Assembly: GCF_946892675.1 (NCBI RefSeq)
Contig: NZ_CAMPOV010000005.1
Coordinates: forward strand, 1-64,000
DNA: 64,000 bases
Origin: Arthrobacter sp. Marseille-P9274
GTDB taxonomy: Bacteria; Actinomycetota; Actinomycetes; Actinomycetales; Micrococcaceae
Direction: 5' to 3'
The notes under the pieces are model-generated. The model saw nothing but the letters and a program-made list of their open reading frames with translations, ran no database searches and was not told the DNA's origin. The position numbers and the translations under genes were made by a program. Of this stretch, positions 1 to 64,000 are shown piece by piece. Each line of letters begins with the position of its first letter. Within the stretch, counting starts at the first letter, position 1.

Positions 1-2
1 GG

Positions 3-689
3 AACGGGGCCGGAACGGACACGCTCGCCGGCGTCACGGACGGCCGCTTCGGCGCCGCGGCCGGTGACCCCGCTGCCGGTGCCGCCGCCCAGGTCGGTGA
101 CGCCGTTGCCGGTGCTGCCTGTGCCGGGGAGGTGTGGGGCGGCGGGAACGTGAAGGCGTTTGTCGCGGTGACGATCCCGCTGGCGACCGCCGCGGGCGGG
201 GACGAGCCGGGCGAACTGGCCGGGTACGGGCCGATCCCGCCCGGGATGGCGCGAAGGATCGCGGGCCTGGCGAAAACGTGGCTGCCGGTCATCACCGACG
301 AACACGACAAAGCCGTGATGGTGGCCCGGGAGATGCGGCACCCGCCCGAATGGCTCAAACGCCACGTGCGACTGCGGGACGGGACCTGCCGAGGGCTGGG
401 TTGCCGGACCCAGTGGAAGCACTGCGAACTCGACCACACGCTGGCGTGGGAACACGGCGGCAAGACCGAGCTGGAGAACCTCGCCCTGCGCTGCAAACCC
501 GACCACCTGTCCAAACACAACGACGGCTGGCACACCACACAGGAGCCACACGGGGTGATCCGCCACCAGACCAGGACCGGGCAGACCTACACGAGCTACC
601 CGGACGGGTCCTGGGTCTCCCATGGCATCAAGCCGCCACCGCCCCCGCCACCGGACCCCTTCAACGACACCACACCACCACCCTTCTGA
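3..689 (+). CDS. HNH endonuclease, DUF222/13E12 family, 5'-truncated
   Basis: The reading frame is already open at base 3 and has no stop before 689, so the window holds only the C-terminal part of a larger protein. The stretch VKAFVAVTIPLA followed by a helical segment is typical of the DUF222 region. It is followed by an HNH nuclease core (about bases 370-520) with RLRDGTCRGLGCR, then CELDHTLAWEHGG and a final KPDHLSKH. The Cys pairs would hold a structural zinc and the Asp-His and final His would form the active site. The tail is proline-rich. These genes occur in many scattered copies in actinobacterial genomes and the biological role is unclear; a defence or selfish-element role is only inference. 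Confidence 0.85.
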   Translation, partial: NGAGTDTLAGVTDGRFGAAAGDPAAGAAAQVGDAVAGAACAGEVWGGGNVKAFVAVTIPLATAAGGDEPGELAGYGPIPPGMARRIAGLAKTWLPVITDEHDKAVMVAREMRHPPEWLKRHVRLRDGTCRGLGCRTQWKHCELDHTLAWEHGGKTELENLALRCKPDHLSKHNDGWHTTQEPHGVIRHQTRTGQTYTSYPDGSWVSHGIKPPPPPPPDPFNDTTPPPF

Positions 690-879
690 GGCGAGTAGAC
701 GCCCAAGCAGCTGAACCCTGCCCGCGGCGCCAGGGTCGAAAGACGAACCCGACGAGCGCAGACGCCTACCAAACAGGCGAGTAATCCTGGCGGAGTAATT
801 GGAGGTCTAGGCAGGAAGGTCCAACTGGGCCACCGATAAGGCAGTCTGTCCGGATCTCATGGGCCGGCCGAGGAAAACG

Positions 880-946
880 CCGAAGCAAACTGCAAACTGT
901 CAGCCGAAGCAGACTGCAAACCGTGAGCCGAAGCAGACTATTAATG
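880..946. repeat. three imperfect ~24-bp direct repeats
   Basis: Three head-to-tail copies built on GCCGAAGCAGACTGCAAAC lie in the 306-bp gap between the HNH gene and pheA. The third copy diverges after its first 13 bases. A related inverted piece (GCAGTCTGT) lies at 841-849. Nothing else was seen in this gap: no gene or clear terminator. Confidence 0.7.
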
Positions 947-995
947 GTCGGGACGACGGCAGCGGAAGGGAACCGCGAAGCAGGTCCCGCCGTCG

Positions 996-1853
996 CTAGT
1001 TACTGGCGCCGTGCGACAGCCGGAAAGGTGCCGCCGGGTAGACGCCGAGGATCTTGATCTTGGTGGTGAAGAACTCCAGTTCCTCGAAGGCGTGCACCAT
1101 GGCCGGGTCCTCGGGGTGGCCTTCGACGTCCACCATGAACTTCGTGGCGGCGAACTCGTTGCCCTCCATGTAGCTCTCCAAGCGCGTCATGTTGATGCCG
1201 TTGGTGGCAAACCCGCCCAGGGCCTTGTAGAGCGCGGCCGGGACGTTACGGACCCGGAAGACGAAGCTGGTCACGGCCGGGCCGGGCAGTTCTGCGCGGG
1301 TGGGGACCGGGCTTTTGTCCGCCAGCAGGATGAAGCGCGTGGTGTTGGTCGGGTCGTCTTCGGCGTCGGTGGCCAGCACGTCCAGCCCGTACAGGTCCGC
1401 GGCCATTGGCGGGGCGAGGGAGACCTTGGTCGGGTCCTGCCACTGGCTGACTTCGCGAGCGGATCCGGCCGTATCGCCGGCGATGACTGGCTTGAGGCCG
1501 TGCTGGCGGATGAGCTTGCGGCACTGGCCGAGGGCGTGGATGTGGCTGTGCACCTCGCGGGCCTGTTCAATGCTGGACCCGGGGATGCCGAGCAGGCTGA
1601 AACGGATGCGCAGGTAATGCTCGCCGATGATCTGCAGCGAGGTCTCCGGCAGCATCGCGTGGATGTCCGCCACCCGGCCGGCGATCGAGTTGTCGATCGG
1701 GATCATCGCCAGCTGGGCCTCTCCGCTGGCGACCTTGGCGAAGGTGTCCTCGAAGCTGGCGCATGGCACGGCTTCCCAATCCGGGCGCACTTCAGTGCAG
1801 GCCATGTGGGAATTGGAGCCGGGTTCTCCCTGGTAGGCGATCGCGAAGGTCAT
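996..1853 (-). CDS. pheA: prephenate dehydratase
   Basis: Converts prephenate to phenylpyruvate in phenylalanine synthesis (cytoplasm). The 285-residue protein has the usual length and order for the monofunctional actinobacterial enzyme. A periplasmic-binding-like catalytic domain (about 1-185) carries IPIDNSIAGRV near 51-61 and the diagnostic TTRF at 171-174, whose Thr is catalytic in the family. An ACT regulatory domain follows (about 195-275) with GGFATNGINMTRLESY, where phenylalanine feedback normally acts. There is no chorismate mutase domain. The start ATG is followed directly by the conserved FAIAYQGEPGSNS start. It is 17 bp from the upstream same-strand MgtC-like gene, so co-transcription is possible. 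Confidence 0.95.
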   Translation of the reverse strand: MTFAIAYQGEPGSNSHMACTEVRPDWEAVPCASFEDTFAKVASGEAQLAMIPIDNSIAGRVADIHAMLPETSLQIIGEHYLRIRFSLLGIPGSSIEQAREVHSHIHALGQCRKLIRQHGLKPVIAGDTAGSAREVSQWQDPTKVSLAPPMAADLYGLDVLATDAEDDPTNTTRFILLADKSPVPTRAELPGPAVTSFVFRVRNVPAALYKALGGFATNGINMTRLESYMEGNEFAATKFMVDVEGHPEDPAMVHAFEELEFFTTKIKILGVYPAAPFRLSHGASN

Positions 1854-1869
1854 GGATCGAATTATCCCA

Positions 1870-2580
1870 TCAGGTGTTCTCGTCGCTGACCACCTCGACC
1901 GCCGAGACTTTTTCCATGACGCACAGGCCCTCCACCAGTTGGTCGAGGGATCCGGCGGCGTGCTGGATCCGCAGGTCCACGTGCAGCATGGCCTGACCGT
2001 CGTCGCGGCGGAAACGCCGCGTGCGGCTCAGAGCGGCTTCGAAACCCAGTTCGGCAGCCCGCTCCACCACGCGCTGCAGCACGCCTTCTTCGTACTGCAC
2101 CTCCACGCTGAAGTCGCGGACCTTGTCGCCGGGCGAGACCCACCGGCCGACAGTCGCCAGAACGACGACGGTGGCCAGGTGCAGCAGGGTCGCCAGCACC
2201 GCGATCAGCGGCATCCCGGCCGCGCAGGCCATGCCGATGGCGGCGGTCATCCAGATGGACGCGGCGGTGGTCAGGCCGGACACCGCGTTGCGCCGGACAA
2301 AGATGACGCCGGCTCCAAGGAAGCCGATGCCGGTGACGATCTGCGCCGCGATGCGGGAGGGGTCCAGGACCACGTCGCTGCCGATCACATTCCCGAAGCC
2401 GTAGGCGGAGACCAGAGTGAACAGCGCCGAGCCCAGCCCCACCAGGGTGTGGGTGCGCAGCCCGGCGCTTTTAAGCTTGCGCTCGCGCTCGATCCCCACG
2501 ACCGCGGAGAGCACGAAGGCCAGCAGCAGCATTGCGAACTGCGTCATTATCGTGTCCGGCAGCAGGTCGATCTCCAGCAA
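1870..2580 (-). CDS. MgtC/SapB family membrane protein
   Basis: A 236-residue protein with an N-terminal membrane region of about five helices and a C-terminal soluble ACT-like region (about 155-236). VGIERER (28-34) and GLRTHTLVGLG (40-50) are the hallmark MgtC/SapB motifs. MgtC proteins help growth at low Mg2+ and modulate ATP synthase or membrane potential; the role here is inferred only from family. The start is probably TTG at 2580, because AAGGAG sits six bases before it; the next ATG (2547) lacks a comparable site. Stop is 17 bp before pheA. No magnesium-sensing leader was recognised upstream. Confidence 0.85.
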   Translation of the reverse strand: MLEIDLLPDTIMTQFAMLLLAFVLSAVVGIERERKLKSAGLRTHTLVGLGSALFTLVSAYGFGNVIGSDVVLDPSRIAAQIVTGIGFLGAGVIFVRRNAVSGLTTAASIWMTAAIGMACAAGMPLIAVLATLLHLATVVVLATVGRWVSPGDKVRDFSVEVQYEEGVLQRVVERAAELGFEAALSRTRRFRRDDGQAMLHVDLRIQHAAGSLDQLVEGLCVMEKVSAVEVVSDENT

Positions 2581-2875
2581 TGCATACTCCTTCGCGGCCC
2601 CGTTATGCGGCTGCTCTCCAGCCTAATCTCCGGGGCAGGCGGTGCACGGCTAGGTGAGCCTGAGGAGGGAGAATGACGGCGGCGCGAACCCTATGGCGCC
2701 GAAGTGAACTTTGCAAAACATCGGCCGAAATCTGTCCTCCGGTCTCGGCTCACCGGAAGTTAAACGATACATTCGAAGGGACGGTGCAGTCCCCAGCTGT
2801 GCCGTTTTCTCTGCCCAGAGAACGATCGTATTGATTTCGATTCTGACACCCCCTAATTGAAGCGAGTATCAAAAT
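2581..2875. promoter_or_regulatory. divergent intergenic region, probable promoters
   Basis: This 295-bp stretch separates the MgtC-like gene from the surface-protein gene and is clearly more AT-rich than its surroundings from about 2700 onward, as expected for divergent promoters. A small inverted repeat (TTCTCTGCCCAGAGAA, 2808-2823) could be an operator. No precise -35/-10 pair can be assigned with confidence and no small gene was found. Confidence 0.35.
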
Positions 2876-3400
2876 ATGAAAAAGACCCTTTCAACCGTGA
2901 CGCTGGCCCTGGCCATCGCGTTCACCTCAGGAACGGCCGCCCACGCCAACACCGCCGACTACCCTGCCCCCGAGCAGGCCGTCACCGTCTCCGAGGCCCG
3001 CGTCTCGGCCGGCGACAGCGTTGTGGTTTCAGCGAGCGGCCTGGAAGCCAATGAAGAGGCCACCGTCGCCGTGGCCCAGAACCAGTCGGGCAAGAACATC
3101 GCCGAGATCGATACCGCGGCGAACGCCGAGGGCGAGGTCTCCGAAGAGGTCACGTTCGAGAAGCCGGGACGGCACTGGGTCACCGTGACCGGTGACGAGA
3201 CCGGCGTGGTCGGGACGGCCTCCGTCGTCGTGACCGGCGGAGCGGGCGCTGCGGGCAAGGGCCCGGAGAAGCTTGACGTAGACCGCTCCGGCGCCACCAC
3301 CGAGACCGATCCCGCGGTCCTGTGGGGCATCGGCGGAGCCGGTCTGCTCCTGGTAGCCGGCGCTGCCGGAACCGTGGCGCTCAAGCGTCGCAACAGCTAA
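2876..3400 (+). CDS. secreted or membrane-anchored surface protein
   Basis: A 174-residue protein with a Sec signal peptide (KK, then a hydrophobic stretch, probable cleavage after AHA at 22-24). An extracellular region of about 95 residues looks like a small Ig-like/beta-sandwich domain, rich in Val, Ser and Glu. An acidic/Thr linker follows, then a C-terminal membrane span with a KRR stop (about 145-174). The layout resembles an LPXTG-anchored protein, but no LPXTG-type motif precedes the helix, so it is probably held by the helix itself. The ribosome site before the ATG is weak. The function is unknown and the family was not recognised. Confidence 0.7.
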   Translation: MKKTLSTVTLALAIAFTSGTAAHANTADYPAPEQAVTVSEARVSAGDSVVVSASGLEANEEATVAVAQNQSGKNIAEIDTAANAEGEVSEEVTFEKPGRHWVTVTGDETGVVGTASVVVTGGAGAAGKGPEKLDVDRSGATTETDPAVLWGIGGAGLLLVAGAAGTVALKRRNS

Positions 3401-3419
3401 CAGCTAACAGGTAACAGCT
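3392..3419 (+). repeat. 7-bp tandem repeat x4 containing the stop codon
   Basis: Units AACAGCT, AACAGCT, AACAGGT, AACAGCT run through the end of the surface-protein gene; its TAA stop is formed by the junction of units 1 and 2. Confidence 0.85.
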
Positions 3420-3428
3420 GGAGCAGCT

Positions 3429-3473
3429 GAGCCGGTCGGTAGTCGGGGGGACTGCCGGCCGGCTCTACTGTTT
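3429..3473 (+). terminator. intrinsic terminator after the surface-protein gene
   Basis: A 16-bp stem (3429-3444 pairs with 3450-3465, two G-T pairs as DNA) closes a GGGGG loop and is followed by TACTGTTT. It lies 28 bp after the stop. It may also serve the convergent ABC ATPase gene. Confidence 0.8.
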
Positions 3474-3498
3474 AAGGACGGCCGGGGTAGCCGCCGGG

Positions 3499-3569
3499 TC
3501 GCGGTGCCTATAAGTCGCGGTGCCTAAAAGGGGGACGCAGTGCTTGGAAGGGGCAGTGCCTAGAAGGGA
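3499..3569 (-). repeat. four imperfect 16-20-bp repeats at the 3' end of the ABC ATPase gene
   Basis: Four diverged copies of a unit reading GCAGTGCCTAGAAGGG on the plus strand occupy 3499-3514, 3515-3534, 3536-3553 and 3554-3569. The last copy contains the real stop of the ATPase gene (3560-3562). The sister copies carry TAG, TAG and CAA at the matching position, read on the coding strand. Confidence 0.75.
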
Positions 3570-4357
3570 TTGAGCAGCCGGTGCACGAACTGGCGGGTCC
3601 GCTCCTCGCGTGGCTCGCGCAGGACCTGGTCCGGGTGGCCGCGCTCCACGACGACGCCGCCGTCCATAAAGACAACCTCTGTGGCCACCTCGCGGGCGAA
3701 GGCCAGCTCATGGGTGACCATCACCATCGTCCAGCCTTCCTCGGCGAGTTCCTTGATCACGTGCAGCACGTCGCCCACCAGCTCCGGGTCCAGCGCCGAG
3801 GTGGGCTCGTCGAACAGCAGCAGGGCGGGCTTGAGCGCCAGCGCGCGGACGATGCCGACGCGCTGCTGCTGTCCGCCGGAGAGCTGGTGCGGGTACTGGT
3901 CCTTCTTGTCCTGCAGACCGACGCGGCGCAGCAGGTCCTCTGCCTCCCGGACGGCCTCGGCCTTGGGCCGCTTCTGCACCTGGACGGGGCCCTCGACGAT
4001 GTTCTCCAGCACGGTGCGGTGCGGGAACAGGTTGTAGTGCTGGAACACCATGCCGGAGCGGTCGCGCAGGGCGGCGAGCTGGCGGCGGGAGACCTGCCTG
4101 CCGAACTCTACGGAAGGTCCGCCGCGGAAGGCGACCCGTCCGCCGTCGGGAATTTCGAGGCCGTTCAGGCAGCGCAGCACGGTGGTCTTGCCCGAGCCCG
4201 ACGGGCCGATCAGCGCCAGGACCTGGCCCTGCGAGACTGAAAGGTCGATCGATTTGAGCACGTGGTTCTCGCCGAAGGACTTGCGCAGCTCCGTCACGGC
4301 CACGACCGGGTCGTTGGCGCCGCCTCCGGGCGGGGTACGGGAATCAGTGGGCGACAT
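3560..4357 (-). CDS. polar amino acid ABC transporter, ATP-binding protein
   Basis: A 265-residue ATPase of the GlnQ/TcyN type that would energise the neighbouring permease at the inner face of the membrane. It has Walker A GPSGSGKTT (51-59), signature LSGGQQQR (159-166), Walker B LLLFDEPTSALD (179-190) and the switch His in VTHEL. ATG 4357 is chosen because AAGGAGG lies ten bases before it; a longer frame from GTG 4393 has no such site. It overlaps the permease gene by 14 bp, so the two are translationally coupled. The 3' end carries the tandem repeats listed separately. Substrate is inferred from the binding protein (cystine or another sulfur amino acid). Confidence 0.92.
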   Translation of the reverse strand: MSPTDSRTPPGGGANDPVVAVTELRKSFGENHVLKSIDLSVSQGQVLALIGPSGSGKTTVLRCLNGLEIPDGGRVAFRGGPSVEFGRQVSRRQLAALRDRSGMVFQHYNLFPHRTVLENIVEGPVQVQKRPKAEAVREAEDLLRRVGLQDKKDQYPHQLSGGQQQRVGIVRALALKPALLLFDEPTSALDPELVGDVLHVIKELAEEGWTMVMVTHELAFAREVATEVVFMDGGVVVERGHPDQVLREPREERTRQFVHRLLNPF

Positions 4358-5009
4358 AGCGGCCCAGCCTCCTTTCAAGCCGGGTCTGTCCACTGGAGAG
4401 GACCAGGCAGAACACCCAGTAGACCGCGGCTGCCTCCAGGTACAGGAGCATGAATTCCTGGCTGAACGCCGCGATCTCCTGCGCCTGCCGGAACAGCTCG
4501 GTCACCAGGATCAGCGATGCGAGCGAGGTGTCTTTGACCAGCGAAATGAACGTGTTGGACAGCGGCGGGACGGAAACCCGCGCGGCCTGCGGCAGGATCA
4601 CCCGGCGCAGCGTCAGTCCGCGCGACATGCCGATCGTGTGCCCGGCCTCCCACTGGCCCTTGGGCACGGAGAGGATGGCAGCGCGGATGATCTCCGCGGC
4701 ATAGCCGCCCACATTGAGCGAGAATGCGATGAGGGCGCTGGGCCACGGCGGCAGCACGACGCCGATCGAGGGAAGCCCGTAGAAAATCACGAACAGCTGA
4801 ACCAGCAGGGGCGTGCCGCGGATGACCGACACGTAGGCGCGGCCAATGGCAGCCAGGACGGCGTTGCCGCTCAACCGCATCAGGGCCACTACCAGGGCCA
4901 ACAGCAGCCCGAGCGCGAAGCTGGCCAGGGACAGCGGTATGGTCCCCGTCAGGCCGGCCCGGACGATCGGCCAGAGCGACGTCCTGAGCAGCTCCCAGTC
5001 CACATTCAT
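4344..5009 (-). CDS. polar amino acid ABC transporter, permease
   Basis: A 221-residue His/Glu/Gln/Arg-type permease with about five membrane helices. The EAA-loop region reads about QWEAGHTIGMSRGLTLRRVILPQA, which would dock on the ATPase. One gene supplies the permease, so a homodimer is likely. It is transcribed toward the ATPase gene with a 14-bp overlap. The binding-protein gene lies about 1.5 kb upstream on the same strand but is separated from it by an opposite-strand M20 gene, so it probably has its own promoter. The ribosome site before ATG 5009 is weak. Confidence 0.9.
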   Translation of the reverse strand: MNVDWELLRTSLWPIVRAGLTGTIPLSLASFALGLLLALVVALMRLSGNAVLAAIGRAYVSVIRGTPLLVQLFVIFYGLPSIGVVLPPWPSALIAFSLNVGGYAAEIIRAAILSVPKGQWEAGHTIGMSRGLTLRRVILPQAARVSVPPLSNTFISLVKDTSLASLILVTELFRQAQEIAAFSQEFMLLYLEAAAVYWVFCLVLSSGQTRLERRLGRYVAH

Positions 5010-5122
5010 AGGTTCAGGCTAGTGCACCGGCGGAAGCGGACCGGCCCGGCACTTCCCGCGGCACGCCGGAAGTGGTTGAATCAGCCCATCGCGCGTGACG
5101 GGATCCAGCCCAGGGGGACCGG

Positions 5123-5266
5123 ATGGCTGAACATGAACTGGCATTCCTCGCTACCAATGACCCGTGCGCGATCACACGGGGCCGGGCGATGCCCGTGGAA
5201 CAGCCCGGATATCGGCTCATCGGGTTCCGCAACGCTGCGCGCGTGTACGGGTTGGAGGGCTCATGA
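5123..5266 (+). CDS. small ORF (47 aa) overlapping the M20 deacylase start
   Basis: An ATG preceded by CAGGGGGA opens 48 codons that end in a TGA sharing bases with the M20 start (ATGA at 5263-5266), the usual signature of translational coupling. Its C-terminus contains RNAARVYGLEGS, which resembles the NAARLYGL ending of many TIM-barrel amidohydrolases. It may therefore be the 3' stub of a lost hydrolase gene or a genuine small protein. An in-frame stop lies at 5096-5098, so it cannot extend far upstream. Family and function are unknown. Confidence 0.45.
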   Translation: MAEHELAFLATNDPCAITRGRAMPVEQPGYRLIGFRNAARVYGLEGS

Positions 5267-6468
5267 TTCATTCTGCCGAGGAACTGTTCGAAGCGCTCAC
5301 GGTGGCGCTGGACGGCGAGTTGGACGCCGCCGTCGCGCTCCGCCACAGTCTGCACCAGTACCCCTGCCTGTCCGGGAAGGAAGCCCCGGCCGCGGCAACC
5401 CTGGCCACGGCGCTGGGCCTGCCGGTCAGGTCCATTGCGGGGACCGGGTTCATGGCGCGCACCGGTCCGGACTTCGGTCCGGCCGTGGGCATCCGCGCCG
5501 AGCTGGACGCGCTGCCGCTGTATGAGGCCACCGGGGTCGAGTGGGCCGCGGAGAACGGCGTCATGCACGCCTGCGGGCACGATGTGCACCAGGCCGCCAT
5601 GGTCGCCTTCGTGCGGGCGGCCGGAAGGGTCCGGCTGCCCGCCGCGGTGGTGGCGATCGCCCAGCCGCGCGAGGAAGGGCACCCCTCCGGTGCGCGCGAC
5701 ATCGTGGACGAGGGAGGACTGGAGGCAGCCGGGATCGGAGCGGTGCTGGCGGTCCACGTCCACCACGCCCTGCCCGCGGGCTCCGTCAGCATCCTCGGCG
5801 GAAGCGTCAACGCCGCCTACGACGAGTTCACGATCACCGTGCACGGGCGGGGCGGGCACGGCGCCTACCCGCACCTGGCGATCGATCCCGTGCCGGTCGC
5901 GGCCCGGATCACGCTCGCGCTCTACGACCTCGTCCGCAGCAGCGTCAATCCGGTCGAAGCCGCGACGCTCACGGTCGGCATGCTCTCCGCGGGCACCGCC
6001 CGCAACATCATCCCGGACATGGCGGTGCTGGGCGGCACGCTGCGGAGCATGACCGTCGAGGACCAAGAACGTATGCACCGAGGCCTGCGCGAGGTCGCCG
6101 AGCACCAGGCGATGTCCTTCGGGGCGCGCGCGGCGGTAAGCATCGACCGCGGCGATCCCGTCCTGGTGAACGACGACGAAATGGCCCGCCTCGGCGCCCG
6201 GTGGGTCCATCGCGCGGGCCTGCCGCTGGGTGAGCCTCTTCGCAGCTGCGGCTCCGACGACTTCGCCTTCTTCACGCAGAAGGTGCCCGGGGTGATGGCC
6301 TTCCTGGGCGTGGACGGCCACGAGAGCATGGTCGCTCCGGAGCATCCGCGGGCGCTGCACTCCAGCTCGTTCCTGCCCGCGGACTCGGCGGTGGAACAGA
6401 CGGCCCGGGCGCTCGCCGGCATGTACGTGGGCGCGGCGCTGCGGCTCGGCGTCGTCTCCGAGCCCTAA
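5263..6468 (+). CDS. M20 family metallo-amidohydrolase (N-acyl amino acid deacylase type)
   Basis: A 401-residue M20D-type enzyme that would hydrolyse an N-acyl amino acid in the cytoplasm. HACGHDVH (102-109) supplies metal ligands, the acidic pair in QPREEGHPSG (137-138) provides the catalytic base, and a central dimerisation domain starts near GGRGGHGAYPH. ATG 5263 follows GGAGG at a good distance; an upstream in-frame start at 5164 lacks one. It sits on the opposite strand between the binding-protein and permease genes of a cystine-like transporter. In Bacillus, M20 deacetylases of the SndA/SndB type accompany such transporters to process N-acetyl-cysteine adducts; a similar role here is inference. 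Confidence 0.88.
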   Translation: MIHSAEELFEALTVALDGELDAAVALRHSLHQYPCLSGKEAPAAATLATALGLPVRSIAGTGFMARTGPDFGPAVGIRAELDALPLYEATGVEWAAENGVMHACGHDVHQAAMVAFVRAAGRVRLPAAVVAIAQPREEGHPSGARDIVDEGGLEAAGIGAVLAVHVHHALPAGSVSILGGSVNAAYDEFTITVHGRGGHGAYPHLAIDPVPVAARITLALYDLVRSSVNPVEAATLTVGMLSAGTARNIIPDMAVLGGTLRSMTVEDQERMHRGLREVAEHQAMSFGARAAVSIDRGDPVLVNDDEMARLGARWVHRAGLPLGEPLRSCGSDDFAFFTQKVPGVMAFLGVDGHESMVAPEHPRALHSSSFLPADSAVEQTARALAGMYVGAALRLGVVSEP

Positions 6469-6495
6469 GGCCGGGACGGACCGAGCCGCAGCGTC

Positions 6496-7320
6496 CTACT
6501 GGGAGACGTCTTCGCCGAAGTACTTCTCGGAGATCTTGGCCAGGGTGCCGTCGGCGCGAAGCTCGTCCAGGGCCTTGTTGGCGGCGTCCACCAGTTCGGT
6601 GCTGCCCTTCTGGAAGGCCAGCCCCACCTTCGACTGCTCCTCCGTCGTGGCTGCGACCTTAATGTCCTTGTTGTTGTTGGTGGACTGGTAGTCGAGGTAG
6701 GTGAGGTTGTCGTTGATGGTTGCGTCGACGCGGCCCTGTTCCAGGAGGGAGACGGCCTGCGCCCAGCCTTCGACGGACTCTACGTTGGCGCCGGAATCCT
6801 TGGCGAGCGTGTACCAGTTGCTGGTCAGCGACTGCGCTGTTGTCTTGCCGTCCAGGTCTGCGAAGGAATTGATGTCCGAGTTGTCCGCCTTGGTGACGAT
6901 GACGCCGTTGCTGACCGTGTACGGCTCGGAGAAGTCGTACTTCGCCTTGCGCTCGTCATTGATGGTGACCTGGTTGGCAATCACCTCGAAGCGGCCGGCC
7001 TCCAGGCCGGCGAAGATCGCGTCCCACTGGGTTTCCTCGAACTTGGGCTCCACGCCCAGTTTCTTCGCGACCTCGGTGATGACCTCGACGTCGTAACCCG
7101 TCAGCTCGCCGGCGCCGTCCTGGTGGAAGGAGAACGGGCGGTAGGTGCCCTCCGTGCCGACGGTCAATACGCCGTCCTGCTTCACCTGTTCCAGCGTGAC
7201 GGGAGCTGCGCTCGCCGAACCGCTCGAGCCGTCCTGGGCGGGCTGGGAACTTCCGCAGCCGGCCACTGCAAGCGTGAGGGCGGCGGCTGCTCCGAGCAGG
7301 GAAAGGCGGCGACGATTCAT
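6496..7320 (-). CDS. polar amino acid ABC transporter, substrate-binding lipoprotein
   Basis: A 274-residue family 3 solute-binding protein. The signal peptide ends in a lipobox (AVAGC, Cys 22). The fold starts with VTLEQVKQDGVLTVGTEGTYRPFSF and contains YDFSEPYTVSNG and AQSLTSNWYTLAKD, and it ends with ISEKYFGEDVS. The last two resemble Bacillus TcyJ/TcyK-type cystine or S-methylcysteine binding proteins, hence the guess at sulfur amino acids. ATG 7320 follows AAAGGA; the in-frame GTG 7341 would only add residues before the signal peptide. It converges with the M20 gene (27 bp between the stops). Confidence 0.9.
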   Translation of the reverse strand: MNRRRLSLLGAAAALTLAVAGCGSSQPAQDGSSGSASAAPVTLEQVKQDGVLTVGTEGTYRPFSFHQDGAGELTGYDVEVITEVAKKLGVEPKFEETQWDAIFAGLEAGRFEVIANQVTINDERKAKYDFSEPYTVSNGVIVTKADNSDINSFADLDGKTTAQSLTSNWYTLAKDSGANVESVEGWAQAVSLLEQGRVDATINDNLTYLDYQSTNNNKDIKVAATTEEQSKVGLAFQKGSTELVDAANKALDELRADGTLAKISEKYFGEDVSQ

Positions 7321-7430
7321 TGCTTCAAATCCTTTGGACACTGGCCTGGCCGGCGCCTGTTGGCGGCGGCGACGTTGAACGCTAGCACGTACAACAAGCG
7401 CGCATCGGCTGATTGTTCCGAAGTGTGACA

Positions 7431-7473
7431 GGGCCGTGCCCTCCGTCCCGAATTCGGGCGGAAAGCACGGCCC
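7431..7473. terminator. strong intergenic hairpin
   Basis: GGGCCGTGC (7431-7439) pairs with GCACGGCCC (7465-7473), and an inner arm pairs CCCGAA with TTCGGG. It lies between the 3' side of the SRPBCC gene and the 5' side of the binding-protein gene (both minus strand). It could terminate the former or act in the leader of the latter. There is no U-run. Confidence 0.45.
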
Positions 7474-7501
7474 CGCAGGCTACCTCAGGTTCTGCCCGCG
7501 G

Positions 7502-7588
7502 CCTGCAATGTACTCCCGGCTCCGCTGCGACCTGCAATGTACTCCAGGCTCCGCTGCAGCCTGCGACGTACTCCCGGTTCCGCTGCGA
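7502..7588. repeat. three tandem 29-bp repeats
   Basis: Units at 7502-7530, 7531-7559 and 7560-7588 start CCTGCAATGTACTCC (third copy CCTGCGACGTACTCC) and end CCGCTGCGA or CCGCTGCAG, with only a few differences. They fill most of the 332-bp gap between 7321 and 7652, which otherwise holds the hairpin at 7431 and no convincing gene. Confidence 0.85.
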
Positions 7589-7652
7589 AACGGAAATCTG
7601 CCGACGGTTCAGAGCGGGGGTGGTCTTCCCCTTCGCAGCAAAGCGGCCGGGC

Positions 7653-8237
7653 CTAGACGTGCCGGTCCGGAGGCAGGTGGTCCAGGCCGGTGGTTCCGGG
7701 GCCGCCGGTGCCCGGGCGGTGGTCCGTGCTTTCCGGGACGCTGCCGGTTCCCGCCTGGCCCGCGGCGGCGGTGCCGGTGGGGCCGCTGTCGCTGACCTCG
7801 CCGCGCCACGCGCCGGTTTCGGCGCCGCGGGACTCGATGAACTCCTTGAACTTGCGCAGGTCCGACTTCACGCGGGCGCTGTCGATGCCCAGTTTTGCGC
7901 CGGCCTTCTCCACGAAGGTCTCCGGATCCCACGCGAAGCGCACGTTCACCCGGGTGCTGCCCTCGGCCAGCCGCTCGAACGTGACCGTGCCGGCGTGGGA
8001 CTTGCCGTCGATGCTGCGCCAGGCGATCCGCTGGTCGGGAACCTGCTCCACGATCTCGGCATCGAACTCACGTTCAACGCCGCCAATCTTGGTGATCCAA
8101 TGGTTGGCCGTATCCGTCAACTGGGCGACGGACTCCACGCCCGACATGAAATTCGGGAAGGACTCGAACTGGGTCCACTGGTTGTAGGCCGTGCTGACCG
8201 GAACGGCCACATCGATGGTCTCTTCAACAGTTTCCAT
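7653..8237 (-). CDS. SRPBCC family (cyclase/dehydrase-like) protein
   Basis: A 194-residue protein whose first 145 residues match the START/SRPBCC helix-grip fold of 'polyketide cyclase/dehydrase' proteins. It begins with METVEETIDVAVPVSTAYNQW and continues with FPNFMSGVESV and a WRSIDGKSHAGTVTFERL strand. The last 50 residues are a Gly/Pro/Thr-rich, probably disordered tail. Such proteins bind small hydrophobic ligands; no catalytic residues can be assigned. The ATG has an excellent site (AAGGAGG, five bases away). It is transcribed away from the GntR-type regulator at 8439, so regulation by it is possible. Confidence 0.8.
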   Translation of the reverse strand: METVEETIDVAVPVSTAYNQWTQFESFPNFMSGVESVAQLTDTANHWITKIGGVEREFDAEIVEQVPDQRIAWRSIDGKSHAGTVTFERLAEGSTRVNVRFAWDPETFVEKAGAKLGIDSARVKSDLRKFKEFIESRGAETGAWRGEVSDSGPTGTAAAGQAGTGSVPESTDHRPGTGGPGTTGLDHLPPDRHV

Positions 8238-8342
8238 GGTGTCCTCCTTGAGCTGGGGATCAATCGGTCCGCCGTCGCGGACCAGCCGTGGCCACTGGTC
8301 CCCACGCTACACACGAGGGCAGCCAGCGACAATGGAGAGCGA

Positions 8343-8359
8343 AGATCGCTAAGCGATCT
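8343..8359. promoter_or_regulatory. palindromic operator-like site
   Basis: AGATCGCT-A-AGCGATCT is a perfect 8+1+8 inverted repeat in the divergent gap between the SRPBCC and GntR-type genes, 80 bp before the regulator's start. A second short palindrome (CAATATATTG) lies at 8392-8401. Either could be the autoregulatory site; this is inference. Confidence 0.4.
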
Positions 8360-8438
8360 CTACATGTGGCGCGAACCTCGCTGCCGGCGCCCAATATATT
8401 GCATGCCAGAGCGGCTCGCTCCCGTAAAATCATGTGCC

Positions 8439-9101
8439 ATGCCCATCCCGTCGAAACACGGCGTGCACCGCCGTTCGCTGCTGCGCGACCACGTGTATGA
8501 ATCCATCCGCGACGCTATCGTCGAAGGCACCCTCGTGCCGGGGGAACGGCTGCGCGACAGCGAACTCGAGGAATGGCTCGGCGTCAGCCGCACTCCTATC
8601 CGGGAGGCCCTGCTGCGGCTGGAACGCGCGGGGCTGGTGATCGCCGAGCCCGGCAAGGCCACCACGGTGGCACCCTATGACCAGCAATCCACCACCAGCG
8701 CCCAGCAGGTCGTGGCGGCAATGCATGAACTGGCCGCGCGACTGGCGGTCCCGTCGGTGGGCGAGGCAGAGATCGCGGCCATGGCCGGCGCCAACGCCGA
8801 GTTCGCCGACGCCCTGGAGAAGCAGGATGTCGACCGCGCGCTCGCGGCCGACGACCAGCTGCACGGGGTGCTCGTGGCGGCCTGCGGAAACGCCGCGGTG
8901 GCAGCCGTGCTCGAACAGTGGACTCCGGTGCTGCGCCGGGTGGAACGCAGGCGGTTCGGCAGCCTCGCCGCCCGCAACTCGGTGGAACAGCACTCACGGA
9001 TCATCAGCTGTGCGGAATCCGGGGACGCCGAAGGAGCCGCGCTCGCCAGCCGCGAGAACTGGCTCTCCCTGCGCTACTCCGACGATGACGTGTCCGCGTG
9101 A
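8439..9101 (+). CDS. GntR family transcriptional regulator (FCD type)
   Basis: A 220-residue regulator. The N-terminal winged helix (about 10-75) has YESIRDAIVEGTLVPGERL and WLGVSRTPIREALLRLERAGL. The C-terminal all-helical FCD ligand domain includes AADDQLHGVLVAACGN, where Asp and His usually help bind a metal near the effector. ATG 8439 was chosen because the domain begins just after it; the frame stays open far upstream without homology. The stop lies just before the SulP transporter start, so it may control that gene or the divergent SRPBCC gene. The effector is unknown. Confidence 0.9.
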   Translation: MPIPSKHGVHRRSLLRDHVYESIRDAIVEGTLVPGERLRDSELEEWLGVSRTPIREALLRLERAGLVIAEPGKATTVAPYDQQSTTSAQQVVAAMHELAARLAVPSVGEAEIAAMAGANAEFADALEKQDVDRALAADDQLHGVLVAACGNAAVAAVLEQWTPVLRRVERRRFGSLAARNSVEQHSRIISCAESGDAEGAALASRENWLSLRYSDDDVSA

Positions 9102-9112
9102 ACGGAGAATCC

Positions 9113-10630
9113 ATGGCCGCAAACCCCGGCGCTGCGCCGGCACTGACCCCCGAAGAACGCCAGTCGGTGCGGCGCAGCCTGAAGTCCCCCGGGCTGCTCA
9201 AGACGGAAGTCCTGGGCGGCCTCGTCGTGGCGCTGGCGCTCATCCCCGAGGCCATCGCCTTCTCGATCATCGCCGGGGTCGACCCGCGGCTGGGACTCTT
9301 CGCGTCGTTCACTATGGCGGTCTCGATCTCCGTCCTGGGCGGGCGTCCGGCGATGATCTCCGCGGCCACCGGCGCCGTCGCCCTCGTGGTCGCTCCCTTG
9401 GTGGCATCCCACGGCATCGACTACTTCATCGCCGCCGTGATCCTGGCCGGCGTCTTCCAGGTTGCCCTGGCCGTGCTCGGTGTCGCCAAGCTGATGCGCT
9501 TCATCCCGCGCCAGGTGATGGTCGGGTTCGTCAATGCCCTGGCCATCCTGATCTTCCTGGCCCAGGTGCCCGAACTACTCGGCGTCCCGTGGCTGGTCTA
9601 CCCGCTCACCGCGCTGGCACTGGTGATCGTCTTCGGCCTGCCGCGGCTGACCACGGCGGTGCCCGCGCCGCTGGTCGCCATCGTGGTGCTGACGCTGATC
9701 ACCGTCCTGGCGTCCATCACCGTGCCGACGGTCGGTGACAAGGGGCAGCTGCCGGACAGCCTGCCGATGCTCTTCGTCCCGAACGTCCCGTGGAACCTGG
9801 ACACCCTGCAGATTGTCTTCCCGTACGCCCTCGCGATGGCCTTCGTGGGCCTGCTGGAATCCCTGATGACGGCCAAGCTGGTCGACGACATCACGGACAC
9901 ACGCTCCAACAAAACCCGCGAGTCCTGGGGCCAGGGCGCGGCGAACATCATCACGGGCTTCTTCGGCGGCATGGGCGGCTGCGCGATGATCGGCCAGACC
10001 ATGATCAACGTAAAGGCCTCGGGCGCCCGCACCCGCATCTCAACCTTCCTCGCCGGAACGTTCCTGCTGGTCTTCGTCGTGGCGCTCGGGGACATCGTGG
10101 CGCTGATTCCGATGGCGGCGCTGGTCGCCGTCATGATCTTCGTGTCCATCGCGACCTTCGACTGGCACAGCATCCGTCCCTCGACCCTGAAGATGATGCC
10201 GAAGAGCGAGACCGCGGTCATGCTGGCCACAGTCGCCGTCACGGTGGCCACCCACAACCTCGCGATCGGCGTCGGCGTCGGCGTGCTGACCGCGATGGTC
10301 CTCTTCGCCCGCCGGGTGGCCCACTTCGTCACGGTGGAACGCACCGTGCTCGAACTCAACGGGGAGCAGGTCGCCACCTACGTCGTGGACGGCGAGCTGT
10401 TCTTCGCCTCCTCCAACGACCTCTACACCCAATTCGACTACGCCCGGGACCCCCGGAAGGTCGTCATCGATATGCACGCCTCGCATCTCTGGGACGCCTC
10501 CACCATCGCTGTCCTGGACGCCATCACCGAAAAGTACCGGACGCACGGCAAGGAGGTGGAGATCATCGGGCTGAACTCGGCCAGCGCGGTCATGCGGGAG
10601 CGGATGGCCGGCAAGCTCGCCGGCAGCTGA
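9113..10630 (+). CDS. SulP family anion transporter with STAS domain
   Basis: A 505-residue inner-membrane transporter. The membrane domain has about 10-14 helices and includes the conserved AVSISVLGGRPAMISAATGAVAL region, written here in part. A cytoplasmic STAS domain follows (about 405-500) with VVIDMHASHLWDASTIAVLD. Family substrates are sulfate, bicarbonate or carboxylates; the sequence alone does not decide. ATG 9113 follows CGGAGAATCC; a GTG at 9098 overlapping the GntR stop is an alternative start. It is immediately downstream of the regulator and likely co-transcribed with it. Confidence 0.9.
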   Translation: MAANPGAAPALTPEERQSVRRSLKSPGLLKTEVLGGLVVALALIPEAIAFSIIAGVDPRLGLFASFTMAVSISVLGGRPAMISAATGAVALVVAPLVASHGIDYFIAAVILAGVFQVALAVLGVAKLMRFIPRQVMVGFVNALAILIFLAQVPELLGVPWLVYPLTALALVIVFGLPRLTTAVPAPLVAIVVLTLITVLASITVPTVGDKGQLPDSLPMLFVPNVPWNLDTLQIVFPYALAMAFVGLLESLMTAKLVDDITDTRSNKTRESWGQGAANIITGFFGGMGGCAMIGQTMINVKASGARTRISTFLAGTFLLVFVVALGDIVALIPMAALVAVMIFVSIATFDWHSIRPSTLKMMPKSETAVMLATVAVTVATHNLAIGVGVGVLTAMVLFARRVAHFVTVERTVLELNGEQVATYVVDGELFFASSNDLYTQFDYARDPRKVVIDMHASHLWDASTIAVLDAITEKYRTHGKEVEIIGLNSASAVMRERMAGKLAGS

Positions 10631-10682
10631 CCCCGGCGCTCCGGTCTCCCGGCGGCGGACCTGACGCACGACCAACCCCGGT

Positions 10683-10699
10683 TCACCCCAAAAGGGTGA
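10683..10699 (+). terminator. weak hairpin after the SulP gene
   Basis: TCACCC-CAAAA-GGGTGA, a six-pair stem 52 bp after the stop, with no T-run. It is a candidate terminator only. Confidence 0.3.
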
Positions 10700-10754
10700 T
10701 TCGGAACAGCGGCCCGCTTGGCAGTATTCGAACAGGTTCAAATCGCCGCCGGAA

Positions 10755-11258
10755 ATGAAGGGTATGGCCGTGGCAACACTTTCAGTGTGGAAATTCGAAG
10801 ACGAAAACGGCGCCGAGCAGGCAGAGCGGGTCCTGCTGGATCTGCAAAGCAAGGGGCTCATCGAAGTCCGTGATGCGGCGATAGTGTCGTGGCCTGCGGG
10901 AGCGAAGAAACCGAAGACACGGCAAACCCATAACCTGGCCGGTGCCGGGGCCTTGGGCGGAACCTTCTGGGGGTTCCTGTTCGGTCTGCTGTTCTTCATC
11001 CCCTTGTTGGGCGCGGCGGTCGGTGCGGCCGTCGGCGGCCTCGCCGGCTCACTGGCAGACGTCGGCATCGACGATTCGTTCATTAGGCGCATCCGGGAAA
11101 AGGTCACTCCGGGCACTTCGGCGCTGTTCGTGCTATCGGCCGGAGCAGTGATGGACAGGGTGGCCGAAGCGTTTACCGGAACCAATGCCGAGCTACTGGA
11201 AACCAATCTCAGCCGGGAGGAAGAAGACCGGCTGCGCAGCGTCTTCGAACCCGAGTGA
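10755..11258 (+). CDS. DUF1269-type membrane protein
   Basis: A 167-residue protein typical of the DUF1269 family. It starts ATLSVWKFEDENGAEQA, with an alternating soluble part and one Gly/Ala-rich hydrophobic hairpin (about residues 60-98), and ends with an acidic helical segment. The family often sits with stress genes but has no proven function. The start may be 10755 or, more like other family members, the ATG at 10764; neither has a strong ribosome site. The last codons are tandemly duplicated past the stop (11241-11276), and a large palindrome follows. Confidence 0.75.
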   Translation: MKGMAVATLSVWKFEDENGAEQAERVLLDLQSKGLIEVRDAAIVSWPAGAKKPKTRQTHNLAGAGALGGTFWGFLFGLLFFIPLLGAAVGAAVGGLAGSLADVGIDDSFIRRIREKVTPGTSALFVLSAGAVMDRVAEAFTGTNAELLETNLSREEEDRLRSVFEPE

Positions 11259-11276
11259 GTCTTCGAACCCGGGTGC
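11241..11276 (+). repeat. 18-bp tandem duplication containing the stop codon
   Basis: GTCTTCGAACCCGAGTGA (11241-11258, including the TGA stop) is followed at once by GTCTTCGAACCCGGGTGC (11259-11276), two differences in 18. Confidence 0.9.
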
Positions 11277-11322
11277 TAAAGCTAACGACGGCGGCCGCGC
11301 GGCCGCCGTCGTTAGCTTTAGC
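11275..11322. terminator. bidirectional terminator, perfect 24-bp inverted repeat
   Basis: Arms 11275-11298 and 11299-11322 are exactly complementary with no spacer. The arm begins GCTAAAGCTAACGACGGCGG, so the AT-rich base of the stem gives a T-run in either direction. It sits between the convergent DUF1269 and AMIN-like genes. Its inner core (AACGACGGCGG) recurs in the palindrome at 48493. Confidence 0.85.
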
Positions 11323-11328
11323 TGAGTG

Positions 11329-11874
11329 CTACCAGCGGTGGGCTACGTCGATCACCACCATCGTGCGGGAGCCCGGTCCGGCGAGGGTGAAGACGCGGAA
11401 CGGCAGCTTGGCGCGGACGCCCAGGCCGATGGTGGTCTGGCCTTCGAAGCTGCCGGCCCACGCGATCTGCCGGAAGGTGCGGAAGTCGGAGACGTCGACG
11501 AGGTTCTTGCGGTCCCGCGGGCGGTAGGTCGGCTGGCCCTTGCTGTTGTAGGCGGGGGCGCGGACGACGACCTGCAGGTCCGCGGCGCCGCGCAGCGGGA
11601 CGACGAAGCCCGAGCCTTCGGAACGGACGTGCTTGACGTAGCGGACGTCGAATCCGGCGCGTTTGCCCTTGATATCGACGACCATCCGGTCGAAGCAGGC
11701 GTGCCTGCCGGCCCGGACGTTGGTGATCGGTGCTGTGGTCATGCGTGACGACGATTTGGCGAGTGATCCCCAGGTGATGCCGCAATAGGGGGCCGCGGTG
11801 GCTGAGCTGGGAGCGACAAGCCCCAGTCCGACGATCATCAGGAGGACCGCCAGCCACGCGTGCAGTTTCTTCAT
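11329..11874 (-). CDS. secreted AMIN-like domain protein
   Basis: A 181-residue exported protein. The signal peptide has KK, a long hydrophobic core and probable cleavage in SSATAA (about residue 27). The mature part matches the actinobacterial AMIN-like beta-sandwich: ITNVRAGRHACFDRMVVDIKG, a region ending in YRPRDRKNLVDVSDF, then QTTIGLGVRAKLPFRVF. Two Cys (in PYCGI and HACFD) probably form a disulfide. AMIN-related domains bind cell-wall glycans, so a wall-associated role is inferred. Its stop lies 7 bp from the shared palindromic terminator. Confidence 0.75.
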   Translation of the reverse strand: MKKLHAWLAVLLMIVGLGLVAPSSATAAPYCGITWGSLAKSSSRMTTAPITNVRAGRHACFDRMVVDIKGKRAGFDVRYVKHVRSEGSGFVVPLRGAADLQVVVRAPAYNSKGQPTYRPRDRKNLVDVSDFRTFRQIAWAGSFEGQTTIGLGVRAKLPFRVFTLAGPGSRTMVVIDVAHRW

Positions 11875-12085
11875 GGCCGGAGCCTTTCAAAAATAGCGCG
11901 AATGATGGACCAACTTTAGGCGCGCTGCGGCGAAAAGGACCCGGCGCCCGGCGGACTGAATCCGAACCGTAGCGCGCGTTGCGGAACGGGGCGGATTGGC
12001 TGCCGCCACAGCCCCCGGCGGCTCGTTTCACCTGCCGCGGCGGTGGCCGTTCCGCAATGGGCGGTTACGGCGGATCACGCCGGAC

Positions 12086-12712
12086 TCAGCCGTTGTTGGC
12101 CCGGATGCGTTCCCGCAGCCTCGCCGTCAGTGCGTCGCAGCCCGCGGCCAGCTCGTCCGCCCGTACCACCGCGTCCTGCAGTCGGCGGACGGCGGCCTCG
12201 TCGGCGAGGTGGGCCGCATTCGTCTCCAGGGTGGCGGCGGCGGTTCCGGCGGCCGAGCGGATGGAGGCGACGGCGGCGGCGATGTCGCTGAGCACGTTCG
12301 GATTGGCTTCCTGTTCCAGCTCCCGGGCCAGCCCGAGCAGCATGCCGCCGAGTTCCACCAGCCCCAGCGGCGGCGTGGCGGCCTGGCGCAGGCCGTGCTG
12401 GACCTCGCGGCTCCGGCGGGACGCGTCCGCTTCGGTATCCGCGGGCAGCTTGTAGGCCGCGGCGGCCTGGCCGAAGGCCTGTTCGTCGTCGTCGGCAAGA
12501 GCCAGCGCCTGCGGGATGAGCTTCCGCGCGGCCGCTCCGAGGCGCTCCGCCTGCCGGCCGGTCCCGCCGTCTCCGGTGCTGAAGTTGGCCGCCATGGACA
12601 ACAGCCCCGCGGCCTGGGCGAGCTGGACTGCCGCCGTGGCACCGCCGCCCGGCGTCGGCTCGCCGGATGCCAGCCGGTTCACATAGTCCTCGATGCGTTC
12701 TGCCCGAATCAT
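12086..12712 (-). CDS. cyclodeaminase/cyclohydrolase (FTCD C-terminal) family protein
   Basis: A 208-residue all-helical protein matching the formimidoyl-tetrahydrofolate cyclodeaminase domain: SGEPTPGGGATAAVQLAQAAGLLSM is the folate-site signature (written here in two parts, residues about 15-40). It stands alone without the transferase half or other histidine or folate genes, so the substrate is uncertain. ATG 12712 begins the family homology; the frame extends further upstream without a site. It is divergent from the PBP gene. Confidence 0.75.
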   Translation of the reverse strand: MIRAERIEDYVNRLASGEPTPGGGATAAVQLAQAAGLLSMAANFSTGDGGTGRQAERLGAAARKLIPQALALADDDEQAFGQAAAAYKLPADTEADASRRSREVQHGLRQAATPPLGLVELGGMLLGLARELEQEANPNVLSDIAAAVASIRSAAGTAAATLETNAAHLADEAAVRRLQDAVVRADELAAGCDALTARLRERIRANNG

Positions 12713-12813
12713 GGTCCGATCGTAACCACAGTGCCGGACCTGCGCGGGAAGGATCGACAGATCAGCCGCGCGGCCGATAGTTTCAGTAGGGACATTCGAG
12801 GACCGGGGGAAAT

Positions 12814-14718
12814 ATGCAGCGCGGCGCATTAGGGACAGTACTCGCTTTGGCACTGATCGGTACGGCCACGGCCTGCGCGCCGCAGGACGACGGGCGCGGC
12901 ACCGCGGACGCGCTCGCGGCGGCGCTGACCAAGGGCGACGTCTCCGGGCTGGCCTTCACCTCGGAGCCGGCGCAGGTCCAGGAAGAGCTCGCAGGCATCC
13001 TGGCCGGCGCGGACCCGCTGAAGCCCACAGTCTCGGTGTCTTCCCTCTCCGAGCCCGAGGGGGACCAGGCCACGGTCACCCTCAACTACCTGTGGGACGT
13101 TCCGGATTCCGACCAGGACTGGACCTACACTTCCACCGCCGGCCTGGTCCGCTCCGGCAACAACGAAGCCCAGTGGCAGATCGAGTGGAAGCCGTCCGTG
13201 GTGGAGCCTTCGCTGCAGGCCGGGGAGAAGCTGTCGCTCGACACGGCGGAGCCGGAACGCGGCGACATCCTGGACGCGGCCGGCAAGCCGATCGTCACCG
13301 AACGCCCGGTCCGCGTGGTCGGGATCAGCAAGAAGGGCCTGACGAAAGCGCAGGCCGCGGCCTCCGCCAAGGCGCTCGCCGCCGTCGTCGATATTGACGC
13401 CGCGGACTACGCCGCCAAGGTCGAGGGCTACGGCGAGGAGGCCTTCGTGGACGCCATTACGCTGCGCGCGGCCGCCTTCGAAGACCTGGACCAGGAGAAG
13501 CTGGACGCGATCGACGGTTTCCTGGCCGTGGAGGACACGCTGCCCCTGGCCCCCACCCGCGATTTCGCTTCGGCCGTGCTCGGCACCGTCCGCGAGGCCA
13601 CGGCGGAGGACATCGAAAAGTCCGACGGCGCCGTGGTCGCCGGGGAGACGATTGGCGCCTCGGGGATCCAGGCTGCGTTCAACAAAGACCTCGCGGGCAC
13701 GGCGGGACTGGGCTTCTCGGTCGGGGAGACGGAAGCCGAGGGTGCCGAAGCGCCGCGCCGCGAGCTGTTCAGCACCGATGTGGAGGCCGGCAAGGATGTC
13801 CAGCTGACGCTGGAGCCGAAAATGCAGTCCGCCGCTGAGAAGGTGCTGCAGGATACGGAATCGCCCAGCTCGATCGTGGCGCTGAGGCCGTCCACCGGGG
13901 AGATCCTCGCGGCGGCCAACGGCCCGGGCAGCGAGGGCTACAACACAGCCTTCCTCGGTCAGTACGCGCCGGGCTCCACCTTCAAGATCGCGACCGCGCT
14001 GGGCCTGATGCGGCAGGGCCTGACGCCGGACTCGACCGTCGACTGCGAGGCCAAGTTCACGGCGGACGGGCGGACCTTCGAGAACGTGGACGGCTACGAC
14101 CCGGCCTTCCAAGGCGAGATCACGCTGACCGAGGCGATCGCCCATTCGTGCAACACAGCCTTCGTCTCGGAATACGAGAAGCTCTCGCAGGACCAGCTGG
14201 CGGATGCCGCCGGAGCCCTCGGCGTCGGCATGACAGCGGACATCGGGCTCGAGGCGTTCTGGGGCGGCATCCCGCGCGAAGACAGCGAGGGTACCGCCCA
14301 CGCGGCGTCCCTGATCGGCCAGAGCCGGGTGCAGACCTCGCCGCTCTCGCTCGCCGTCATGATGGCCAGCGTGGAGAAGGGCGAACTGGTCGTTCCGCGG
14401 TTAGTGGACGGGTACGACGGCGAGGCGAAGCCTGCCGAGGGCGCCGAGCTCACCGAGGAGGAGGCCCGGCAGCTGCGCACCATGATGCGTGCGGCCGTCA
14501 CGGACGGCTACCTGTCCAACCTGGCGGCGCTGCCCGGAGACCCGGTGATCGGCAAGACCGGCACCGCCGAATACGGCAACAAGGACCCGCTGCAGACCCA
14601 CTCCTGGGTCATCGCCGCCCAGGGGGACCTGGCCGTCGCGGTGTTCGTCGAGGACGGCGACCTGGGTGCCGTCACCGGGGCCCCCATGGTCGAGGCCTTC
14701 CTGAAGGCCGTTCGTTGA
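12814..14718 (+). CDS. class B penicillin-binding protein, lipoprotein type
   Basis: A 634-residue peptidoglycan DD-transpeptidase acting outside the membrane. The N-terminus is a lipoprotein signal with lipobox GTATAC (Cys 21). Then come a MecA_N/NTF2-like domain (about 30-140), a PBP-dimer domain and a transpeptidase domain. All three active-site motifs are intact: STFK (Ser 388, Lys 391), SCN (445-447) and KTG (581-583). This is the Micrococcales counterpart of mycobacterial PbpA/PBP2-like lipoproteins. The ATG follows GGGGGAAAT. No wall-synthesis operon surrounds it. Confidence 0.93.
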   Translation: MQRGALGTVLALALIGTATACAPQDDGRGTADALAAALTKGDVSGLAFTSEPAQVQEELAGILAGADPLKPTVSVSSLSEPEGDQATVTLNYLWDVPDSDQDWTYTSTAGLVRSGNNEAQWQIEWKPSVVEPSLQAGEKLSLDTAEPERGDILDAAGKPIVTERPVRVVGISKKGLTKAQAAASAKALAAVVDIDAADYAAKVEGYGEEAFVDAITLRAAAFEDLDQEKLDAIDGFLAVEDTLPLAPTRDFASAVLGTVREATAEDIEKSDGAVVAGETIGASGIQAAFNKDLAGTAGLGFSVGETEAEGAEAPRRELFSTDVEAGKDVQLTLEPKMQSAAEKVLQDTESPSSIVALRPSTGEILAAANGPGSEGYNTAFLGQYAPGSTFKIATALGLMRQGLTPDSTVDCEAKFTADGRTFENVDGYDPAFQGEITLTEAIAHSCNTAFVSEYEKLSQDQLADAAGALGVGMTADIGLEAFWGGIPREDSEGTAHAASLIGQSRVQTSPLSLAVMMASVEKGELVVPRLVDGYDGEAKPAEGAELTEEEARQLRTMMRAAVTDGYLSNLAALPGDPVIGKTGTAEYGNKDPLQTHSWVIAAQGDLAVAVFVEDGDLGAVTGAPMVEAFLKAVR

Positions 14719-14775
14719 CCGGCGCGGCTGGGTCCATAGACTGAAGACCGTACGTTCCGCTACGAAGGAGGAGAC

Positions 14776-15474
14776 TTGGCCGAGACGACCCCGCACCAGA
14801 ACCTGACTTTCCCGTCCGCCGGAGGTGAAGCCCACGGATACCTCGCCCTGCCCGAATCCGGCAAGGGCCCCGGCGTCATCGTCATCCAGGAATGGTGGGG
14901 CCTCGTGGACCACATCCGCGATGTAGCCGACCGGCTGGCGGCCGAAGGCTTCGTGGCACTTGCCCCGGACCTCTACGGCGGCCGGATCGCCCACGATGGC
15001 AAGGAAGCGGCCGAGATGATGTCGAAGCTGCCGGAGGAGGAAGGCGCCCGGCTGCTGGCCGGCGCGGTGGACTACCTGCTCGGCAGCGAGGCCGTGACCA
15101 GCAAGACCGTGGGTGCGATCGGCTTCTGCATGGGCGGCGGGTTCGTGCTCGCGCTGGCCGCACAGCAGGGCGAGAAGATCGGCGCCGCCGTGCCATTCTA
15201 TGGCGTGGGCCAGGGCGTTCCGGACTCCTACGCCGGCGTCCGCGCCGCCATCCAAGGCCACTACGGCAAGCAGGACTCGTCCTACCCCGTGGAAAAGGCC
15301 AAGGCCCAAGCGGAGCAGATCAGGCGCGAATCGGGCGCAGAGGTCGAGTACTTCTACTACGACGCCCCGCACGCCTTCCACAATGACGAGAACCCGCAGG
15401 GCAATTACCGCCCGGAGGAAGCCCAGTTGGCCTGGAAGCGCTCCGTCGCCTTCCTCAAGGACAAGGTGCGCTAG
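14776..15474 (+). CDS. dienelactone hydrolase family protein
   Basis: A 232-residue alpha/beta hydrolase of the carboxymethylenebutenolidase family. The triad is complete: Cys 118 in GFCMGGGF, Asp 167 in GKQDSSYP and His 199 in DAPHAFHND. Such enzymes open dienelactones in chlorocatechol breakdown, but stand-alone copies often act as general esterases; nothing nearby belongs to an aromatic pathway. The start is TTG, supported by AAGGAGGAG just before it. Its last 20 bp, including the stop, are perfectly duplicated downstream. Confidence 0.9.
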   Translation: MAETTPHQNLTFPSAGGEAHGYLALPESGKGPGVIVIQEWWGLVDHIRDVADRLAAEGFVALAPDLYGGRIAHDGKEAAEMMSKLPEEEGARLLAGAVDYLLGSEAVTSKTVGAIGFCMGGGFVLALAAQQGEKIGAAVPFYGVGQGVPDSYAGVRAAIQGHYGKQDSSYPVEKAKAQAEQIRRESGAEVEYFYYDAPHAFHNDENPQGNYRPEEAQLAWKRSVAFLKDKVR

Positions 15475-15496
15475 CTAAGGACAAGGTGCGCTAGCT
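15457..15496 (+). repeat. perfect 20-bp tandem duplication containing the stop codon
   Basis: AAGGACAAGGTGCGCTAGCT occurs at 15457-15476 (with the hydrolase TAG stop) and again at 15477-15496 without a single change. Confidence 0.95.
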
Positions 15497-15531
15497 CCTG
15501 GCCGGCCGGCGGACCAGCCGACCGGTCAAAT

Positions 15532-15576
15532 GGCCCGATGAACAGCCGGCAAAGCTGGTCAGCCGTTCATCGGGCC
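15532..15576. terminator. bidirectional terminator-like hairpin
   Basis: GGCCCGATGAAC (15532-15543) pairs perfectly with GTTCATCGGGCC (15565-15576), with an inner GCCGGC/GCTGGT stem. It lies between convergent genes and overlaps the last codons of the minus-strand gene. Confidence 0.65.
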
Positions 15577-15852
15577 TTCCGCGTGCAGCTTCTCGGCGCC
15601 CGGCCCGCTGACCTGGACGGTGCAGCGGACCACGATGCGGCCGCGTCCGGCTTCGCCATGGTCGATCAGGGTGCCATCGTCGTCCACCACGGTGTAGGCC
15701 GCGGTGGCGGCGTCGGCTTCCACGCCCTTGCGGCTGGCCTCCTGCAGTGCGTTCTCCAGCGCGCTGCCGCGCAGGGCCTGCTGGTACGCCTCGTCCGCCT
15801 CCCGCCCCGGATCGCCGAAGGCCCAACCAAATACTGTGCTTCCATCTGCCAT
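15559..15852 (-). CDS. conserved hypothetical protein, 97 aa
   Basis: A small soluble protein beginning MADGSTVFGWAFGDPGREAD, then a helical, Ala/Glu-rich part and beta strands (VVDDDGTLIDHGEAGRGRI, VRCTVQVSGP). No signal peptide, membrane span or known motif. The start ATG is 28 bp from the diacylglycerol kinase stop on the same strand, so the two probably share a transcript. No function can be given. Confidence 0.6.
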   Translation of the reverse strand: MADGSTVFGWAFGDPGREADEAYQQALRGSALENALQEASRKGVEADAATAAYTVVDDDGTLIDHGEAGRGRIVVRCTVQVSGPGAEKLHAEGPMNG

Positions 15853-15880
15853 GCCCGCCAGTCTAGCGGCGCACCGGCCG

Positions 15881-16843
15881 CTACGGTTCGGGACTGACCA
15901 GAACGGCCGGGTCCTTCGGGCCATAGGGCATGCGCAGGCGCAGCGAGTTGGGGTAGACGCGCAGCAGTAGGTGCGTGCCCTTGCCGATGTAGTCGCCGTC
16001 GATTTCGATGTCCTGCGGCTCGATGGTCTGGACCTCGGCGGACCGGCACTGGAAGTACTCGATCGACGGATCCTTGCCCTTACCGCGGCGGAGCAAATCG
16101 GCGAGCACCGCAAACCAGCCCAGCCGCCCCTGCGGCGCCACCGTCATGATCTCCAGCAGTCCGTCGTCGATCTTGGCCCCGGGGAAAATTTCCAGCCCGC
16201 CGACGATCTTGCCGCAGTTGCCGCCCATAACGCTGCGCAGCCGGCGGACTAACGGCTTGCCGTCGTCGATCCTGATCCGCGTCTTGGTGGGCTTGCCGGG
16301 CAGGTTGCGGATGCCGGCGTCGACATACGCGAGCCAGCCCACCTTGTCCTTCAGCTCGTCGCGGGTGTCGCCCATCAGCGCCGCGTCGAACCCCAGGCCG
16401 GCCATGACCAGGAAGACGTGGGACTCCTGCGCATGGTCCACGGTGATGTGGACGACGTCGATCTTGCGTTCCGTTCCGGACAGTGCGGCGCGGAGCGCTC
16501 CCTCCGGATTAGTGACGTCGATATCCAGGTTCCGCGCCAGCAGGTTGCCGGTGCCCAGGGGCAGCAGCCCCAACGGCACGTCCGTGCCGGCGAGTTCCTC
16601 GGCCACGCACCGCACCGTCCCGTCGCCGCCGGCCGCGATGACCAGGTCCACGCCCTCGTCGATTGCCTTCCGCGCCTGGCCCTGGCCCGGGTCCTCCTTG
16701 GTGGTTTCCAGCCACAGCGGCTCCTCCCATCCTTCGCCGCGGCAAACCTTGGCAGCCAGCGTGCGCAGGTCCACGTCGACGTGCTTGATGGGATTAACAA
16801 CGACGGCGACACGCCGGGGCAAGCGGTGCGCTGAATCGGTCAT
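15881..16843 (-). CDS. diacylglycerol kinase catalytic-domain lipid kinase
   Basis: A 320-residue DagK/YegS-type lipid kinase. AAGGDGTV (71-78) is the nucleotide-binding motif and LPLGTGNLLARNL (94-106) the second conserved loop. The C-terminal beta-sandwich ends with the IDGDYIGKGTHLLLRV region. It would phosphorylate diacylglycerol or a similar lipid at the membrane surface, feeding lipid recycling. ATG 16843 begins the homology; the frame from 16933 adds an unconserved stretch. The 97-aa gene follows on the same strand. Confidence 0.9.
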   Translation of the reverse strand: MTDSAHRLPRRVAVVVNPIKHVDVDLRTLAAKVCRGEGWEEPLWLETTKEDPGQGQARKAIDEGVDLVIAAGGDGTVRCVAEELAGTDVPLGLLPLGTGNLLARNLDIDVTNPEGALRAALSGTERKIDVVHITVDHAQESHVFLVMAGLGFDAALMGDTRDELKDKVGWLAYVDAGIRNLPGKPTKTRIRIDDGKPLVRRLRSVMGGNCGKIVGGLEIFPGAKIDDGLLEIMTVAPQGRLGWFAVLADLLRRGKGKDPSIEYFQCRSAEVQTIEPQDIEIDGDYIGKGTHLLLRVYPNSLRLRMPYGPKDPAVLVSPEP

Positions 16844-16916
16844 GGGTGTCCTTTGCGGTCTGCGGCTTCGGCTGTGTTTTTCGAGTCTAGCCGGGCAGGC
16901 CTCCACCCGTGCGTGT

Positions 16917-17246
16917 TCAGCAGGCAGCAGCATCCGTCTGGCGGCGCGGCCGGAACAATGCCGAGCGCCCCACCGGAATCAGTCCGAGGTACTGCGGGTG
17001 CAGCCGCATGTACTGCCGGACCAGCGGACAGAACGGAAGAACGCCGATCCTGCGGCGGTGCGCGTCGTCCAACGCCGTCTGGATCAGCGGATCGGTGAGG
17101 CCGCGGTCGTGGAAGCCGCGGGTTACGGCGGTGTAGAGCATCCAGATTTCGCTCCCCTCCACCCGGTACCGTACCCACCCGGCGATTTCTCCATCGATAT
17201 ACATGTCGAATTCGGAGTCCGCCGGGTTGTCGTGGACAGTTTGCAT
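16917..17246 (-). CDS. GNAT-fold N-acetyltransferase (YjdJ/NATD1-like)
   Basis: A 109-residue minimal GNAT protein: a YIDGEIAGWVRYRVEG strand pair, then TAVTRGFHDRGLTDPLIQTALDDAH and IGVLPFCPLVRQYMRLHPQY. In this family that last part carries the acetyl-CoA-site Cys and the YMRLHPEY signature. These proteins acetylate small molecules or proteins; the target is unknown. GTAGGAGG precedes the ATG at a good distance. Confidence 0.8.
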   Translation of the reverse strand: MQTVHDNPADSEFDMYIDGEIAGWVRYRVEGSEIWMLYTAVTRGFHDRGLTDPLIQTALDDAHRRRIGVLPFCPLVRQYMRLHPQYLGLIPVGRSALFRPRRQTDAAAC

Positions 17247-17307
17247 GGCAACCTCCTACAGGTTGGCCGCGGGGCCCTGGGGGAGGGCCCCGCGCTGGTC
17301 CGGGACG

Positions 17308-17571
17308 TCAGGCCGGGAGGGGAGCGCCGCGGCGCGGCGAGGAGGCAGGAATAGACAGCGCCGGGCCGCAGGCGGCTTCCCGGCGGTCGAGTTCGATCCG
17401 TAGTTCTTCCAGCCGGAATTCGGTTTCGGGATTCGGCCCGCCGGCTTCCACGTACTCGCGTTCGAGCTGGCGGTGCACCAGGCTGTTCAGGACATGGAGC
17501 CTGGCGTCGGGCAGGTTCTGCACGTCCGCAGGGAACGGGTCTTCGGGGGACAGAAAGCTCTTGGTAGTCAC
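17308..17571 (-). CDS. conserved hypothetical protein, 87 aa
   Basis: A charged helical protein (LHVLNSLVHRQLEREYVEAG, then EFRLEELRIELDRRE) with a Pro/Arg-rich C-terminal tail. The start is GTG at 17571 with AAAGG nine bases before. The helical part looks like a short coiled coil; no family was recognised. It lies 61 bp upstream of the GNAT gene on the same strand. The palindrome at 17618 sits 47 bp before its start. Confidence 0.55.
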   Translation of the reverse strand: MTTKSFLSPEDPFPADVQNLPDARLHVLNSLVHRQLEREYVEAGGPNPETEFRLEELRIELDRREAACGPALSIPASSPRRGAPLPA

Positions 17572-17617
17572 TTTGGACGACCTTTCGCAAGGGGAGTTCA
17601 GGCGTCTGCTTCACCTG

Positions 17618-17629
17618 TAAGCATACTTA
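17618..17629. promoter_or_regulatory. near-palindrome TAAGCATACTTA
   Basis: Differs by one base from the perfect palindrome TAAGCATGCTTA before the sigma-factor gene at 33064; both are preceded by TG on the plus strand and both lie 47-61 bp before a start codon. A shared operator is inference. Confidence 0.4.
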
Positions 17630-17724
17630 GCACGCTTCCGGGCCAACCCCCAATAGTCTGGGAGAAACTTCCTGAAACTCGGCCCAAAAGCTTGAGCGGG
17701 CCCGGCGGGATGGATAGGTGCGTC

Positions 17725-18024
17725 TCACCCCACGCCGAAGTCGGTGAACTCACCCGTTGCGTGCGAATAGGACGCGTCCAGCCGCTCGATCCTGCCGGGC
17801 GTGCGGCCCGACTCCAGTTGCTGCCGGAATTCCTCGACGGCCTGCCGCGGTCCTTCCGCCACGATTTTGACTGAGCCGTCCGGTTCATTCAGCGCGGCAC
17901 CGGTCAATCCCAGCTGTTCCGCCTGGTCCTTGGCCCAGTAGCGGAAGCCGACTCCCTGGACCCGGCCGAGGGCCCTGGCCAGCAGTCGGGTGCGCGGCGG
18001 GGTTCCGTCATTCTCAGCAGCCAT
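17725..18024 (-). CDS. acyP: acylphosphatase
   Basis: A 99-residue enzyme that hydrolyses acyl phosphates such as carbamoyl phosphate or 1,3-bisphosphoglycerate in the cytoplasm. GRVQGVGFRYW carries the catalytic Arg (28), and the catalytic Asn is at 46 in ALNEPDGSV. Length and motif spacing are normal. It is divergent from the nitronate monooxygenase gene. Confidence 0.95.
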   Translation of the reverse strand: MAAENDGTPPRTRLLARALGRVQGVGFRYWAKDQAEQLGLTGAALNEPDGSVKIVAEGPRQAVEEFRQQLESGRTPGRIERLDASYSHATGEFTDFGVG

Positions 18025-18159
18025 GGATCCAAACTATCCGTCCCTGCGGCGCCGGGTCGAGAGGGGACAGGTGTTCGGTGCATCGGCACGACGGATTATG
18101 GGCGCGGACTGGCCCGAATCAGGGCGCCGCGCCAGGGGGAGGGATAGTAGTCTTCGATC

Positions 18160-19200
18160 ATGTGGAACGTAGCAGACCTGGCCATCCCGCTGATCGGCGC
18201 GCCCATGGCAGGCGGTCCGTCGACTCCTGAGTTGGTCGCCGCGGTGGGCAGGGCGGGCGGGCTTGGCTTCCTCGCCGGTGCCCTGAAGCCGCCGGCCAAG
18301 CTGGACCAGGAAATCGCCCGGGTACGGTCTCTCGATCCAGGCCCGTTCGGCGTCAACCTGTTTGTGCCGGCGGCCGGCGCCGGGATCCCGGATGAGGCTG
18401 ACGTCGCGGCGCTCGCGGCCTACCGGCGGCGGCTGGCCGAGTACCTCGAGCAGCCCGTGCCCGAGCCGGACTGGCAGGACACGGACCAGTACGCGGAGAA
18501 GATCGACCTGCTGCTGAGGGTCCGCCCGGCGGTCGTGTCCTTCACCTTCGGCCTGCCGGACACCGGGACGGTGGAGTCGCTGCACGCAGTGGACACCGCC
18601 GTCGTTGTGATGGTGACGGACGAGGCGGATGCCAAGGCTGCCGCGGCGGTCGGGGCGGACGCCCTGGTGGTCCAGTCGACCGAAGCGGGCGGGCACCGCT
18701 CGACGTTCAGCGTGCGGGCGGATCCGAATGACCTGACGCTGGCCGAACTGCTGCCGCGCGTGCGCGACGAGGTCGACCTGCCGCTGATCGCGGCCGGCGG
18801 GATCGGCAAACCCGGCCATGTCCGCGCGGCGCTGGACCTTGGTGCGGCCGCCGTGCAGGTCGGGACCGCGCTGCTGCGTTCACCGGAGTCCGGGGCGGCG
18901 CCGTTCTATAAGGACGCCCTGCACAGCCTGCGCGGCGCCGGGACGGTGCTGACGCGGGCGTTCTCGGGCCGGGTGGCGCGCGGAGTGGACAACGACTTCA
19001 TCCAGCGCTTCACCGGCTTCGCCCCGGCGGTGTACCCGCAGGTCAACCAGGTGACGCGGCCCGTCCGTGCCGCGGCGGCGGCCGCCCAGGATGCCCAGTT
19101 GATGTCCCTGTGGGCCGGCGTCGGCTACCGGGAAGCCGACGCCGAGCCGGCCGGGGACATCGTCAGGAAACTGGCAGGCGAAAAGGTGCAGCGGCCCTAG
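18160..19200 (+). CDS. nitronate monooxygenase family flavoprotein
   Basis: A 346-residue TIM-barrel FMN enzyme of the nitronate monooxygenase/2-nitropropane dioxygenase family. It begins [24 protein letters not shown] and phosphate loops are visible in [12 protein letters not shown] and [19 protein letters not shown], followed by [13 protein letters not shown]. The family oxidises toxic alkyl nitronates such as propionate 3-nitronate. Its TAG stop overlaps the stop of the convergent 80-aa gene in a shared CTAG. Confidence 0.9.
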
Positions 19201-19439
19201 CCTTGCGCGGGCATCCGCCAGATGGAGTAGTCGGATGCGCTGACGGCCCGGCGGCGTCCGCCGGCCTCGTCGCGGATCCAAACCAGTCCCACCCCGGGGG
19301 CGGTGCGGACCACGTGGCCGCGGTACTGCACGTCGTTCTGGAAGCGGGCTTCCACGGCATCGCCGCGGCGCAGCGCGCCCAGGTTGCGGATGCGGGTGGG
19401 CGTGAGGCTGACCAGGGGATTGTGGGTGGGTGCTGTCAT
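19197..19439 (-). CDS. hypothetical protein, 80 aa
   Basis: A small basic beta-rich protein: [37 protein letters not shown], then [13 protein letters not shown]. It looks like a small SH3-like barrel, similar in layout to the 76-aa protein at 21248. GGAGG lies eight bases before ATG 19439, and the frame upstream of that ATG has no site. The stop overlaps the nitronate monooxygenase stop by four bases. Confidence 0.6.
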
Positions 19440-19742
19440 AGGGAATACCTCCTGTGTCGGGCGGAAAGGGTCGTCGGCCCGGGACGGCCGCTCCGAAGGC
19501 GGGTGCAGAGGACTGCAGGAACCCGGCAGGAAGGACGGGGATGACATCCGCGCGTCGAAGCTTCCACCGGAGAGATTCCTGCTGCGCACAAGGAACCGGG
19601 CTTCAGTATGTCAACCGGAGGGGAGGCAGGTTTATTCCCGCCGCTGCAAGATTATTCAACGACGACAGCAGGGCGGCACAGGGAGAACGAGGAGAAGGCA
19701 TGGGTGCGGCGCGGGAAGGCCCGGCCGCACCCGGGACCGGGC
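19440..19742. other. intergenic region with no recognisable gene
   Basis: About 300 bp between two minus-strand genes. It presumably holds the promoter of the 80-aa gene. A frame from 19608 on the plus strand stays open only because it runs antisense to the X25 gene. No repeat or clear hairpin was seen. Confidence 0.5.
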
Positions 19743-20567
19743 TTAGCGGACGGTGACGTCCTTGGTCCGGTGGTCGTAGTGGAAGCGGACCGGGCCCCCG
19801 GCGTGGTGGATCTCGTGGTTGGCTCCGTCGCGCTGGCCGAAGGCCCCGTAGTTCTCGTCCCAGGAGCGGTTGATGGCCGCCTTGTAGGCATAGGAGCCGG
19901 CGGGGAGTTCCACCTCGAGCTTCCAGAGCTGGTCGGAGGGGTCGAGCTGCATCTGCACCTGCTCGAACTCCGGCTGCCAGTCGGAGGCGCCAAGGACGGT
20001 CGCGAAGTTGCCGGCAAGGGCTACGGCGTCCGGCTGGGGGAAGGACGGTTCGGCCGGGGCTGCTTCCTGTGCCGGAACGTCGGCGGAGGCCGGGGCTGCT
20101 TCCTCGGCGGCGGCCTCGGTGACCACGGGCGGGGCGGACGTGGCGGCGGCAGCGACCTTGGCGGCCTCGGCGGGGCGGTCCGACGGCTGGGCGGCGCCTG
20201 CCTTGGCCCGGGGCTTGCGCGCCTTGGCCTCGGCCGGGAGCGGCGGGACCGGCGTGCCGGCGGCGAGGGCCGAGGCGAGCGATGCGCCGTCCGGGAAGGC
20301 TGCCGACGCGGCCAGGCCTTCCTGGGTGATCTTCCAACCGCCGCGGCCCTTGGTGATCCAGCCGGCCTTGACGAGCTTCGAGGTCGCCGTCGTCAGTGCC
20401 TTATGGCCCCGGGGAATCCCGCCCGAGAGCAGCTCGCCCTCGCGCTCGTCGAACGGGTAGGCAGCGATGGCCTCCGCGAGTACGGCGCTGCCGCCAGCGG
20501 TGGTTCCCTCCTGGTGGGCCTTGGCCAGGCCATCGAGTACTGCCTTCAGACGGTTGTCAATGCTCAT
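19743..20567 (-). CDS. winged-helix-like protein with C-terminal X25 (pullulanase-type) domain
   Basis: A 274-residue protein in three parts. Residues about 1-95 are helical with a winged-helix look (HKALTTATSKLVKAGWITKGRGGWKITQEG). Residues about 100-185 are an Ala/Pro/Glu-rich linker. The C-terminal 90 residues match the X25/CBM-like domain of pullulanases: GASDWQPEFEQVQMQLDPSD, ELPAGSYAYKAAINRSWDENYG, and a final FHYDHRTKDVTV. There is no signal peptide and no catalytic glycosidase domain, so it acts in the cytoplasm. Glycan-responsive DNA binding is a guess. Confidence 0.7.
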   Translation of the reverse strand: MSIDNRLKAVLDGLAKAHQEGTTAGGSAVLAEAIAAYPFDEREGELLSGGIPRGHKALTTATSKLVKAGWITKGRGGWKITQEGLAASAAFPDGASLASALAAGTPVPPLPAEAKARKPRAKAGAAQPSDRPAEAAKVAAAATSAPPVVTEAAAEEAAPASADVPAQEAAPAEPSFPQPDAVALAGNFATVLGASDWQPEFEQVQMQLDPSDQLWKLEVELPAGSYAYKAAINRSWDENYGAFGQRDGANHEIHHAGGPVRFHYDHRTKDVTVR

Positions 20568-20820
20568 GCGTCATTCCCCAACATGCGTTTCTTGGTTACT
20601 CGTACAGATCCAGTGTCCTCGCCGCAGTGTGAACAGCGCAGGCTCTGCCAAGTAAACACTGCATGTCGGGGACGGTCCAGCATTTACGAAATATGGCGCG
20701 ATGTGTCGGTGCCGATGCCCGCAGGCACATGCCTGGCCGGGCGCGAAAAGCCTGCCGGCGCCGCCGTGCTCGCGGAACCCGCCGCTTGGAACCGCCTGAT
20801 ACCTCGGCCCGTTCGCCGCC

Positions 20821-20852
20821 GTCGTACGTCTAGAACGTCGTACGTCTAGAAA
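20821..20852 (-). repeat. 16-bp tandem duplication containing the stop codon
   Basis: GTCGTACGTCTAGAAC (20821-20836) is followed by GTCGTACGTCTAGAAA (20837-20852). The stop of the VOC gene (CTA, 20846-20848) lies in the second unit; the first has the same triplet. Confidence 0.85.
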
Positions 20853-21223
20853 CCGTCACGGACGGGCAGCTGCTGCAGCGCCCAGGTGTTGCCGTCCGGA
20901 TCGCTGAAGTAGACAAACCGGCCCCACGGCTGGACATCGACCTCGCTGGCGCCGACGCCCCGGCTGAGGAGTTCCTCGCGGGCGGCTGCGGCGTCGTCGA
21001 CCACGATCTGCAGCCCTTTCTGGGAACCGGGCGCCATATCGGTGATGCCGGTGCCCAGCACGATCGAGCAGGCCGATCCCTTGGGCGTGAGCTGGACAAA
21101 GCGCAGCTCGGGGCTGACCTGGTGGTCGTGGTCGGCGTTGAACCCGACCTGGTCTACGTAGAAGTGCTTGGCGCGGTCAACGTCCGTGACCGGCACGGGG
21201 ACGAGCTCGAGTTTCCAGTCCAT
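20846..21223 (-). CDS. VOC family (glyoxalase/bleomycin-resistance fold) protein
   Basis: A 125-residue protein with two beta-alpha-beta-beta-beta modules. It starts MDWKLELVPVPVTDVDRAKHFYVDQVGF, written here in part, and ends with YFSDPDGNTWALQQLP. The metal ligands typical of the fold can be placed near the first strand and at the final Asp/Glu region but are not certain. ATG 21223 matches the usual family start; GTG 21229 is an alternative. Possible roles are dioxygenase, lyase or small-molecule binding. Confidence 0.85.
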   Translation of the reverse strand: MDWKLELVPVPVTDVDRAKHFYVDQVGFNADHDHQVSPELRFVQLTPKGSACSIVLGTGITDMAPGSQKGLQIVVDDAAAAREELLSRGVGASEVDVQPWGRFVYFSDPDGNTWALQQLPVRDGF

Positions 21224-21247
21224 GCGCACACGCTAAACCCGATGGCC

Positions 21248-21478
21248 TCAGACCGGAAGGGGGCGCTCGTCCGCCACTGCATCGCAGGACCAGACTTCGT
21301 GGCCCTCGGCCTTCTCGAACAGTTGGCGCGGGACGGCGCCGTCGTTGGCGAGCCAGAGCAACTCGGCGTCGAGGGAAACCGCGTCCACCCGGCCGGCCCG
21401 CACGTGCCGGCCCTTCCGGCGGATCTCCACGAGTGTGCCGGGCATCAGGGCCCAGTTGTCTAGGCGGGACTGCGTCAT
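21248..21478 (-). CDS. hypothetical protein, 76 aa
   Basis: A small soluble protein: LMPGTLVEIRRKGRHVRAGR, VSLDAELLWLANDGAVPRQ, LFEKAEGHEVW. It looks like a single SH3-like beta barrel and resembles the layout of the 80-aa protein at 19197. It lies 24 bp upstream of the VOC gene start on the same strand. No function can be given. Confidence 0.6.
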   Translation of the reverse strand: MTQSRLDNWALMPGTLVEIRRKGRHVRAGRVDAVSLDAELLWLANDGAVPRQLFEKAEGHEVWSCDAVADERPLPV

Positions 21479-21559
21479 GGTTCCTCCGCGGGATTGGTTT
21501 CGGACAGGATTACAGCATGTCCCACGCGCCGGTTCGGCACCATTGCAGGTGTTGGAAGT

Positions 21560-22432
21560 TCACGGAGAATTTACGGACCGTCCGGCGCAGGGGCTGTGCA
21601 GGATCCCGGTCGCCCCCATGCTGCGGTCGAACAGTGCCTTGCGGTTCACTACCGCCACCACGAGGGCCGCCGTGACGAACAGCCACATGTCCCACGGCTG
21701 GGCGTCAGGCCAGACCGGGTTGTTCATCTGCGCGTGAAACAGGAACGCCACCAGCAGGCTCCCCCGTGCCGCGTTGAACATCGGCGTGAGGATAACGCTG
21801 ATCGCCACGACGCCGAAGAAGAATGGCAAGAACTCCCATTCGGACTGCTTCGTCCCGCTCAGCAAGAACGACGGAGTGTGCCAGATGGCCACCAGCAGAC
21901 CGAGCAGGAGTCCGGCCCATAGCGGCGAGAACCGCCGCTGGAGCAGCGGCAGTGCCACGCCCCGCCAGCCGAGCTCTTCGACGGGTCCGATGAGGAGCAT
22001 CGGCAGCAGAGCAGGCAGCATGGCGTACCACGGCGAGAAGGGGAACGGGTCGGTGAGGCTACCCTGGATCGCGGCCCCTGCATAAAACACCGCGGGCATG
22101 GCGACCAGCAGAACGAGCCACCACGACAGCGCCATCCGCCACTGTCCGAATCGACGGAAGAAGCTGGCCAGACCCGACAGCCCGTAGTGGCGCCACACCA
22201 TGGCAACGCCCACAATCCCGGGCGTGTAGACCATGAGGATGAAGACAGGGTTGGTGTATCCCATGGGGCCGAAAATGGCGTCGATCTCCGCCTGGAACAG
22301 CATGTACAGTGCGCCCGCGCCCCAGGACAGGCCGAAAGTGGCGAGGAAGAAGGCGGGGGCCGACCGCAACGTCAGGCCTCCCCTCTTCGGCTCTGTTGTG
22401 CTGCGTCGGCGCAAGGGTGTTCGCGCGGTCAT
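21560..22432 (-). CDS. CPBP family intramembrane metalloprotease
   Basis: A 290-residue membrane protein with about eight helices and the CPBP (Abi/CAAX protease-like) motifs: EELGWRG (152-158, the catalytic Glu pair), WHTP (His 195) and FLFHAQMNN (His 243, Asn 247). Prokaryotic members process prenylated or bacteriocin-like peptides or act in signalling; the substrate is unknown. GAGAGG precedes ATG 22432; the frame from 22654 has no homology. It is divergent from corA. Confidence 0.9.
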   Translation of the reverse strand: MTARTPLRRRSTTEPKRGGLTLRSAPAFFLATFGLSWGAGALYMLFQAEIDAIFGPMGYTNPVFILMVYTPGIVGVAMVWRHYGLSGLASFFRRFGQWRMALSWWLVLLVAMPAVFYAGAAIQGSLTDPFPFSPWYAMLPALLPMLLIGPVEELGWRGVALPLLQRRFSPLWAGLLLGLLVAIWHTPSFLLSGTKQSEWEFLPFFFGVVAISVILTPMFNAARGSLLVAFLFHAQMNNPVWPDAQPWDMWLFVTAALVVAVVNRKALFDRSMGATGILHSPCAGRSVNSP

Positions 22433-22677
22433 GGTGACCTCTCTGTCTCGATCGGACGTGGCCGGCTCCGATGGCCGCCTCGTCCAGCCTTCCAGCGGCG
22501 GTGGCGCGGAGGATATGGGGGCCCGCCCTGAACGGCCCCTGATCAGGCCCTGGTCCGGGCGTGCTCCGGCCTGCACAAGCACAGCTCCAGTAGCGCTGCG
22601 ATTCACACGCACGGCAGTTGGTAGATTGGCTGTGGTTCGGCGCAGGCGGGCCACAGGCCCGGCGGAAAGGACTGCAG

Positions 22678-23694
22678 ATGTCGTTGGTGGACAACGCCGT
22701 GTACGTGGACGGACAACGGGTTGCCAGCCCCGGCAGCCTGGACGAGACGTTCATGACGATGCGTACGACCGGCGGGATGGCGTGGATCGGGCTGTATCGT
22801 CCCGACCCGGGCGACGTGCGGGACGTGGCGCGGGAGTTCGACCTGAACGACCTCGCCGTGGAGGACGCGCTGAACGGCCATCAGCGGTCCAAGCTGGAGC
22901 GGTACGGCGGGACCCTGTTCATGGTGCTGCGGCCCGCCCGCTACCTCGACGACGTCGAAAAGGTGGAGTTCGGCGAGCTGCACGTCTTTGTGGGGCCCGA
23001 CTTCGTGGTGACGGTCCGCCATGCGGAGTCGCCCAACCTAGCCAAGGCGCGGCGGCGGATGGAGGGCAAGCCGGAGCTGCTGGCCAAGGGGCCGCAGGCC
23101 GTCCTCTACGCGATCGTGGACCAGGTCGTGGATGAATATGCGCCGGTCGTCGCCGGGCTGGAGAACGACATCGACGAGATCGAGGACGACCTCTTCGGCG
23201 GCAGCCCGGAAGTCTCGCGCCGGATCTACGAACTGCACCGCGAGGTGATCGAGTTCCAGCGGGCGACGCAGCCGCTGGACGAAATGCTGGCGACGCTGGA
23301 GCGCGGGGCCGAAAAGTACGGGCTGGACATCGACCTGCAGGAGCGGCTGCGCGACGTCCATGACCACGTCTTCCGGGTGGTGGACCGGGCCAACGCGTTC
23401 CGGGCGCTGCTGCAGAACGCGCTGAGCGTGCACTCCACGCTTGTGGGGCAGCGCCAGAACGAGGAGATGAAGCGGCTGACCGAGACCAGCCTGGCGCAGA
23501 ACGAGGAGGTCAAGCGGATCTCGTCCTGGGCCGCCATACTGTTCGCGCCGACGCTGGTGGGCGCCGTGTACGGCATGAACTTCGACCACATGCCGGAGCT
23601 GGACTGGCTCTGGGGCTACCCGTTCGCCCTGACGCTCATGGTGGGCATCGGCGCGGCCTTATACGGAGCCTTCAAATGGAAGAAGTGGCTCTGA
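22678..23694 (+). CDS. corA: CorA family Mg2+/Co2+ transporter
   Basis: A 338-residue pentameric divalent-cation channel. A large N-terminal cytoplasmic alpha/beta domain is followed by a long stalk helix and two C-terminal membrane helices. The selectivity motif GMNF is at 299-302 (VYGMNFDHMPE), and a basic tail (KWKKWL) ends the protein. AAAGGA lies at a suitable distance from ATG 22678; the frame from 22618 adds an unconserved stretch. Confidence 0.95.
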   Translation: MSLVDNAVYVDGQRVASPGSLDETFMTMRTTGGMAWIGLYRPDPGDVRDVAREFDLNDLAVEDALNGHQRSKLERYGGTLFMVLRPARYLDDVEKVEFGELHVFVGPDFVVTVRHAESPNLAKARRRMEGKPELLAKGPQAVLYAIVDQVVDEYAPVVAGLENDIDEIEDDLFGGSPEVSRRIYELHREVIEFQRATQPLDEMLATLERGAEKYGLDIDLQERLRDVHDHVFRVVDRANAFRALLQNALSVHSTLVGQRQNEEMKRLTETSLAQNEEVKRISSWAAILFAPTLVGAVYGMNFDHMPELDWLWGYPFALTLMVGIGAALYGAFKWKKWL

Positions 23695-23718
23695 ATCTTC
23701 GGCAACGACGACGGCGGG

Positions 23719-24981
23719 TCAGGGCGCCGGGATGCCCGCGGCTCCGGCCAGGGCCTCGGCTTCGGCCTTCCGCCGGTAGACGCCCAGGAAGGACGAAATC
23801 CGCCGGACGGCCTCTTCGATCTCGGCGACGGACGGCAGGATGACGAAGCGGAAGTGGTCCGGCGCCGGCCAATGGAAGGCCGTGCCGTGCGAGACGAGGA
23901 TCTTCTGGTCTTCCAGCAGGTCGAGCACGAACTGCTCGTCGTTCGTGAAGGGGTAGACCGCCGGATCCAGCTTGGGGAAGAGGTACATGGCGCCGGCGGC
24001 CGGGACGCAGCTGACGCCGGGGATCTCGTTGAGCAGCTTGCAGGCCAGGTCGCGTTGTTCGCGCAGCCGGCCGCCGGGCTTCACGAGGTCCCCGATGCTC
24101 TGGTAGCCGCCGAGCGAGGTCTGGATGGCGTGCTGGGCCGGGACGTTGGCGCAGAGCCGCAGGGAGGCCAGCAGCTCAAGTGATTCGCGGTACGCGGCGG
24201 TGGCGGCGCGCGGACCGCTGACGGCGACCCAGCCGGCGCGGTAGCCGGGCATGCGGTAGGCCTTGGACAGTCCGGAGAAGGTCAGCACCGGGAGGTCTTC
24301 GGCGACGGCCGCGGTGTGGATGTGGACGGCGTCGTCATAGGTGATCTTCTCGTAGATCTCGTCGGAGAACAGGACCAGGTCGTGCCGGCGCGCGAGTTCC
24401 GCGAACTGTTCGATGACGTGCCGCGGATAGACGGCCCCGGTCGGGTTGTTCGGGTTGATGAGCACGATGGCCCTGGTCCGCGGGGTGATCTTGGCTTCGA
24501 CGTCCGCCATGTCCGGCCACCAGTTGTTGTCCTCGTCGCAGAGGTAGTGGACGGCCGTGCCGCCGCTGAGCGTGACCGAGGCGGTCCACAGCGGGTAGTC
24601 GGGGGCCGGGATGAGCACCTCGTCGCCGTTCTCCAGGAAGGCCTGGAGCGTCATCGAAATGAGTTCCGAGACGCCGTTGCCGATGAAGATGTCCTCCACA
24701 CCGATCTGCATCAGGCCCTTGGTCTGGTAGTACTGCGAGATCGCGGTGCGGGCCGAGAAGATGCCCTTGGAGTCGCAGTAACCCTGGGAATCGCGCAGAT
24801 GGTGGATCATGTCCACGACGATCGACTCCGGCGCCTCCAGTCCGAAGGGCGCGGGATCGCCCAGGTTCATCCGCAGGATGCGCTGTCCCTCCGCCTCCAT
24901 TTTCTTGGCGGCGTGCAGGATGGGGCCGCGAAGTTCGTACCGGACGTTCTGGAGTTTGCTGGAGTGCTGCATGGGGCGCAT
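23719..24981 (-). CDS. alanine-type aminotransferase (PLP, class I)
   Basis: A 420-residue fold type I enzyme. SGLSKAYRMPGYRAGW carries the PLP Lys, INPNNPTGAVYP the cofactor Asn-Pro region, and FSDEIYEKITYD the conserved Asp/Tyr. The start MQHSSKLQNVRYELRGPI matches AlaT/AlaA glutamate-pyruvate transaminases, which make alanine from pyruvate and glutamate. Start ATG 24981 is chosen from the homology; GTG 24996 and ATG 24972 are alternatives and no good ribosome site discriminates. It converges with corA with only 24 bp between stops. Confidence 0.88.
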   Translation of the reverse strand: MRPMQHSSKLQNVRYELRGPILHAAKKMEAEGQRILRMNLGDPAPFGLEAPESIVVDMIHHLRDSQGYCDSKGIFSARTAISQYYQTKGLMQIGVEDIFIGNGVSELISMTLQAFLENGDEVLIPAPDYPLWTASVTLSGGTAVHYLCDEDNNWWPDMADVEAKITPRTRAIVLINPNNPTGAVYPRHVIEQFAELARRHDLVLFSDEIYEKITYDDAVHIHTAAVAEDLPVLTFSGLSKAYRMPGYRAGWVAVSGPRAATAAYRESLELLASLRLCANVPAQHAIQTSLGGYQSIGDLVKPGGRLREQRDLACKLLNEIPGVSCVPAAGAMYLFPKLDPAVYPFTNDEQFVLDLLEDQKILVSHGTAFHWPAPDHFRFVILPSVAEIEEAVRRISSFLGVYRRKAEAEALAGAAGIPAP

Positions 24982-25096
24982 GGTCCATTTTTTCACAAAG
25001 TCCGCCGCCGTTCATGTGGTATTCATCATGAACTGTTCCTGTGGCCGCCGCTCGGGAAGAATGGGATCCTGGGGCCGCCCGGACGGAAGGACAGCC

Positions 25097-25897
25097 ATGG
25101 TTGAGTTCTCGCCGAAGACCGCGATCGTGACCGGATCGGACTCAGGCATCGGCCGCGCCACCGCCGTCGCCCTCGCGGAGGCCGGCATGGATGTCGGCAT
25201 CACCTGGCACAGGGACCAGGCCGGGGCGGAGCAGACAGCCGGCGAGGTCCGATCCCTGGGCCGCCGCGCGGTGACCGCCCGGCTGGACCTCACCGAGCTG
25301 CCCGGGTGCGGCGCGGTGATCGATACTCTCGCCCGGGATCTTGGCGGGCTGGACGTGTTCGTCAACAACTCGGGCACGGGCGCGAGCCGGAAGTTCCTCG
25401 ACACCAGCTACGAGACCTGGCGGGAGGTTGTCGCCACCGACCTGGACGGGGCGTTCGTGTGCCTCCAGCGCGCGGCACGGCTCATGGTCGAGCAGGGCTC
25501 CGGGGGCCGGATCATCGCAGTCACCAGCGTCCATGAGCATCAGCCCCGGGTCGGTTCGGCGGCCTACGATGCGGCCAAACACGGCCTGGGCGGCCTGGTC
25601 AGGACCATCGCCCTCGAGCTGGCCGAGTACGGGGTCACGGCCAACACGGTGGCACCCGGCGAAATCGCGACGCCGATGACCGGCCAGACGGACCTGGATC
25701 CGCGGACGGTTTCGCGCCCCGGGATTCCGCTCGGCAGGCCGGGCGACGCGCGCGAAGTCGCCGCCGTCATAGCCTTCCTGGCGTCGCCTGCGTCAGCGTA
25801 TGTCACGGGCGCGTCCTGGGCGGTGGACGGAGGCATGCTGCAGATGGGCCCGCAGGCCGGCAGCCACATCACGGGCGACGAGTGGCGGAGCGTCTGA
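25097..25897 (+). CDS. short-chain dehydrogenase/reductase
   Basis: A 266-residue classical SDR. TGSDSGIG (12-19) binds NAD(P), NNSG lies near 90-93, catalytic Ser 144, Tyr 157 and Lys 161 are all present (SVHEHQP, YDAAKH), and the final WAVDGGMLQ is the family ending. It resembles glucose-1-dehydrogenase or 3-oxoacyl-ACP reductase-type SDRs of actinobacteria; the substrate is unknown. ATG 25097 follows GGAAGGACAG. Confidence 0.88.
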   Translation: MVEFSPKTAIVTGSDSGIGRATAVALAEAGMDVGITWHRDQAGAEQTAGEVRSLGRRAVTARLDLTELPGCGAVIDTLARDLGGLDVFVNNSGTGASRKFLDTSYETWREVVATDLDGAFVCLQRAARLMVEQGSGGRIIAVTSVHEHQPRVGSAAYDAAKHGLGGLVRTIALELAEYGVTANTVAPGEIATPMTGQTDLDPRTVSRPGIPLGRPGDAREVAAVIAFLASPASAYVTGASWAVDGGMLQMGPQAGSHITGDEWRSV

Positions 25898-25992
25898 GGC
25901 TACCCACCCGCAGCACGCGTACGGCCTCGGCTCCACGGTAACGGTATGGGTGAGGCGCCGACTCGGGGCGGGGGCCGGTGGCCGACCTCTGC

Positions 25993-28071
25993 TCAGAGGA
26001 ACTTGTCCGGCGTCAGCGGCAGGTCCCGCACCCGGACGCCGGTGGCGTGGTAGGCGGCGTTGGCGATGGCCGCGGCGGCTCCGACGATTCCGATCTCGCC
26101 GATGCCCCGGGCACCCAGCGGGCCCGCGTGTTCATCCACTTCGTCGAGCCAGATGGCATCCATGTCGAGGACGTCGGCGTTGGCCGGAATGTGGTACTCC
26201 GCAAAGTCATGGTTGACGATCATGGCGAACCGCGGATCCATGACGCTGTGCTCGTGCAGGGCCATGCCGAGTCCCATGGTCATGCCGCCAAGGAACTGCG
26301 AGCGCGCGGTACGCGGATTGACGATCCGGCCGGCGGAAAACACGCCGAGCATGCGGGAGACCCGGATCTCGCCGGTGAAGCGGTGGACCTTCACCTCGGC
26401 GAACTGGGCGCCGAAGGAGTGCATGGCGTACTCGTCGGCGGCGGGATTCTTCGGGGCCGCCGCCTCCAGCTCGTCGCCATCCTCCGGCTCCGTGCCGTAC
26501 TTGGCCAGGAACGTCTCACCGGCTTCGGCGATCGCCGTGCCCCAGCTGGCCAGCCCGGTGGAGCCGCCGGCGATGGTGGCTTTGGGCAGGGCGGTATCCC
26601 CGATCTCCAGCCGGACGTCCCCGACCCCTACGCCCAGGGCATCCGCGGCGACCTGCGTCAGCACCGTCCAGGTTCCGGTGCCCAGGTCCGCGGCCCCGAT
26701 CGAGACGTTGAACAGCCCGTCCGCAAAGCGGATCCGGGCTACCGACCCGGGCTGGCTGCGCGCGGGATAGGTGGAGCTCGCCACGCCGGTCCCGGCCAGC
26801 CAGTCCCCGTCGAGCCTGACGCGCGGACGGTGGTCGCGCTGCTCCCAGCCGAACCGCCGGGCGCCTTCGCGCAGGCAGGCGACGAGATGCCGGTTGGAGA
26901 ACGGGCGGCCGCTTTCCGGGTCGATGTGCGGTTCGTTGCGGACACGCACCTCGATCGGGTCCACGCCGCAGGCTTCCGCCAGCTCGTCCATGGCCACCTC
27001 GGGTCCGAACATGCCGGGGCATTCGCCGGGCGCGCGCATCCAGGACGGAACCGGGACGTCGAGCCGGGCCAGCCGGTGCGTGGTCCTGCGGTTCTCCGCG
27101 GCGTACATCATGCGCGTCGGCACGGCGGTCTGTTCCGCGAACTCCTTGATTTTCGAGGTCTGTTCGACGACGTCGTGGACGATGGCGGTGAGCCGGCCTT
27201 CGCGGTCGGCCCCCAGCCGGACCCGCTGGATGGTTGGGGTGCGGTAGCCGGCGACGGAGAAGAGCTGCTGCCGGGTCAGCGCGAGCTTGACCGGACGGCC
27301 GTTGCTCAGCTGCGCGGCCATCGCCACGAGGACCACATGCGAGTGGGGCAGGCCCTTGGACCCGAAGCCACCGCCCACGTGCGGGCTGGTGACGTGGATC
27401 CGCTCGATGGGCAGGCCGAAGACCGGCGCGAGCGCCCGCCGCACCTGGTGGACGCCCTGGGTCGAGTCGTAGAGCACCAGCCCCTGGTCCGTCCACTGCG
27501 CCACGGTGGTGTGCGGTTCCATCGGGTTATTGTGTTCGGCCGGCGTGGTGTAGGTGCGGTCAATAACGACGGCGGCGCCCGCCAGGGCGGCATCGGGATC
27601 GCCCTCGGAGGTGTCGGTGGGGAATCCCGCATTGACCTGTTCGGGCGTATCGAGGTCCTCGCGGTCGGCGCTGAGCCGGGCGTCGTGCGTCTCCTCGTCG
27701 TAGCTGACGGCGACGAGGGCCGCCGCTTCGCGGGCGATCTCCGGGGTCTCGGCGATGACGCCGCCGATGAACTGTCCCCGGAAGCCCACGGCGTCGGACT
27801 GCAGGATCGCCAGCTCGCCGTCCGAGGTGTCCTCCAGCCGCAGCGCGTTGTGGTGCGTCAGGACGGCGATGACACCGTCCAGGGCCTCGGCCGCGGCGGT
27901 ATCGATGCCGGTGACGCGGCCGAGGGCAATGGTGGACTGGACCGGATGCAGGTAGGCCGGATGCTCGACGCGCTGTTCCCACGCGTAGGGGGCCGTTCCG
28001 GTCACTTTCGCTACGCCGTCGAGCCGCTCGAGGCTGCTGCCCATGGCCCGGGCTTCCAAAGGGGCGGTCAT
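25993..28071 (-). CDS. molybdenum hydroxylase, molybdopterin-binding subunit (PaoC-like)
   Basis: The 692-residue large subunit of a xanthine-dehydrogenase-family enzyme, which oxidises aldehydes or N-heterocycles with a Mo-pterin cofactor. GFGSKGLPHSHVVLVAM is a pterin-binding stretch, RAPGECPGMFGPEVAMDELA contains the conserved Arg near the Mo, and GARGIGEIGIVG carries the catalytic Glu (GxGE-type motif) near the C-terminus. Length and motifs fit E. coli PaoC. The start overlaps the FAD-subunit stop by four bases. No XdhC/PaoD chaperone gene is in view. Confidence 0.9.
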   Translation of the reverse strand: MTAPLEARAMGSSLERLDGVAKVTGTAPYAWEQRVEHPAYLHPVQSTIALGRVTGIDTAAAEALDGVIAVLTHHNALRLEDTSDGELAILQSDAVGFRGQFIGGVIAETPEIAREAAALVAVSYDEETHDARLSADREDLDTPEQVNAGFPTDTSEGDPDAALAGAAVVIDRTYTTPAEHNNPMEPHTTVAQWTDQGLVLYDSTQGVHQVRRALAPVFGLPIERIHVTSPHVGGGFGSKGLPHSHVVLVAMAAQLSNGRPVKLALTRQQLFSVAGYRTPTIQRVRLGADREGRLTAIVHDVVEQTSKIKEFAEQTAVPTRMMYAAENRRTTHRLARLDVPVPSWMRAPGECPGMFGPEVAMDELAEACGVDPIEVRVRNEPHIDPESGRPFSNRHLVACLREGARRFGWEQRDHRPRVRLDGDWLAGTGVASSTYPARSQPGSVARIRFADGLFNVSIGAADLGTGTWTVLTQVAADALGVGVGDVRLEIGDTALPKATIAGGSTGLASWGTAIAEAGETFLAKYGTEPEDGDELEAAAPKNPAADEYAMHSFGAQFAEVKVHRFTGEIRVSRMLGVFSAGRIVNPRTARSQFLGGMTMGLGMALHEHSVMDPRFAMIVNHDFAEYHIPANADVLDMDAIWLDEVDEHAGPLGARGIGEIGIVGAAAAIANAAYHATGVRVRDLPLTPDKFL

Positions 28072-29081
28072 GAATACTCCCGGGTGAGTTCGTGCAGCAC
28101 GGAAATCATCGTGTTGCGGACCATCGGCACCTTGAAGGCGTTGTCCTCGACGGTGGCGGCCGGTTCAAGCTCGGCGTCGGCAGCCGCCCGGAAGCTCTCG
28201 TGCGTGGCTTTGGCCCCGCGCAGCGCCTCCTCGGCGAGGCTGGCGCGCCACGGCTTGTGCGCGACTCCGCCCAGGGCGATCCGTGCCTGGCGGATGACAG
28301 GAACCTCTCCCGGGGCGCCGCCGTCGTTCTCCAGTTCCACCGCCGCGGCGACGGAAACCAGCGCGAAGGCGTAGGAAGCGCGGTCGCGGACCTTGCTGTA
28401 GGCCGAGCGTCCCGCCCATGGCAGGCCGGGGAGCCGGATCGACGTGATCAGGTCCCCGTGGTCCAGGACGGTGTCCAGATCCGGGCGGCCGTCCGGCAGG
28501 CGGTGCAGGTCTGCCAGCGCGATGCTGCGCTCCCCGGAGGCGCTTCGGACGACGACGGCGGCGTCCAGCGCTGCGAGGGCGACGGCCATGTCGGAAGGGT
28601 GTACAGCGATGCACTCGGGGGATGCGCCGAGGATGGCGTGGTACCGGGCGTAGCCCTCGAGCGCCGAGCAGCCGGAGCCCGGCACGCGTTTGTTGCAGGG
28701 CGTGGTGGCGTCCTGGAAGTAGACGCAGCGGGTGCGCTGGAGGAGGTTGCCGCCGGTGGTGGCGAGGTTGCGCAGCTGGCCGGAGGCGCCGGAGAGCAGG
28801 GCCTGCGAGAGCACCGGATAGCGGCTGCGGATGATCGGATGGGCGGCGAGGTCGCTGTTGCGCACGTTGGCGCCGATGCTCACGCCGCCGTCGTCGGTCT
28901 CGTCGACCTGATCCAGCGGGAGCGAGGTGATGTCCACCAGCAGGCCGGGGGCCGCGATGCCGAGCTTCATGTGGTCGACGAGGTTGGTCCCGCCGGCGAG
29001 GTAGGCGGCGTCGGGGTTGCCGGCGACGTCCGCGATGGCGCCGTCGGGTGAGGCGGCGCGCCGGTAGTCGAACGGCTTCAT
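28068..29081 (-). CDS. molybdenum hydroxylase, FAD subunit with Fe-S cysteines (PaoB-like)
   Basis: A 337-residue CO-dehydrogenase-flavoprotein-type subunit passing electrons from the Fe-S centres to an acceptor. YLAGGTNLVDHMKLG and NLATTGGNLLQRTRC are the FAD loops. Four cysteines at about 119, 129, 138 and 157 (RTRCVYF, TPCNKR, GSGCSA, SPECIAV) match the extra insert that holds a [4Fe-4S] cluster in E. coli PaoB. ATG 29081 overlaps the 2Fe-2S gene stop (ATGA). Confidence 0.9.
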   Translation of the reverse strand: MKPFDYRRAASPDGAIADVAGNPDAAYLAGGTNLVDHMKLGIAAPGLLVDITSLPLDQVDETDDGGVSIGANVRNSDLAAHPIIRSRYPVLSQALLSGASGQLRNLATTGGNLLQRTRCVYFQDATTPCNKRVPGSGCSALEGYARYHAILGASPECIAVHPSDMAVALAALDAAVVVRSASGERSIALADLHRLPDGRPDLDTVLDHGDLITSIRLPGLPWAGRSAYSKVRDRASYAFALVSVAAAVELENDGGAPGEVPVIRQARIALGGVAHKPWRASLAEEALRGAKATHESFRAAADAELEPAATVEDNAFKVPMVRNTMISVLHELTREYS

Positions 29082-29611
29082 GCGCCGGTTCCCTCGGCGG
29101 CTGCCTGCCGGATGGCGGCGACGATGTTGACGTACGCGCCGCAGCGGCAGAGGTTGCCGCTCATGCGCTCGCGGATCTCGTCGTCGTCGAGGGCTGCAGC
29201 CGGGGGCGGGCCGTCCGGCGGTGTGGCCGGCGTGACGTAGCTCGGATCGCCGGCCTCCGCCTCGGCGAGCATGCCGACCGCCGAGCAGATCTGGCCGGGA
29301 GTGCAGTAACCGCACTGGAAGGCGTCCTGGTCGAGGAAGGCCTGCTGGACCGGGTGCAGGTTCCCGTCCTCGGCGAGGCCCGCGGCGGTGACCACCTCGG
29401 CGCCGTCCTGGGCGACCGCGAAGACCAGGCAGGAGTTGACCCGGCGGCCGTTGAGCAGCACGGTGCACGCTCCGCACTGGCCGTGGTCGCAGCCCTTCTT
29501 CGGCGAGTAGACGCCGAGCCGGTCGCGCAGGGCGTCGAGCAGGGTGGTCCGGGTATCGAGGCTGAGCGCACGCCGGCTGCCGTCGACGTGCAGGGTGATT
29601 TCGGCTTCCAT
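29078..29611 (-). CDS. molybdenum hydroxylase, 2Fe-2S subunit (PaoA-like)
   Basis: A 177-residue subunit with two 2Fe-2S centres: a plant-ferredoxin set (Cys 41, 46, 49, 61 in GCDHGQCGACT and NSC) and a helical-domain set (Cys 100, 103, 155, 157 in QCGYCTPGQ and LCRCGAY). Unlike E. coli PaoA it has no Tat signal peptide, so the complex should be cytoplasmic. GGGAGAG precedes ATG 29611; the frame from 29674 is not supported. First gene of the three-gene operon (A-B-C). Confidence 0.92.
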   Translation of the reverse strand: MEAEITLHVDGSRRALSLDTRTTLLDALRDRLGVYSPKKGCDHGQCGACTVLLNGRRVNSCLVFAVAQDGAEVVTAAGLAEDGNLHPVQQAFLDQDAFQCGYCTPGQICSAVGMLAEAEAGDPSYVTPATPPDGPPPAAALDDDEIRERMSGNLCRCGAYVNIVAAIRQAAAEGTGA

Positions 29612-29707
29612 CGGCGCTCTCCCTGGGCTGGGGCCATGTGCCTGCAACTTATCCCACGGCCGGAGGGCCGACAACCCTTGGCCCGGTATTGCCGGCGGCG
29701 CGACACG

Positions 29708-30436
29708 TCAGTCGTCGAAGTGCGTGCTCGGCGTGCTTTCGAGGTTGGCGACCAGGCCGGCGGCGACGTCGCGGAGCTTGATATTCCGGCTGCTGGACGC
29801 GGCCTTGAGGATATTGAAGGCCTCCTCCTGGCTGCAGCGGTTCTGGCCCATGATGATGCCGACGGCCAGGTCGATCGTGGTGCGCGACTCCAGGGCGGCT
29901 TTGAGGTGGGACGCGGTGTCGGCCCGTTCCGCCACGCGCAGGGCCAGCTGGAGGGCGCGGGAGGCCTGGTAACCGTAGCCTTCGGCCACCCGGGCCGTTT
30001 CGCCGCTGAAGGCTCCGGGCTGCGCGGCGTAGAAGTTCAGGGCGGCGCCGCCGCCGGCCTGCAGCATGAGCGGCACGCCCATCATTGAGTAGTAGCCGTG
30101 CTTGGCGACGGCCCCGAAGTACTCCGGCCAGCGGTTGTCGGTCCGTACGTCCTGCACGATGGTTGTCGTGCCGGTGGCGATGGCAGCAAGGCACGGGCCC
30201 TCTCCGAAGCCGTGCTGGATTTCATCCAGCTGGCGCGCGATGGGGTCGCTGTGCGCCACGGTCACGGAGCGTTTGTGCCGTTTGAGCGTCACGCCGCAAT
30301 GGATCTCGGCAGTGTCGCCGAGTATGCGGGTGGAATAGACGGACAGCTCGTCGAGGAACCTGTCCACGTCTTCGTTGTGCAGGATCATGTCCTGCAGTTC
30401 TTCGGCCACGGCGGTGGCATTGAGTTGGTCGCTCAT
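29708..30436 (-). CDS. GAF-ANTAR antitermination regulator
   Basis: A 242-residue regulator. An N-terminal GAF domain (about 20-160; FGEGPCLAAIATGTTTIV, GVPLMLQAGGGAALNFYA) is followed by an ANTAR RNA-binding domain (about 175-235; ALESRTTIDLAVGIIMGQNRCSQEEAFNIL). ANTAR proteins bind paired hairpins in nascent mRNA and prevent termination. The gene ends 96 bp before the PaoABC-like operon on the same strand, so it may act on that leader; the signal sensed by the GAF domain is unknown. Confidence 0.9.
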   Translation of the reverse strand: MSDQLNATAVAEELQDMILHNEDVDRFLDELSVYSTRILGDTAEIHCGVTLKRHKRSVTVAHSDPIARQLDEIQHGFGEGPCLAAIATGTTTIVQDVRTDNRWPEYFGAVAKHGYYSMMGVPLMLQAGGGAALNFYAAQPGAFSGETARVAEGYGYQASRALQLALRVAERADTASHLKAALESRTTIDLAVGIIMGQNRCSQEEAFNILKAASSSRNIKLRDVAAGLVANLESTPSTHFDD

Positions 30437-30479
30437 TGGCCAAGTCTAGGACGGTGGAGCCGTCAAGGGGAGGCGGCTG

Positions 30480-31547
30480 CTACTCGTTCCGGTAGTCCTT
30501 GTGGGCGTGCGAGGTCCTCAGATCGCGGCCGTCGTTGACCAGGCCGAGGGCCTTTTCGGTGAGCTTCCGGCTGTGCCTGGTGTCGCGCGGGGGGAGCTGG
30601 AGCTTCTCCTCGGCCCTGATGCCGGCCTGCAGTTGCCGGCCGCGCTCGATCTCCGCGTCGAGCTCCCCGCCGAACAGGAGCACGACGTTCATGATCCAGA
30701 TCCACAGCAGCAGCACGATCACGCCGCCGATGGCACCGTAGGTGGCGTTGTAGTTGCCGAAGTTGGCCACGTAGAAGCCGAAGCCGGCGGTGGCCAGGGC
30801 CATGACGACGATGGCGACGACGGCCCCGATGCTCAGCCAGCGGAACTTGGGCTGCTTGATGTTCGGGGTGGCGTAGTAGAGCACAGCGATCATGAAGACC
30901 ACCAGCAGGACGAGTATGGGCCATCGGACGATGTTCCAGACCATGAGGGCCGTTTCGCCGAGGCCGATCATGTCGCCGAGGGCCTGGGCGAATCCGCCGG
31001 AAAGGATGAGGAGCAGCATCATAATCACGACGACGGTCACGAGGACGAGGGTCACGCCGAGCATGACGGGGTAGAGCTTCCAGAACGGGCGGCCCTCGTC
31101 GACGTCGTACATCAAGTTCATGGCCCGGCCGAAGGCGCGGACGAAGCCCGAAGCGGTCCAGATGGCGCCGATGATACCGACGACCAGCGCGAGCCCGGCA
31201 CCGGTTGCCGTGGTCATCTGGTTGATGGGTCCCTCGATCAGGCTGAGCGCGTCCGGCGGCGCGCCGAGCTTCTCCAGCAGGTCAATGATGGTGCGGGTGG
31301 TGGCCTCGCCCTGGCCGAAGACTCCCAGGATGGAGACCACTGCCAGCAGCCCGGGGAAGATCGAGAGCACGGCGTAGTAGGTCATGCCGGCGGCGAGGTC
31401 GGTGCACTTGTCCGCGCTGAACTCGTTCAGGGTGCGCTTGAAGATGTAGCCCCAGGAACGCTTCGAGATGTCGGTGGGCGAATCGGGCTTGCGGTCGCTG
31501 TCGGGGGCGGGCCGGTTTTCGTTCTCCAGGCTTCGGTCGATAGTCAT
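30480..31547 (-). CDS. YihY/BrkB family membrane protein
   Basis: A 355-residue inner-membrane protein with six predicted helices. The start region (WGYIFKRTLNEFSADKCTDLAAGMTYYAVLSIFP, in part) and IWTASGFVRAFGRAMNLMYDV are typical of the YihY family, once misnamed RNase BN. The function is unsettled. The N-terminus is charged and disordered, and the C-terminal 70 residues are a charged cytoplasmic tail. Confidence 0.9.
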   Translation of the reverse strand: MTIDRSLENENRPAPDSDRKPDSPTDISKRSWGYIFKRTLNEFSADKCTDLAAGMTYYAVLSIFPGLLAVVSILGVFGQGEATTRTIIDLLEKLGAPPDALSLIEGPINQMTTATGAGLALVVGIIGAIWTASGFVRAFGRAMNLMYDVDEGRPFWKLYPVMLGVTLVLVTVVVIMMLLLILSGGFAQALGDMIGLGETALMVWNIVRWPILVLLVVFMIAVLYYATPNIKQPKFRWLSIGAVVAIVVMALATAGFGFYVANFGNYNATYGAIGGVIVLLLWIWIMNVVLLFGGELDAEIERGRQLQAGIRAEEKLQLPPRDTRHSRKLTEKALGLVNDGRDLRTSHAHKDYRNE

Positions 31548-31570
31548 GGGTACCTGTTCCTGTTCTTAGG

Positions 31571-32122
31571 TCAGCGGTTGAGCCGATGATAGGCGGATCC
31601 GAAATGGACCAGCGGGTCGAGGACGTCCTGCCCCGAAGCCAAGGTGCCCATGGCCCGGACTTCGCCCACGACCAGGAGATGGGTGGCGGCCGGATGGGCG
31701 GCGACGGTTTCCAGTTCGAAAAACGCGAGGGCGTTGTCGATGACCGGCGCCGAGGAGACCTCCCCGCGGCGGAAGGGAACCTGGGTCATCAGTCCCTCCA
31801 GCGGCGTGCCGGGGCTGGCAAGCCAATTGGCAATGCCCTGCTGGCCGCGGGTCAGCAGGCTCAGCGTCCAGTAGCGGCTCGTGGAGACGGCCTCGCCGAT
31901 CCGCGACTCGCCGTAGAGGCTCACGAGCATGGTCGGCGGGTCGTAGGAGACCGGCAGCCAGCCGGTGACCGTGGCGGCGTAGTCGCGACCGCGGGCGGCG
32001 GTGGCGACGACGGCGACACCGGCCGCCGCGTTGGCGCTCAGAGTGCGGTAGCGGTCGATGTCCTCCTGGCTGGGCGCGCCGGGCTGCAGGCGGTGGGTGG
32101 CCGGCGCTTGCGCGATCTCCAT
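31571..32122 (-). CDS. flavin reductase-like domain oxidoreductase
   Basis: A 183-residue FMN-binding split-barrel protein: AAGVAVVATAARGRDYAATV, WLPVSYDPPTMLVSLYGES and LLVVGEVRAMG. Such proteins supply reduced FMN to monooxygenases or act as small reductases; no partner monooxygenase is adjacent. The start is uncertain: ATG 32122 is given, but ATG 32176 or GTG 32194 in the same frame are possible and none has a clear ribosome site. Confidence 0.8.
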   Translation of the reverse strand: MEIAQAPATHRLQPGAPSQEDIDRYRTLSANAAAGVAVVATAARGRDYAATVTGWLPVSYDPPTMLVSLYGESRIGEAVSTSRYWTLSLLTRGQQGIANWLASPGTPLEGLMTQVPFRRGEVSSAPVIDNALAFFELETVAAHPAATHLLVVGEVRAMGTLASGQDVLDPLVHFGSAYHRLNR

Positions 32123-32234
32123 GGCTACATCGTGCCACGCAGGGCCGCCGAACGGATCGGACCCGGACGAATCCATGGTGGGCCGGGACACCAAAGTCCC
32201 GCTCCGCCGTCGTACTTTGCTATCTTCTTTGCAA

Positions 32235-32250
32235 GGCCCCGATCGGGGCC
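32235..32250. other. perfect 16-bp palindrome before the guanidine aptamer
   Basis: GGCCCC-GATC-GGGGCC ends one base before the riboswitch. It would form a stable stem-loop in the leader RNA or could be a DNA operator. Confidence 0.5.
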
Positions 32251-32251
32251 T

Positions 32252-32290
32252 CCGGACGAGGGATCAGTACCCGGCACGCGACAAGACTGG
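32252..32290 (+). promoter_or_regulatory. guanidine-III (ykkC-III) riboswitch
   Basis: The leader reads CCGGACGAGG, then GTACCCGG, then GACAAGAC in the order and spacing of the ykkC-III consensus. TCAGT (32263-32267) can pair with ACTGG (32286-32290, one G-U) to form the pseudoknot seen in known guanidine-III structures. It ends 15 bases before the first SMR start codon, so ligand binding most likely frees the ribosome site. The genes it precedes, a Gdx-type exporter pair, are classic members of this regulon. Confidence 0.88.
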
Positions 32291-32305
32291 CCATGAGGTT
32301 ATTCG

Positions 32306-32620
32306 ATGGAATGGATAATTCTGGTCCTGTCGGGCGTGCTTGAGGCGGTATGGGCGACGGCGTTGGGCCGTTCGCAGAACTTCCGCCGGCTGTGGCCGAC
32401 GGTCACCTTCTTCGTCGCCATGTCGGCGAGCATGACCGGCCTGGCGTTCGCGATGACGGCGATCCCGGTAGGGACCGCGTACGCCGTGTGGGTCGGCATC
32501 GGCGCCGTGCTGACGGCGGCCTACGCGATGGTTTTCGGCGGTGAACGCGCCAGCCTCGCCAAGGTGCTGCTGCTCCTGGGCATCATCGGCTGCGTTGTCG
32601 GCCTGAAGGCAGTGGGGTAG
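32306..32620 (+). CDS. SMR family guanidinium exporter subunit (Gdx/SugE type)
   Basis: A 104-residue protein with four membrane helices. LSGVLEAVWATAL holds the essential proton/substrate Glu (13), and AIPVGTAYAVWVGIGAVLTA is the conserved helix-3 stretch. The LEAVWA pattern, rather than AEV in EmrE, and the guanidine riboswitch ahead point to guanidinium/H+ antiport. Four bases separate it from the second SMR gene; together they probably form a paired, oppositely oriented heterodimer. Confidence 0.92.
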   Translation: MEWIILVLSGVLEAVWATALGRSQNFRRLWPTVTFFVAMSASMTGLAFAMTAIPVGTAYAVWVGIGAVLTAAYAMVFGGERASLAKVLLLLGIIGCVVGLKAVG

Positions 32621-32624
32621 CACG

Positions 32625-32981
32625 GTGCACTGGATCGTTTTGATTGCCAGCGCCGTGCTGGAGGCCGTGTGGGCCACCGCGCTGGACTATTCGGACGGGC
32701 TGTCGCGCCCGGGACCGGCGGCGGTCTTCCTGGTCGCCGTAGTGCTGAGCATGGCCGGCTTGGGATTTTCGATGCGCGGCATCGGCATCGGGACGGCGTA
32801 CGCGGTGTGGACCGGGCTGGGCGCGGTGTTGACGGTGCTGTACGCGGTCCTGTTCTCCGGGGAACCGGCGGGACTCTTGAAGATGCTGTTCCTGGCGGGC
32901 ATTATCGGCTGTGTGATCGGCCTCAAATTGGTTGACGGCAAGGCCGGTGGCAAGCCACCGCGGCGCGACGCCGGGGCCTGA
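32625..32981 (+). CDS. SMR family guanidinium exporter subunit, second partner
   Basis: A 118-residue second SMR protein starting at GTG: ASAVLEAVWATAL with Glu 13, and GIGIGTAYAVWTGLGAVLTV. It has a longer basic C-terminal tail (GKAGGKPPRRDAGA) than its partner, which may fix its membrane orientation. It is translated with the upstream gene under the guanidine-III riboswitch. Confidence 0.9.
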   Translation: MHWIVLIASAVLEAVWATALDYSDGLSRPGPAAVFLVAVVLSMAGLGFSMRGIGIGTAYAVWTGLGAVLTVLYAVLFSGEPAGLLKMLFLAGIIGCVIGLKLVDGKAGGKPPRRDAGA

Positions 32982-33063
32982 GCCGCTTCTTCCGGCTTAT
33001 ACCTTCTTCTCCGGGCGCAGGAAAAGATTTCCGGCCGGATTTTTCCGGAAAGCCGTTGCCTTG

Positions 33064-33075
33064 TAAGCATGCTTA
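33064..33075. promoter_or_regulatory. perfect palindrome TAAGCATGCTTA
   Basis: A 12-bp palindrome in the gap before the sigma-factor gene (61 bp to its start). One base different from the site at 17618. Candidate operator. Confidence 0.45.
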
Positions 33076-33136
33076 TGTTTCTCTGGGGGTGAACGTGGGG
33101 TCCAGCCCGCGGCCGCAGAACAGAGAGTGACGCCCG

Positions 33137-33913
33137 ATGAAGCCTGCCCTCAACCACCGCACGACGCTCTTCCGACAGGCCCGAGCCGCCAGTGGTTCGC
33201 TCCGCCTGGCGCTCGAAGAGGAACTTGTCCTAGGGCACCTCGAGATCGCGGAGACAGCCGCTAAGGGGTATGCGGGCACGGGGCGGGACCTGGACGACCT
33301 GAAGCAGGTGGCGCGGATGGGCCTGATCAAGGCCGTGCGCGGGTTCGACCCGGACCGCGGCACCGATTTCCCGGCCTACGCCGTTCCGACGGTGACCGGG
33401 GAACTCAAGCGCTACCTCCGTGACAGCTGCTGGATGGTCCGGCCCCCGCGCCAGCTGCAGGATCTGCGCACCGTGGTGGTCCGGACAGCGCCAGAGCTGG
33501 TCCAGCGGCTGGGCCGGGAGCCCTCGCTGGCCGAGCTGGCCGGCGAGGTCGGACAGGCCCCGCGGCTGGTGGCCGAGGCCCTGAACTGCCAGAGCAGCAT
33601 GCGGCCGGAATCCCTCGAGAGCGCGACGGACGGCCGCAGCCTGGCCGACGGGCTGGGCGGGGCCGACGAACGCCTGGAGCGGACCGAGGAGCTCGTGATG
33701 CTGCGCGCCGCCATCCGGGAGCTCGCGCCGCGCGAGCAGCAGCTGCTGTACTACCGCTACTTCGAGGAGGAATCGCAGCAGCGCGTGGGGGAGCGGGTCG
33801 GCATGACGCAGATGCAGGTTTCGCGCGCGCTGTCGCGGATTCTGGTGCGGCTGCAGCGCCGGCTGTTGGGCGAACCGGAGGCCGCTCCGGCCCGCCGGCT
33901 GCGCACCGCCTAG
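33137..33913 (+). CDS. RNA polymerase sigma factor, SigB/SigF type
   Basis: A 258-residue group 3 sigma-70 factor that directs RNA polymerase to stress-type promoters. It has region 2 (DDLKQVARMGLIKAVRGFDPDRG, in part, then FPAYAVPTVTGELKRYLRD), region 3 (LGREPSLAELAGEVG) and region 4 (LAPREQQLLYYRYFEEESQQ, then VGMTQMQVSRALSRIL). No RsbW-like anti-sigma or RsbV-like antagonist gene adjoins it. The palindrome at 33064 lies in its promoter region. Confidence 0.92.
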   Translation: MKPALNHRTTLFRQARAASGSLRLALEEELVLGHLEIAETAAKGYAGTGRDLDDLKQVARMGLIKAVRGFDPDRGTDFPAYAVPTVTGELKRYLRDSCWMVRPPRQLQDLRTVVVRTAPELVQRLGREPSLAELAGEVGQAPRLVAEALNCQSSMRPESLESATDGRSLADGLGGADERLERTEELVMLRAAIRELAPREQQLLYYRYFEEESQQRVGERVGMTQMQVSRALSRILVRLQRRLLGEPEAAPARRLRTA

Positions 33914-33924
33914 GAAGGCGCGGC

Positions 33925-34953
33925 CTACGAATCGGTGCGGATCGCGGGCTCCGCAGAGAGGATGCCGGCGCCGGGCATGACCCCGAGGCCGGCCAAGGCG
34001 TCCAGCACGTCGTCCGGAGTCACGGCGAGCAGTGCGGGATCCGGCTCCGCCGAGAACGTGTCGCCGCGCCGAAGTGCCTCATCGGTCAGCACGATGTGCG
34101 GTCCGGGCGGCGGCCCCCATTCGGCCACGGGAGCCGGGCCGAACATGACCACGGAGGGCCGCGAGTAGGCCGAGGCCAGGTGCGCGGCGCCCGTGTCGGC
34201 GGAGACGACGACGGCGGCATCGCCGATCACCGCGGCGAATTCGGTGAGCGAATACTCACCCGCGACCACGGTGTCGGGACCGAGGCCAGCCAGCCCGGCC
34301 ACTTCCTCCGCCCGCGGCCGTTCCCCTGCGCTGCCGGTGAAGACGACGTCGTGGCCGGCCAGCCCCAGTTCGCGCGCTACGGCGGCAAAGCGGTCCGCGG
34401 GCCACAGCCGGCTCCCGTAGGCTGCGCCCACATGCAGCACGGCGGCGCCGGGCCGGCTGGTCCGCTCGGCGGGGCGGCGCAGCCGGTAGTCCAGCGGGTC
34501 CGCCGGGATACCGTGCCAGTCCAGCAGCCTTGCCCAGCGCTCACGCTCGTGCAGCCCGTCCGGCCAGCCGGGGCCGTCCCAGCCGGGGGATGCATGGCCG
34601 ATCCTGCGCCGGGGCCGCAGGGCTTCGATACGGCCGCGGCTCTCGGTGCCGTTGCCGTGCAGGTTGACCGCGATGTCGACGCGGCCGGGGGAGAGGTTGA
34701 TGGGAACGTCGAGGCCGTGAGTGTCCAGCAGGTCGTCGACTGAACCGACCAGTTCCATCATCGGACGCAGCCAGGCCTGGGCGGCGTACAGGATCCGGTG
34801 GTCCGGGTAGGCGCGGCGCAGGGCGCGCAGCGCGGGCACAGCCACCAGGAGGTCACCCAGCTTCAGCGCGCGCAGCACCAGCAGTTCGGGGCGGCCGTCC
34901 GGCTCCAGTCCGTCGGGCGCCGGGTTCCTGCCCGGCTCGGTTTCTGGTTGCAT
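33925..34953 (-). CDS. glycosyltransferase family 9 (heptosyltransferase-like)
   Basis: A 342-residue GT-B enzyme. The N-terminal LVLRALKLGDLLVAVPALRALRRAYPDH is the acceptor-side signature, written here for family recognition. The C-terminal VVVSADTGAAHLASAYSRPSVVMFGP is the ADP-heptose-binding stretch. It lacks membrane helices. It is divergent from the gmhB-like gene, and its stop is 11 bp from the convergent sigma-factor stop. AGGA precedes ATG 34953; GTG/ATG 34989 would add an unconserved N-terminus. It forms the left edge of the heptose-like cluster. Confidence 0.88.
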   Translation of the reverse strand: MQPETEPGRNPAPDGLEPDGRPELLVLRALKLGDLLVAVPALRALRRAYPDHRILYAAQAWLRPMMELVGSVDDLLDTHGLDVPINLSPGRVDIAVNLHGNGTESRGRIEALRPRRRIGHASPGWDGPGWPDGLHERERWARLLDWHGIPADPLDYRLRRPAERTSRPGAAVLHVGAAYGSRLWPADRFAAVARELGLAGHDVVFTGSAGERPRAEEVAGLAGLGPDTVVAGEYSLTEFAAVIGDAAVVVSADTGAAHLASAYSRPSVVMFGPAPVAEWGPPPGPHIVLTDEALRRGDTFSAEPDPALLAVTPDDVLDALAGLGVMPGAGILSAEPAIRTDS

Positions 34954-35108
34954 GGCTTCATCCTGCCAGAGCGGCCCGGCGCACGGCACGGCGGTGGGGA
35001 AATGCGCGGCAGGCCTGGCCGGCGCCGGGGGGGCGGGGATCCGGCCGCGGCGAAAAGAAGTCGGCGCTGAAGTGTTTAGCCGGCGCCCGGGGCGGGAACA
35101 GTCCTGAT

Positions 35109-35717
35109 ATGACTTCTTCGGCTCTGCATCCGCCGCGCGCCGTCCTCTTCGACCGGGACGGGACGCTGGTCATCGACGTTCCCTACAACGGCGATCCGGC
35201 CCGGGTCCGCCCGATGCCAGGCGCCCGCACGACGCTGGACGCCGTACGGGCCGCCGGCCTGCCCTGCGGGGTGCTGACCAACCAGTCCGGCGTCGCCCGT
35301 GGCCTGCTCGACCGGAGCCAGGTGGATGCCGTCAACGCGCGGGTGGAGGAACTGCTGGGACCCTTCGCTGTGTGGGAGGTCTGCCCGCACGGACCCCAGG
35401 ACGGCTGCGGCTGCCGCAAGCCGCAGCCGGGCATGATCCTCCGGGCCTGCGAACGGCTCGGCCTGCAGCCGGACGAGGTCGCGTTCGTGGGGGACATCGG
35501 CGCGGACGTCGAGGCGGCCGCCGCGGCAGGGGCCCGGGGCGTCCTCGTGCCCACTCCGGTCACCCGGGCGGAAGAAGTCCAGGCTGCAGCCCTCGTGGCG
35601 CCTGACCTGGCGGGCGCCCTGCAGCTGCTGTTCGGGGCGGAAGGCCCGGCGCCGGTGCCCGAACAAGGAAGCCCCGTCCTGCAGGCGGCGGACGGCCTGC
35701 CCGGAGGCGGCCGATGA
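35109..35717 (+). CDS. HAD-IIIA phosphatase, GmhB-like (heptose bisphosphate phosphatase)
   Basis: A 202-residue HAD enzyme. FDRDGT (Asp 15 nucleophile, Asp 17) and VGDIGADVEAA hold the catalytic Asps. The Zn loop Cys 92-His 94-Cys 100-Cys 102 (CPHGPQDGCGCRKP) is diagnostic of GmhB/HisB-N-type enzymes. In the heptose pathway GmhB removes the 7-phosphate from D-glycero-D-manno-heptose-1,7-bisphosphate. First gene of a tight operon; its stop overlaps the next start (ATGA). The last ~25 residues are an unconserved tail. Confidence 0.88.
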   Translation: MTSSALHPPRAVLFDRDGTLVIDVPYNGDPARVRPMPGARTTLDAVRAAGLPCGVLTNQSGVARGLLDRSQVDAVNARVEELLGPFAVWEVCPHGPQDGCGCRKPQPGMILRACERLGLQPDEVAFVGDIGADVEAAAAAGARGVLVPTPVTRAEEVQAAALVAPDLAGALQLLFGAEGPAPVPEQGSPVLQAADGLPGGGR

Positions 35718-36781
35718 GCCGCGTGCTGGTGGCGCGGCTGGACAGCGCCGGCGATGTCCTGCTGGCCGGCCCCGCCGTCAGGGCCATCGCGGCGGGGGAC
35801 GGCGCCGGACCCAACGAGGTGCTAATGCTCTGCGGTCCGCAGGGCGCCGCGGCCGGGCAGCTGCTCCCGGGCGTGGCCGAGGTGTTCACCTGGGCGAGCC
35901 CGTGGATCGTGGATCCGGCCCCGCCCGTCAGCGACGAGCATCTTGCCGTGCTGCTGGACTGGGTGCGCTCGCGGTCGGTCACCGAGGCCATCATCCTCAC
36001 TTCCTTCCACCAGTCGCCGCTGCCGCTCGCGATGCTGCTGCGGCTCGCCGGCGTCCGGCGGATCACCGGGGCCTCGGTGGACTACGCCGGCTCGCTGCTC
36101 GACGTCCGGCTGAAGCCGGGCGAGGACTTCCCGGAAGACCAGCCCGAGGCCGAGCGCGCGCTGCGGATCGCATCGGCGGCCGGTTACCGGCTGCCCGACG
36201 GCGACGACGGACGGCTGCGGGTGCGCGACGTTCCGGATGCGGGGGACCTGTTTGGCGGCCGCCCGTACGTGGCCGTGCACCCGGGGGCGGCGGTGCCGGC
36301 GAGGGCCTGGCCGCCGCTGCACCACGCGGCGGCCGTGGAGCTGCTGGTCGCCGCCGGCTTCAATGTCGTGGTCACCGGCGGCCCGAAGGAGCGCGGCCTC
36401 ACCGCCACCGTCGCCGGTCCGGACGCGCTGGACCTGGGCGGCGAGACGGACCTGCGCGGCCTGGCCGGTGTGCTGGCCGGGGCCTCCGCCGTCGTCACCG
36501 GCAACACGGGACCGGCGCACCTGGCCGCGGCCGTCGGCACCCCCGTGGTGAGCCTGTTCTCGCCCGTGGTCCCGGCCGTGCGCTGGGCGCCGTACAAGGT
36601 GCCGGTGGAGTTGCTCGGGGATCAGAATGCGGCGTGCCGGCTGAGCCGGGCCCGCGAGTGCCCGGTCCCGGGGCATCCCTGCCTGGCGGACGTGGCGCCG
36701 GAGGAAGTCGTGGCGGCCGTGCAGCGGCTGTGTCTTGGCGTGGCCTCGCTGCCCGCCCGGAGAGAAATGAGGAACGGATGA
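35714..36781 (+). CDS. glycosyltransferase family 9 (heptosyltransferase-like)
   Basis: A 355-residue GT9 protein: LVARLDSAGDVLLAGPAVRAIA at the start, VAVHPGAAVPARAWPP at the domain junction, and VVTGNTGPAHLAAAVGTPVVSLFSP for donor binding. It would move a heptose-like sugar from a nucleotide donor to an unknown acceptor. No membrane helices. It overlaps both neighbours by ATGA, so it is co-translated with them. Confidence 0.9.
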   Translation: MSRVLVARLDSAGDVLLAGPAVRAIAAGDGAGPNEVLMLCGPQGAAAGQLLPGVAEVFTWASPWIVDPAPPVSDEHLAVLLDWVRSRSVTEAIILTSFHQSPLPLAMLLRLAGVRRITGASVDYAGSLLDVRLKPGEDFPEDQPEAERALRIASAAGYRLPDGDDGRLRVRDVPDAGDLFGGRPYVAVHPGAAVPARAWPPLHHAAAVELLVAAGFNVVVTGGPKERGLTATVAGPDALDLGGETDLRGLAGVLAGASAVVTGNTGPAHLAAAVGTPVVSLFSPVVPAVRWAPYKVPVELLGDQNAACRLSRARECPVPGHPCLADVAPEEVVAAVQRLCLGVASLPARREMRNG

Positions 36782-37782
36782 AGATTCTGCTGTGGCACGT
36801 GCACGGCGGCTGGACCGACGCTTTCGTGCGCGGGCAGCACGAGTACCTGCTTCCCGCGACCCCGGAAGGCGGCCCCTGGGGCCTGGGCCGGGCCGGCCGC
36901 GAGTGGCCCGAAAGCGTCCGCGACGTGGCGCCGGAGACGCTTGGACAGGAGGACATCGACGTCGTTGTCCTCCAGCGCCCGGAAGAGGTGGACGAATGCG
37001 CCCGGCTGCTGGGCCGCCGCCCCGGCAAAGACGTTCCGGCCGTGTTCCTGGAGCACAACACGCCCAAGGGCGGCGTCCCGAACTCGGTGCACCCGCTGGC
37101 GGACCAGCAGCAGATCCCGATCGTCCACGTCACGCACTTCAACAGGCTGTTCTGGGACTGCGGCGGCGCCCGCACCACCGTGATCGAGCACGGGATCGTG
37201 GATCCCGGCCCGCTCTACACCGGGGAGCTGGACCGCCTGGGCGTGGTGGTCAACGAGCCGGTGCGGCGGTGGCGGGTGACCGGGACGGACCTGCTGCCCG
37301 GCTTCGCCGAGGCCGCGCCGCTGGACGTGTTCGGCATGGGTGGCGACGGGCTGCCCGAGGCCGTCGGGCTGGGACCGGACCGGCTGGCCGTGTGCGGCGA
37401 CCTGCCGGGCAGGCGGCTGCATTCCGAGCTGGCCCGCCGCCGCGCGTACCTGCACCCGCTGCGCTGGACCTCGCTGGGCCTGGCCCTGCTGGAGGCCATG
37501 CACCTGGCCATGCCCGTGATCGTGCTGGCCACGACGGAGGCCGCCCGGGCGGTGCCGCCGGAGGCCGGCGCAATCTCCACGGACGTGGACTACCTCCGGG
37601 CCGAAGCCGCGCGGCTGGTCCGGGAACCGGAGGAGGCTAGGGCGCGCGGCGCCGTCGCCCGGCAGGCCGCGCTCGAACGTTATTCCCTGGCGGCGTTCCT
37701 CCAGAACTGGGACGCCGTGCTGGCCGAAGCCACGGCCGGCGCCGGCAGATTGATGGCAGTGACCGAGAGGAGTCAGCTGTGA
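36778..37782 (+). CDS. glycosyltransferase, GT4-like
   Basis: A 334-residue GT-B enzyme starting [20 protein letters not shown]. The C-terminal donor domain has [20 protein letters not shown] and [18 protein letters not shown], which fit GT4-type transferases, although the canonical E-x7-E is degenerate. In the first half, [16 protein letters not shown] and HNTPKGG suggest a nucleotide-sugar or acceptor loop. The ATGA overlap places it in the gmhB operon. Donor and acceptor are unknown. Confidence 0.78.
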
Positions 37783-39041
37783 GGATATCGATGGTCTCCG
37801 AGCATGCCAGCCCGCTGGCCGTGCTGGGGGGAGTGGACGCCGGCGGCCAGAACGTGCATGTGGCCGAGCTGTCCGCCGCCTTGGCGCGGCGCGGGCACTT
37901 CGTCACCGTCTACACCCGGCGGGACAGCCGGGACCTCCCGCACCGGGTGTTCATGCGGCCCGGAGTAGAAGTGGTGCACGTGGAGGCCGGCCCCGCGGAG
38001 CCTGTGCCGAAGGACGAGCTGCTGCCCTATATGGGCGAACTGGCGGACGGCATCAGCGCGGACTGGGGAGACAGCCCGCCTGACGTGGTGCACGGGCATT
38101 TCTGGATGTCCGGCGTGGCCGCACTCGACGCGGCGCGGCGGCACTCTGGCGAGGGCTACCCGGTGCCGGTGCTGCAGACCTTCCACGCGCTCGGCACCGT
38201 GAAGCGGCGGCACCAGGGCGCGCAGGACACCAGTCCGGAGCAGCGGGCGTGGCTGGAACCGAACGTCGGACGCAGCGTGGACCGGATTATCGCCACGTGC
38301 TCGGACGAGGTGTTCGAGCTGGCCGCGATGGGGATTCCGCGCGGCAACGTCTCGATCGCGCCCTGCGGCGTGGACGTTGACCTGTTCACGGCCGAGGGCG
38401 CCGCGGAGGAGCGCGGACGCAGGCACCGCATTGTCACGCTGGGGCGGATGGTGCCGCGCAAGGGCGTGGACATTTCGGTGCGGGCTCTGAAGCTGCTGAA
38501 GGACCGGGGCATCGGCGACGTCGAATTGCTGGTGGTCGGCGGATCTGCCGGCCCGGAGGGGCTGGCAGCGGATCCGGAGGCGCAGCGGCTGCTGTCGCTG
38601 GCACGCGAACTCGGTGTGGAGGAGCAGATCGTCCTGCGCGGGCAGGTTCCGCGCGAGCAGATCCCGGCCGTCCTGCGCAGCGCGGACGTCGTCGTCTGCG
38701 TGCCCTGGTACGAGCCGTTCGGGATCGTGCCGCTGGAATCGATGGCCTGCGGCGTCCCCGTGGTCGCGGCCTCGGTCGGTGGCCTGATCGACACGGTGGT
38801 GGACCACAAGACCGGTCTGCACGTGCCGCCGCGGGATCCGGAGGCGGTGGCGGACGCGCTTGCGGCCCTGCTGGCCGACCCGCAGTTCGCCGCTGAGCTC
38901 GGCCGGGCGGGCCGCCAGCGGGTGCGGACCCGGTACACCTGGGACCGGGTTGCCGCGGATACCGAGCGGGCCTATGGCCTGGCCCGCAGCTCCGGAGCCC
39001 GGCGCGGTTCGCTGCACGTGCTGGAAGGAGAGGCACTGTGA
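37779..39041 (+). CDS. glycosyltransferase family 4 (GT4)
   Basis: A 420-residue GT-B enzyme starting at GTG (overlap GTGA). [24 protein letters not shown] is the sucrose-synthase/MshA-type start, [15 protein letters not shown] the central hinge, and [22 protein letters not shown] the E-x7-E donor motif (intact). It resembles sucrose-phosphate-synthase-like and mannosyl-type GT4 transferases. Soluble, cytoplasmic face. Confidence 0.9.
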
Positions 39042-39751
39042 GGCGCATGGCGGCCGCGGCCCGGCCGGCGGGACCGGAAGCGGCCGAATCGTACGCGCCG
39101 GTCCCCGCGCTGGTGCCGGTCCCGGCGCGCCCTGCCAGGCAGCCCGGCGCGGACTCCGTCGACGTCGTGCTGGCCCACCTGGACGAGGTTGCCCCGGCGG
39201 TCGAGTCCCTGCGGGCCCAGGCGGCACAGCTCGCCGCGTGGGGTGACGAGCTGGCGGGCCGGCTGATGCGCGGGCACCGGCTGCTCGCCGCGGGCAACGG
39301 CGGTTCCGCCGCCGAGGCCCAGCACCTGACCGCGGAGCTCGTGGGGAGGTTCGACGGCGAACGCGAGGCCTTTTCCGCCATCTCCCTGCACGCCGAATCC
39401 TCCGCCGTCACGGCCATCGCCAACGACTACGGCTACGACCAGCTCTTTGCCCGGCAGGTGCTGGGCCACGGCCGCGACGGCGACATCCTGATCCTGCTCT
39501 CCACGAGCGGCAAGAGCCCGAACCTGCTCAACGCGGTCGAAGCGGCCCGAAGGGTTGGCGTGACCACCTGGGCCCTGACCGGCGCGGCGCCCAACCCGCT
39601 CGCCCGCAGCTGCGACGAATTCGTGGCGGTAGAGGGGCAACCGGCCAATGCGCAGGAGGGGCATCTGATGGCCGTACACATGATCTGCCGCGCCTTCGAC
39701 TCCGCGGTGGCACGCCAGGGCCGGGTCGGCGGAGAGGGGGACACGCGATGA
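39038..39751 (+). CDS. SIS-domain phosphoheptose isomerase, GmhA-like
   Basis: A 237-residue protein with an unconserved 40-residue N-terminus and a full GmhA fold: [22 protein letters not shown] (His 96 and Glu 100), STSGKS (155-160, phosphate loop) and [15 protein letters not shown] (Gln 206, His 214). These match the Zn ligands of E. coli GmhA. It should convert sedoheptulose-7-phosphate to D-glycero-D-manno-heptose-7-phosphate. GTGA and ATGA overlaps bind it into the operon. Confidence 0.9.
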
Positions 39752-41106
39752 GGATCGTGGTGGTAGGAGACCTCCTGCTGGATGCCGATGTCAACGGCGA
39801 GGCCAGCCGCCTCTCACCCGATGCCCCCGTCCCGGTCGTGGACGTGGCGGCGACGGAGCGGCGCGCCGGCGGCGCCGGGCTGGTCGCCCGCATGCTGGCG
39901 CGCGACGGGCGCGACGTTCAATTGGTCACGGTAATGTCCGACGACGGCGCTTCCGTCCTGCTGCGCCGGGAGCTGGAAGGCATCGACGTCGTTGCCGGCC
40001 CCTCGGGCGCCCCCACGCCGGTCAAGACGAGGATCCGGGCCGGCGGCCAGGCGGTGGCCCGTTTCGACGAAGGCTGCGGCGACGCCCCGGTCCCGGCAGC
40101 CACGGAGGAGATGCTCGCCGCGGTGGCCGCGGCGGATGCCGTCATCGTGGCCGACTACGGGCGGGGGCTGGCCGCGAATGCCGACCTGCGCGGGCTGCTC
40201 ACCGAGCTGGCGGCCACGATCCCCGTGGTCTGGGACCCGCATCCCGCCGGCGCCGACCCCGTCCCCGGCGCCACCGCCGTGACGCCGAACCTGTCCGAGG
40301 CGCTCAAGGCCGCGGGGCTATCCGGCCGGGATACCGCAACCGCGGCCCGGGCGGCTGCCGATCTGCGGCGGCGCTGGTCCTGCCGGTCCGTCGTCGTCAC
40401 CCTCGGCGCCGCGGGCGCGCTGGTGCTCGACGACGGCGGCCTGCCGCAGGCCATCCCCGCGCCGAAGGTCAGCGCGGCCGATCCCTGCGGCGCCGGCGAC
40501 CGGTTCGCCGCCGCCCTCGCGGTAGGACTGGCCTCCGGTAACGGCGTCGCCCCCGCCGCAGAGCGGGCCGTGCAGGAGGCCGCGTCCTTCCTGGCCGCAG
40601 GCGGGGTGGACGCCTTGAACGAGGCTCCGGCGCCGCCGCAGCTGCACGGGGACGGCGACGCGTTCGCCGTCGCCCAGCAGACGCGCGCCGCAGGCGGGAC
40701 CGTCGTGGCCACCGGCGGCTGCTTCGACCTGCTGCACGCCGGCCACGCCCGCACCCTCGCGGCGGCCCGGTCCCTGGGCGACTGCCTGGTCGTCTGCCTC
40801 AATTCGGACGCTTCCGTCAGCCGCCTCAAGGGCGACGAACGCCCGATCATGAACCAGCAGGACCGGGCCGAACTCCTGCTCTCGCTCGAATGCGTGGACG
40901 CCGTCCTGGTCTTCGAGGAGCAGACGCCCGAGGCTGCGTTGGAGCGGCTCCGTCCGGATCTCTGGGTCAAGGGCGGGGACTACACGGCGGACCAGCTGCC
41001 CGAGGCCAAGCTGCTCGAGTCCTGGGGCGGCCAGACGGTCACCGTTCCCTACTATCCGGCGCGGTCCACCACCAAGCTCGCCGCAGCGCTGGCCAAGGTC
41101 GGCTGA
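39748..41106 (+). CDS. HldE-like bifunctional heptose kinase/nucleotidyltransferase (copy 1)
   Basis: A 452-residue fusion of a PfkB/RfaE-type sugar kinase (about 1-300; GAGD with Asp 251) and a nucleotidyltransferase (about 315-452; GCFDLLHAGH with His 330 and His 333, then RLKGDERPI and VKGGDYT). In HldE the first half phosphorylates C-1 and the second half activates the heptose to ADP-heptose. The substrate-side motif usually reading PGGAANVA is here AGGAGLVA, so the sugar may differ. It is the last gene tightly overlapped in its operon; the SDR follows 42 bp later. Confidence 0.88.
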   Translation: MRIVVVGDLLLDADVNGEASRLSPDAPVPVVDVAATERRAGGAGLVARMLARDGRDVQLVTVMSDDGASVLLRRELEGIDVVAGPSGAPTPVKTRIRAGGQAVARFDEGCGDAPVPAATEEMLAAVAAADAVIVADYGRGLAANADLRGLLTELAATIPVVWDPHPAGADPVPGATAVTPNLSEALKAAGLSGRDTATAARAAADLRRRWSCRSVVVTLGAAGALVLDDGGLPQAIPAPKVSAADPCGAGDRFAAALAVGLASGNGVAPAAERAVQEAASFLAAGGVDALNEAPAPPQLHGDGDAFAVAQQTRAAGGTVVATGGCFDLLHAGHARTLAAARSLGDCLVVCLNSDASVSRLKGDERPIMNQQDRAELLLSLECVDAVLVFEEQTPEAALERLRPDLWVKGGDYTADQLPEAKLLESWGGQTVTVPYYPARSTTKLAAALAKVG

Positions 41107-41148
41107 ACGGCGCCGCATGCAGATCCGTCAACTGAAGGAGGAACATTC

Positions 41149-41850
41149 ATGAACGCAGCAGCAAGCAATCCCGGCCGCGTCCTGGTCACGGGAGGCGGCT
41201 CCGGGCTCGGCGCCGCTGTGGTCGAGGCCGTCCGCGCGGCCGGCGGCACCCCGGTGGTGCTGGACCGCGACGTGAGTCGGGTGGCCGGAGCCAAGGCGCT
41301 CGAAGTAGACGTGGCGGACCGCGAGGCCGTCACCGCCGCCGTGCGCGAGGCGGCGGAGTCGCTCGACGGACTGGACGCCGTCGTGACCGCCGCGGGGATC
41401 GACCGCTGCGGCAGGCTGGAGGACGTGCCGGCGGAGGAATGGGAGAAGGTGATCGGCGTGAACCTGCTCGGCACCGTCTCGGTGGTCCGCGCCGCACTGC
41501 CCTATCTGGAGGCGAACCACGGCCGCGTCATCACCGTGGCCTCCTCACTTGGTATCAAGGCCGTCTCCGACGCCACCGCCTACTGCGCGTCGAAATTCGG
41601 CGTGGTCGGCTTCAGCCGGGCGCTGGCCGCGGAGACCCGCGGCCGGATCGGGGTCACCACGATGATTCCCGCGGGCATGAAAACGCGCTTCTTCGACGAC
41701 CGCACCGAGCAATACAAGCCGCAGGACGACTCACGGCTGAACGACCCGGAGCGGGTGGCCGAGGCGATCCTGTTCGCGCTCGGCCAGCCGCGCGGCTGCG
41801 AGGTGCGCGAGATGGTTATTTGCCACGAAGAAGAAGACTCGTGGCCCTAA
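41149..41850 (+). CDS. short-chain dehydrogenase/reductase
   Basis: A 233-residue classical SDR: TGGGSGLG cofactor motif, TAAGID, and YCASK with the catalytic Tyr and Lys. It is not the extended-SDR type of the ADP-heptose epimerase HldD. It could reduce or oxidise the activated sugar. AAGGAGGAA precedes the ATG. Its 3' end overlaps the convergent GT9 gene by 35 bp. Confidence 0.85.
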   Translation: MNAAASNPGRVLVTGGGSGLGAAVVEAVRAAGGTPVVLDRDVSRVAGAKALEVDVADREAVTAAVREAAESLDGLDAVVTAAGIDRCGRLEDVPAEEWEKVIGVNLLGTVSVVRAALPYLEANHGRVITVASSLGIKAVSDATAYCASKFGVVGFSRALAAETRGRIGVTTMIPAGMKTRFFDDRTEQYKPQDDSRLNDPERVAEAILFALGQPRGCEVREMVICHEEEDSWP

Positions 41851-43060
41851 GCTGGGCCAGGTCCGCGTAGACATCCTCTGCGCGGACCTGCTCGGTCAAT
41901 GCGAACGCGTGCCCGCAGTGCGGCGCGGTCCAGCCCACTTGGGTGACGTCCGCGCCGCACTGCGGGCAGTGTGTTGTCCAGGACAGGTGCACCCGGTGCA
42001 GGGTGCGCCCCAGCGGCCCGGCCATGATCAGGTTGCCGACCCAGTAGATTCCCACCGTCGGCGTGCCCACGGCCTGTGCCAGGTGCCGCGGGCCGCTGTC
42101 GTTGCCGAGCATGACGTCGCTGGCGCGCAGCACGGCCGACAACTCCGCCAGCGTCAGCCGCCCCGCCGCGGAACGGATGCTGCCGCCGTCGTCCGCGTGT
42201 TCGCGCGCCAGGGCCACGACCTCTTCGGCGAGCGGAACGTCCGAATCGTCGCCGACCAGCAGGACCTGGCTGCCGTCCGCGGCGGCCTGGGCGGCCACGC
42301 GGGCAAAGGACGACGCCGGCCAGCGGCGGCGCGGATCGGTGGCGCCGGGGTGGATGGTCACCAGGGAGGGCCGCCCCGGATCCAGCCACTCGGAGGCCAG
42401 CTCCTCTTCGTCCGGCAGCGGAGCCAGTTGCGGCTGCAGCGCTGCCGGAGCGGCGCCGGCCAGGCCGACGACCTCCAGGGCACGCAGGACCTCGTGCTGG
42501 TAGTAGAGGTACGGAATGGTGCGTTCCAGGGCGGCGGCGTCTTCGGTGCGGGTGCCGACGGTGTGCCGGGCGCCGAGCCGCAGCAGGAAGGGGTTGGAAT
42601 GGCGGCCGCCGCCGTGCAATTGGACCGCCAGGTCGAACTTCCGGGCGCGCATCCGCTCCATGAAGTCCTCCACGGCTTCCGGATCCTCCGGGCCGGGGCG
42701 CACGCCCTCCGCCAAGGGCAGAGGCTCGATCCGGTGCACCGGTCCGGGGCGTCCGCCGAACAGCGCGGCGTGGGCTTCGGTGCCCAGCAGCGTGATTTCG
42801 GCCTCCGGATACGCCGCGGCGAGGGCGTCGATGGCCGGCACGGCGAACATCACGTCGCCCAGCCCGCCGCCGCGCAGCACCGCGATGCGGCGCACGCCGT
42901 CGAAGCGTTCGAGAATCGGCCCGATGCCCAGCCCGTGGGCGGCTTCCGGCGCCAGGCGCTCGCCGCCGAAGGCCGCACCGCCGGTGGCGACCTCGGTTCC
43001 GTTGAGCTTGGCTCCGTCGCCCTCCGTTCCATTCCGCTGCGCGCGTGGCTGATGCTGCAT
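41816..43060 (-). CDS. glycosyltransferase family 9 with C-terminal Cys/His cluster
   Basis: A 414-residue GT9 transferase. IAVLRGGGLGDVMFAVPAIDALAAAYPEAE is the acceptor-side signature (in part), VTIHPGATDPRRRWP the hinge, and VMLGNDSGPRHLAQAVGTPTVGIYW the donor motif. The region HCPQCGADVTQ plus HCGHAF looks like a small metal site and is seen in some bacterial heptosyltransferase-like proteins. It is the only minus-strand gene inside the cluster, converging with the SDR. GGAGG precedes ATG 43060. Confidence 0.88.
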   Translation of the reverse strand: MQHQPRAQRNGTEGDGAKLNGTEVATGGAAFGGERLAPEAAHGLGIGPILERFDGVRRIAVLRGGGLGDVMFAVPAIDALAAAYPEAEITLLGTEAHAALFGGRPGPVHRIEPLPLAEGVRPGPEDPEAVEDFMERMRARKFDLAVQLHGGGRHSNPFLLRLGARHTVGTRTEDAAALERTIPYLYYQHEVLRALEVVGLAGAAPAALQPQLAPLPDEEELASEWLDPGRPSLVTIHPGATDPRRRWPASSFARVAAQAAADGSQVLLVGDDSDVPLAEEVVALAREHADDGGSIRSAAGRLTLAELSAVLRASDVMLGNDSGPRHLAQAVGTPTVGIYWVGNLIMAGPLGRTLHRVHLSWTTHCPQCGADVTQVGWTAPHCGHAFALTEQVRAEDVYADLAQLRATSLLLRGK

Positions 43061-43269
43061 GGGCTCCTCCGGCTCCGGTCGGCTGGCGTACGGGTGCCGG
43101 TCTGCTCGCTGCAGGACCGGCTTCCAGCTTCACCCTAAATGCTGCATCGGGCGGTGGCCAGAGCTCCCAAGAGGTTCGCATGCGCGTGTCTGAAGTCGTC
43201 CTCAACGGGGTACGGAAGGGGGAGAAGAGGCCCGATTGCCGCGGCCGGATCCGAACAGTAGGGAGCGTA

Positions 43270-44673
43270 ATGACAACGGTTTCAGGGACCGCTTTGCACG
43301 AAGGCCAGGCCACCATCACGATCCTCGACCCGCGCGACGGCAGCTTGGCCGGAACCGTTCGCGAGGCCGGCCGGGCGGAGGTGGAACAGGCCGTCGCGGC
43401 CTCCCGGCGGGCGCAGCCGGGATGGGCGCAGCGCGACGCCGCGGAGCGCGGCGGCTTCCTGCACGCCGCTGCGGACGCGCTCCAAACCGGCGCCGCCGAA
43501 CTTGCCGCGCTGAATGCGCGGGAGACCGGCCGCCCCGAGGACCAGGCGCTGGAGGGCGTCCTCGCCGGGGCGTCCACGCTGCGCCAGTATGCCGAGCTGG
43601 CGCCGGTGCATCGCGGCCACAGCCTGCGCGGCGGGCGGCTGGCCGCGGACTACACGATCGCGGAGCCCCGGGGCGTGGCTGCCCTGCTCACCCCATGGAA
43701 CGATCCGGTGGCCGTGGCCGCCGGCCTGCTCGGCGCGGCGCTGGCCACCGGGAACACGGTGCTGCACAAGCCGAGCGAGCGCTGCCCGCAATTGGGCCAG
43801 CGGCTCGGTGAGATGCTGGCCTCCGTCCTGCCTCCCGACGTCCTGATCACGCTGACCGGCGGACCCGCCGTGGGGGAGGCCCTGACCCGCCTGCCCGGCA
43901 TCGACGTCTACGCCCACGTCGGTTCCAGCGCCACCGGGGCGCGGATCGCCCGGGCCGCGGCCGAGAGGGGCGCCCACGTGGTCCGCGAGAACGGCGGCAA
44001 TGACCCGCTGCTCGTCGACGACGGCGTCGATCCCGTGTGGGCCGCAGGGCAGGCGGCGCTCGGGGCCTTCGCCAACAGCGGGCAGATCTGCACCTCGGTG
44101 GAACGGGTCTACGTGCACCGGTCGGTGGCTGACGCGTTCTGCGAGGCGCTGGTAGCCGAGGCCAGGCGGCGCAATGCCGGCCGCCTGCTCGGCCCGCTGG
44201 TGGATGACCGGCTGCGCCGCGAGGTGCACCGACAGGTCGGGGAGGCCATCGACGGCGGCGCCGTCGCCGCGGAAGGCGGTGCCCTGCCCGACGGCCCGGG
44301 CTCGTACTATCCGGCCACGGTGCTGCTCGGCTGCACCGAGAGCATGGCCGTCATGCAGGAGGAAACGTTCGGCCCCGTGGCTCCCGTGCGCGTGGTGGAC
44401 AGCTTCGAGGAAGGACTGGAACTCGCAGCCGTCGGCCGGTACGGGCTGGCCGCCACCGTCCTGACCGCCGACATGGAGCACGCCCAGCGCGCCATTGCCG
44501 GCCTGGATGTCGGCACGGTGAAGGTCAACGCCGTCTTCGGCGGGGCGCCCGGCGGCTCCGCCCAGCCGCGGCGGGACAGCGGCCACGGGTTCGGCTACGG
44601 GCCGGAGCTGCTGGACGAGTTCGTGCAGGTCAAGGTGGTCCACCTGGGCCTGCCCGGCGGAGCCACCCGATGA
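43270..44673 (+). CDS. aldehyde dehydrogenase family protein
   Basis: A 467-residue NAD(P)-dependent ALDH. LLTPWNDPVAVAAGLLGAAL is the Rossmann entry, LTGGPAVGEAL a cofactor loop, RENGGNDP carries the general-base Glu (240), and NSGQICTS the catalytic Cys (274). GGGAG precedes ATG 43270; an in-frame ATG at 43180 could add 30 residues. It opens the second operon of the cluster, overlapping the HldE-like gene by ATGA. The substrate is unknown; oxidation of an aldose or amino-aldehyde made in the cluster is a guess. Confidence 0.88.
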   Translation: MTTVSGTALHEGQATITILDPRDGSLAGTVREAGRAEVEQAVAASRRAQPGWAQRDAAERGGFLHAAADALQTGAAELAALNARETGRPEDQALEGVLAGASTLRQYAELAPVHRGHSLRGGRLAADYTIAEPRGVAALLTPWNDPVAVAAGLLGAALATGNTVLHKPSERCPQLGQRLGEMLASVLPPDVLITLTGGPAVGEALTRLPGIDVYAHVGSSATGARIARAAAERGAHVVRENGGNDPLLVDDGVDPVWAAGQAALGAFANSGQICTSVERVYVHRSVADAFCEALVAEARRRNAGRLLGPLVDDRLRREVHRQVGEAIDGGAVAAEGGALPDGPGSYYPATVLLGCTESMAVMQEETFGPVAPVRVVDSFEEGLELAAVGRYGLAATVLTADMEHAQRAIAGLDVGTVKVNAVFGGAPGGSAQPRRDSGHGFGYGPELLDEFVQVKVVHLGLPGGATR

Positions 44674-46184
44674 GCGCGGGGCTCTCCGGCATCTCGGGGC
44701 TGTCCGCCTGGCTGCCGGAGCGGCTGGCCGAGGCGGCACCGCTGGTGACCGTGGTCGGCGACGTGATGCTGGACGGCTGGTTCAGCGGCCGCATCGACCG
44801 GTTCTGCCGAGAAGCCCCGGCCCCCGTGGTGGACATGGCGCACCGCGACTACGCTCCGGGCGGCGCCGCCAACACCGCCATGAACCTGGCCGCACTCGGC
44901 GCGAAGGTGCGGATGGTTGGCCTCGTCGGCCTCGACGACGCCGGCACCCGGCTCCGCGGCCTCCTGTCCGCCGCAGGCGTGGATACGGCGGGGCTCATCG
45001 AGCACCCGGGGGTCGTCACCACGACCAAGTACCGCGTGATCGGCGGCGACCAGATCATGCTGCGGATGGACGAGAGCACGCCGCGGCCGCCGGCCGAGGC
45101 CCTGCAGCAGTTGGCCGCCGCGCTGCCGGACGCGGTGGCGGGCTCGGACGCCGTCGTGCTCTGCGACTACGGCTCCGGCGCGCTGGAAGGACCGCTGGGG
45201 GACGTGCTCCACCTGCAGCGCGAGGGCAAGCTGCTGGTGGTGGACGCGCACGACCTCCGCCGCTGGCGCACGCTTCGGCCGGACCTGGTGACCCCCAACG
45301 CCCAGGAGACCGCGCGGCTGCTGGAGCTGGAGTTCGAGCCGGACGGGGACCGGGCGGGCCTGCTGGCCGAGGCCGCACCCAACCTGCTCGCGGCGACCGG
45401 CGCGCGCGCCGTGGTGTCCACCCTGGACCGTGACGGCACCCTGCTGCTGACGCACGACGGCGGCACGCACCGGACATGGGCATCTCCGGTGAGCGAGAAG
45501 CAGGCCTCCGGCGCGGGCGACACCTTCGTGGCGTGCCTGACGCTGGCCCGCGCGGCCGGGCTGCCGCTGACCACCAGCCAGGACCTGGCGCAGGTGGCCG
45601 CGGACGTCGTCGTCCACCGGCCGGGCACCTCTGTCTGCACGACTGCGGACCTCGCCGGGCACCTGGGCGCCTTCACCGAGGCCGCGCTGGGCGCGGACGA
45701 GCTGGCCCGCGCCATCGCGACGGAACGTGCCGCCGGCAAGCGGATCGTGCTGACCAACGGCTGCTTCGACGTGCTGCACCGCGGGCATACCAGCTACCTG
45801 ACGCAGGCGAAGCAGCTCGGAGACGTGCTGGTAGTGGCCCTCAACAGCGACGCGTCCGCGCGCCGGCTGAAGGGGCCGGACCGGCCGATCAACCCGGCGG
45901 CCGACCGGGCGGGCGTGGTGGCCGCGCTGAGCTGCGTGGACTACGTGACGGTCTTCGATACGGACACGCCGATCCCGCTGATCGAATCACTGAAGCCGGA
46001 CATCTACGCCAAGGGCGGGGACTACTCGGCCCAGATGCTGGCCGAAACCCCGGCGGTGGAAGCCTACGGCGGGCAACTGGCCATCCTGGACTACGTCTCG
46101 GACCATTCGACGACGGCGGTGGTCCGGCGCATCCGGGCCCAGGACGGGGCGGGGGAACCGGCCGCCGGAACGGGTCCGGCATGA
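44670..46184 (+). CDS. HldE-like bifunctional heptose kinase/nucleotidyltransferase (copy 2)
   Basis: A 504-residue second HldE-type fusion. The kinase half has VVGDVMLDGWFSGRIDRF, YAPGGAANTAMNLAALGA and GAGD (Asp 284). The nucleotidyltransferase half has GCFDVLHRGH (His 370, His 373), RRLKGPDRPIN and AKGGDYS. Here the sugar-binding SRISPEAP of E. coli HldE is replaced by DRFCREAP while PGGAAN is kept, the reverse of copy 1, so the two copies probably differ in substrate or step. ATGA overlaps on both sides. Confidence 0.88.
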   Translation: MSAGLSGISGLSAWLPERLAEAAPLVTVVGDVMLDGWFSGRIDRFCREAPAPVVDMAHRDYAPGGAANTAMNLAALGAKVRMVGLVGLDDAGTRLRGLLSAAGVDTAGLIEHPGVVTTTKYRVIGGDQIMLRMDESTPRPPAEALQQLAAALPDAVAGSDAVVLCDYGSGALEGPLGDVLHLQREGKLLVVDAHDLRRWRTLRPDLVTPNAQETARLLELEFEPDGDRAGLLAEAAPNLLAATGARAVVSTLDRDGTLLLTHDGGTHRTWASPVSEKQASGAGDTFVACLTLARAAGLPLTTSQDLAQVAADVVVHRPGTSVCTTADLAGHLGAFTEAALGADELARAIATERAAGKRIVLTNGCFDVLHRGHTSYLTQAKQLGDVLVVALNSDASARRLKGPDRPINPAADRAGVVAALSCVDYVTVFDTDTPIPLIESLKPDIYAKGGDYSAQMLAETPAVEAYGGQLAILDYVSDHSTTAVVRRIRAQDGAGEPAAGTGPA

Positions 46185-47098
46185 GCCACGGCCCCGAAGC
46201 CACCAGCCAGGGCCCAGGCGACGCGACCGGCCATGCCCCAGGCCGCCGCGGCGCGGGCGAGTGGGCCAACCCCCTGACGCCGGCCGGGACGCCCGAGGTG
46301 CAGGTGCTGATCCCCAGCTACGGGCGCCAGGACGCGCTGGCGGTGACGCTCGCCGGCCTGGCCGCCCAGGACGGCCCCTCCTTCGGCGTCATCATCAGCG
46401 ACCAGACGGAATCCGGCCCGGCGTGGGAGCAGCCGTCGACGGCCGCCATGGTCCGCGTGCTGCAAGCCCAGGGCCGCCCCGTGCAGCTGGAGCACCATCT
46501 GCCGCGCCGGGGCATGGCCGAACAGCGCGACTTCCTGCTGGGCCTGGCCGAGTCGCCGCTGGTGCTGTTCCTCGATAACGACATCTGGCTGGAACCTGGC
46601 ATGCTGGCCCGGCTCACCGCCGCCCTGCGCGAGGCCGGCTGCGGGTTCGTCGGCTCGGCCGTGCAGGGCCTGTCCTACCTGGACGACGTCCGCCCGGACG
46701 AGCAGCAGCCGTTCGAGCTGTGGGACGGGCCCGTGCGGCCGGAGCGGATCCGCCGCACGGACGAGGCGTTCGGGCGCTGGACGCTGCACAACGCCGCCAA
46801 CCTCGCGCACATCGCCGCCCGGCTCCGCATCCCGGCCGGAGGCTGGCGGCTGTACCGCGTGGCCTGGGTGGGCGGCTGCGTCCTCTTCGACCGGCAGGCC
46901 CTGCTGGACTGCGGCGGCTTCGCCTTCTGGAAGGACCTGCCGGCCGCCCATGCCGGCGAGGACGTCGTGGCGCAGCTGAAGGTCATGGAGCGCTTCGGCG
47001 GCGCCGGCATCATCCCCTCCGGGGCGGTGCACCTGGAGGCGCCGACCACCGTCGTCGACCGTTCCACAGAAGCCACCGAGGTGCTGCTCGACGAGTGA
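46181..47098 (+). CDS. glycosyltransferase family 2
   Basis: A 305-residue GT-A enzyme with a short disordered start. VQVLIPSYGRQDALAVTLAGLA is the nucleotide-sugar fold, VLFLDNDIWLEPGML contains the metal-binding DxD (DND), and HAGEDVVAQLKVMERFGG the later acidic motif with VGGCVLFDRQALLDCGGF between. No membrane helix. It overlaps the HldE-like copy 2 by ATGA and ends the cluster before the TerC leader. Confidence 0.88.
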   Translation: MSHGPEATSQGPGDATGHAPGRRGAGEWANPLTPAGTPEVQVLIPSYGRQDALAVTLAGLAAQDGPSFGVIISDQTESGPAWEQPSTAAMVRVLQAQGRPVQLEHHLPRRGMAEQRDFLLGLAESPLVLFLDNDIWLEPGMLARLTAALREAGCGFVGSAVQGLSYLDDVRPDEQQPFELWDGPVRPERIRRTDEAFGRWTLHNAANLAHIAARLRIPAGGWRLYRVAWVGGCVLFDRQALLDCGGFAFWKDLPAAHAGEDVVAQLKVMERFGGAGIIPSGAVHLEAPTTVVDRSTEATEVLLDE

Positions 47099-47137
47099 CC
47101 TGGCACAACTGATTCGTCCAAGCGGCCCGGGCCCCGA

Positions 47138-47143
47138 TACAAT
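47138..47143 (+). promoter_or_regulatory. candidate -10 box of the terC leader
   Basis: TACAAT lies 9 bp before the riboswitch P1 stem. No convincing -35 box is visible 17 bp upstream, so this is tentative. Confidence 0.35.
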
Positions 47144-47151
47144 GGGCGGAG

Positions 47152-47272
47152 CGTAAGGGAGTATTCCGAAGCGCTGCAGCCGTCAACACGTAGGGCACCG
47201 ATGCCCCGCCGGGTGCAGCGCCTGGCAGCAGCCGGGGGAGAGACTTGCGGGTACGTTGCTACCCACCTTACG
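47152..47272 (+). promoter_or_regulatory. yybP-ykoY (Mn2+) riboswitch
   Basis: CGTAAGG (47152-47158) pairs with CCTTACG (47266-47272) as the closing stem. Just inside lie the conserved 5' GGGAGTA (47157-47163) and the 3' CCGGGGGAGAGACTTGCGG, the two strands of the Mn2+-binding L1/L3 loops. It ends two bases before the ribosome site of terC. Family members turn on manganese exporters such as MntP, Alx and TerC-type proteins when Mn2+ is high. Confidence 0.82.
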
Positions 47273-47285
47273 AAAGAGGAACCTG

Positions 47286-48470
47286 ATGACAGTTCCACCC
47301 CTGATCTGGGGAATCACGATTGTCGTGATCCTGGCCCTGCTGGCCTTCGACTACTTCTTCCACATCCGCAAGGCGCACGTGCCGACGCTGAAGGAAGCGG
47401 CCATCTGGTCGTCCATCTACGTCGGCATCGCGATCATCTTCGGCATCCTGGTGCTCGTGTTCGGCGGCAGCGCGATGGGCTCGGAGTACTTTGCCGGCTA
47501 CATCACGGAGAAGGCGCTCTCCGTAGACAACCTCTTTGTCTTCCTGATCATCATCGCCAGCTTCCGGGTCCCCCGCGAGGACCAGCAGAAGGTGCTGCTG
47601 TTCGGCATCGTGTTCTCGCTGATCGCGCGGACCGGCTTCATCTTCCTCGGCGCGGCCCTGATCAACTCCTTCGCCTGGGTGTTCTACGCCTTCGGCCTCA
47701 TCCTGATCCTCACCGCGGGCAACCTGCTCAAGCCGGACAAGGACGGCGACGAGGCGGACAACTTCATCATCCGGCTGGCCCGGAAGATGTTCCACACCAC
47801 GGACTACTACGACGGCGACAAGCTCACCACCATGGTGGACGGCAAGAAGGCCCTGACCCCGATGCTGCTGGTCATGGTGGCCATCGGCGGCACGGACATC
47901 CTCTTCGCCCTGGACTCCATCCCGGCCATCTTCGGCCTGACCCAGAACGTCTACATCGTCTTCACCGCCACGGCCTTCTCGCTGATGGGCCTGCGCCAGC
48001 TGTACTTCCTGATCGACGGCCTGCTGGACCGCCTCATCTACCTCTCCTACGGCCTGGCCGCGATCCTGGCCTTCATCGGCGTGAAGCTGATCCTGCACGC
48101 GCTGCACGAGAACAACCTGCCGTTCATCAACGGCGGCGAGCCCGTCGAGGTCATCGAAATCACCACCGGGCTGTCGCTGACCGTCATCATCGGCGTCCTG
48201 GTGATCACGGTCGTCGCCTCGCTGCTCAGCAAGGCCGGCAAGGCCCAGACGGCCATCAACAACGCCCGCCGGCACGCGGTCAACTACCTCGACCTCGGGT
48301 ACACCGCGGACCTGGAGGAGCGCGAGCGCATCTTCAAGGCCCTGGTCGAGGAGGAACGCCAGATCCTGCAGATGGAGCCGAAGTACCGCAACAAGGCCAA
48401 GGACGTGGACAAGATCCGCGAGCAGGTGGCCGAGGCGCACCGGCAGCACGAGGAATACCTCGCCCGGTAG
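47286..48470 (+). CDS. TerC family membrane protein (probable Mn2+ exporter)
   Basis: A 394-residue protein with about eight to nine helices and a charged C-terminal tail. FDYFFHIRKAH, TEKALSVDNLFVFLIIIASF and GGTDILFALDSIPAIFG are the TerC/Alx signatures, with acidic residues inside the membrane that bind the metal. The Mn2+ riboswitch just upstream supports manganese export over tellurite resistance. AGAGGA precedes ATG 47286. A long palindromic terminator follows. Confidence 0.9.
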   Translation: MTVPPLIWGITIVVILALLAFDYFFHIRKAHVPTLKEAAIWSSIYVGIAIIFGILVLVFGGSAMGSEYFAGYITEKALSVDNLFVFLIIIASFRVPREDQQKVLLFGIVFSLIARTGFIFLGAALINSFAWVFYAFGLILILTAGNLLKPDKDGDEADNFIIRLARKMFHTTDYYDGDKLTTMVDGKKALTPMLLVMVAIGGTDILFALDSIPAIFGLTQNVYIVFTATAFSLMGLRQLYFLIDGLLDRLIYLSYGLAAILAFIGVKLILHALHENNLPFINGGEPVEVIEITTGLSLTVIIGVLVITVVASLLSKAGKAQTAINNARRHAVNYLDLGYTADLEERERIFKALVEEERQILQMEPKYRNKAKDVDKIREQVAEAHRQHEEYLAR

Positions 48471-48492
48471 CCACGCAATGTAACCACAGAAC

Positions 48493-48544
48493 AACGCAAA
48501 GAATAACGACGGCGGTGCGCACCGCCGTCGTTATTCTTTGCGTT
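48493..48544. terminator. bidirectional terminator, perfect 26-bp inverted repeat
   Basis: Arms 48493-48518 and 48519-48544 are exactly complementary. Each arm begins AACGCAAAGAATAACGACGG, giving T-rich ends in both directions. It lies between the convergent terC and CoA-transferase genes and shares the core AACGACGGCGG with the palindrome at 11275. Confidence 0.88.
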
Positions 48545-48563
48545 CCGGGGCATCCCTTCAGAG

Positions 48564-50136
<1,573 letters not shown>

Positions 50137-50320
50137 TCAACTCTAGTACGGGCCGCCTCCAGGGACCGGCCGGAGCCGCTTCAGCGGCGTCATGGCCCCG
50201 GCCTTGGGGCGGCCCGCGGCGGTTGCCGGGAGTCCCTTCCACGCCCAGATGGCCGGTGCTACGGTGAGGTTACGGATCGATAAAGCGCACGGCTTGCGCC
50301 GCTGCGGGAAGGAGATCGCA

Positions 50321-50560
50321 ATGGTGGAACGGGGCAGCAACAAGCACGGACCCGCGCTGGATGACCAGATGAAGCATGAAGACCAGGGCCTGATCCAGGG
50401 CAGCAAACCGGGACACGCCGAGGAATTCCGAGAGACCGAACCCTTCCCCGACGAGACGGACAGTTCCGAGGTGCTTGAGGCGCTGCGGAACGAGTCAGCC
50501 AAGCGCAACGCCGAACAGGGCCGCCGGGACAAAGAAGAAGAGGGCGGTGTGACCCGCTGA
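50321..50560 (+). CDS. small charged protein, partner of the Rv2629-like gene
   Basis: A 79-residue, highly charged, probably disordered or helical protein (MVERGSNKHGPALDDQMKHE, SSEVLEALRNESAKRNAEQG). GGAAGGAG precedes ATG 50321, and the stop TGA overlaps the next start by one base. Short acidic proteins of this kind precede Rv2629-like genes in other actinobacteria as far as I recall; a functional pairing is inferred from the coupling. Confidence 0.7.
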   Translation: MVERGSNKHGPALDDQMKHEDQGLIQGSKPGHAEEFRETEPFPDETDSSEVLEALRNESAKRNAEQGRRDKEEEGGVTR

Positions 50561-51696
50561 TGGCTGAGCAGCTCAATTCGTACGCGGACCTCTACCGGAA
50601 GACCGGCCCATGGACCACGGTCTACGTGGACGCGAGCACCGGAACCGTGGACACCCTCCGGGCCGGCGACGTGCTGCCGGACCGGGTACGTGACGTGCTC
50701 TCGAGCCAGGGCATTTCGAAGCCGGACCTGCGCGCGGTCGAGGAAGCCATCGCTCCGGCCACCGGCATGCCGGCGCCGGTCACCCGCTACGTGCTGGTCC
50801 GGGATGGCAACGTCGAGGTGAACGAGGTCCTGCCCGGGCCCATGACGGGGCCGGAGAAGATCTCGGTTGACACCGTGCCGGACCTGCTGCCGCTGATCAA
50901 GCAGCGCGGCGATGACTTTCCCTACGTGGTGGCGGAGGTAGGACGCGACGGCGGTGAGATCCGCCTGCAGTACGCCCGCCGCGGCGGCGTGGCCGAAGAG
51001 CACGCGGTCGAGGGGGACCGGGAAAACCTCAAGAAGGTGCCCACCGGAGGCATGGAGCAGGGCCGCCGGCAGCACCGGACCGAAGAGATCTGGCGCAAGA
51101 ACGCGGACGAGATTGCCGCTGCCATCGATAAGGTGGTCCGCTCCTGCGGCGCCCGACTGCTGATCGTGGCCGGCGACATCAGGGCGCGGGAACTGGTGGT
51201 GGACCAGCTCTCGGAGGCCAGCCGCGCAATCGAGGCGACGGTGGAGTCCCACACCAGGACGGGCGGGGCGGACCCGAAGGCGTTCCAGCAGGAAGTCTCG
51301 CGGCTCGTCGCGGAGGTCTGGGCGCGGCAGCAGCAGGAGATCCTGGACAAGCTCGCCGTGCAGAAGGGCCAGAGCCATCCCGTCTCGGCGAACGGCTACG
51401 GCAACGTGGTCTCCGCGCTGCAGCAGGCGCAGGTGGACCGGCTCATCCTGGAGGATTCCTCGCTGACCGGACACGAGGCGTTCGTGCTGGACCAGGAACC
51501 GTGGATCGCGACGCAGAAGAGCGATGCGCTCGGCGGACGGGTGCTCGGCAGCATGGCCGCACCGGCGGCGCTGGTCCGGGCGGCCGCGCTGACGGACGCC
51601 AAGGTTTCGCTGGTGCCGCCCGGCGTCCTGGACCCGGGAACCAAGGTGGCGGCGCTGCTGCGCTGGCCGACCGGGCCGGACGTGCCGCACTCCTGA
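50560..51696 (+). CDS. Rv2629-like baeRF/Vms1-type protein
   Basis: A 378-residue protein of the archaeal-release-factor-like (baeRF, AcVLRF1/Vms1-type) group: MAEQLNSYADLYRKTGPWTTVY at the N-terminus, VVAEVGRDGGEIRLQYARRG, RLLIVAGDIRARELVVDQL, and a C-terminal L7Ae-like part (VDRLILEDSSLTG). Vms1-type proteins cleave peptidyl-tRNA on stalled ribosomes, but the usual catalytic Gln cannot be placed with certainty. Mycobacterium Rv2629 is induced in dormancy. Coupled to the 79-aa gene. Confidence 0.75.
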   Translation: MAEQLNSYADLYRKTGPWTTVYVDASTGTVDTLRAGDVLPDRVRDVLSSQGISKPDLRAVEEAIAPATGMPAPVTRYVLVRDGNVEVNEVLPGPMTGPEKISVDTVPDLLPLIKQRGDDFPYVVAEVGRDGGEIRLQYARRGGVAEEHAVEGDRENLKKVPTGGMEQGRRQHRTEEIWRKNADEIAAAIDKVVRSCGARLLIVAGDIRARELVVDQLSEASRAIEATVESHTRTGGADPKAFQQEVSRLVAEVWARQQQEILDKLAVQKGQSHPVSANGYGNVVSALQQAQVDRLILEDSSLTGHEAFVLDQEPWIATQKSDALGGRVLGSMAAPAALVRAAALTDAKVSLVPPGVLDPGTKVAALLRWPTGPDVPHS

Positions 51697-51724
51697 CTTA
51701 AACGCCCAACGCGCATCCAACGCA

Positions 51725-51761
51725 GAACGACTCCGGCGGGATGATCCCGCCGGAGCCGTTC
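51725..51761. terminator. bidirectional terminator hairpin
   Basis: GAACGACTCCGGCGGGA pairs with TCCCGCCGGAGCCGTTC (one mismatch) around TGA, between the convergent Rv2629-like and debranching-enzyme genes. There is no strong T-run. Confidence 0.75.
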
Positions 51762-51817
51762 CTCGCGTCGGGCCGGTGCTTCGGACCTCGCGCCGGGCCC
51801 TGATGGCTGCCCTTGCG

Positions 51818-53701
51818 TCAGCCGAGCACGTTGAAACCGCCCAGCGCCTGGGCGATCGGCACCGCGGAGGCGGCGGCCCACGCCTGCGGCCTGCAGGCCG
51901 TCGGATAGGGAACCGGCGGCCACATCCGGGACGAGTCGTGTCCCGAGAACAGCTCGGGCAGCCGCCAGCCGAACCCCTCGGCGGCGTCCAGCAGTCCGCG
52001 TGCAAGCTTGGCCGCCTGCTCATCGAACCCGTCCCGCATCATGCCCATCAGGATCCACGCCGTGTCGTGGGCCCAGACCGAGCCGGCATGGTGCCGCGTG
52101 GGCCAGTACCCGCCGTTGGTGTCCGAGATGGTCCGCACCCCGTAGCCCGTGAACATGCTGCGGTCCATCAGGCGTTCGACCACGAGGGCCTTCTCCTCCG
52201 GGTGCAGCAGCCCAGTGCCGAGCAGGTGCCCCATGCTGGAGGCGAGGGCATCCACCGGGCGCTTGTCGCGGTCCAGCGCGGCGGCGGGATAGGCGCCCGC
52301 CTCGTCTTCGCACCAGAACTTCTCGCGGAAGCGCCGGGCCAGGTCGGCTGCGAACGCGCGCCATTCGCCGGATCCCGGCAGGCCGAAATGGTCCAGCATC
52401 TCCGCGCCGACGGTGGCGGCCTCATGGGCGTAGGCCTGGACTTCCGCGAGGGCGATCGGCCCCTGCGCCACCCGCCCGTCATGGAAACGGATGGCATCAG
52501 GCGAATTCTTCCAACCCTGCCAGCCGCCCCCGGAACCCTCGCCGGGCGACTCGAGGAAACCGTCGCCGTCGGAATCGCCGTACTCCTGCAGCCAGGACAG
52601 GGCCGCCTGCAGGTTCGGCAGCAGCTGCTGGACCTGCGCATCGGACATGCCGCTGTGCCAGGCGTCGTGCAGCAGGATGATCCACAGGCAGGTGGTGTCG
52701 ATGGATTCGTAACTGACCGCCGGCACCTGCCGGATCCGCCCGTCGTCGTCCGTCTCGTAGCTCACCCGCCGGACCTCGTGCAGGATCTTTCCCGGCTGCT
52801 CGCCCGAATCCCCCGAGCTGTGCGTGCCCTGCCGGGCGGCCAGCGCGCGGAGCGTGCCGGCCGCGAGCTGCGGGTCGATCAGCAGCAGCATCCGGGCCGC
52901 GACCAAGGCATCCCGGCCGGACAGCGTCATGGCCCAGGGCGCGCCGGCGGCCAGGAACGAGTTCTGCTGGTACGTCCGGTCCGCGATGCGCAGGCCGTTC
53001 AGGTCGCTGATGGACCGGGACATCAGCCGGATCAGGCGGGGGTCACCGCTGACAGAAGGGGTGCGCAGCGGCTGGCCGTCGGCCGCCACCACCGGGAAAC
53101 CCTCATTGCGCAGGTCCAGCGACCAGTCAACGACGACGGCGTCCGCCGGCGGCAGATCGAATTCCCAGGCCAGCAGGACCTGGCTGCCGTTGAACTCGAC
53201 CTCGGCTCCCTCGGCCGATAGGCGGGCGCCGGTGCCCTCGCCGCGCCACTGCCATTCGCTGGAGCCGGGTGCCAGGGACCCGGCTGCCGTCGAGGCGCCG
53301 GCCTTGACCTGCTCCAGCGGCGTCGAGTCCGCGACCAGTTCCACTTGCACGCTGAGGCGCACCGGGTCTGTCCGGATGGATTTGAAGGTTAGCGACTCTG
53401 CCAGCCGGCCGGGCACCGCGGTCCGCATCCTGGTCACCGAGACCAGCGGGTCCGCCGACTGCGCCGGCATCCGGATGACGTAGACGAATTCGTTCTCGCC
53501 CGAGGTGTATTCCTGCGTCGAAAGCCACTCCGGCTCGGCGCCGTTGACGCGCAGGACGGCACGGGCCAGGACACGGTCGTCGCCGCAGTAGGCACCCTGC
53601 GCGCCCTCGCCCCGGATCTGTCCGTGGTGGTCGCTCCATGCCTGGATGGGCGCGGCGACTACACCGGTCAGGTCGTGCAGGTAGGGCTGCCGGAAGGTCA
53701 T
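51818..53701 (-). CDS. amylo-alpha-1,6-glucosidase/glycogen-debranching-type enzyme
   Basis: A 627-residue protein with an N-terminal beta-sandwich (GDDRVLARAVLRVNG) and a C-terminal (alpha/alpha)6 barrel typical of GH15/GH63/GH133 debranching-type enzymes: YGDSDGDGFLESPGEG, GWKNSPDAI, GYGVRTISDTNGGYWPTRHH and WAHDTAWILMGMMRDGF. The acid and base residues are likely Asp/Glu in these blocks. It would trim alpha-glucans in the cytoplasm. AAGGAG precedes ATG 53701. Divergent from the LacI gene, which probably controls it. Confidence 0.85.
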   Translation of the reverse strand: MTFRQPYLHDLTGVVAAPIQAWSDHHGQIRGEGAQGAYCGDDRVLARAVLRVNGAEPEWLSTQEYTSGENEFVYVIRMPAQSADPLVSVTRMRTAVPGRLAESLTFKSIRTDPVRLSVQVELVADSTPLEQVKAGASTAAGSLAPGSSEWQWRGEGTGARLSAEGAEVEFNGSQVLLAWEFDLPPADAVVVDWSLDLRNEGFPVVAADGQPLRTPSVSGDPRLIRLMSRSISDLNGLRIADRTYQQNSFLAAGAPWAMTLSGRDALVAARMLLLIDPQLAAGTLRALAARQGTHSSGDSGEQPGKILHEVRRVSYETDDDGRIRQVPAVSYESIDTTCLWIILLHDAWHSGMSDAQVQQLLPNLQAALSWLQEYGDSDGDGFLESPGEGSGGGWQGWKNSPDAIRFHDGRVAQGPIALAEVQAYAHEAATVGAEMLDHFGLPGSGEWRAFAADLARRFREKFWCEDEAGAYPAAALDRDKRPVDALASSMGHLLGTGLLHPEEKALVVERLMDRSMFTGYGVRTISDTNGGYWPTRHHAGSVWAHDTAWILMGMMRDGFDEQAAKLARGLLDAAEGFGWRLPELFSGHDSSRMWPPVPYPTACRPQAWAAASAVPIAQALGGFNVLG

Positions 53702-53735
53702 TGATGCTCCTTCAGGATGCCATTGACACCCGATT

Positions 53736-53745
53736 TGAACGTTCA
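53736..53745. promoter_or_regulatory. LacI-type operator (TGAACGTTCA)
   Basis: A perfect palindrome with a central CG, the usual form for LacI/GalR proteins, sits between the divergent debranching-enzyme and LacI genes, 35 bp before the former's start. Confidence 0.65.
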
Positions 53746-53847
53746 TACTGTGGTGTTTAAATCTTGGCAGAAACCCTCTTTCACGCAACCCCTGCCTGAA
53801 GGGCCAGCGCCTCGCGCGGGGAGCGGAGGCAGGAAAGGCATCGGCGA

Positions 53848-54888
53848 ATGGTGCGGAAAAAGCCCACTCTCGTGAGCCTGGCGGAGGCCGTCGGGGTTTC
53901 TCGACAAACCGTCTCCAATGTTCTCAATAATCCCGAACGGGTCAAAGCGGAGACCCGGGACCGCGTGTTGCGCGCGATCGAAGAGAGCGGCTACCGGCCC
54001 AGCGCCGCGGCCCGGCAGTTGCGCACCCGCCGGTCGATGGACCTGGGCATGCGATTGCGCCCGGCTGCCGGCGGGATCAGCGGCTCGGTCCCGGACCGCC
54101 TGCTGCACGCGCTGACGGAGGCGGCCCAGGATTCGGGTTACCGGCTCACTCTCTACAGCGCAGACGACGACGGCGAAGAGATTGCGCGGATCGAGGACCT
54201 GCTGCACGCGGCCGACCTCGACGGCTTTGTCCTGACCGCCGCGCATGCCGGGGATCCCAGGGTGGAGTGGCTGCAGGAGCATGGCGTGCCGTTCGCCTGC
54301 TTTGGCCGCCCGGGCGGGGGGCCGGACCCCTTCGCGGTGCCCTATCCCTGGGTCGACGTCGACGGGGCGGCGGGCACGGCGGCGGCCACCCGGTTCCTGC
54401 GGGACCGCGGATACGCCGCCGTGGGGTTTGTAGGCTGGACGGCCGAGACGGGCCCCGGCGGGGAGCGGCGCGACGGCTGGCTGCGGGCCATGTCCGGGGG
54501 CCTGTCCGCCGGGAAGCTGGCAGAGCTGCAGGCGGCGGCAGAGGACACGGTCGAGGGCGGCGCCGATGCGGCGCGCCTGCTGCTGGAGCGAGGCGCCGAA
54601 GCCCTGGTCTGCGCGAGCGATTCGCTCGCGCTGGGGGCGTTCGCCTACCTGCGCAGCGCCGTGCCGGGGCGGACACCCGCCGTCGTCGGCTTTGACGACA
54701 CTCCGGTCGCGGAAGCGGTCGGCCTCAGCAGCCTCTCGCCGCCGATCGCCCGGGCGGCCCGGCAGATCATCGACGTGCTGTCCCACCGCTTGGCCGGCCG
54801 GCCGGAGGGCCAGGGGCCGGAGCAGCATCTGCTGCTGGAACCCTCGCTGGTGGTGCGGACACCCCGCGATCTGGGCCGGCCCTCCTAG
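53848..54888 (+). CDS. LacI family transcriptional regulator
   Basis: A 346-residue repressor. The N-terminal helix-turn-helix and hinge are intact (SLAEAVGVSRQTVSNVLNNPERV, in part, then YRPSAAARQLRTRRS). The periplasmic-binding-like effector domain includes LRDRGYAAVGFVGW, ALVCASDSLALGAF and VVGFDDTPVAEA. It probably senses a glucan-derived sugar and represses the divergent debranching gene through the operator at 53736. Its stop shares a CTAG with the convergent 83-aa gene. Confidence 0.92.
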   Translation: MVRKKPTLVSLAEAVGVSRQTVSNVLNNPERVKAETRDRVLRAIEESGYRPSAAARQLRTRRSMDLGMRLRPAAGGISGSVPDRLLHALTEAAQDSGYRLTLYSADDDGEEIARIEDLLHAADLDGFVLTAAHAGDPRVEWLQEHGVPFACFGRPGGGPDPFAVPYPWVDVDGAAGTAAATRFLRDRGYAAVGFVGWTAETGPGGERRDGWLRAMSGGLSAGKLAELQAAAEDTVEGGADAARLLLERGAEALVCASDSLALGAFAYLRSAVPGRTPAVVGFDDTPVAEAVGLSSLSPPIARAARQIIDVLSHRLAGRPEGQGPEQHLLLEPSLVVRTPRDLGRPS

Positions 54889-55136
54889 ATATCGAAGCCG
54901 TCCCGCTCCGGTGCCTGGTCGCCCTCCGGAGTCCAGGTCAGCGTGATCTCCACCCCGCCGCGGATCGCCCCGATCACCAGCTTCAGGTCCTCGCCGTACA
55001 GATCTTCGTGGCTCACGTCCCCGCCGTCTTCGCGCCGCTGCTCGATGAGTTCCGTCAGGGCCGCCGCCATGGCCCGGCCCCAATCCTGCGGGTGGCGGCT
55101 GCTGGCTTCCGCCGAAGCGGTATATTTCCTGATCAT
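54885..55136 (-). CDS. hypothetical protein, 83 aa
   Basis: A small acidic soluble protein: SSRHPQDWGRAMAAALTELIEQ, then EDLKLVIGAIRGGVEITLTWTP. A helix followed by strands; no known motif, signal or membrane segment. The stop overlaps the LacI stop by four bases. No function can be given. Confidence 0.55.
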   Translation of the reverse strand: MIRKYTASAEASSRHPQDWGRAMAAALTELIEQRREDGGDVSHEDLYGEDLKLVIGAIRGGVEITLTWTPEGDQAPERDGFDI

Positions 55137-55345
55137 CGGTGGGTCCCGTCCTCGCCGGCAAGGGGCATTCCGCCCCGGGCCGCGGTGGAATGATTGCGCG
55201 TCCGAATCTGCCCGCGATCCTGTGATGCAGATCTCACTAGGTTAGGATGGGGGATGCATCTTTGCCAATGACCGGGGCGGTTTACCCTGAACATGGCGAT
55301 CGGGGAACGAGCCGTGCGAAGACCGTCCGAAGACAAGGAGACGCG

Positions 55346-56002
55346 ATGGGAGACGATTTTCCCGCGAGCCGCGGCCCCGACGTTGCGGAGGCGCTGCGCC
55401 GGCAGATCTTTGCCGGGGCCCTCCCTCCGGGATCCCCGCTTGACGAGGCCCGGCTGTCGGAGGAGCTTCATGTGGCCGCCGGGCTTGTGCCCCAGGCGCT
55501 GGCGCAGCTGACCGACGAGGGGCTGGTGGAAACACTGCCGGACCAGACCCGGCAGATCGCCGTCGTCAATGAATTGCATGCCATCCAGCTGCTCGATGTC
55601 CTCGAAGTGGTGCTCGTGGCCGTCTTCGAACGCGCCGCCCCGAGGATCGGCAGCAGCGGCATTGCCGCCATGGAGGCGCGCGCCCGGCAGCTGGAGGACG
55701 CGCTCAACAGCGGGGATATGCCGGGGTCCCGGGAGATCCTGCTGGACCTGATCCGCATCATCATCGACGCCGCCGACCATGATGAGCTGCGCGCGGTGAA
55801 TGAGCATGTCCTGAAGCGTTCGCTGGGACGGCTCTATCTGTACCGGCGCTCGGAGTTCTACTTCCTCTGGATCGACGGCTGGAAGGAATCGGTGGCGCTG
55901 CTGAAAGCGGATGAGCCGGACGCAGCGGTGCAGCGGCTGCGGCGCATGTTTTGGGTCCTTACCGAGGAGCTGCGCGGCAGCGGCTCGCCCGCGGAAGCCT
56001 AA
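55346..56002 (+). CDS. GntR family transcriptional regulator (FCD-like)
   Basis: A 218-residue regulator. The winged helix (about 8-75) has LRRQIFAGALPPGSPLDEARLSEEL, in part, and LAQLTDEGLVETLPDQT. The helical effector domain begins near LLDVLEVVLVAVFERAAPR. The third helix (VAAGLVPQALAQL) departs from the common SRTPVREAL pattern, so the operator may be unusual. AAGGAG precedes ATG 55346. It converges with the MFS gene, 34 bp between stops. Confidence 0.8.
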   Translation: MGDDFPASRGPDVAEALRRQIFAGALPPGSPLDEARLSEELHVAAGLVPQALAQLTDEGLVETLPDQTRQIAVVNELHAIQLLDVLEVVLVAVFERAAPRIGSSGIAAMEARARQLEDALNSGDMPGSREILLDLIRIIIDAADHDELRAVNEHVLKRSLGRLYLYRRSEFYFLWIDGWKESVALLKADEPDAAVQRLRRMFWVLTEELRGSGSPAEA

Positions 56003-56007
56003 CCGGA

Positions 56008-56037
56008 CTCAGGCAGCAGGTTCTCAGGCAACAGGTT
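56008..56037 (-). repeat. 15-bp tandem repeat next to the MFS stop codon
   Basis: CTCAGGCAGCAGGTT (56008-56022) and CTCAGGCAACAGGTT (56023-56037) are followed by the partial copy that holds the MFS stop (TCA, 56037-56039). Read on the coding strand each unit begins CTGA. Confidence 0.8.
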
Positions 56038-58022
56038 CAGAGGAGGGTTTCCCGGGCGGCGCCGACCACGTCGAAGTTGGCCACCGTCGATTCCGCCCTG
56101 AGCACGAGGGTACGGGACTGCGTGCGCTGCGTGTCGGGTTCCACCACCGTCATCACGTACCGGCCCACGGGCGGCAGCCGCAGTTCGTACCTGCCCGCGT
56201 CATCGGTCCGGGTCGAGGCGATGTACTCCCCGGAATGCGCGCTCAGCGCGACCAGGGCTCCCGGCAGGGCCGCGCCGCCGCGCAGCACCCAGCCGGTGAC
56301 GGTGAGCCGCTGGGTCAGCCTGATCCGTTCGTCGCGTTCCGTTCCCGTGAAGCGGACGACTTTCGACGTCGGCGCCCAGCCGTCGGCATTGGCCACCACC
56401 AGGTACTCCCCGGGGCCGGGGAGCGCGAGGGAGAATTCGCCGTCGTTGTTGGCCCGGCTCCAGTCCACGGGCTCGCCGGACGTCTTCATGACGGTGACCA
56501 CCGCGTGGGCGATCGGCTGGCCGTCGGGGCGCTGCACCGTCCCGCCGACCACCGTCTCGGCGCTCTCGCCCGCCTGGGTAACCGCCGCCGCCCTTTCCGC
56601 GGGTGCGCCTTCCGGCACAGGTTCCGGAAGGACACGCGGGACGAACCCGACCACCGCGCAGGACGCGAGGGAAGCCAGCGCCGCCAGCCAGAACACGTCC
56701 TGGAACGCGGCCATGGAGGGGTAAACCGTGCCGCCGACGCTCACCGTCACGCCCGCCAGGATGGCGGCGACGGCGGCGCTGGAGGACGAGGTTCCGATGG
56801 CCCGCAGCAACGCGTTGAGGCCGTTCGCGGAGGCCGTCTCCGTGATCGGGACGTTGGCCATGATCAGGCTTGGCATCGCGGCATAGGCCACGGCCGAACC
56901 TATGCTCACGATCGTCGAACCAATGATGACCGCGGCGATGGAATCGCTGAAGAACACACGGCCGATATAGGCGGCGGCCATGATGGCCGAACCTGTGATC
57001 AGGGTGGCCTTTCCGCCGTAGCGGTTGATCAGGGCGCCTGAGACCGGAGAGAAGACCACCATGGCGAGCCCGGACGGAATCATGGCCAGCCCCGCGGCCA
57101 CGGGATCCAGCCCGAAGCCGTGCCCGGAGGCGACCGGCAGCTGGAGCTGCTGGGTGCTCAACAGCATGTTGGCGAAGAGCGCGAAGCCGACCATGATGGA
57201 GCCGATGTTGGTCAGCAGCACCGGCCGCCGCGCGGAGGTACGCAGGTCGACCAGCGGCTGGCTGACTTTCAACGAGTACGGAATCCAGAGCGCCAGCCCC
57301 ACGGCGGTGACGACGAAGAGCAGGATGGTCCGCTCGCTGCCCCAGCCCCAGCTGCCGCCTTTTGAGATGGCCAGCAGCAGCGCTGTCAGGATCACCGAGA
57401 GCATCACGGCTCCGAGGAAGTCGAAGCGGCCGCGCGTCATGACATCGGATTCGGAGACGACGGCGAACACCGCCACCAGGATCGCCGCGCCGACGGCGGC
57501 GGACAGCCAGAAGACGGATTCCCACCCGGCCTGCTGGTACAGGATCCCGCCCAACGGCAGTCCGAGCGCGCCGCCGATGCCCAGGGTCGCGCTCATCAGC
57601 GCGATGGCCGAGCTGACCTTTTCGCGCGGGAGCTCGTCGCGCATGATGCTGATGCCGACCGGGATCAGTGCGGAGGAAAAGCCCTGCAGGGAGCGGCCGG
57701 CCACGATGGTGGCAAAGTCCGAGCCGAGGGCGGCAACGATGGAGCCGGCCGTCATCAGCACGATGCAGACGAGCATCATGAGCCGCTTGCCGAACATGTC
57801 CGCCAGACGCGCCACGATGGGGGTGGCGACGGCGGAGGTCAAAAGCGTTGCCGTGACCAGCCAGGAAGCGTCGTCGGCGGAGACGCCGAGCAGTTGCTGG
57901 AACGCCGGCAGAAGCGGAACCACCATGGTCTGCTGCAGCGACACCGTCGTGCCGGCTAGGCACAGGACGGTGATGACGGCCCAGATAGGCATGCGCTTGC
58001 GCGCGGCGGCAGACTCAGGCAT
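56037..58022 (-). CDS. MFS multidrug exporter (DHA2-like) fused to carboxypeptidase-regulatory-like repeats
   Basis: A 661-residue protein. Residues about 12-460 form a 14-helix DHA2-type MFS exporter (VVPLLPAFQQLLGVSADDASWLVTA, in part; GRSLQGFSSALIPVGISIMRDELP motif C region; MATFGKR-like loop as ARLADMFGKR). From about 480 the chain continues with two transthyretin-like CarboxypepD_reg repeats: VVGGTVQRPDGQPIAHAVV with GEFSLALPGPGEYLVVA, then VTGWVLRGGAALPGALVAL with GRYELRLPPVGRYVMTV. The soluble tail is unusual for an exporter and may bind a partner or peptide. Regulator at 55346 converges with it. Confidence 0.85.
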   Translation of the reverse strand: MPESAAARKRMPIWAVITVLCLAGTTVSLQQTMVVPLLPAFQQLLGVSADDASWLVTATLLTSAVATPIVARLADMFGKRLMMLVCIVLMTAGSIVAALGSDFATIVAGRSLQGFSSALIPVGISIMRDELPREKVSSAIALMSATLGIGGALGLPLGGILYQQAGWESVFWLSAAVGAAILVAVFAVVSESDVMTRGRFDFLGAVMLSVILTALLLAISKGGSWGWGSERTILLFVVTAVGLALWIPYSLKVSQPLVDLRTSARRPVLLTNIGSIMVGFALFANMLLSTQQLQLPVASGHGFGLDPVAAGLAMIPSGLAMVVFSPVSGALINRYGGKATLITGSAIMAAAYIGRVFFSDSIAAVIIGSTIVSIGSAVAYAAMPSLIMANVPITETASANGLNALLRAIGTSSSSAAVAAILAGVTVSVGGTVYPSMAAFQDVFWLAALASLASCAVVGFVPRVLPEPVPEGAPAERAAAVTQAGESAETVVGGTVQRPDGQPIAHAVVTVMKTSGEPVDWSRANNDGEFSLALPGPGEYLVVANADGWAPTSKVVRFTGTERDERIRLTQRLTVTGWVLRGGAALPGALVALSAHSGEYIASTRTDDAGRYELRLPPVGRYVMTVVEPDTQRTQSRTLVLRAESTVANFDVVGAARETLL

Positions 58023-58134
58023 GCCACCAGAGTAGCGGCCGGCGGTGTCCGGACGGGGGCCGGAGCAGCCGTTCGAGGGAGAGCAAAATGTCGGATCCGG
58101 CGCCTAGGCTGAGGGTAGACGCAAGGAGGTCTGC

Positions 58135-59199
58135 ATGCACTGCTCATTCGTTCCGCCTTATCTGCTCCGCCGCCTGGCCCTGCTGGAAGACCGGTCCTTC
58201 CTGCCCGTCGCGGAAGCGGCGCAGCGTGCCCTGGGCAGGGATGCGCTGATCCGGCGGCGCCGGAACGTGTCCTGCGCCCGGATGGCGGAGCTCCCGGGGA
58301 TCCTGCCGTCAACCGGGTCGGGCGGGACGGGCCTGCATCCGACGCGGCAGATCAACGACGCGCAGCATCAGGAGCGGTTGCCGGGCGTCCGTGTCCGCAC
58401 CGAGGGGGAGGCCGAAGTGCAGGATCCCGCCGTGAACGAGGCGTACGACGGGCTGGGCCACACCTTCGACCTGTACGCGCAGGCGTACGGGCGCAATTCG
58501 CTGGACGGTGCGGGCGAGATCCTGCGTGCCACCGTCCACTACGGCGAGGACTACGACAACGCCTTCTGGAACGGGACCAGGATGGTGTTCGGCGACGGCG
58601 ACGGCAGGATCTTCCAGCGCTTCACCAAGTCGCTGTCGGTGGTCGGGCACGAACTGACCCACGGGGTGATGCAGCATACGGCCAATCTCGTGTACCAGGG
58701 CCAACCCGGGGCGCTGAACGAATCAGTGTCCGATGTCTTCGCGGCGCTGGTCGAACAGCACCGGCTCGGCCAGACCGCGGAGGAGGCGGACTGGCTGATC
58801 GGCGCGGGCCTGTTCACGGACGAGGTGAACGGCACCGCCCTGCGGTCGATGAAGGCGCCGGGCACCGCATACGACGACGATGTCATCGGCAAGGATCCGC
58901 AGCCGGCCACCATGGCGGGCTACGTGGACACCCGCGGTGACAACGGCGGCGTGCACCTGAACTCGGGCATCCCCAACCACGCCTTCTACCGGCTGGCGGT
59001 CCAGCTGGGCGGCAAGGCGTGGGAGCGGGCGGGGCAGATCTGGTACGACACGATCACTGGAGCCCTGCTCAGCCCCGACAGCGGTTTCGCGGCCTTTGCG
59101 GAGGCTACTGCGGCCGCGGCGGAAAGCCGCTACGGTAAGGAATCAGAGGAACTCAAGGCCGTCACGGCAGCCTGGACAGAGGTGGGCGTAGTGGAATGA
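58135..59199 (+). CDS. M4 metallopeptidase, protealysin-like
   Basis: A 354-residue thermolysin-family Zn protease. HELTH (172-176) plus Glu 196 (ALNESVSD) bind zinc, and the catalytic His lies in GGVHLNSGIPNHAFY (about 274). There is no signal peptide; instead the start MHCSFVPPYLLRRLALLED is the short PLN propeptide of protealysin-like enzymes, removed autocatalytically. Protealysins are intracellular or released by unusual routes. The stop overlaps the emfourin-like gene (ATGA), giving the known protease-inhibitor pair. Confidence 0.92.
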   Translation: MHCSFVPPYLLRRLALLEDRSFLPVAEAAQRALGRDALIRRRRNVSCARMAELPGILPSTGSGGTGLHPTRQINDAQHQERLPGVRVRTEGEAEVQDPAVNEAYDGLGHTFDLYAQAYGRNSLDGAGEILRATVHYGEDYDNAFWNGTRMVFGDGDGRIFQRFTKSLSVVGHELTHGVMQHTANLVYQGQPGALNESVSDVFAALVEQHRLGQTAEEADWLIGAGLFTDEVNGTALRSMKAPGTAYDDDVIGKDPQPATMAGYVDTRGDNGGVHLNSGIPNHAFYRLAVQLGGKAWERAGQIWYDTITGALLSPDSGFAAFAEATAAAAESRYGKESEELKAVTAAWTEVGVVE

Positions 59200-59627
59200 A
59201 GATCGCCGTCAGGCGCACCGGCGGGTTCGCCGGACTGACTACGCGGTGGGCGGTGGACGTCGCCCAGCCGGAGCTGCGCGACGTCTGGATGCCGCTGATC
59301 GACTCGTGCCCGTGGGATGACGTGCCTGACGACGCCAACCAGCCCGACCGCTATGTCTACTCCATCATCGCGGGGGAGCACCAGGCGACGCTGCCTGAAC
59401 GCCATGTGACCGGCCCTTGGCGGGCCTTGGTGGACAGAACCAGGGACGCCGCCCGCGCCGGCGGCCCAAGCGAAGCAGGCCGCTCCGGACCGGAACCAGC
59501 CGTGGACCGGGACGAGGACGTCCTGGAACCGGAACGGCCGGTGACGGAGCCGTCCCGAAGGGCTACCGAACCCGGGCAGAGGCTGTTCCCGCCGCCGCAG
59601 CACGGCCCTGGCGAAGACGGCCGCTAG
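59196..59627 (+). CDS. emfourin-like protealysin inhibitor with long acidic tail
   Basis: A 143-residue protein starting MKIAVRRTGGFAGLTTRWAVD, the emfourin (M4in) pattern, with DRYVYSIIAGEHQATLPERHV further on. The first ~90 residues would be the inhibitor domain that plugs the M4 active site. The remaining ~50 residues are a Pro/Glu/Arg-rich disordered tail not needed for that fold. ATGA coupling to the protease matches protealysin-emfourin operons, where the inhibitor keeps the enzyme silent in the cell. Confidence 0.82.
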   Translation: MKIAVRRTGGFAGLTTRWAVDVAQPELRDVWMPLIDSCPWDDVPDDANQPDRYVYSIIAGEHQATLPERHVTGPWRALVDRTRDAARAGGPSEAGRSGPEPAVDRDEDVLEPERPVTEPSRRATEPGQRLFPPPQHGPGEDGR

Positions 59628-59667
59628 CGTCGCACGCGGCTCCCCGCCGTCGTCGTAGGCTAGCTCC

Positions 59668-60183
59668 ATGAAACTCAACGACCTGCTGATCGACGCCTAC
59701 GGCCGCGCCCAGGAACGCGTCCACGACATCCTCGAAGGGCTGGAGCCGGAGCAACTCGCCGTGCGGCCGGGCGGGGGCGGGAACTCCATCGGCTGGCTCG
59801 TCTGGCACCTCTCGCGCGTGCAGGACGACCACATCGCCGACGTCGCCGGGACGGGGCAGAAGTGGACCGCGGGCGGATGGGCCGCGAAGATCGGCCTGCC
59901 ATTGGAGGCCGGGGACACGGGCTTCGGGCACAGGTCCGGGCAGGTCGACAAGGTGCGCGTCGCTTCACCCGCGCTGCTGCGGGAGTACTTCGACGACGTC
60001 CACGCCGCGACCATCGAGTACCTGCGCGGACTAACCGAGGAGGACCTGGACCGCGTGGTGGACACGCGCTGGAACCCGCATGTGACGCTCGGCGTCCGGC
60101 TGGTGAGCGTCCTCGATGACTGTCTGGAGCACTGCGGCCAGGCCGCATATGTGAAGGGCATGCTCGGGCGCGGGGAAGCCTAG
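59668..60183 (+). CDS. DinB/DUF664 family protein
   Basis: A 171-residue four-helix-bundle protein. Metal-binding His residues can be placed in GWLVWHLSRVQDDH and CLEHCGQAAYVKGML. Actinobacterial members include mycothiol-dependent S-transferases, so a detoxification role is plausible. A conserved WTAGGWAAKIGLP stretch lies between. It starts 41 bp after the emfourin-like stop and may be read with that operon. Confidence 0.85.
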   Translation: MKLNDLLIDAYGRAQERVHDILEGLEPEQLAVRPGGGGNSIGWLVWHLSRVQDDHIADVAGTGQKWTAGGWAAKIGLPLEAGDTGFGHRSGQVDKVRVASPALLREYFDDVHAATIEYLRGLTEEDLDRVVDTRWNPHVTLGVRLVSVLDDCLEHCGQAAYVKGMLGRGEA

Positions 60184-60255
60184 TTCCGCGCGCGGATTCC
60201 GGTTGCGCCGGCAGGATCCCGCCGGGCCGGCCCGAACGGTCGGTCGGAAAGGAGG

Positions 60256-60285
60256 TTGCGTTGTGCGGCGGAAAACCGCTAAGGT
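60256..60285 (+). promoter_or_regulatory. candidate promoter of the first glycine riboswitch
   Basis: TTGCGT (60256-60261) and TAAGGT (60280-60285) with an 18-bp spacer, 36 bp before the first aptamer. Confidence 0.45.
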
Positions 60286-60321
60286 GTGAGTCGCGTCACT
60301 CGTGGCGCACTAGCTTGTGAT

Positions 60322-60518
60322 CTGCGGCGGGAGAGTCCTGCCGGTGCAGGCGCCGAAGGAGCAAACCCTCCCCGGGAATCTCTCAGGCCCACGTACCGCC
60401 GCGGCGAGGCACCTCTGGAAAGCAGCTGCGCATCAGCGCGGCTCACCGTCGGGGCAAGGGCGCATGCAGCGATGCAGCACCCCGAATCTCTCAGGTTCCA
60501 TACAGAGTGGGGAGGAAC
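60322..60518 (+). promoter_or_regulatory. tandem glycine riboswitch (permease copy)
   Basis: Two glycine aptamers in series. Aptamer 1 starts GCGGCGGGAGAGTCCTGC and includes GGAATCTCTCAGG. Aptamer 2 starts CCTCTGGAAAGCAGC, has CACCCCGAATCTCTCAGG, and ends ACAGAGTGGGGAGG. Order and linker match known gcvT-type tandem glycine switches. It leads the CycA-like permease, but about 250 nt and a short ORF lie between. Confidence 0.93.
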
Positions 60519-60566
60519 CCGAATCAACGTGGCGTACCTGCGCCACCTGACGTGATGGAGTTCCTG

Positions 60567-60650
60567 ATGGCGATCCCGAGCGAGAGCGCCAACGCCCCCC
60601 AACCAAGGCGCAGCTGCGCCTACCCCCTCCATCCGGCCCTGGCCCCCTGA
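60567..60650 (+). CDS. short leader ORF (27 aa) after the glycine riboswitch
   Basis: ATG preceded by GGAG at six bases opens 28 codons (MAIPSESANAPQPRRSCAYP and seven more, then TGA). The stretch GGAGTTCCTGATGGCG matches the gcvP start region (GGAGTTCCTTCATGACG) at almost the same distance from its riboswitch, so it may be a leftover gene start. It contains a palindrome (GGCGCAGCTGCGCC, 60607-60620). Whether it is translated for regulation is unknown. Confidence 0.4.
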   Translation: MAIPSESANAPQPRRSCAYPLHPALAP

Positions 60651-60767
60651 CTGGACCACTGCCGACCTCTATTTCCGCGCGGACAAGGGCTGGGCTTTCG
60701 GCTGACATCCGGCTGTCCTGCATCGTGCCCAAGAGGAACGAAACCCTGTCAAATCAAGGAGCTGTAC

Positions 60768-62225
60768 GTGAAAACTGATGCCGTCTCGACTGAGAAGGCG
60801 CCCCATCTGGAGCGCCAGCTCAGCAACAGGCACATCCAGCTGATCGCCATCGGAGGTGCGATCGGCACCGGCCTGTTCATGGGTTCGGGCAAGACGATCT
60901 CCGTTGCGGGTCCGTCCGTAATCTTCGTCTACATGATCATCGGCTTCATGCTGTTCTTCGTCATGCGGGCGATGGGCGAGCTGCTGCTGAGCAACCTCAA
61001 CTACAAGTCCTTCAGTGACTTCGCCGGCGACCTCCTCGGTCCCTGGGCCGGGTTCTTCACCGGCTGGACCTACTGGTTCTGCTGGGTCGTCACCGGCATC
61101 GCGGACGTCATCGCCATCGCCGGCTACGCCAATGAATTGGTGCCGGGCATCCAGCTCTGGATCCCGGGCGTGTTCACCGTGGCCGTCCTGCTGTTGCTGA
61201 ACCTGGCCACCGTCAAGGCGTTCGGCGAGACCGAGTTCTGGTTCGCCCTGATCAAGATCGTCGCCATCGTGGCGCTGATCGTCACCGGCCTGGTCATGAT
61301 CTTCACCGGTTTCGAGTCCGATGCCGGCCCGGCCTCCTTCAGCAACCTGTGGAGCCACGGCGGCTTCTTCCCGCAGGAGTTCATGGGCTTCGTGGCGGGC
61401 TTCCAGATCGCAGTCTTCGCCTTCGTGGGCATCGAACTGGTGGGTACGACGGCGGCGGAAGCCAAGGATCCGGAGAAGAACCTTCCCAAGGCCATCAACT
61501 CCATCCCCGTCCGCGTGCTGCTCTTCTACGTAGGCGCCCTGGTCATCCTGATGGCCGTCACCCCGTGGACCGAGTTCCAGGCCGGGCACAGCCCCTTCAT
61601 CGGCATGTTCTCGCTGGCAGGACTCGGGATGGCCGCCACCATCGTCAACCTCGTGGTGCTGACCTCGGCAATGTCCTCGGCCAACTCCGGCGTCTACTCG
61701 ACCTCCCGCATGGTGTTCGGCCTCGCCCAGGAAGGCGACGCTCCGACCACCCTCGGCAAGCTCTCCTCGCGCAAGGTTCCGCAGAACGCACTGTTCCTGT
61801 CCTGCGTCCTGCTGCTCGCCGGCGTCGTCCTCCTCTACGCGGGCGACAGCATCGCCCTGGCGTTCGAAATGGTTACCACGGTCTCCGCGGTCTGCTTCAT
61901 GTTCGTCTGGTCCATCATCCTGGCCAGCTACCTCGCCTTCCGGAAGCGCCGGGCGCAGCTGCACAATGAGTCCAAGTTCAAGATGCCCGGCGGCATCGCG
62001 ATGGTCTGGGTGGTGTTCGCGTTCTTCGCCTTCGTCCTCTGGGCCCTGACCACGCAGCCGGACACGCTCACCGCGCTGCTGGTGACCCCGCTCTGGTTCG
62101 TCGTCCTCGGCGTCGCCTGGGCCATCCTGCGCCGGCGTCCGGTGCACATGGCACGGGCGGAGATGTTCCGGGCCCAGCTGCGCGAGCAAGAGGCGCAGCA
62201 GGAAAGCCCCGCAGACGTGCACTGA
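60768..62225 (+). CDS. amino acid permease, CycA-like (D-Ser/D-Ala/Gly symporter)
   Basis: A 485-residue APC-family proton symporter with 12 helices. RQLSNRHIQLIAIGGAIGTGLFMGSGKTI is the first-helix substrate motif (in part), GVYSTSRMVFGLAQEGDAP the loop typical of AAT permeases, and FVGIELVGTTAAEAKDPEKN the helix-6 signature. Resemblance to CycA plus the glycine riboswitch ahead point to glycine, alanine or D-serine transport. GTG start with AAGGAG upstream. A GC-rich hairpin follows. Confidence 0.92.
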   Translation: MKTDAVSTEKAPHLERQLSNRHIQLIAIGGAIGTGLFMGSGKTISVAGPSVIFVYMIIGFMLFFVMRAMGELLLSNLNYKSFSDFAGDLLGPWAGFFTGWTYWFCWVVTGIADVIAIAGYANELVPGIQLWIPGVFTVAVLLLLNLATVKAFGETEFWFALIKIVAIVALIVTGLVMIFTGFESDAGPASFSNLWSHGGFFPQEFMGFVAGFQIAVFAFVGIELVGTTAAEAKDPEKNLPKAINSIPVRVLLFYVGALVILMAVTPWTEFQAGHSPFIGMFSLAGLGMAATIVNLVVLTSAMSSANSGVYSTSRMVFGLAQEGDAPTTLGKLSSRKVPQNALFLSCVLLLAGVVLLYAGDSIALAFEMVTTVSAVCFMFVWSIILASYLAFRKRRAQLHNESKFKMPGGIAMVWVVFAFFAFVLWALTTQPDTLTALLVTPLWFVVLGVAWAILRRRPVHMARAEMFRAQLREQEAQQESPADVH

Positions 62226-62241
62226 CCCCGCACGTCGGTCC

Positions 62242-62276
62242 GGCAGGCCGCCGCGGAGACCCCGCGGCGGCCTGCC
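62242..62276 (+). terminator. hairpin after the permease gene
   Basis: GGCAGGCCGCCGCGG pairs exactly with CCGCGGCGGCCTGCC around a five-base loop, 16 bp past the stop. Very GC-rich, no T-run. Confidence 0.6.
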
Positions 62277-62307
62277 CTGAACGGGCTGTCACCGGGCGGC
62301 GACCTTC

Positions 62308-62337
62308 TTGTGGAGGCCGGTCCGGAACGGTTACGAT
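62308..62337 (+). promoter_or_regulatory. candidate promoter of the gcvP leader
   Basis: TTGTGG (62308-62313) and TACGAT (62332-62337) with an 18-bp spacer, 35 bp before the second glycine riboswitch. Confidence 0.5.
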
Positions 62338-62372
62338 GCTCACATCGACAATAACTGAATCATGCCTTCGAC

Positions 62373-62571
62373 ATGCGGCGGGAGAGTCCTGCTGGTGCTA
62401 GTCAGCAGGCGCCGTAGGAGCAATACCTCCCCAGGAATCTCTCAGGCACCTGTACCGCCGCGGAGAGGCAACTCTGGAAAGCAGCCGGACACATGAAACC
62501 GGCTCACCGACGGTGCAAGCGGATTCGTTCCGCGGAATCTCTCAGGTCCAATACAGAGTGGGGAGGGACCC
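62373..62571 (+). promoter_or_regulatory. tandem glycine riboswitch (gcvP copy)
   Basis: Same two-aptamer architecture as at 60322: GCGGCGGGAGAGTCCTGC, GGAATCTCTCAGGC, CTCTGGAAAGCAGC, GGAATCTCTCAGGTCC and ACAGAGTGGGGAGG. The two copies are clearly paralogous. Glycine binding normally turns on the cleavage system. It ends about 50 bp before the gcvP start. Confidence 0.95.
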
Positions 62572-62620
62572 GATCCACATGGCGTGCCACGCATGCCAGC
62601 CCAATTAACGGAGTTCCTTC

Positions 62621-64000
<1,380 letters not shown>

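Follow-up and report, generated by a model that had tools for sequence, protein, structure and literature searches.

Activated seven-carbon sugars are typical of Gram-negative LPS. The LPS ADP-heptose pathway comprises GmhA, HldE, GmhB, and HldD, together with GT9 heptosyltransferases. In Pseudomonas the LPS core heptose is carbamoylated by WapO (accessible part of PMC8005017). NDP-heptose is also made in an actinobacterium, a Streptomyces in which it feeds septacidin synthesis (PMC11461863). The closest described genes belong to the Streptomyces coelicolor cwg operon, SCO6179-6190, where SCO6186 is annotated as a phosphoheptose isomerase and SCO6187 as a bifunctional synthase/transferase. The accessible part of PMC6767563 presents cwg as a 'putative cell wall glycan' operon that vancomycin switches on via sigma-E and cites it as an envelope-stress target known since 2002; that of PMC13011467 reports that cwgA goes up with salt in S. 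coelicolor. Together these responses fit an envelope role. Among the open-licence papers listed for actinobacterial heptose and for cwg, none describes the cluster product in its title, the opening of its abstract, or the accessible text, and the accessible text of a Frankia paper on a salt-stress heptosyltransferase contains no link to the cluster.

Composition and layout of the locus

The window is the whole stretch of DNA that was analysed, 64,000 nucleotides from Arthrobacter sp. Marseille-P9274. Positions 33925-47098 hold a cluster encoding GmhA-like, GmhB-like, and two HldE-like enzymes, six glycosyltransferases (three GT9, two GT4-type, and one GT2), an SDR oxidoreductase, and an aldehyde dehydrogenase (ALDH). 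The features, with the neighbouring sigma gene, are:

33137-33913, + strand: SigB/SigF/SigG-family-like sigma factor, neighbour and possible regulator (best match TIGR02980, 208.8 bits, below cut-off 234.35)
33925-34989, - strand: GT9a, GT9 glycosyltransferase (PF01075 76.8 bits, cut-off 22; nearest solved structures 3tov and WaaF 1psw)
35074-35099, + strand: putative SigB-type promoter motif GTTTAG-N14-GGGAAC, 9 bases before the GmhB start codon
35109-35717, + strand: GmhB-like heptose-bisphosphate phosphatase (NF006506 108.9 bits, below cut-off 178; best solved match 4pnh)
35714-36781, + strand: GT9b, GT9 glycosyltransferase of the conserved core (PF01075 85.0 bits; best solved match WaaF 1psw)
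36778-37782, + strand: GTx, GT4-type glycosyltransferase and cluster marker (weak Pfam matches; AlphaFold2 model and Foldseek)
37779-39041, + strand: GT4 glycosyltransferase, MshA/sucrose-phosphate-synthase-like (TIGR03449 241 bits, below cut-off 462.5; best solved match 6kih)
39038-39751, + strand: GmhA-like sedoheptulose-7-phosphate isomerase (TIGR00441 144.5 bits, below cut-off 209.45; SIS_2 84.2, cut-off 27)
39748-41106, + strand: HldE1, kinase and nucleotidyltransferase of the conserved core (TIGR02199 183.0, over cut-off 181.5; TIGR02198 155.0, below cut-off 345)
41149-41850, + strand: classical SDR oxidoreductase (PF00106 136.8 bits)
41816-43060, - strand: GT9c, third GT9 glycosyltransferase (PF01075 93.5 bits)
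43294-44673, + strand: ALDH, start codon uncertain (PF00171 355.8 bits)
44670-46184, + strand: HldE2, second kinase and nucleotidyltransferase (TIGR02199 194.5, over cut-off; TIGR02198 214.4, below)
46181-47098, + strand: GT2 glycosyltransferase (PF00535 40.2 bits)

The gene content and positions given in the original prediction were all found again by profile matches. The tight ATGA/GTGA coupling it described is also present, as four-base overlaps at seven of the nine joins between successive + strand cluster genes; the other two are HldE1 to SDR (42 bases) and SDR to ALDH, with the - strand GT9c in between. The claim of a single working unit did not stand: the cluster consists of two coupled + strand runs (35109-41850 and about 43294-47098) and two - strand GT9 genes, and is no single operon. 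As had been stated, none of the cluster genes encodes a flippase, exporter, polymerase, or ligase. The description of the glycosyltransferases as soluble agrees with a Kyte-Doolittle scan over 19 residues, a crude test in which the cluster proteins reached at most 2.00 (GTx) against 2.73 in the adjoining TerC membrane protein. The AlphaFold2 model of GTx (pLDDT 91.4) had BshA, PimB', and TarM as its best Foldseek matches.

Heptose enzymes and the predicted sugar

The window cluster shares its enzyme families with the LPS pathway, including three GT9 proteins, and differs from it in having two HldE proteins, no HldD over cut-off, and a Gram-positive host. Both HldE-like genes contain PfkB and CTP_transf_like domains (Pfam), and both pass the heptose nucleotidyltransferase cut-off. 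GmhA, GmhB, and the two kinase domains stay below their curated cut-offs, as do both proteins with the whole-HldE model NF008454 (270.0 and 359.7, cut-off 521). The nearest solved structures of the GmhA-like protein, the sole SIS_2 match in the host genome, are phosphoheptose isomerases, and 4pnh, the best solved match of the GmhB-like protein, is a D,D-heptose 1,7-bisphosphate phosphatase.

Motif positions that we take to be metal-binding and catalytic are conserved among orthologues: C92, H94, C100, and C102 of GmhB in 52/52 and H96, E100, Q206, and H214 of GmhA in 95/95. HldE1 has R5 before STT, with R in 89 of 99 orthologues. Two departures are conserved as well. In HldE1, Leu replaces Asn after GGAx (98/99), and GmhA has Glu93 (E in 76/95) where aligned solved relatives have Asp.

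Judged from these matches, the enzyme set supports a route from sedoheptulose-7-phosphate to NDP-D,D-heptose. The original prediction of an ADP-heptose pathway lacking epimerisation is supported by the conserved motif positions and by the host genome, where no HldD scored over cut-off (best match 96.8 bits against 274.6). HldD over cut-off was likewise found in none of the 40 sampled genomes with GTx, compared with 2 of 14 controls; D-glycero-D-manno-heptose rather than L,D-heptose is therefore the predicted sugar.

An origin of HldE2 by recent duplication of HldE1 was considered and discarded, the two lying on either side of a branch with a support of 100. The tree is a quick one and carries a warning of long-branch attraction; in it five rows labelled HldE2 (loci L063-L067) adjoin the HldE1 group. 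Another genome of the host family encodes an identical HldE2.

Kinship with cwg and the promoter motif

The marker GTx was found in 40 of 396 sampled Actinomycetota genomes, and the GTx cluster in 42 of 149 genomes of the host family, Micrococcaceae. A heptose nucleotidyltransferase over cut-off is present in 34/40 genomes with GTx and in 13/356 others. The core order GmhB-GT9b-GTx-GT4-GmhA-HldE1 is conserved in loci of many actinobacterial families, and its recurrence in such distant lineages argues that the arrangement is beyond chance. Among the 37 Micrococcaceae loci of at least 10 kb, GT9c is found in 26 and the aldehyde dehydrogenase in 21.

The link to cwg comes through one locus, L040: its 12 genes follow the cwg order, a polysaccharide deacetylase gene lies divergent to them, and the published cwg sigma-E promoter is matched there at 27/29 bases. 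On these three traits the core is homologous to the S. coelicolor operon. The shared part is the core plus GT9a, as read in L040 rather than in the S. coelicolor genome. Unlike cwg, the window cluster has no carbamoyltransferase (no PF02543 match in the host genome) and no cwgA-type epimerase, and it adds HldE2, GT9c, ALDH, and SDR. Its genes lie on both strands, whereas the twelve cwg genes run in one direction; with two GT9 genes on the - strand, it is therefore classed as a variant and not as an S. coelicolor-type operon. Carbamoyltransferase is missing from 76 of 110 loci and so does not define the wider cluster, and the accessory sets, carbamoyltransferase or a second HldE, are nearly exclusive. 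Sister clusters that join heptose enzymes and a carbamoyltransferase are an analogy to the WapO system. On these comparisons the cluster is no orphan but a variant of the Streptomyces cwg genes with a differing, putative SigB-type promoter.

In place of the cwg sigma-E promoter, the window has the motif GTTTAG-N14-GGGAAC, which agrees with the published SigB consensus GTTTAA-N12-14-GGG(A/T)A(A/T) (PMC8346170) at 10/12 positions. Sigma-E-type AAC-N15-18-GTC is absent from the + strand in 34800-35110, and one - strand site lies inside GmhB. The motif before the core run is single-copy in the 4.78 Mb host genome. A pattern with other spacing gave three sites there, two of them outside promoter position by the gene calls, and the GGGAAC pattern gave one. 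The exact motif stands upstream of the cluster in 22 of 42 cluster-bearing family genomes; it is not upstream in 20 of the 41 other than the host. A broad regulon was discarded: elsewhere in these 41 genomes the strict motif has 29 sites, against 53 for the reversed control. Twenty family genomes without GTx contain 21 strict-motif sites.

The adjacent sigma gene appears SigB-family-like, TIGR02980 being its best-scoring model despite the sub-cut-off score, and a gene of this type lies upstream on the same strand in 35 of the 37 Micrococcaceae loci. Neither this gene nor the SigB-type motif is named in the original prediction. The neighbouring sigma factor may nevertheless not be the one that reads the motif, because 14 of 15 Micromonosporaceae loci have the motif with no sigma gene in the locus. 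A STAS partner of the sigma gene was unsupported: two small ORFs at 32306-32981 are SMR/SugE-like transporters, and an ORF of locus L072 considered as such a partner had no Pfam match.

Candidate products of the cluster

The preferred reading, to which we give a probability of about 0.6, is that the cluster represents the form taken in Micrococcales by the actinobacterial cwg glycan cluster, with a heptose pathway, envelope export, and SigB-family control. GmhA would convert sedoheptulose-7-phosphate to D-glycero-D-manno-heptose-7-phosphate, HldE1 and/or HldE2 would phosphorylate C1, and GmhB would take off the 7-phosphate. The HldE nucleotidyltransferase domains would then form NDP-D,D-heptose (ADP, and perhaps also CDP or UDP with HldE1, as its R5 would predict). 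A heptose-containing oligosaccharide would be assembled in the cytoplasm by GT9b, GTx, and GT4 with GT9a, GT9c, and GT2, and proteins encoded outside the cluster would export it and attach it to the cell envelope. Transcription of the core run would be initiated at 35074-35099 by a SigB-family sigma factor, the product of the adjacent gene being the simplest candidate. Since the cluster lacks genes for export, polymerisation, and ligation, the envelope location is proposed by analogy with cwg, itself 'putative'. An envelope glycan is the most likely product.

That the cluster makes a glycosylated natural product or a small saccharide for secretion, as in septacidin, is unlikely. NDP-heptose synthesis for septacidin, as published, offers a precedent, and the cytoplasmic look of all cluster proteins, the missing polymerase and flippase, and the patchy spread over phylum and family would suit it. 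The core order, however, is conserved over many families, the Streptomyces form is under envelope-stress control, and none of the twelve genes is a natural-product core gene for polyketide, peptide, or nucleoside synthesis. Equally improbable is an intracellular or protein-bound product, either a glycosylated protein or a soluble heptose oligosaccharide that protects against stress; the SigB-type motif, the salt response of cwgA, and the finding that no cluster protein has a strong membrane segment speak for it, but the homologue is under sigma-E/vancomycin control and six glycosyltransferases would be a large number for a solute. Least probable is that the heptose-like enzymes use other sugar phosphates and make no heptose: the sub-cut-off scores and the conserved departures in HldE1 and GmhA count against the preferred reading here, whereas both nucleotidyltransferase domains exceed the heptose cut-off, all four enzyme functions occur together alongside three GT9 enzymes, and the orthologues read show no variation at the motif positions of GmhA and GmhB.

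If the envelope-glycan reading holds more widely, many Gram-positive Actinomycetota may make an unrecognised D-glycero-D-manno-heptose envelope glycan, a counterpart of the LPS inner core. The Streptomyces-type branch would carbamoylate it, and the Micrococcales branch would instead have a second NDP-heptose synthetase, a third heptosyltransferase, and, for its regulation, a SigB-type sigma factor and promoter of its own. Taken as a whole this extension is tentative and somewhat doubtful. Such a glycan would matter to cell-wall biology and to the study of envelope stress of the vancomycin type; it would also imply the presence of NDP-heptoses in many soil actinobacteria. NDP-heptoses are sensed by mammalian ALPK1, so these cells would hold ALPK1 immune agonists. 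With a phylum-wide heptose core and two accessory sets that hardly overlap, there is a definite structure to search for, and the regulation can be tested directly because the single-copy promoter motif adjoins a sigma gene.

The GC content is 73.6% in the cluster and 68.1% elsewhere in the window. A GC island marking recent transfer was discarded, and the excess is no evidence of one, because core GC is higher than flank GC in 28/28 named loci that passed the length filters, out of 80.

Homology to the cwg operon

The cluster (33925-47098) comprises twelve genes, recognised from reading frames and translations and assigned to families by Pfam and NCBIfam:

33925-34989, minus strand, GT9a
35109-35717, plus strand, GmhB
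35714-36781, plus strand, GT9b
36778-37782, plus strand, GTx (GT4-type glycosyltransferase of the conserved core, used as cluster marker)
37779-39041, plus strand, GT4
39038-39751, plus strand, GmhA
39748-41106, plus strand, HldE1 (core kinase and nucleotidyltransferase)
41149-41850, plus strand, SDR
41816-43060, minus strand, GT9c
about 43294-44673, plus strand, ALDH
44670-46184, plus strand, HldE2 (second such enzyme)
46181-47098, plus strand, GT2

Seven of the nine joins between successive plus-strand genes are 4-base overlaps. The gene cluster of the original prediction was recovered, but not as a single unit: two GT9 genes are encoded on the opposite strand, and the remaining genes make up two runs. 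GC content of the cluster is 5.5 points above the rest of the window, and core genes were GC-richer than their flanks in 28/28 named loci measured.

The S. coelicolor "putative cell wall glycan" operon (cwg) is described in PMC5839063, PMC4630627 and PMC6767563 as twelve genes, SCO6179-6190, including a glycosyltransferase (SCO6185), a putative phosphoheptose isomerase (SCO6186, cwgH) and a bifunctional synthase/transferase (SCO6187, cwgI). In locus L040, which comes from a 7.7 Mb genome belonging to the host's class, twelve genes share one orientation: epimerase, carbamoyltransferase, GT2, GmhB, GT9b, GTx, GT4, GmhA, HldE1, GT9a, GT2, GT2. As far as those descriptions go, SCO6185, SCO6186 and SCO6187 correspond to L040 positions 7, 8 and 9 (GT4, GmhA, HldE1). 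The cwg promoter printed in PMC6767563 was found upstream of the L040 epimerase with 27/29 bases identical, about 148 bases from the called start versus 147 printed for cwg. A polysaccharide deacetylase gene (PF01522) divergent to this epimerase parallels SCO6178 beside cwg, a putative deacetylase as printed. In L042 the promoter shows 7 mismatches; with up to 8 allowed, it preceded the epimerase in no further locus.

The window's cluster is therefore almost certainly homologous to cwg (probability about 0.95), the S. coelicolor side being known from published descriptions and the promoter. What was taken for an orphan is thus a variant of a system already known but unsolved, with a sugar that can be tested for, accessory genes that fall into two sets and a promoter motif present once in its genome. 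An envelope glycan is the somewhat favoured product.

Heptose enzymes and predicted sugar

GmhA, GmhB, both kinase domains and HldE as a whole score below their curated cut-offs; the nucleotidyltransferase domains of HldE1 and HldE2 both exceed the curated one for heptose. The best solved-structure matches are phosphoheptose isomerases for GmhA, a D,D-heptose 1,7-bisphosphate phosphatase for GmhB, and the putative cytidylyltransferase 5x9q and heptose-7-P kinase 4e84 for both HldE proteins. Among orthologues from the fetched loci, GmhA H96, E100, Q206 and H214 (95/95), GmhB C92, H94, C100 and C102 (52/52) and the HldE1 GAGD motif (99/99) are invariant; we take these to be metal and catalytic positions. 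Two departures were seen: HldE1 has Leu (98/99 orthologues) at a kinase-motif site that is Asn in HldE2, and GmhA has Glu93 (E in 76/95) versus Asp in aligned solved relatives. PMC11461863 reports that an Arg in position 5 of (F/L)xxGxSTT confers NTP promiscuity. This Arg is present in the window's HldE1 and in 89/99 orthologues; the window's HldE2 has His there, and 52 orthologues vary (R 24, H 17, Q 4). Synthesis of an NDP-heptose by the cluster is very probable. The predicted sugar is D,D-heptose, because HldD was found above its cut-off neither in the host (best match 96.8 bits vs 274.6) nor in any of 40 GTx-bearing genomes (vs 2/14 control genomes).

In a Foldseek search, an AlphaFold2 model of GTx (25 aligned sequences, pLDDT 91.4) came closest to GT4 enzymes, among them BshA, PimB', PimA and TarM (TM about 0.6-0.7); this modelled likeness does not by itself identify the donor or the acceptor.

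Distribution and accessory genes

GTx is present in 40/396 phylum genomes, in 42/149 family genomes and in 7/8 same-genus genomes among those listed. A heptose nucleotidyltransferase above cut-off occurs in 47/396 phylum genomes: 34/40 with GTx vs 13/356 others (Fisher p 2.6e-32, to be read with caution because the genomes are related). Two of the six GTx genomes without a passing enzyme score just under the cut-off. In the named-genome scan, the best 80 loci of at least 592 stretches (at least 575 relatives) span Arthrobacter and relatives, Microbacteriaceae, Micromonosporaceae, Streptomyces, Planobispora, Amycolatopsis and others.

Among the 110 loci of at least 10 kb (6/116 shorter ones were dropped; A. 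ipis is counted twice, as L034 and L089), 34 have a carbamoyltransferase, 51 HldE2, 1 both and 26 neither, the loci being related and not independent. The 37 named Micrococcaceae loci from the best 80 contain HldE2 (33), GT9c (26) and ALDH (21), and none has a carbamoyltransferase; the host genome has no PF02543 match. A quick tree (152 rows) places HldE1 and HldE2 on opposite sides of a single branch whose support is 100. Pseudomonas WapO, a putative carbamoyltransferase, modifies LPS-core heptose according to PMC8005017, and by analogy the carbamoyltransferase-bearing sister clusters may carbamoylate heptose.

Five loci (L063-L067) come from one distant actinobacterial family, with GTx at 37-39% identity; their enzyme labelled HldE2 groups near HldE1, and they are perhaps an intermediate cluster type. 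A Goodfellowiella locus (Pseudonocardiaceae) has the Micrococcales-type set with HldE2, GT9c, ALDH and GT2, which suggests transfer between families.

Promoter motif and neighbouring sigma gene

The motif GTTTA(G/C)-N13/14-GGGAAC lies upstream of GmhB. Its loose form was found in 55/108 upstream regions (about 1.6 expected from motif frequency in the loci) and its strict form in 51/108 (mean 0.01 in mononucleotide shuffles). Upstream of GTx, the strict motif occurs in 33/37 Micrococcaceae, 14/15 Micromonosporaceae, 1/10 Microbacteriaceae, 0/3 Streptomyces and 0/3 Planobispora loci, and in 2/34 loci without taxon label. The 4.78 Mb host genome holds a single strict site, at 35074-35099, and likewise one site for the reversed control. 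Of 41 further family genomes with the cluster, 21 carry the motif ahead of it and 20 do not; in one of these 20 (G479), GTx sits at a contig end. The 29 sites elsewhere in the 41 genomes are no excess over 53 control sites. The window motif agrees with the SigB consensus given in PMC8346170, and one SigB-family promoter tabulated there ends in GGGAAC.

The sigma gene next to the cluster scores best with TIGR02980, below that model's cut-off, and is classed as SigB/F/G-like; it is present in 35/37 Micrococcaceae loci. Sigma gene and motif occur together in 34 of the 110 loci, the motif only in 16, the sigma gene only in 11 and neither in 49. These locus-level counts make the neighbouring gene the simplest candidate, judged from sequence, for the reader of the motif; they also show that the motif does not always have this gene beside it, as in Micromonosporaceae.

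Upstream of the sigma gene are two adjacent SMR (SugE-like) small multidrug resistance transporter genes (32306-32981), and a BrkB/YihY-type membrane protein gene (PF03631) lies at 30480-31547. Directly downstream of the cluster is a TerC-family membrane protein gene (PF03741, 47256-48470), and an acetyl-CoA hydrolase/transferase-like gene is found at 48598-50109 on the minus strand.
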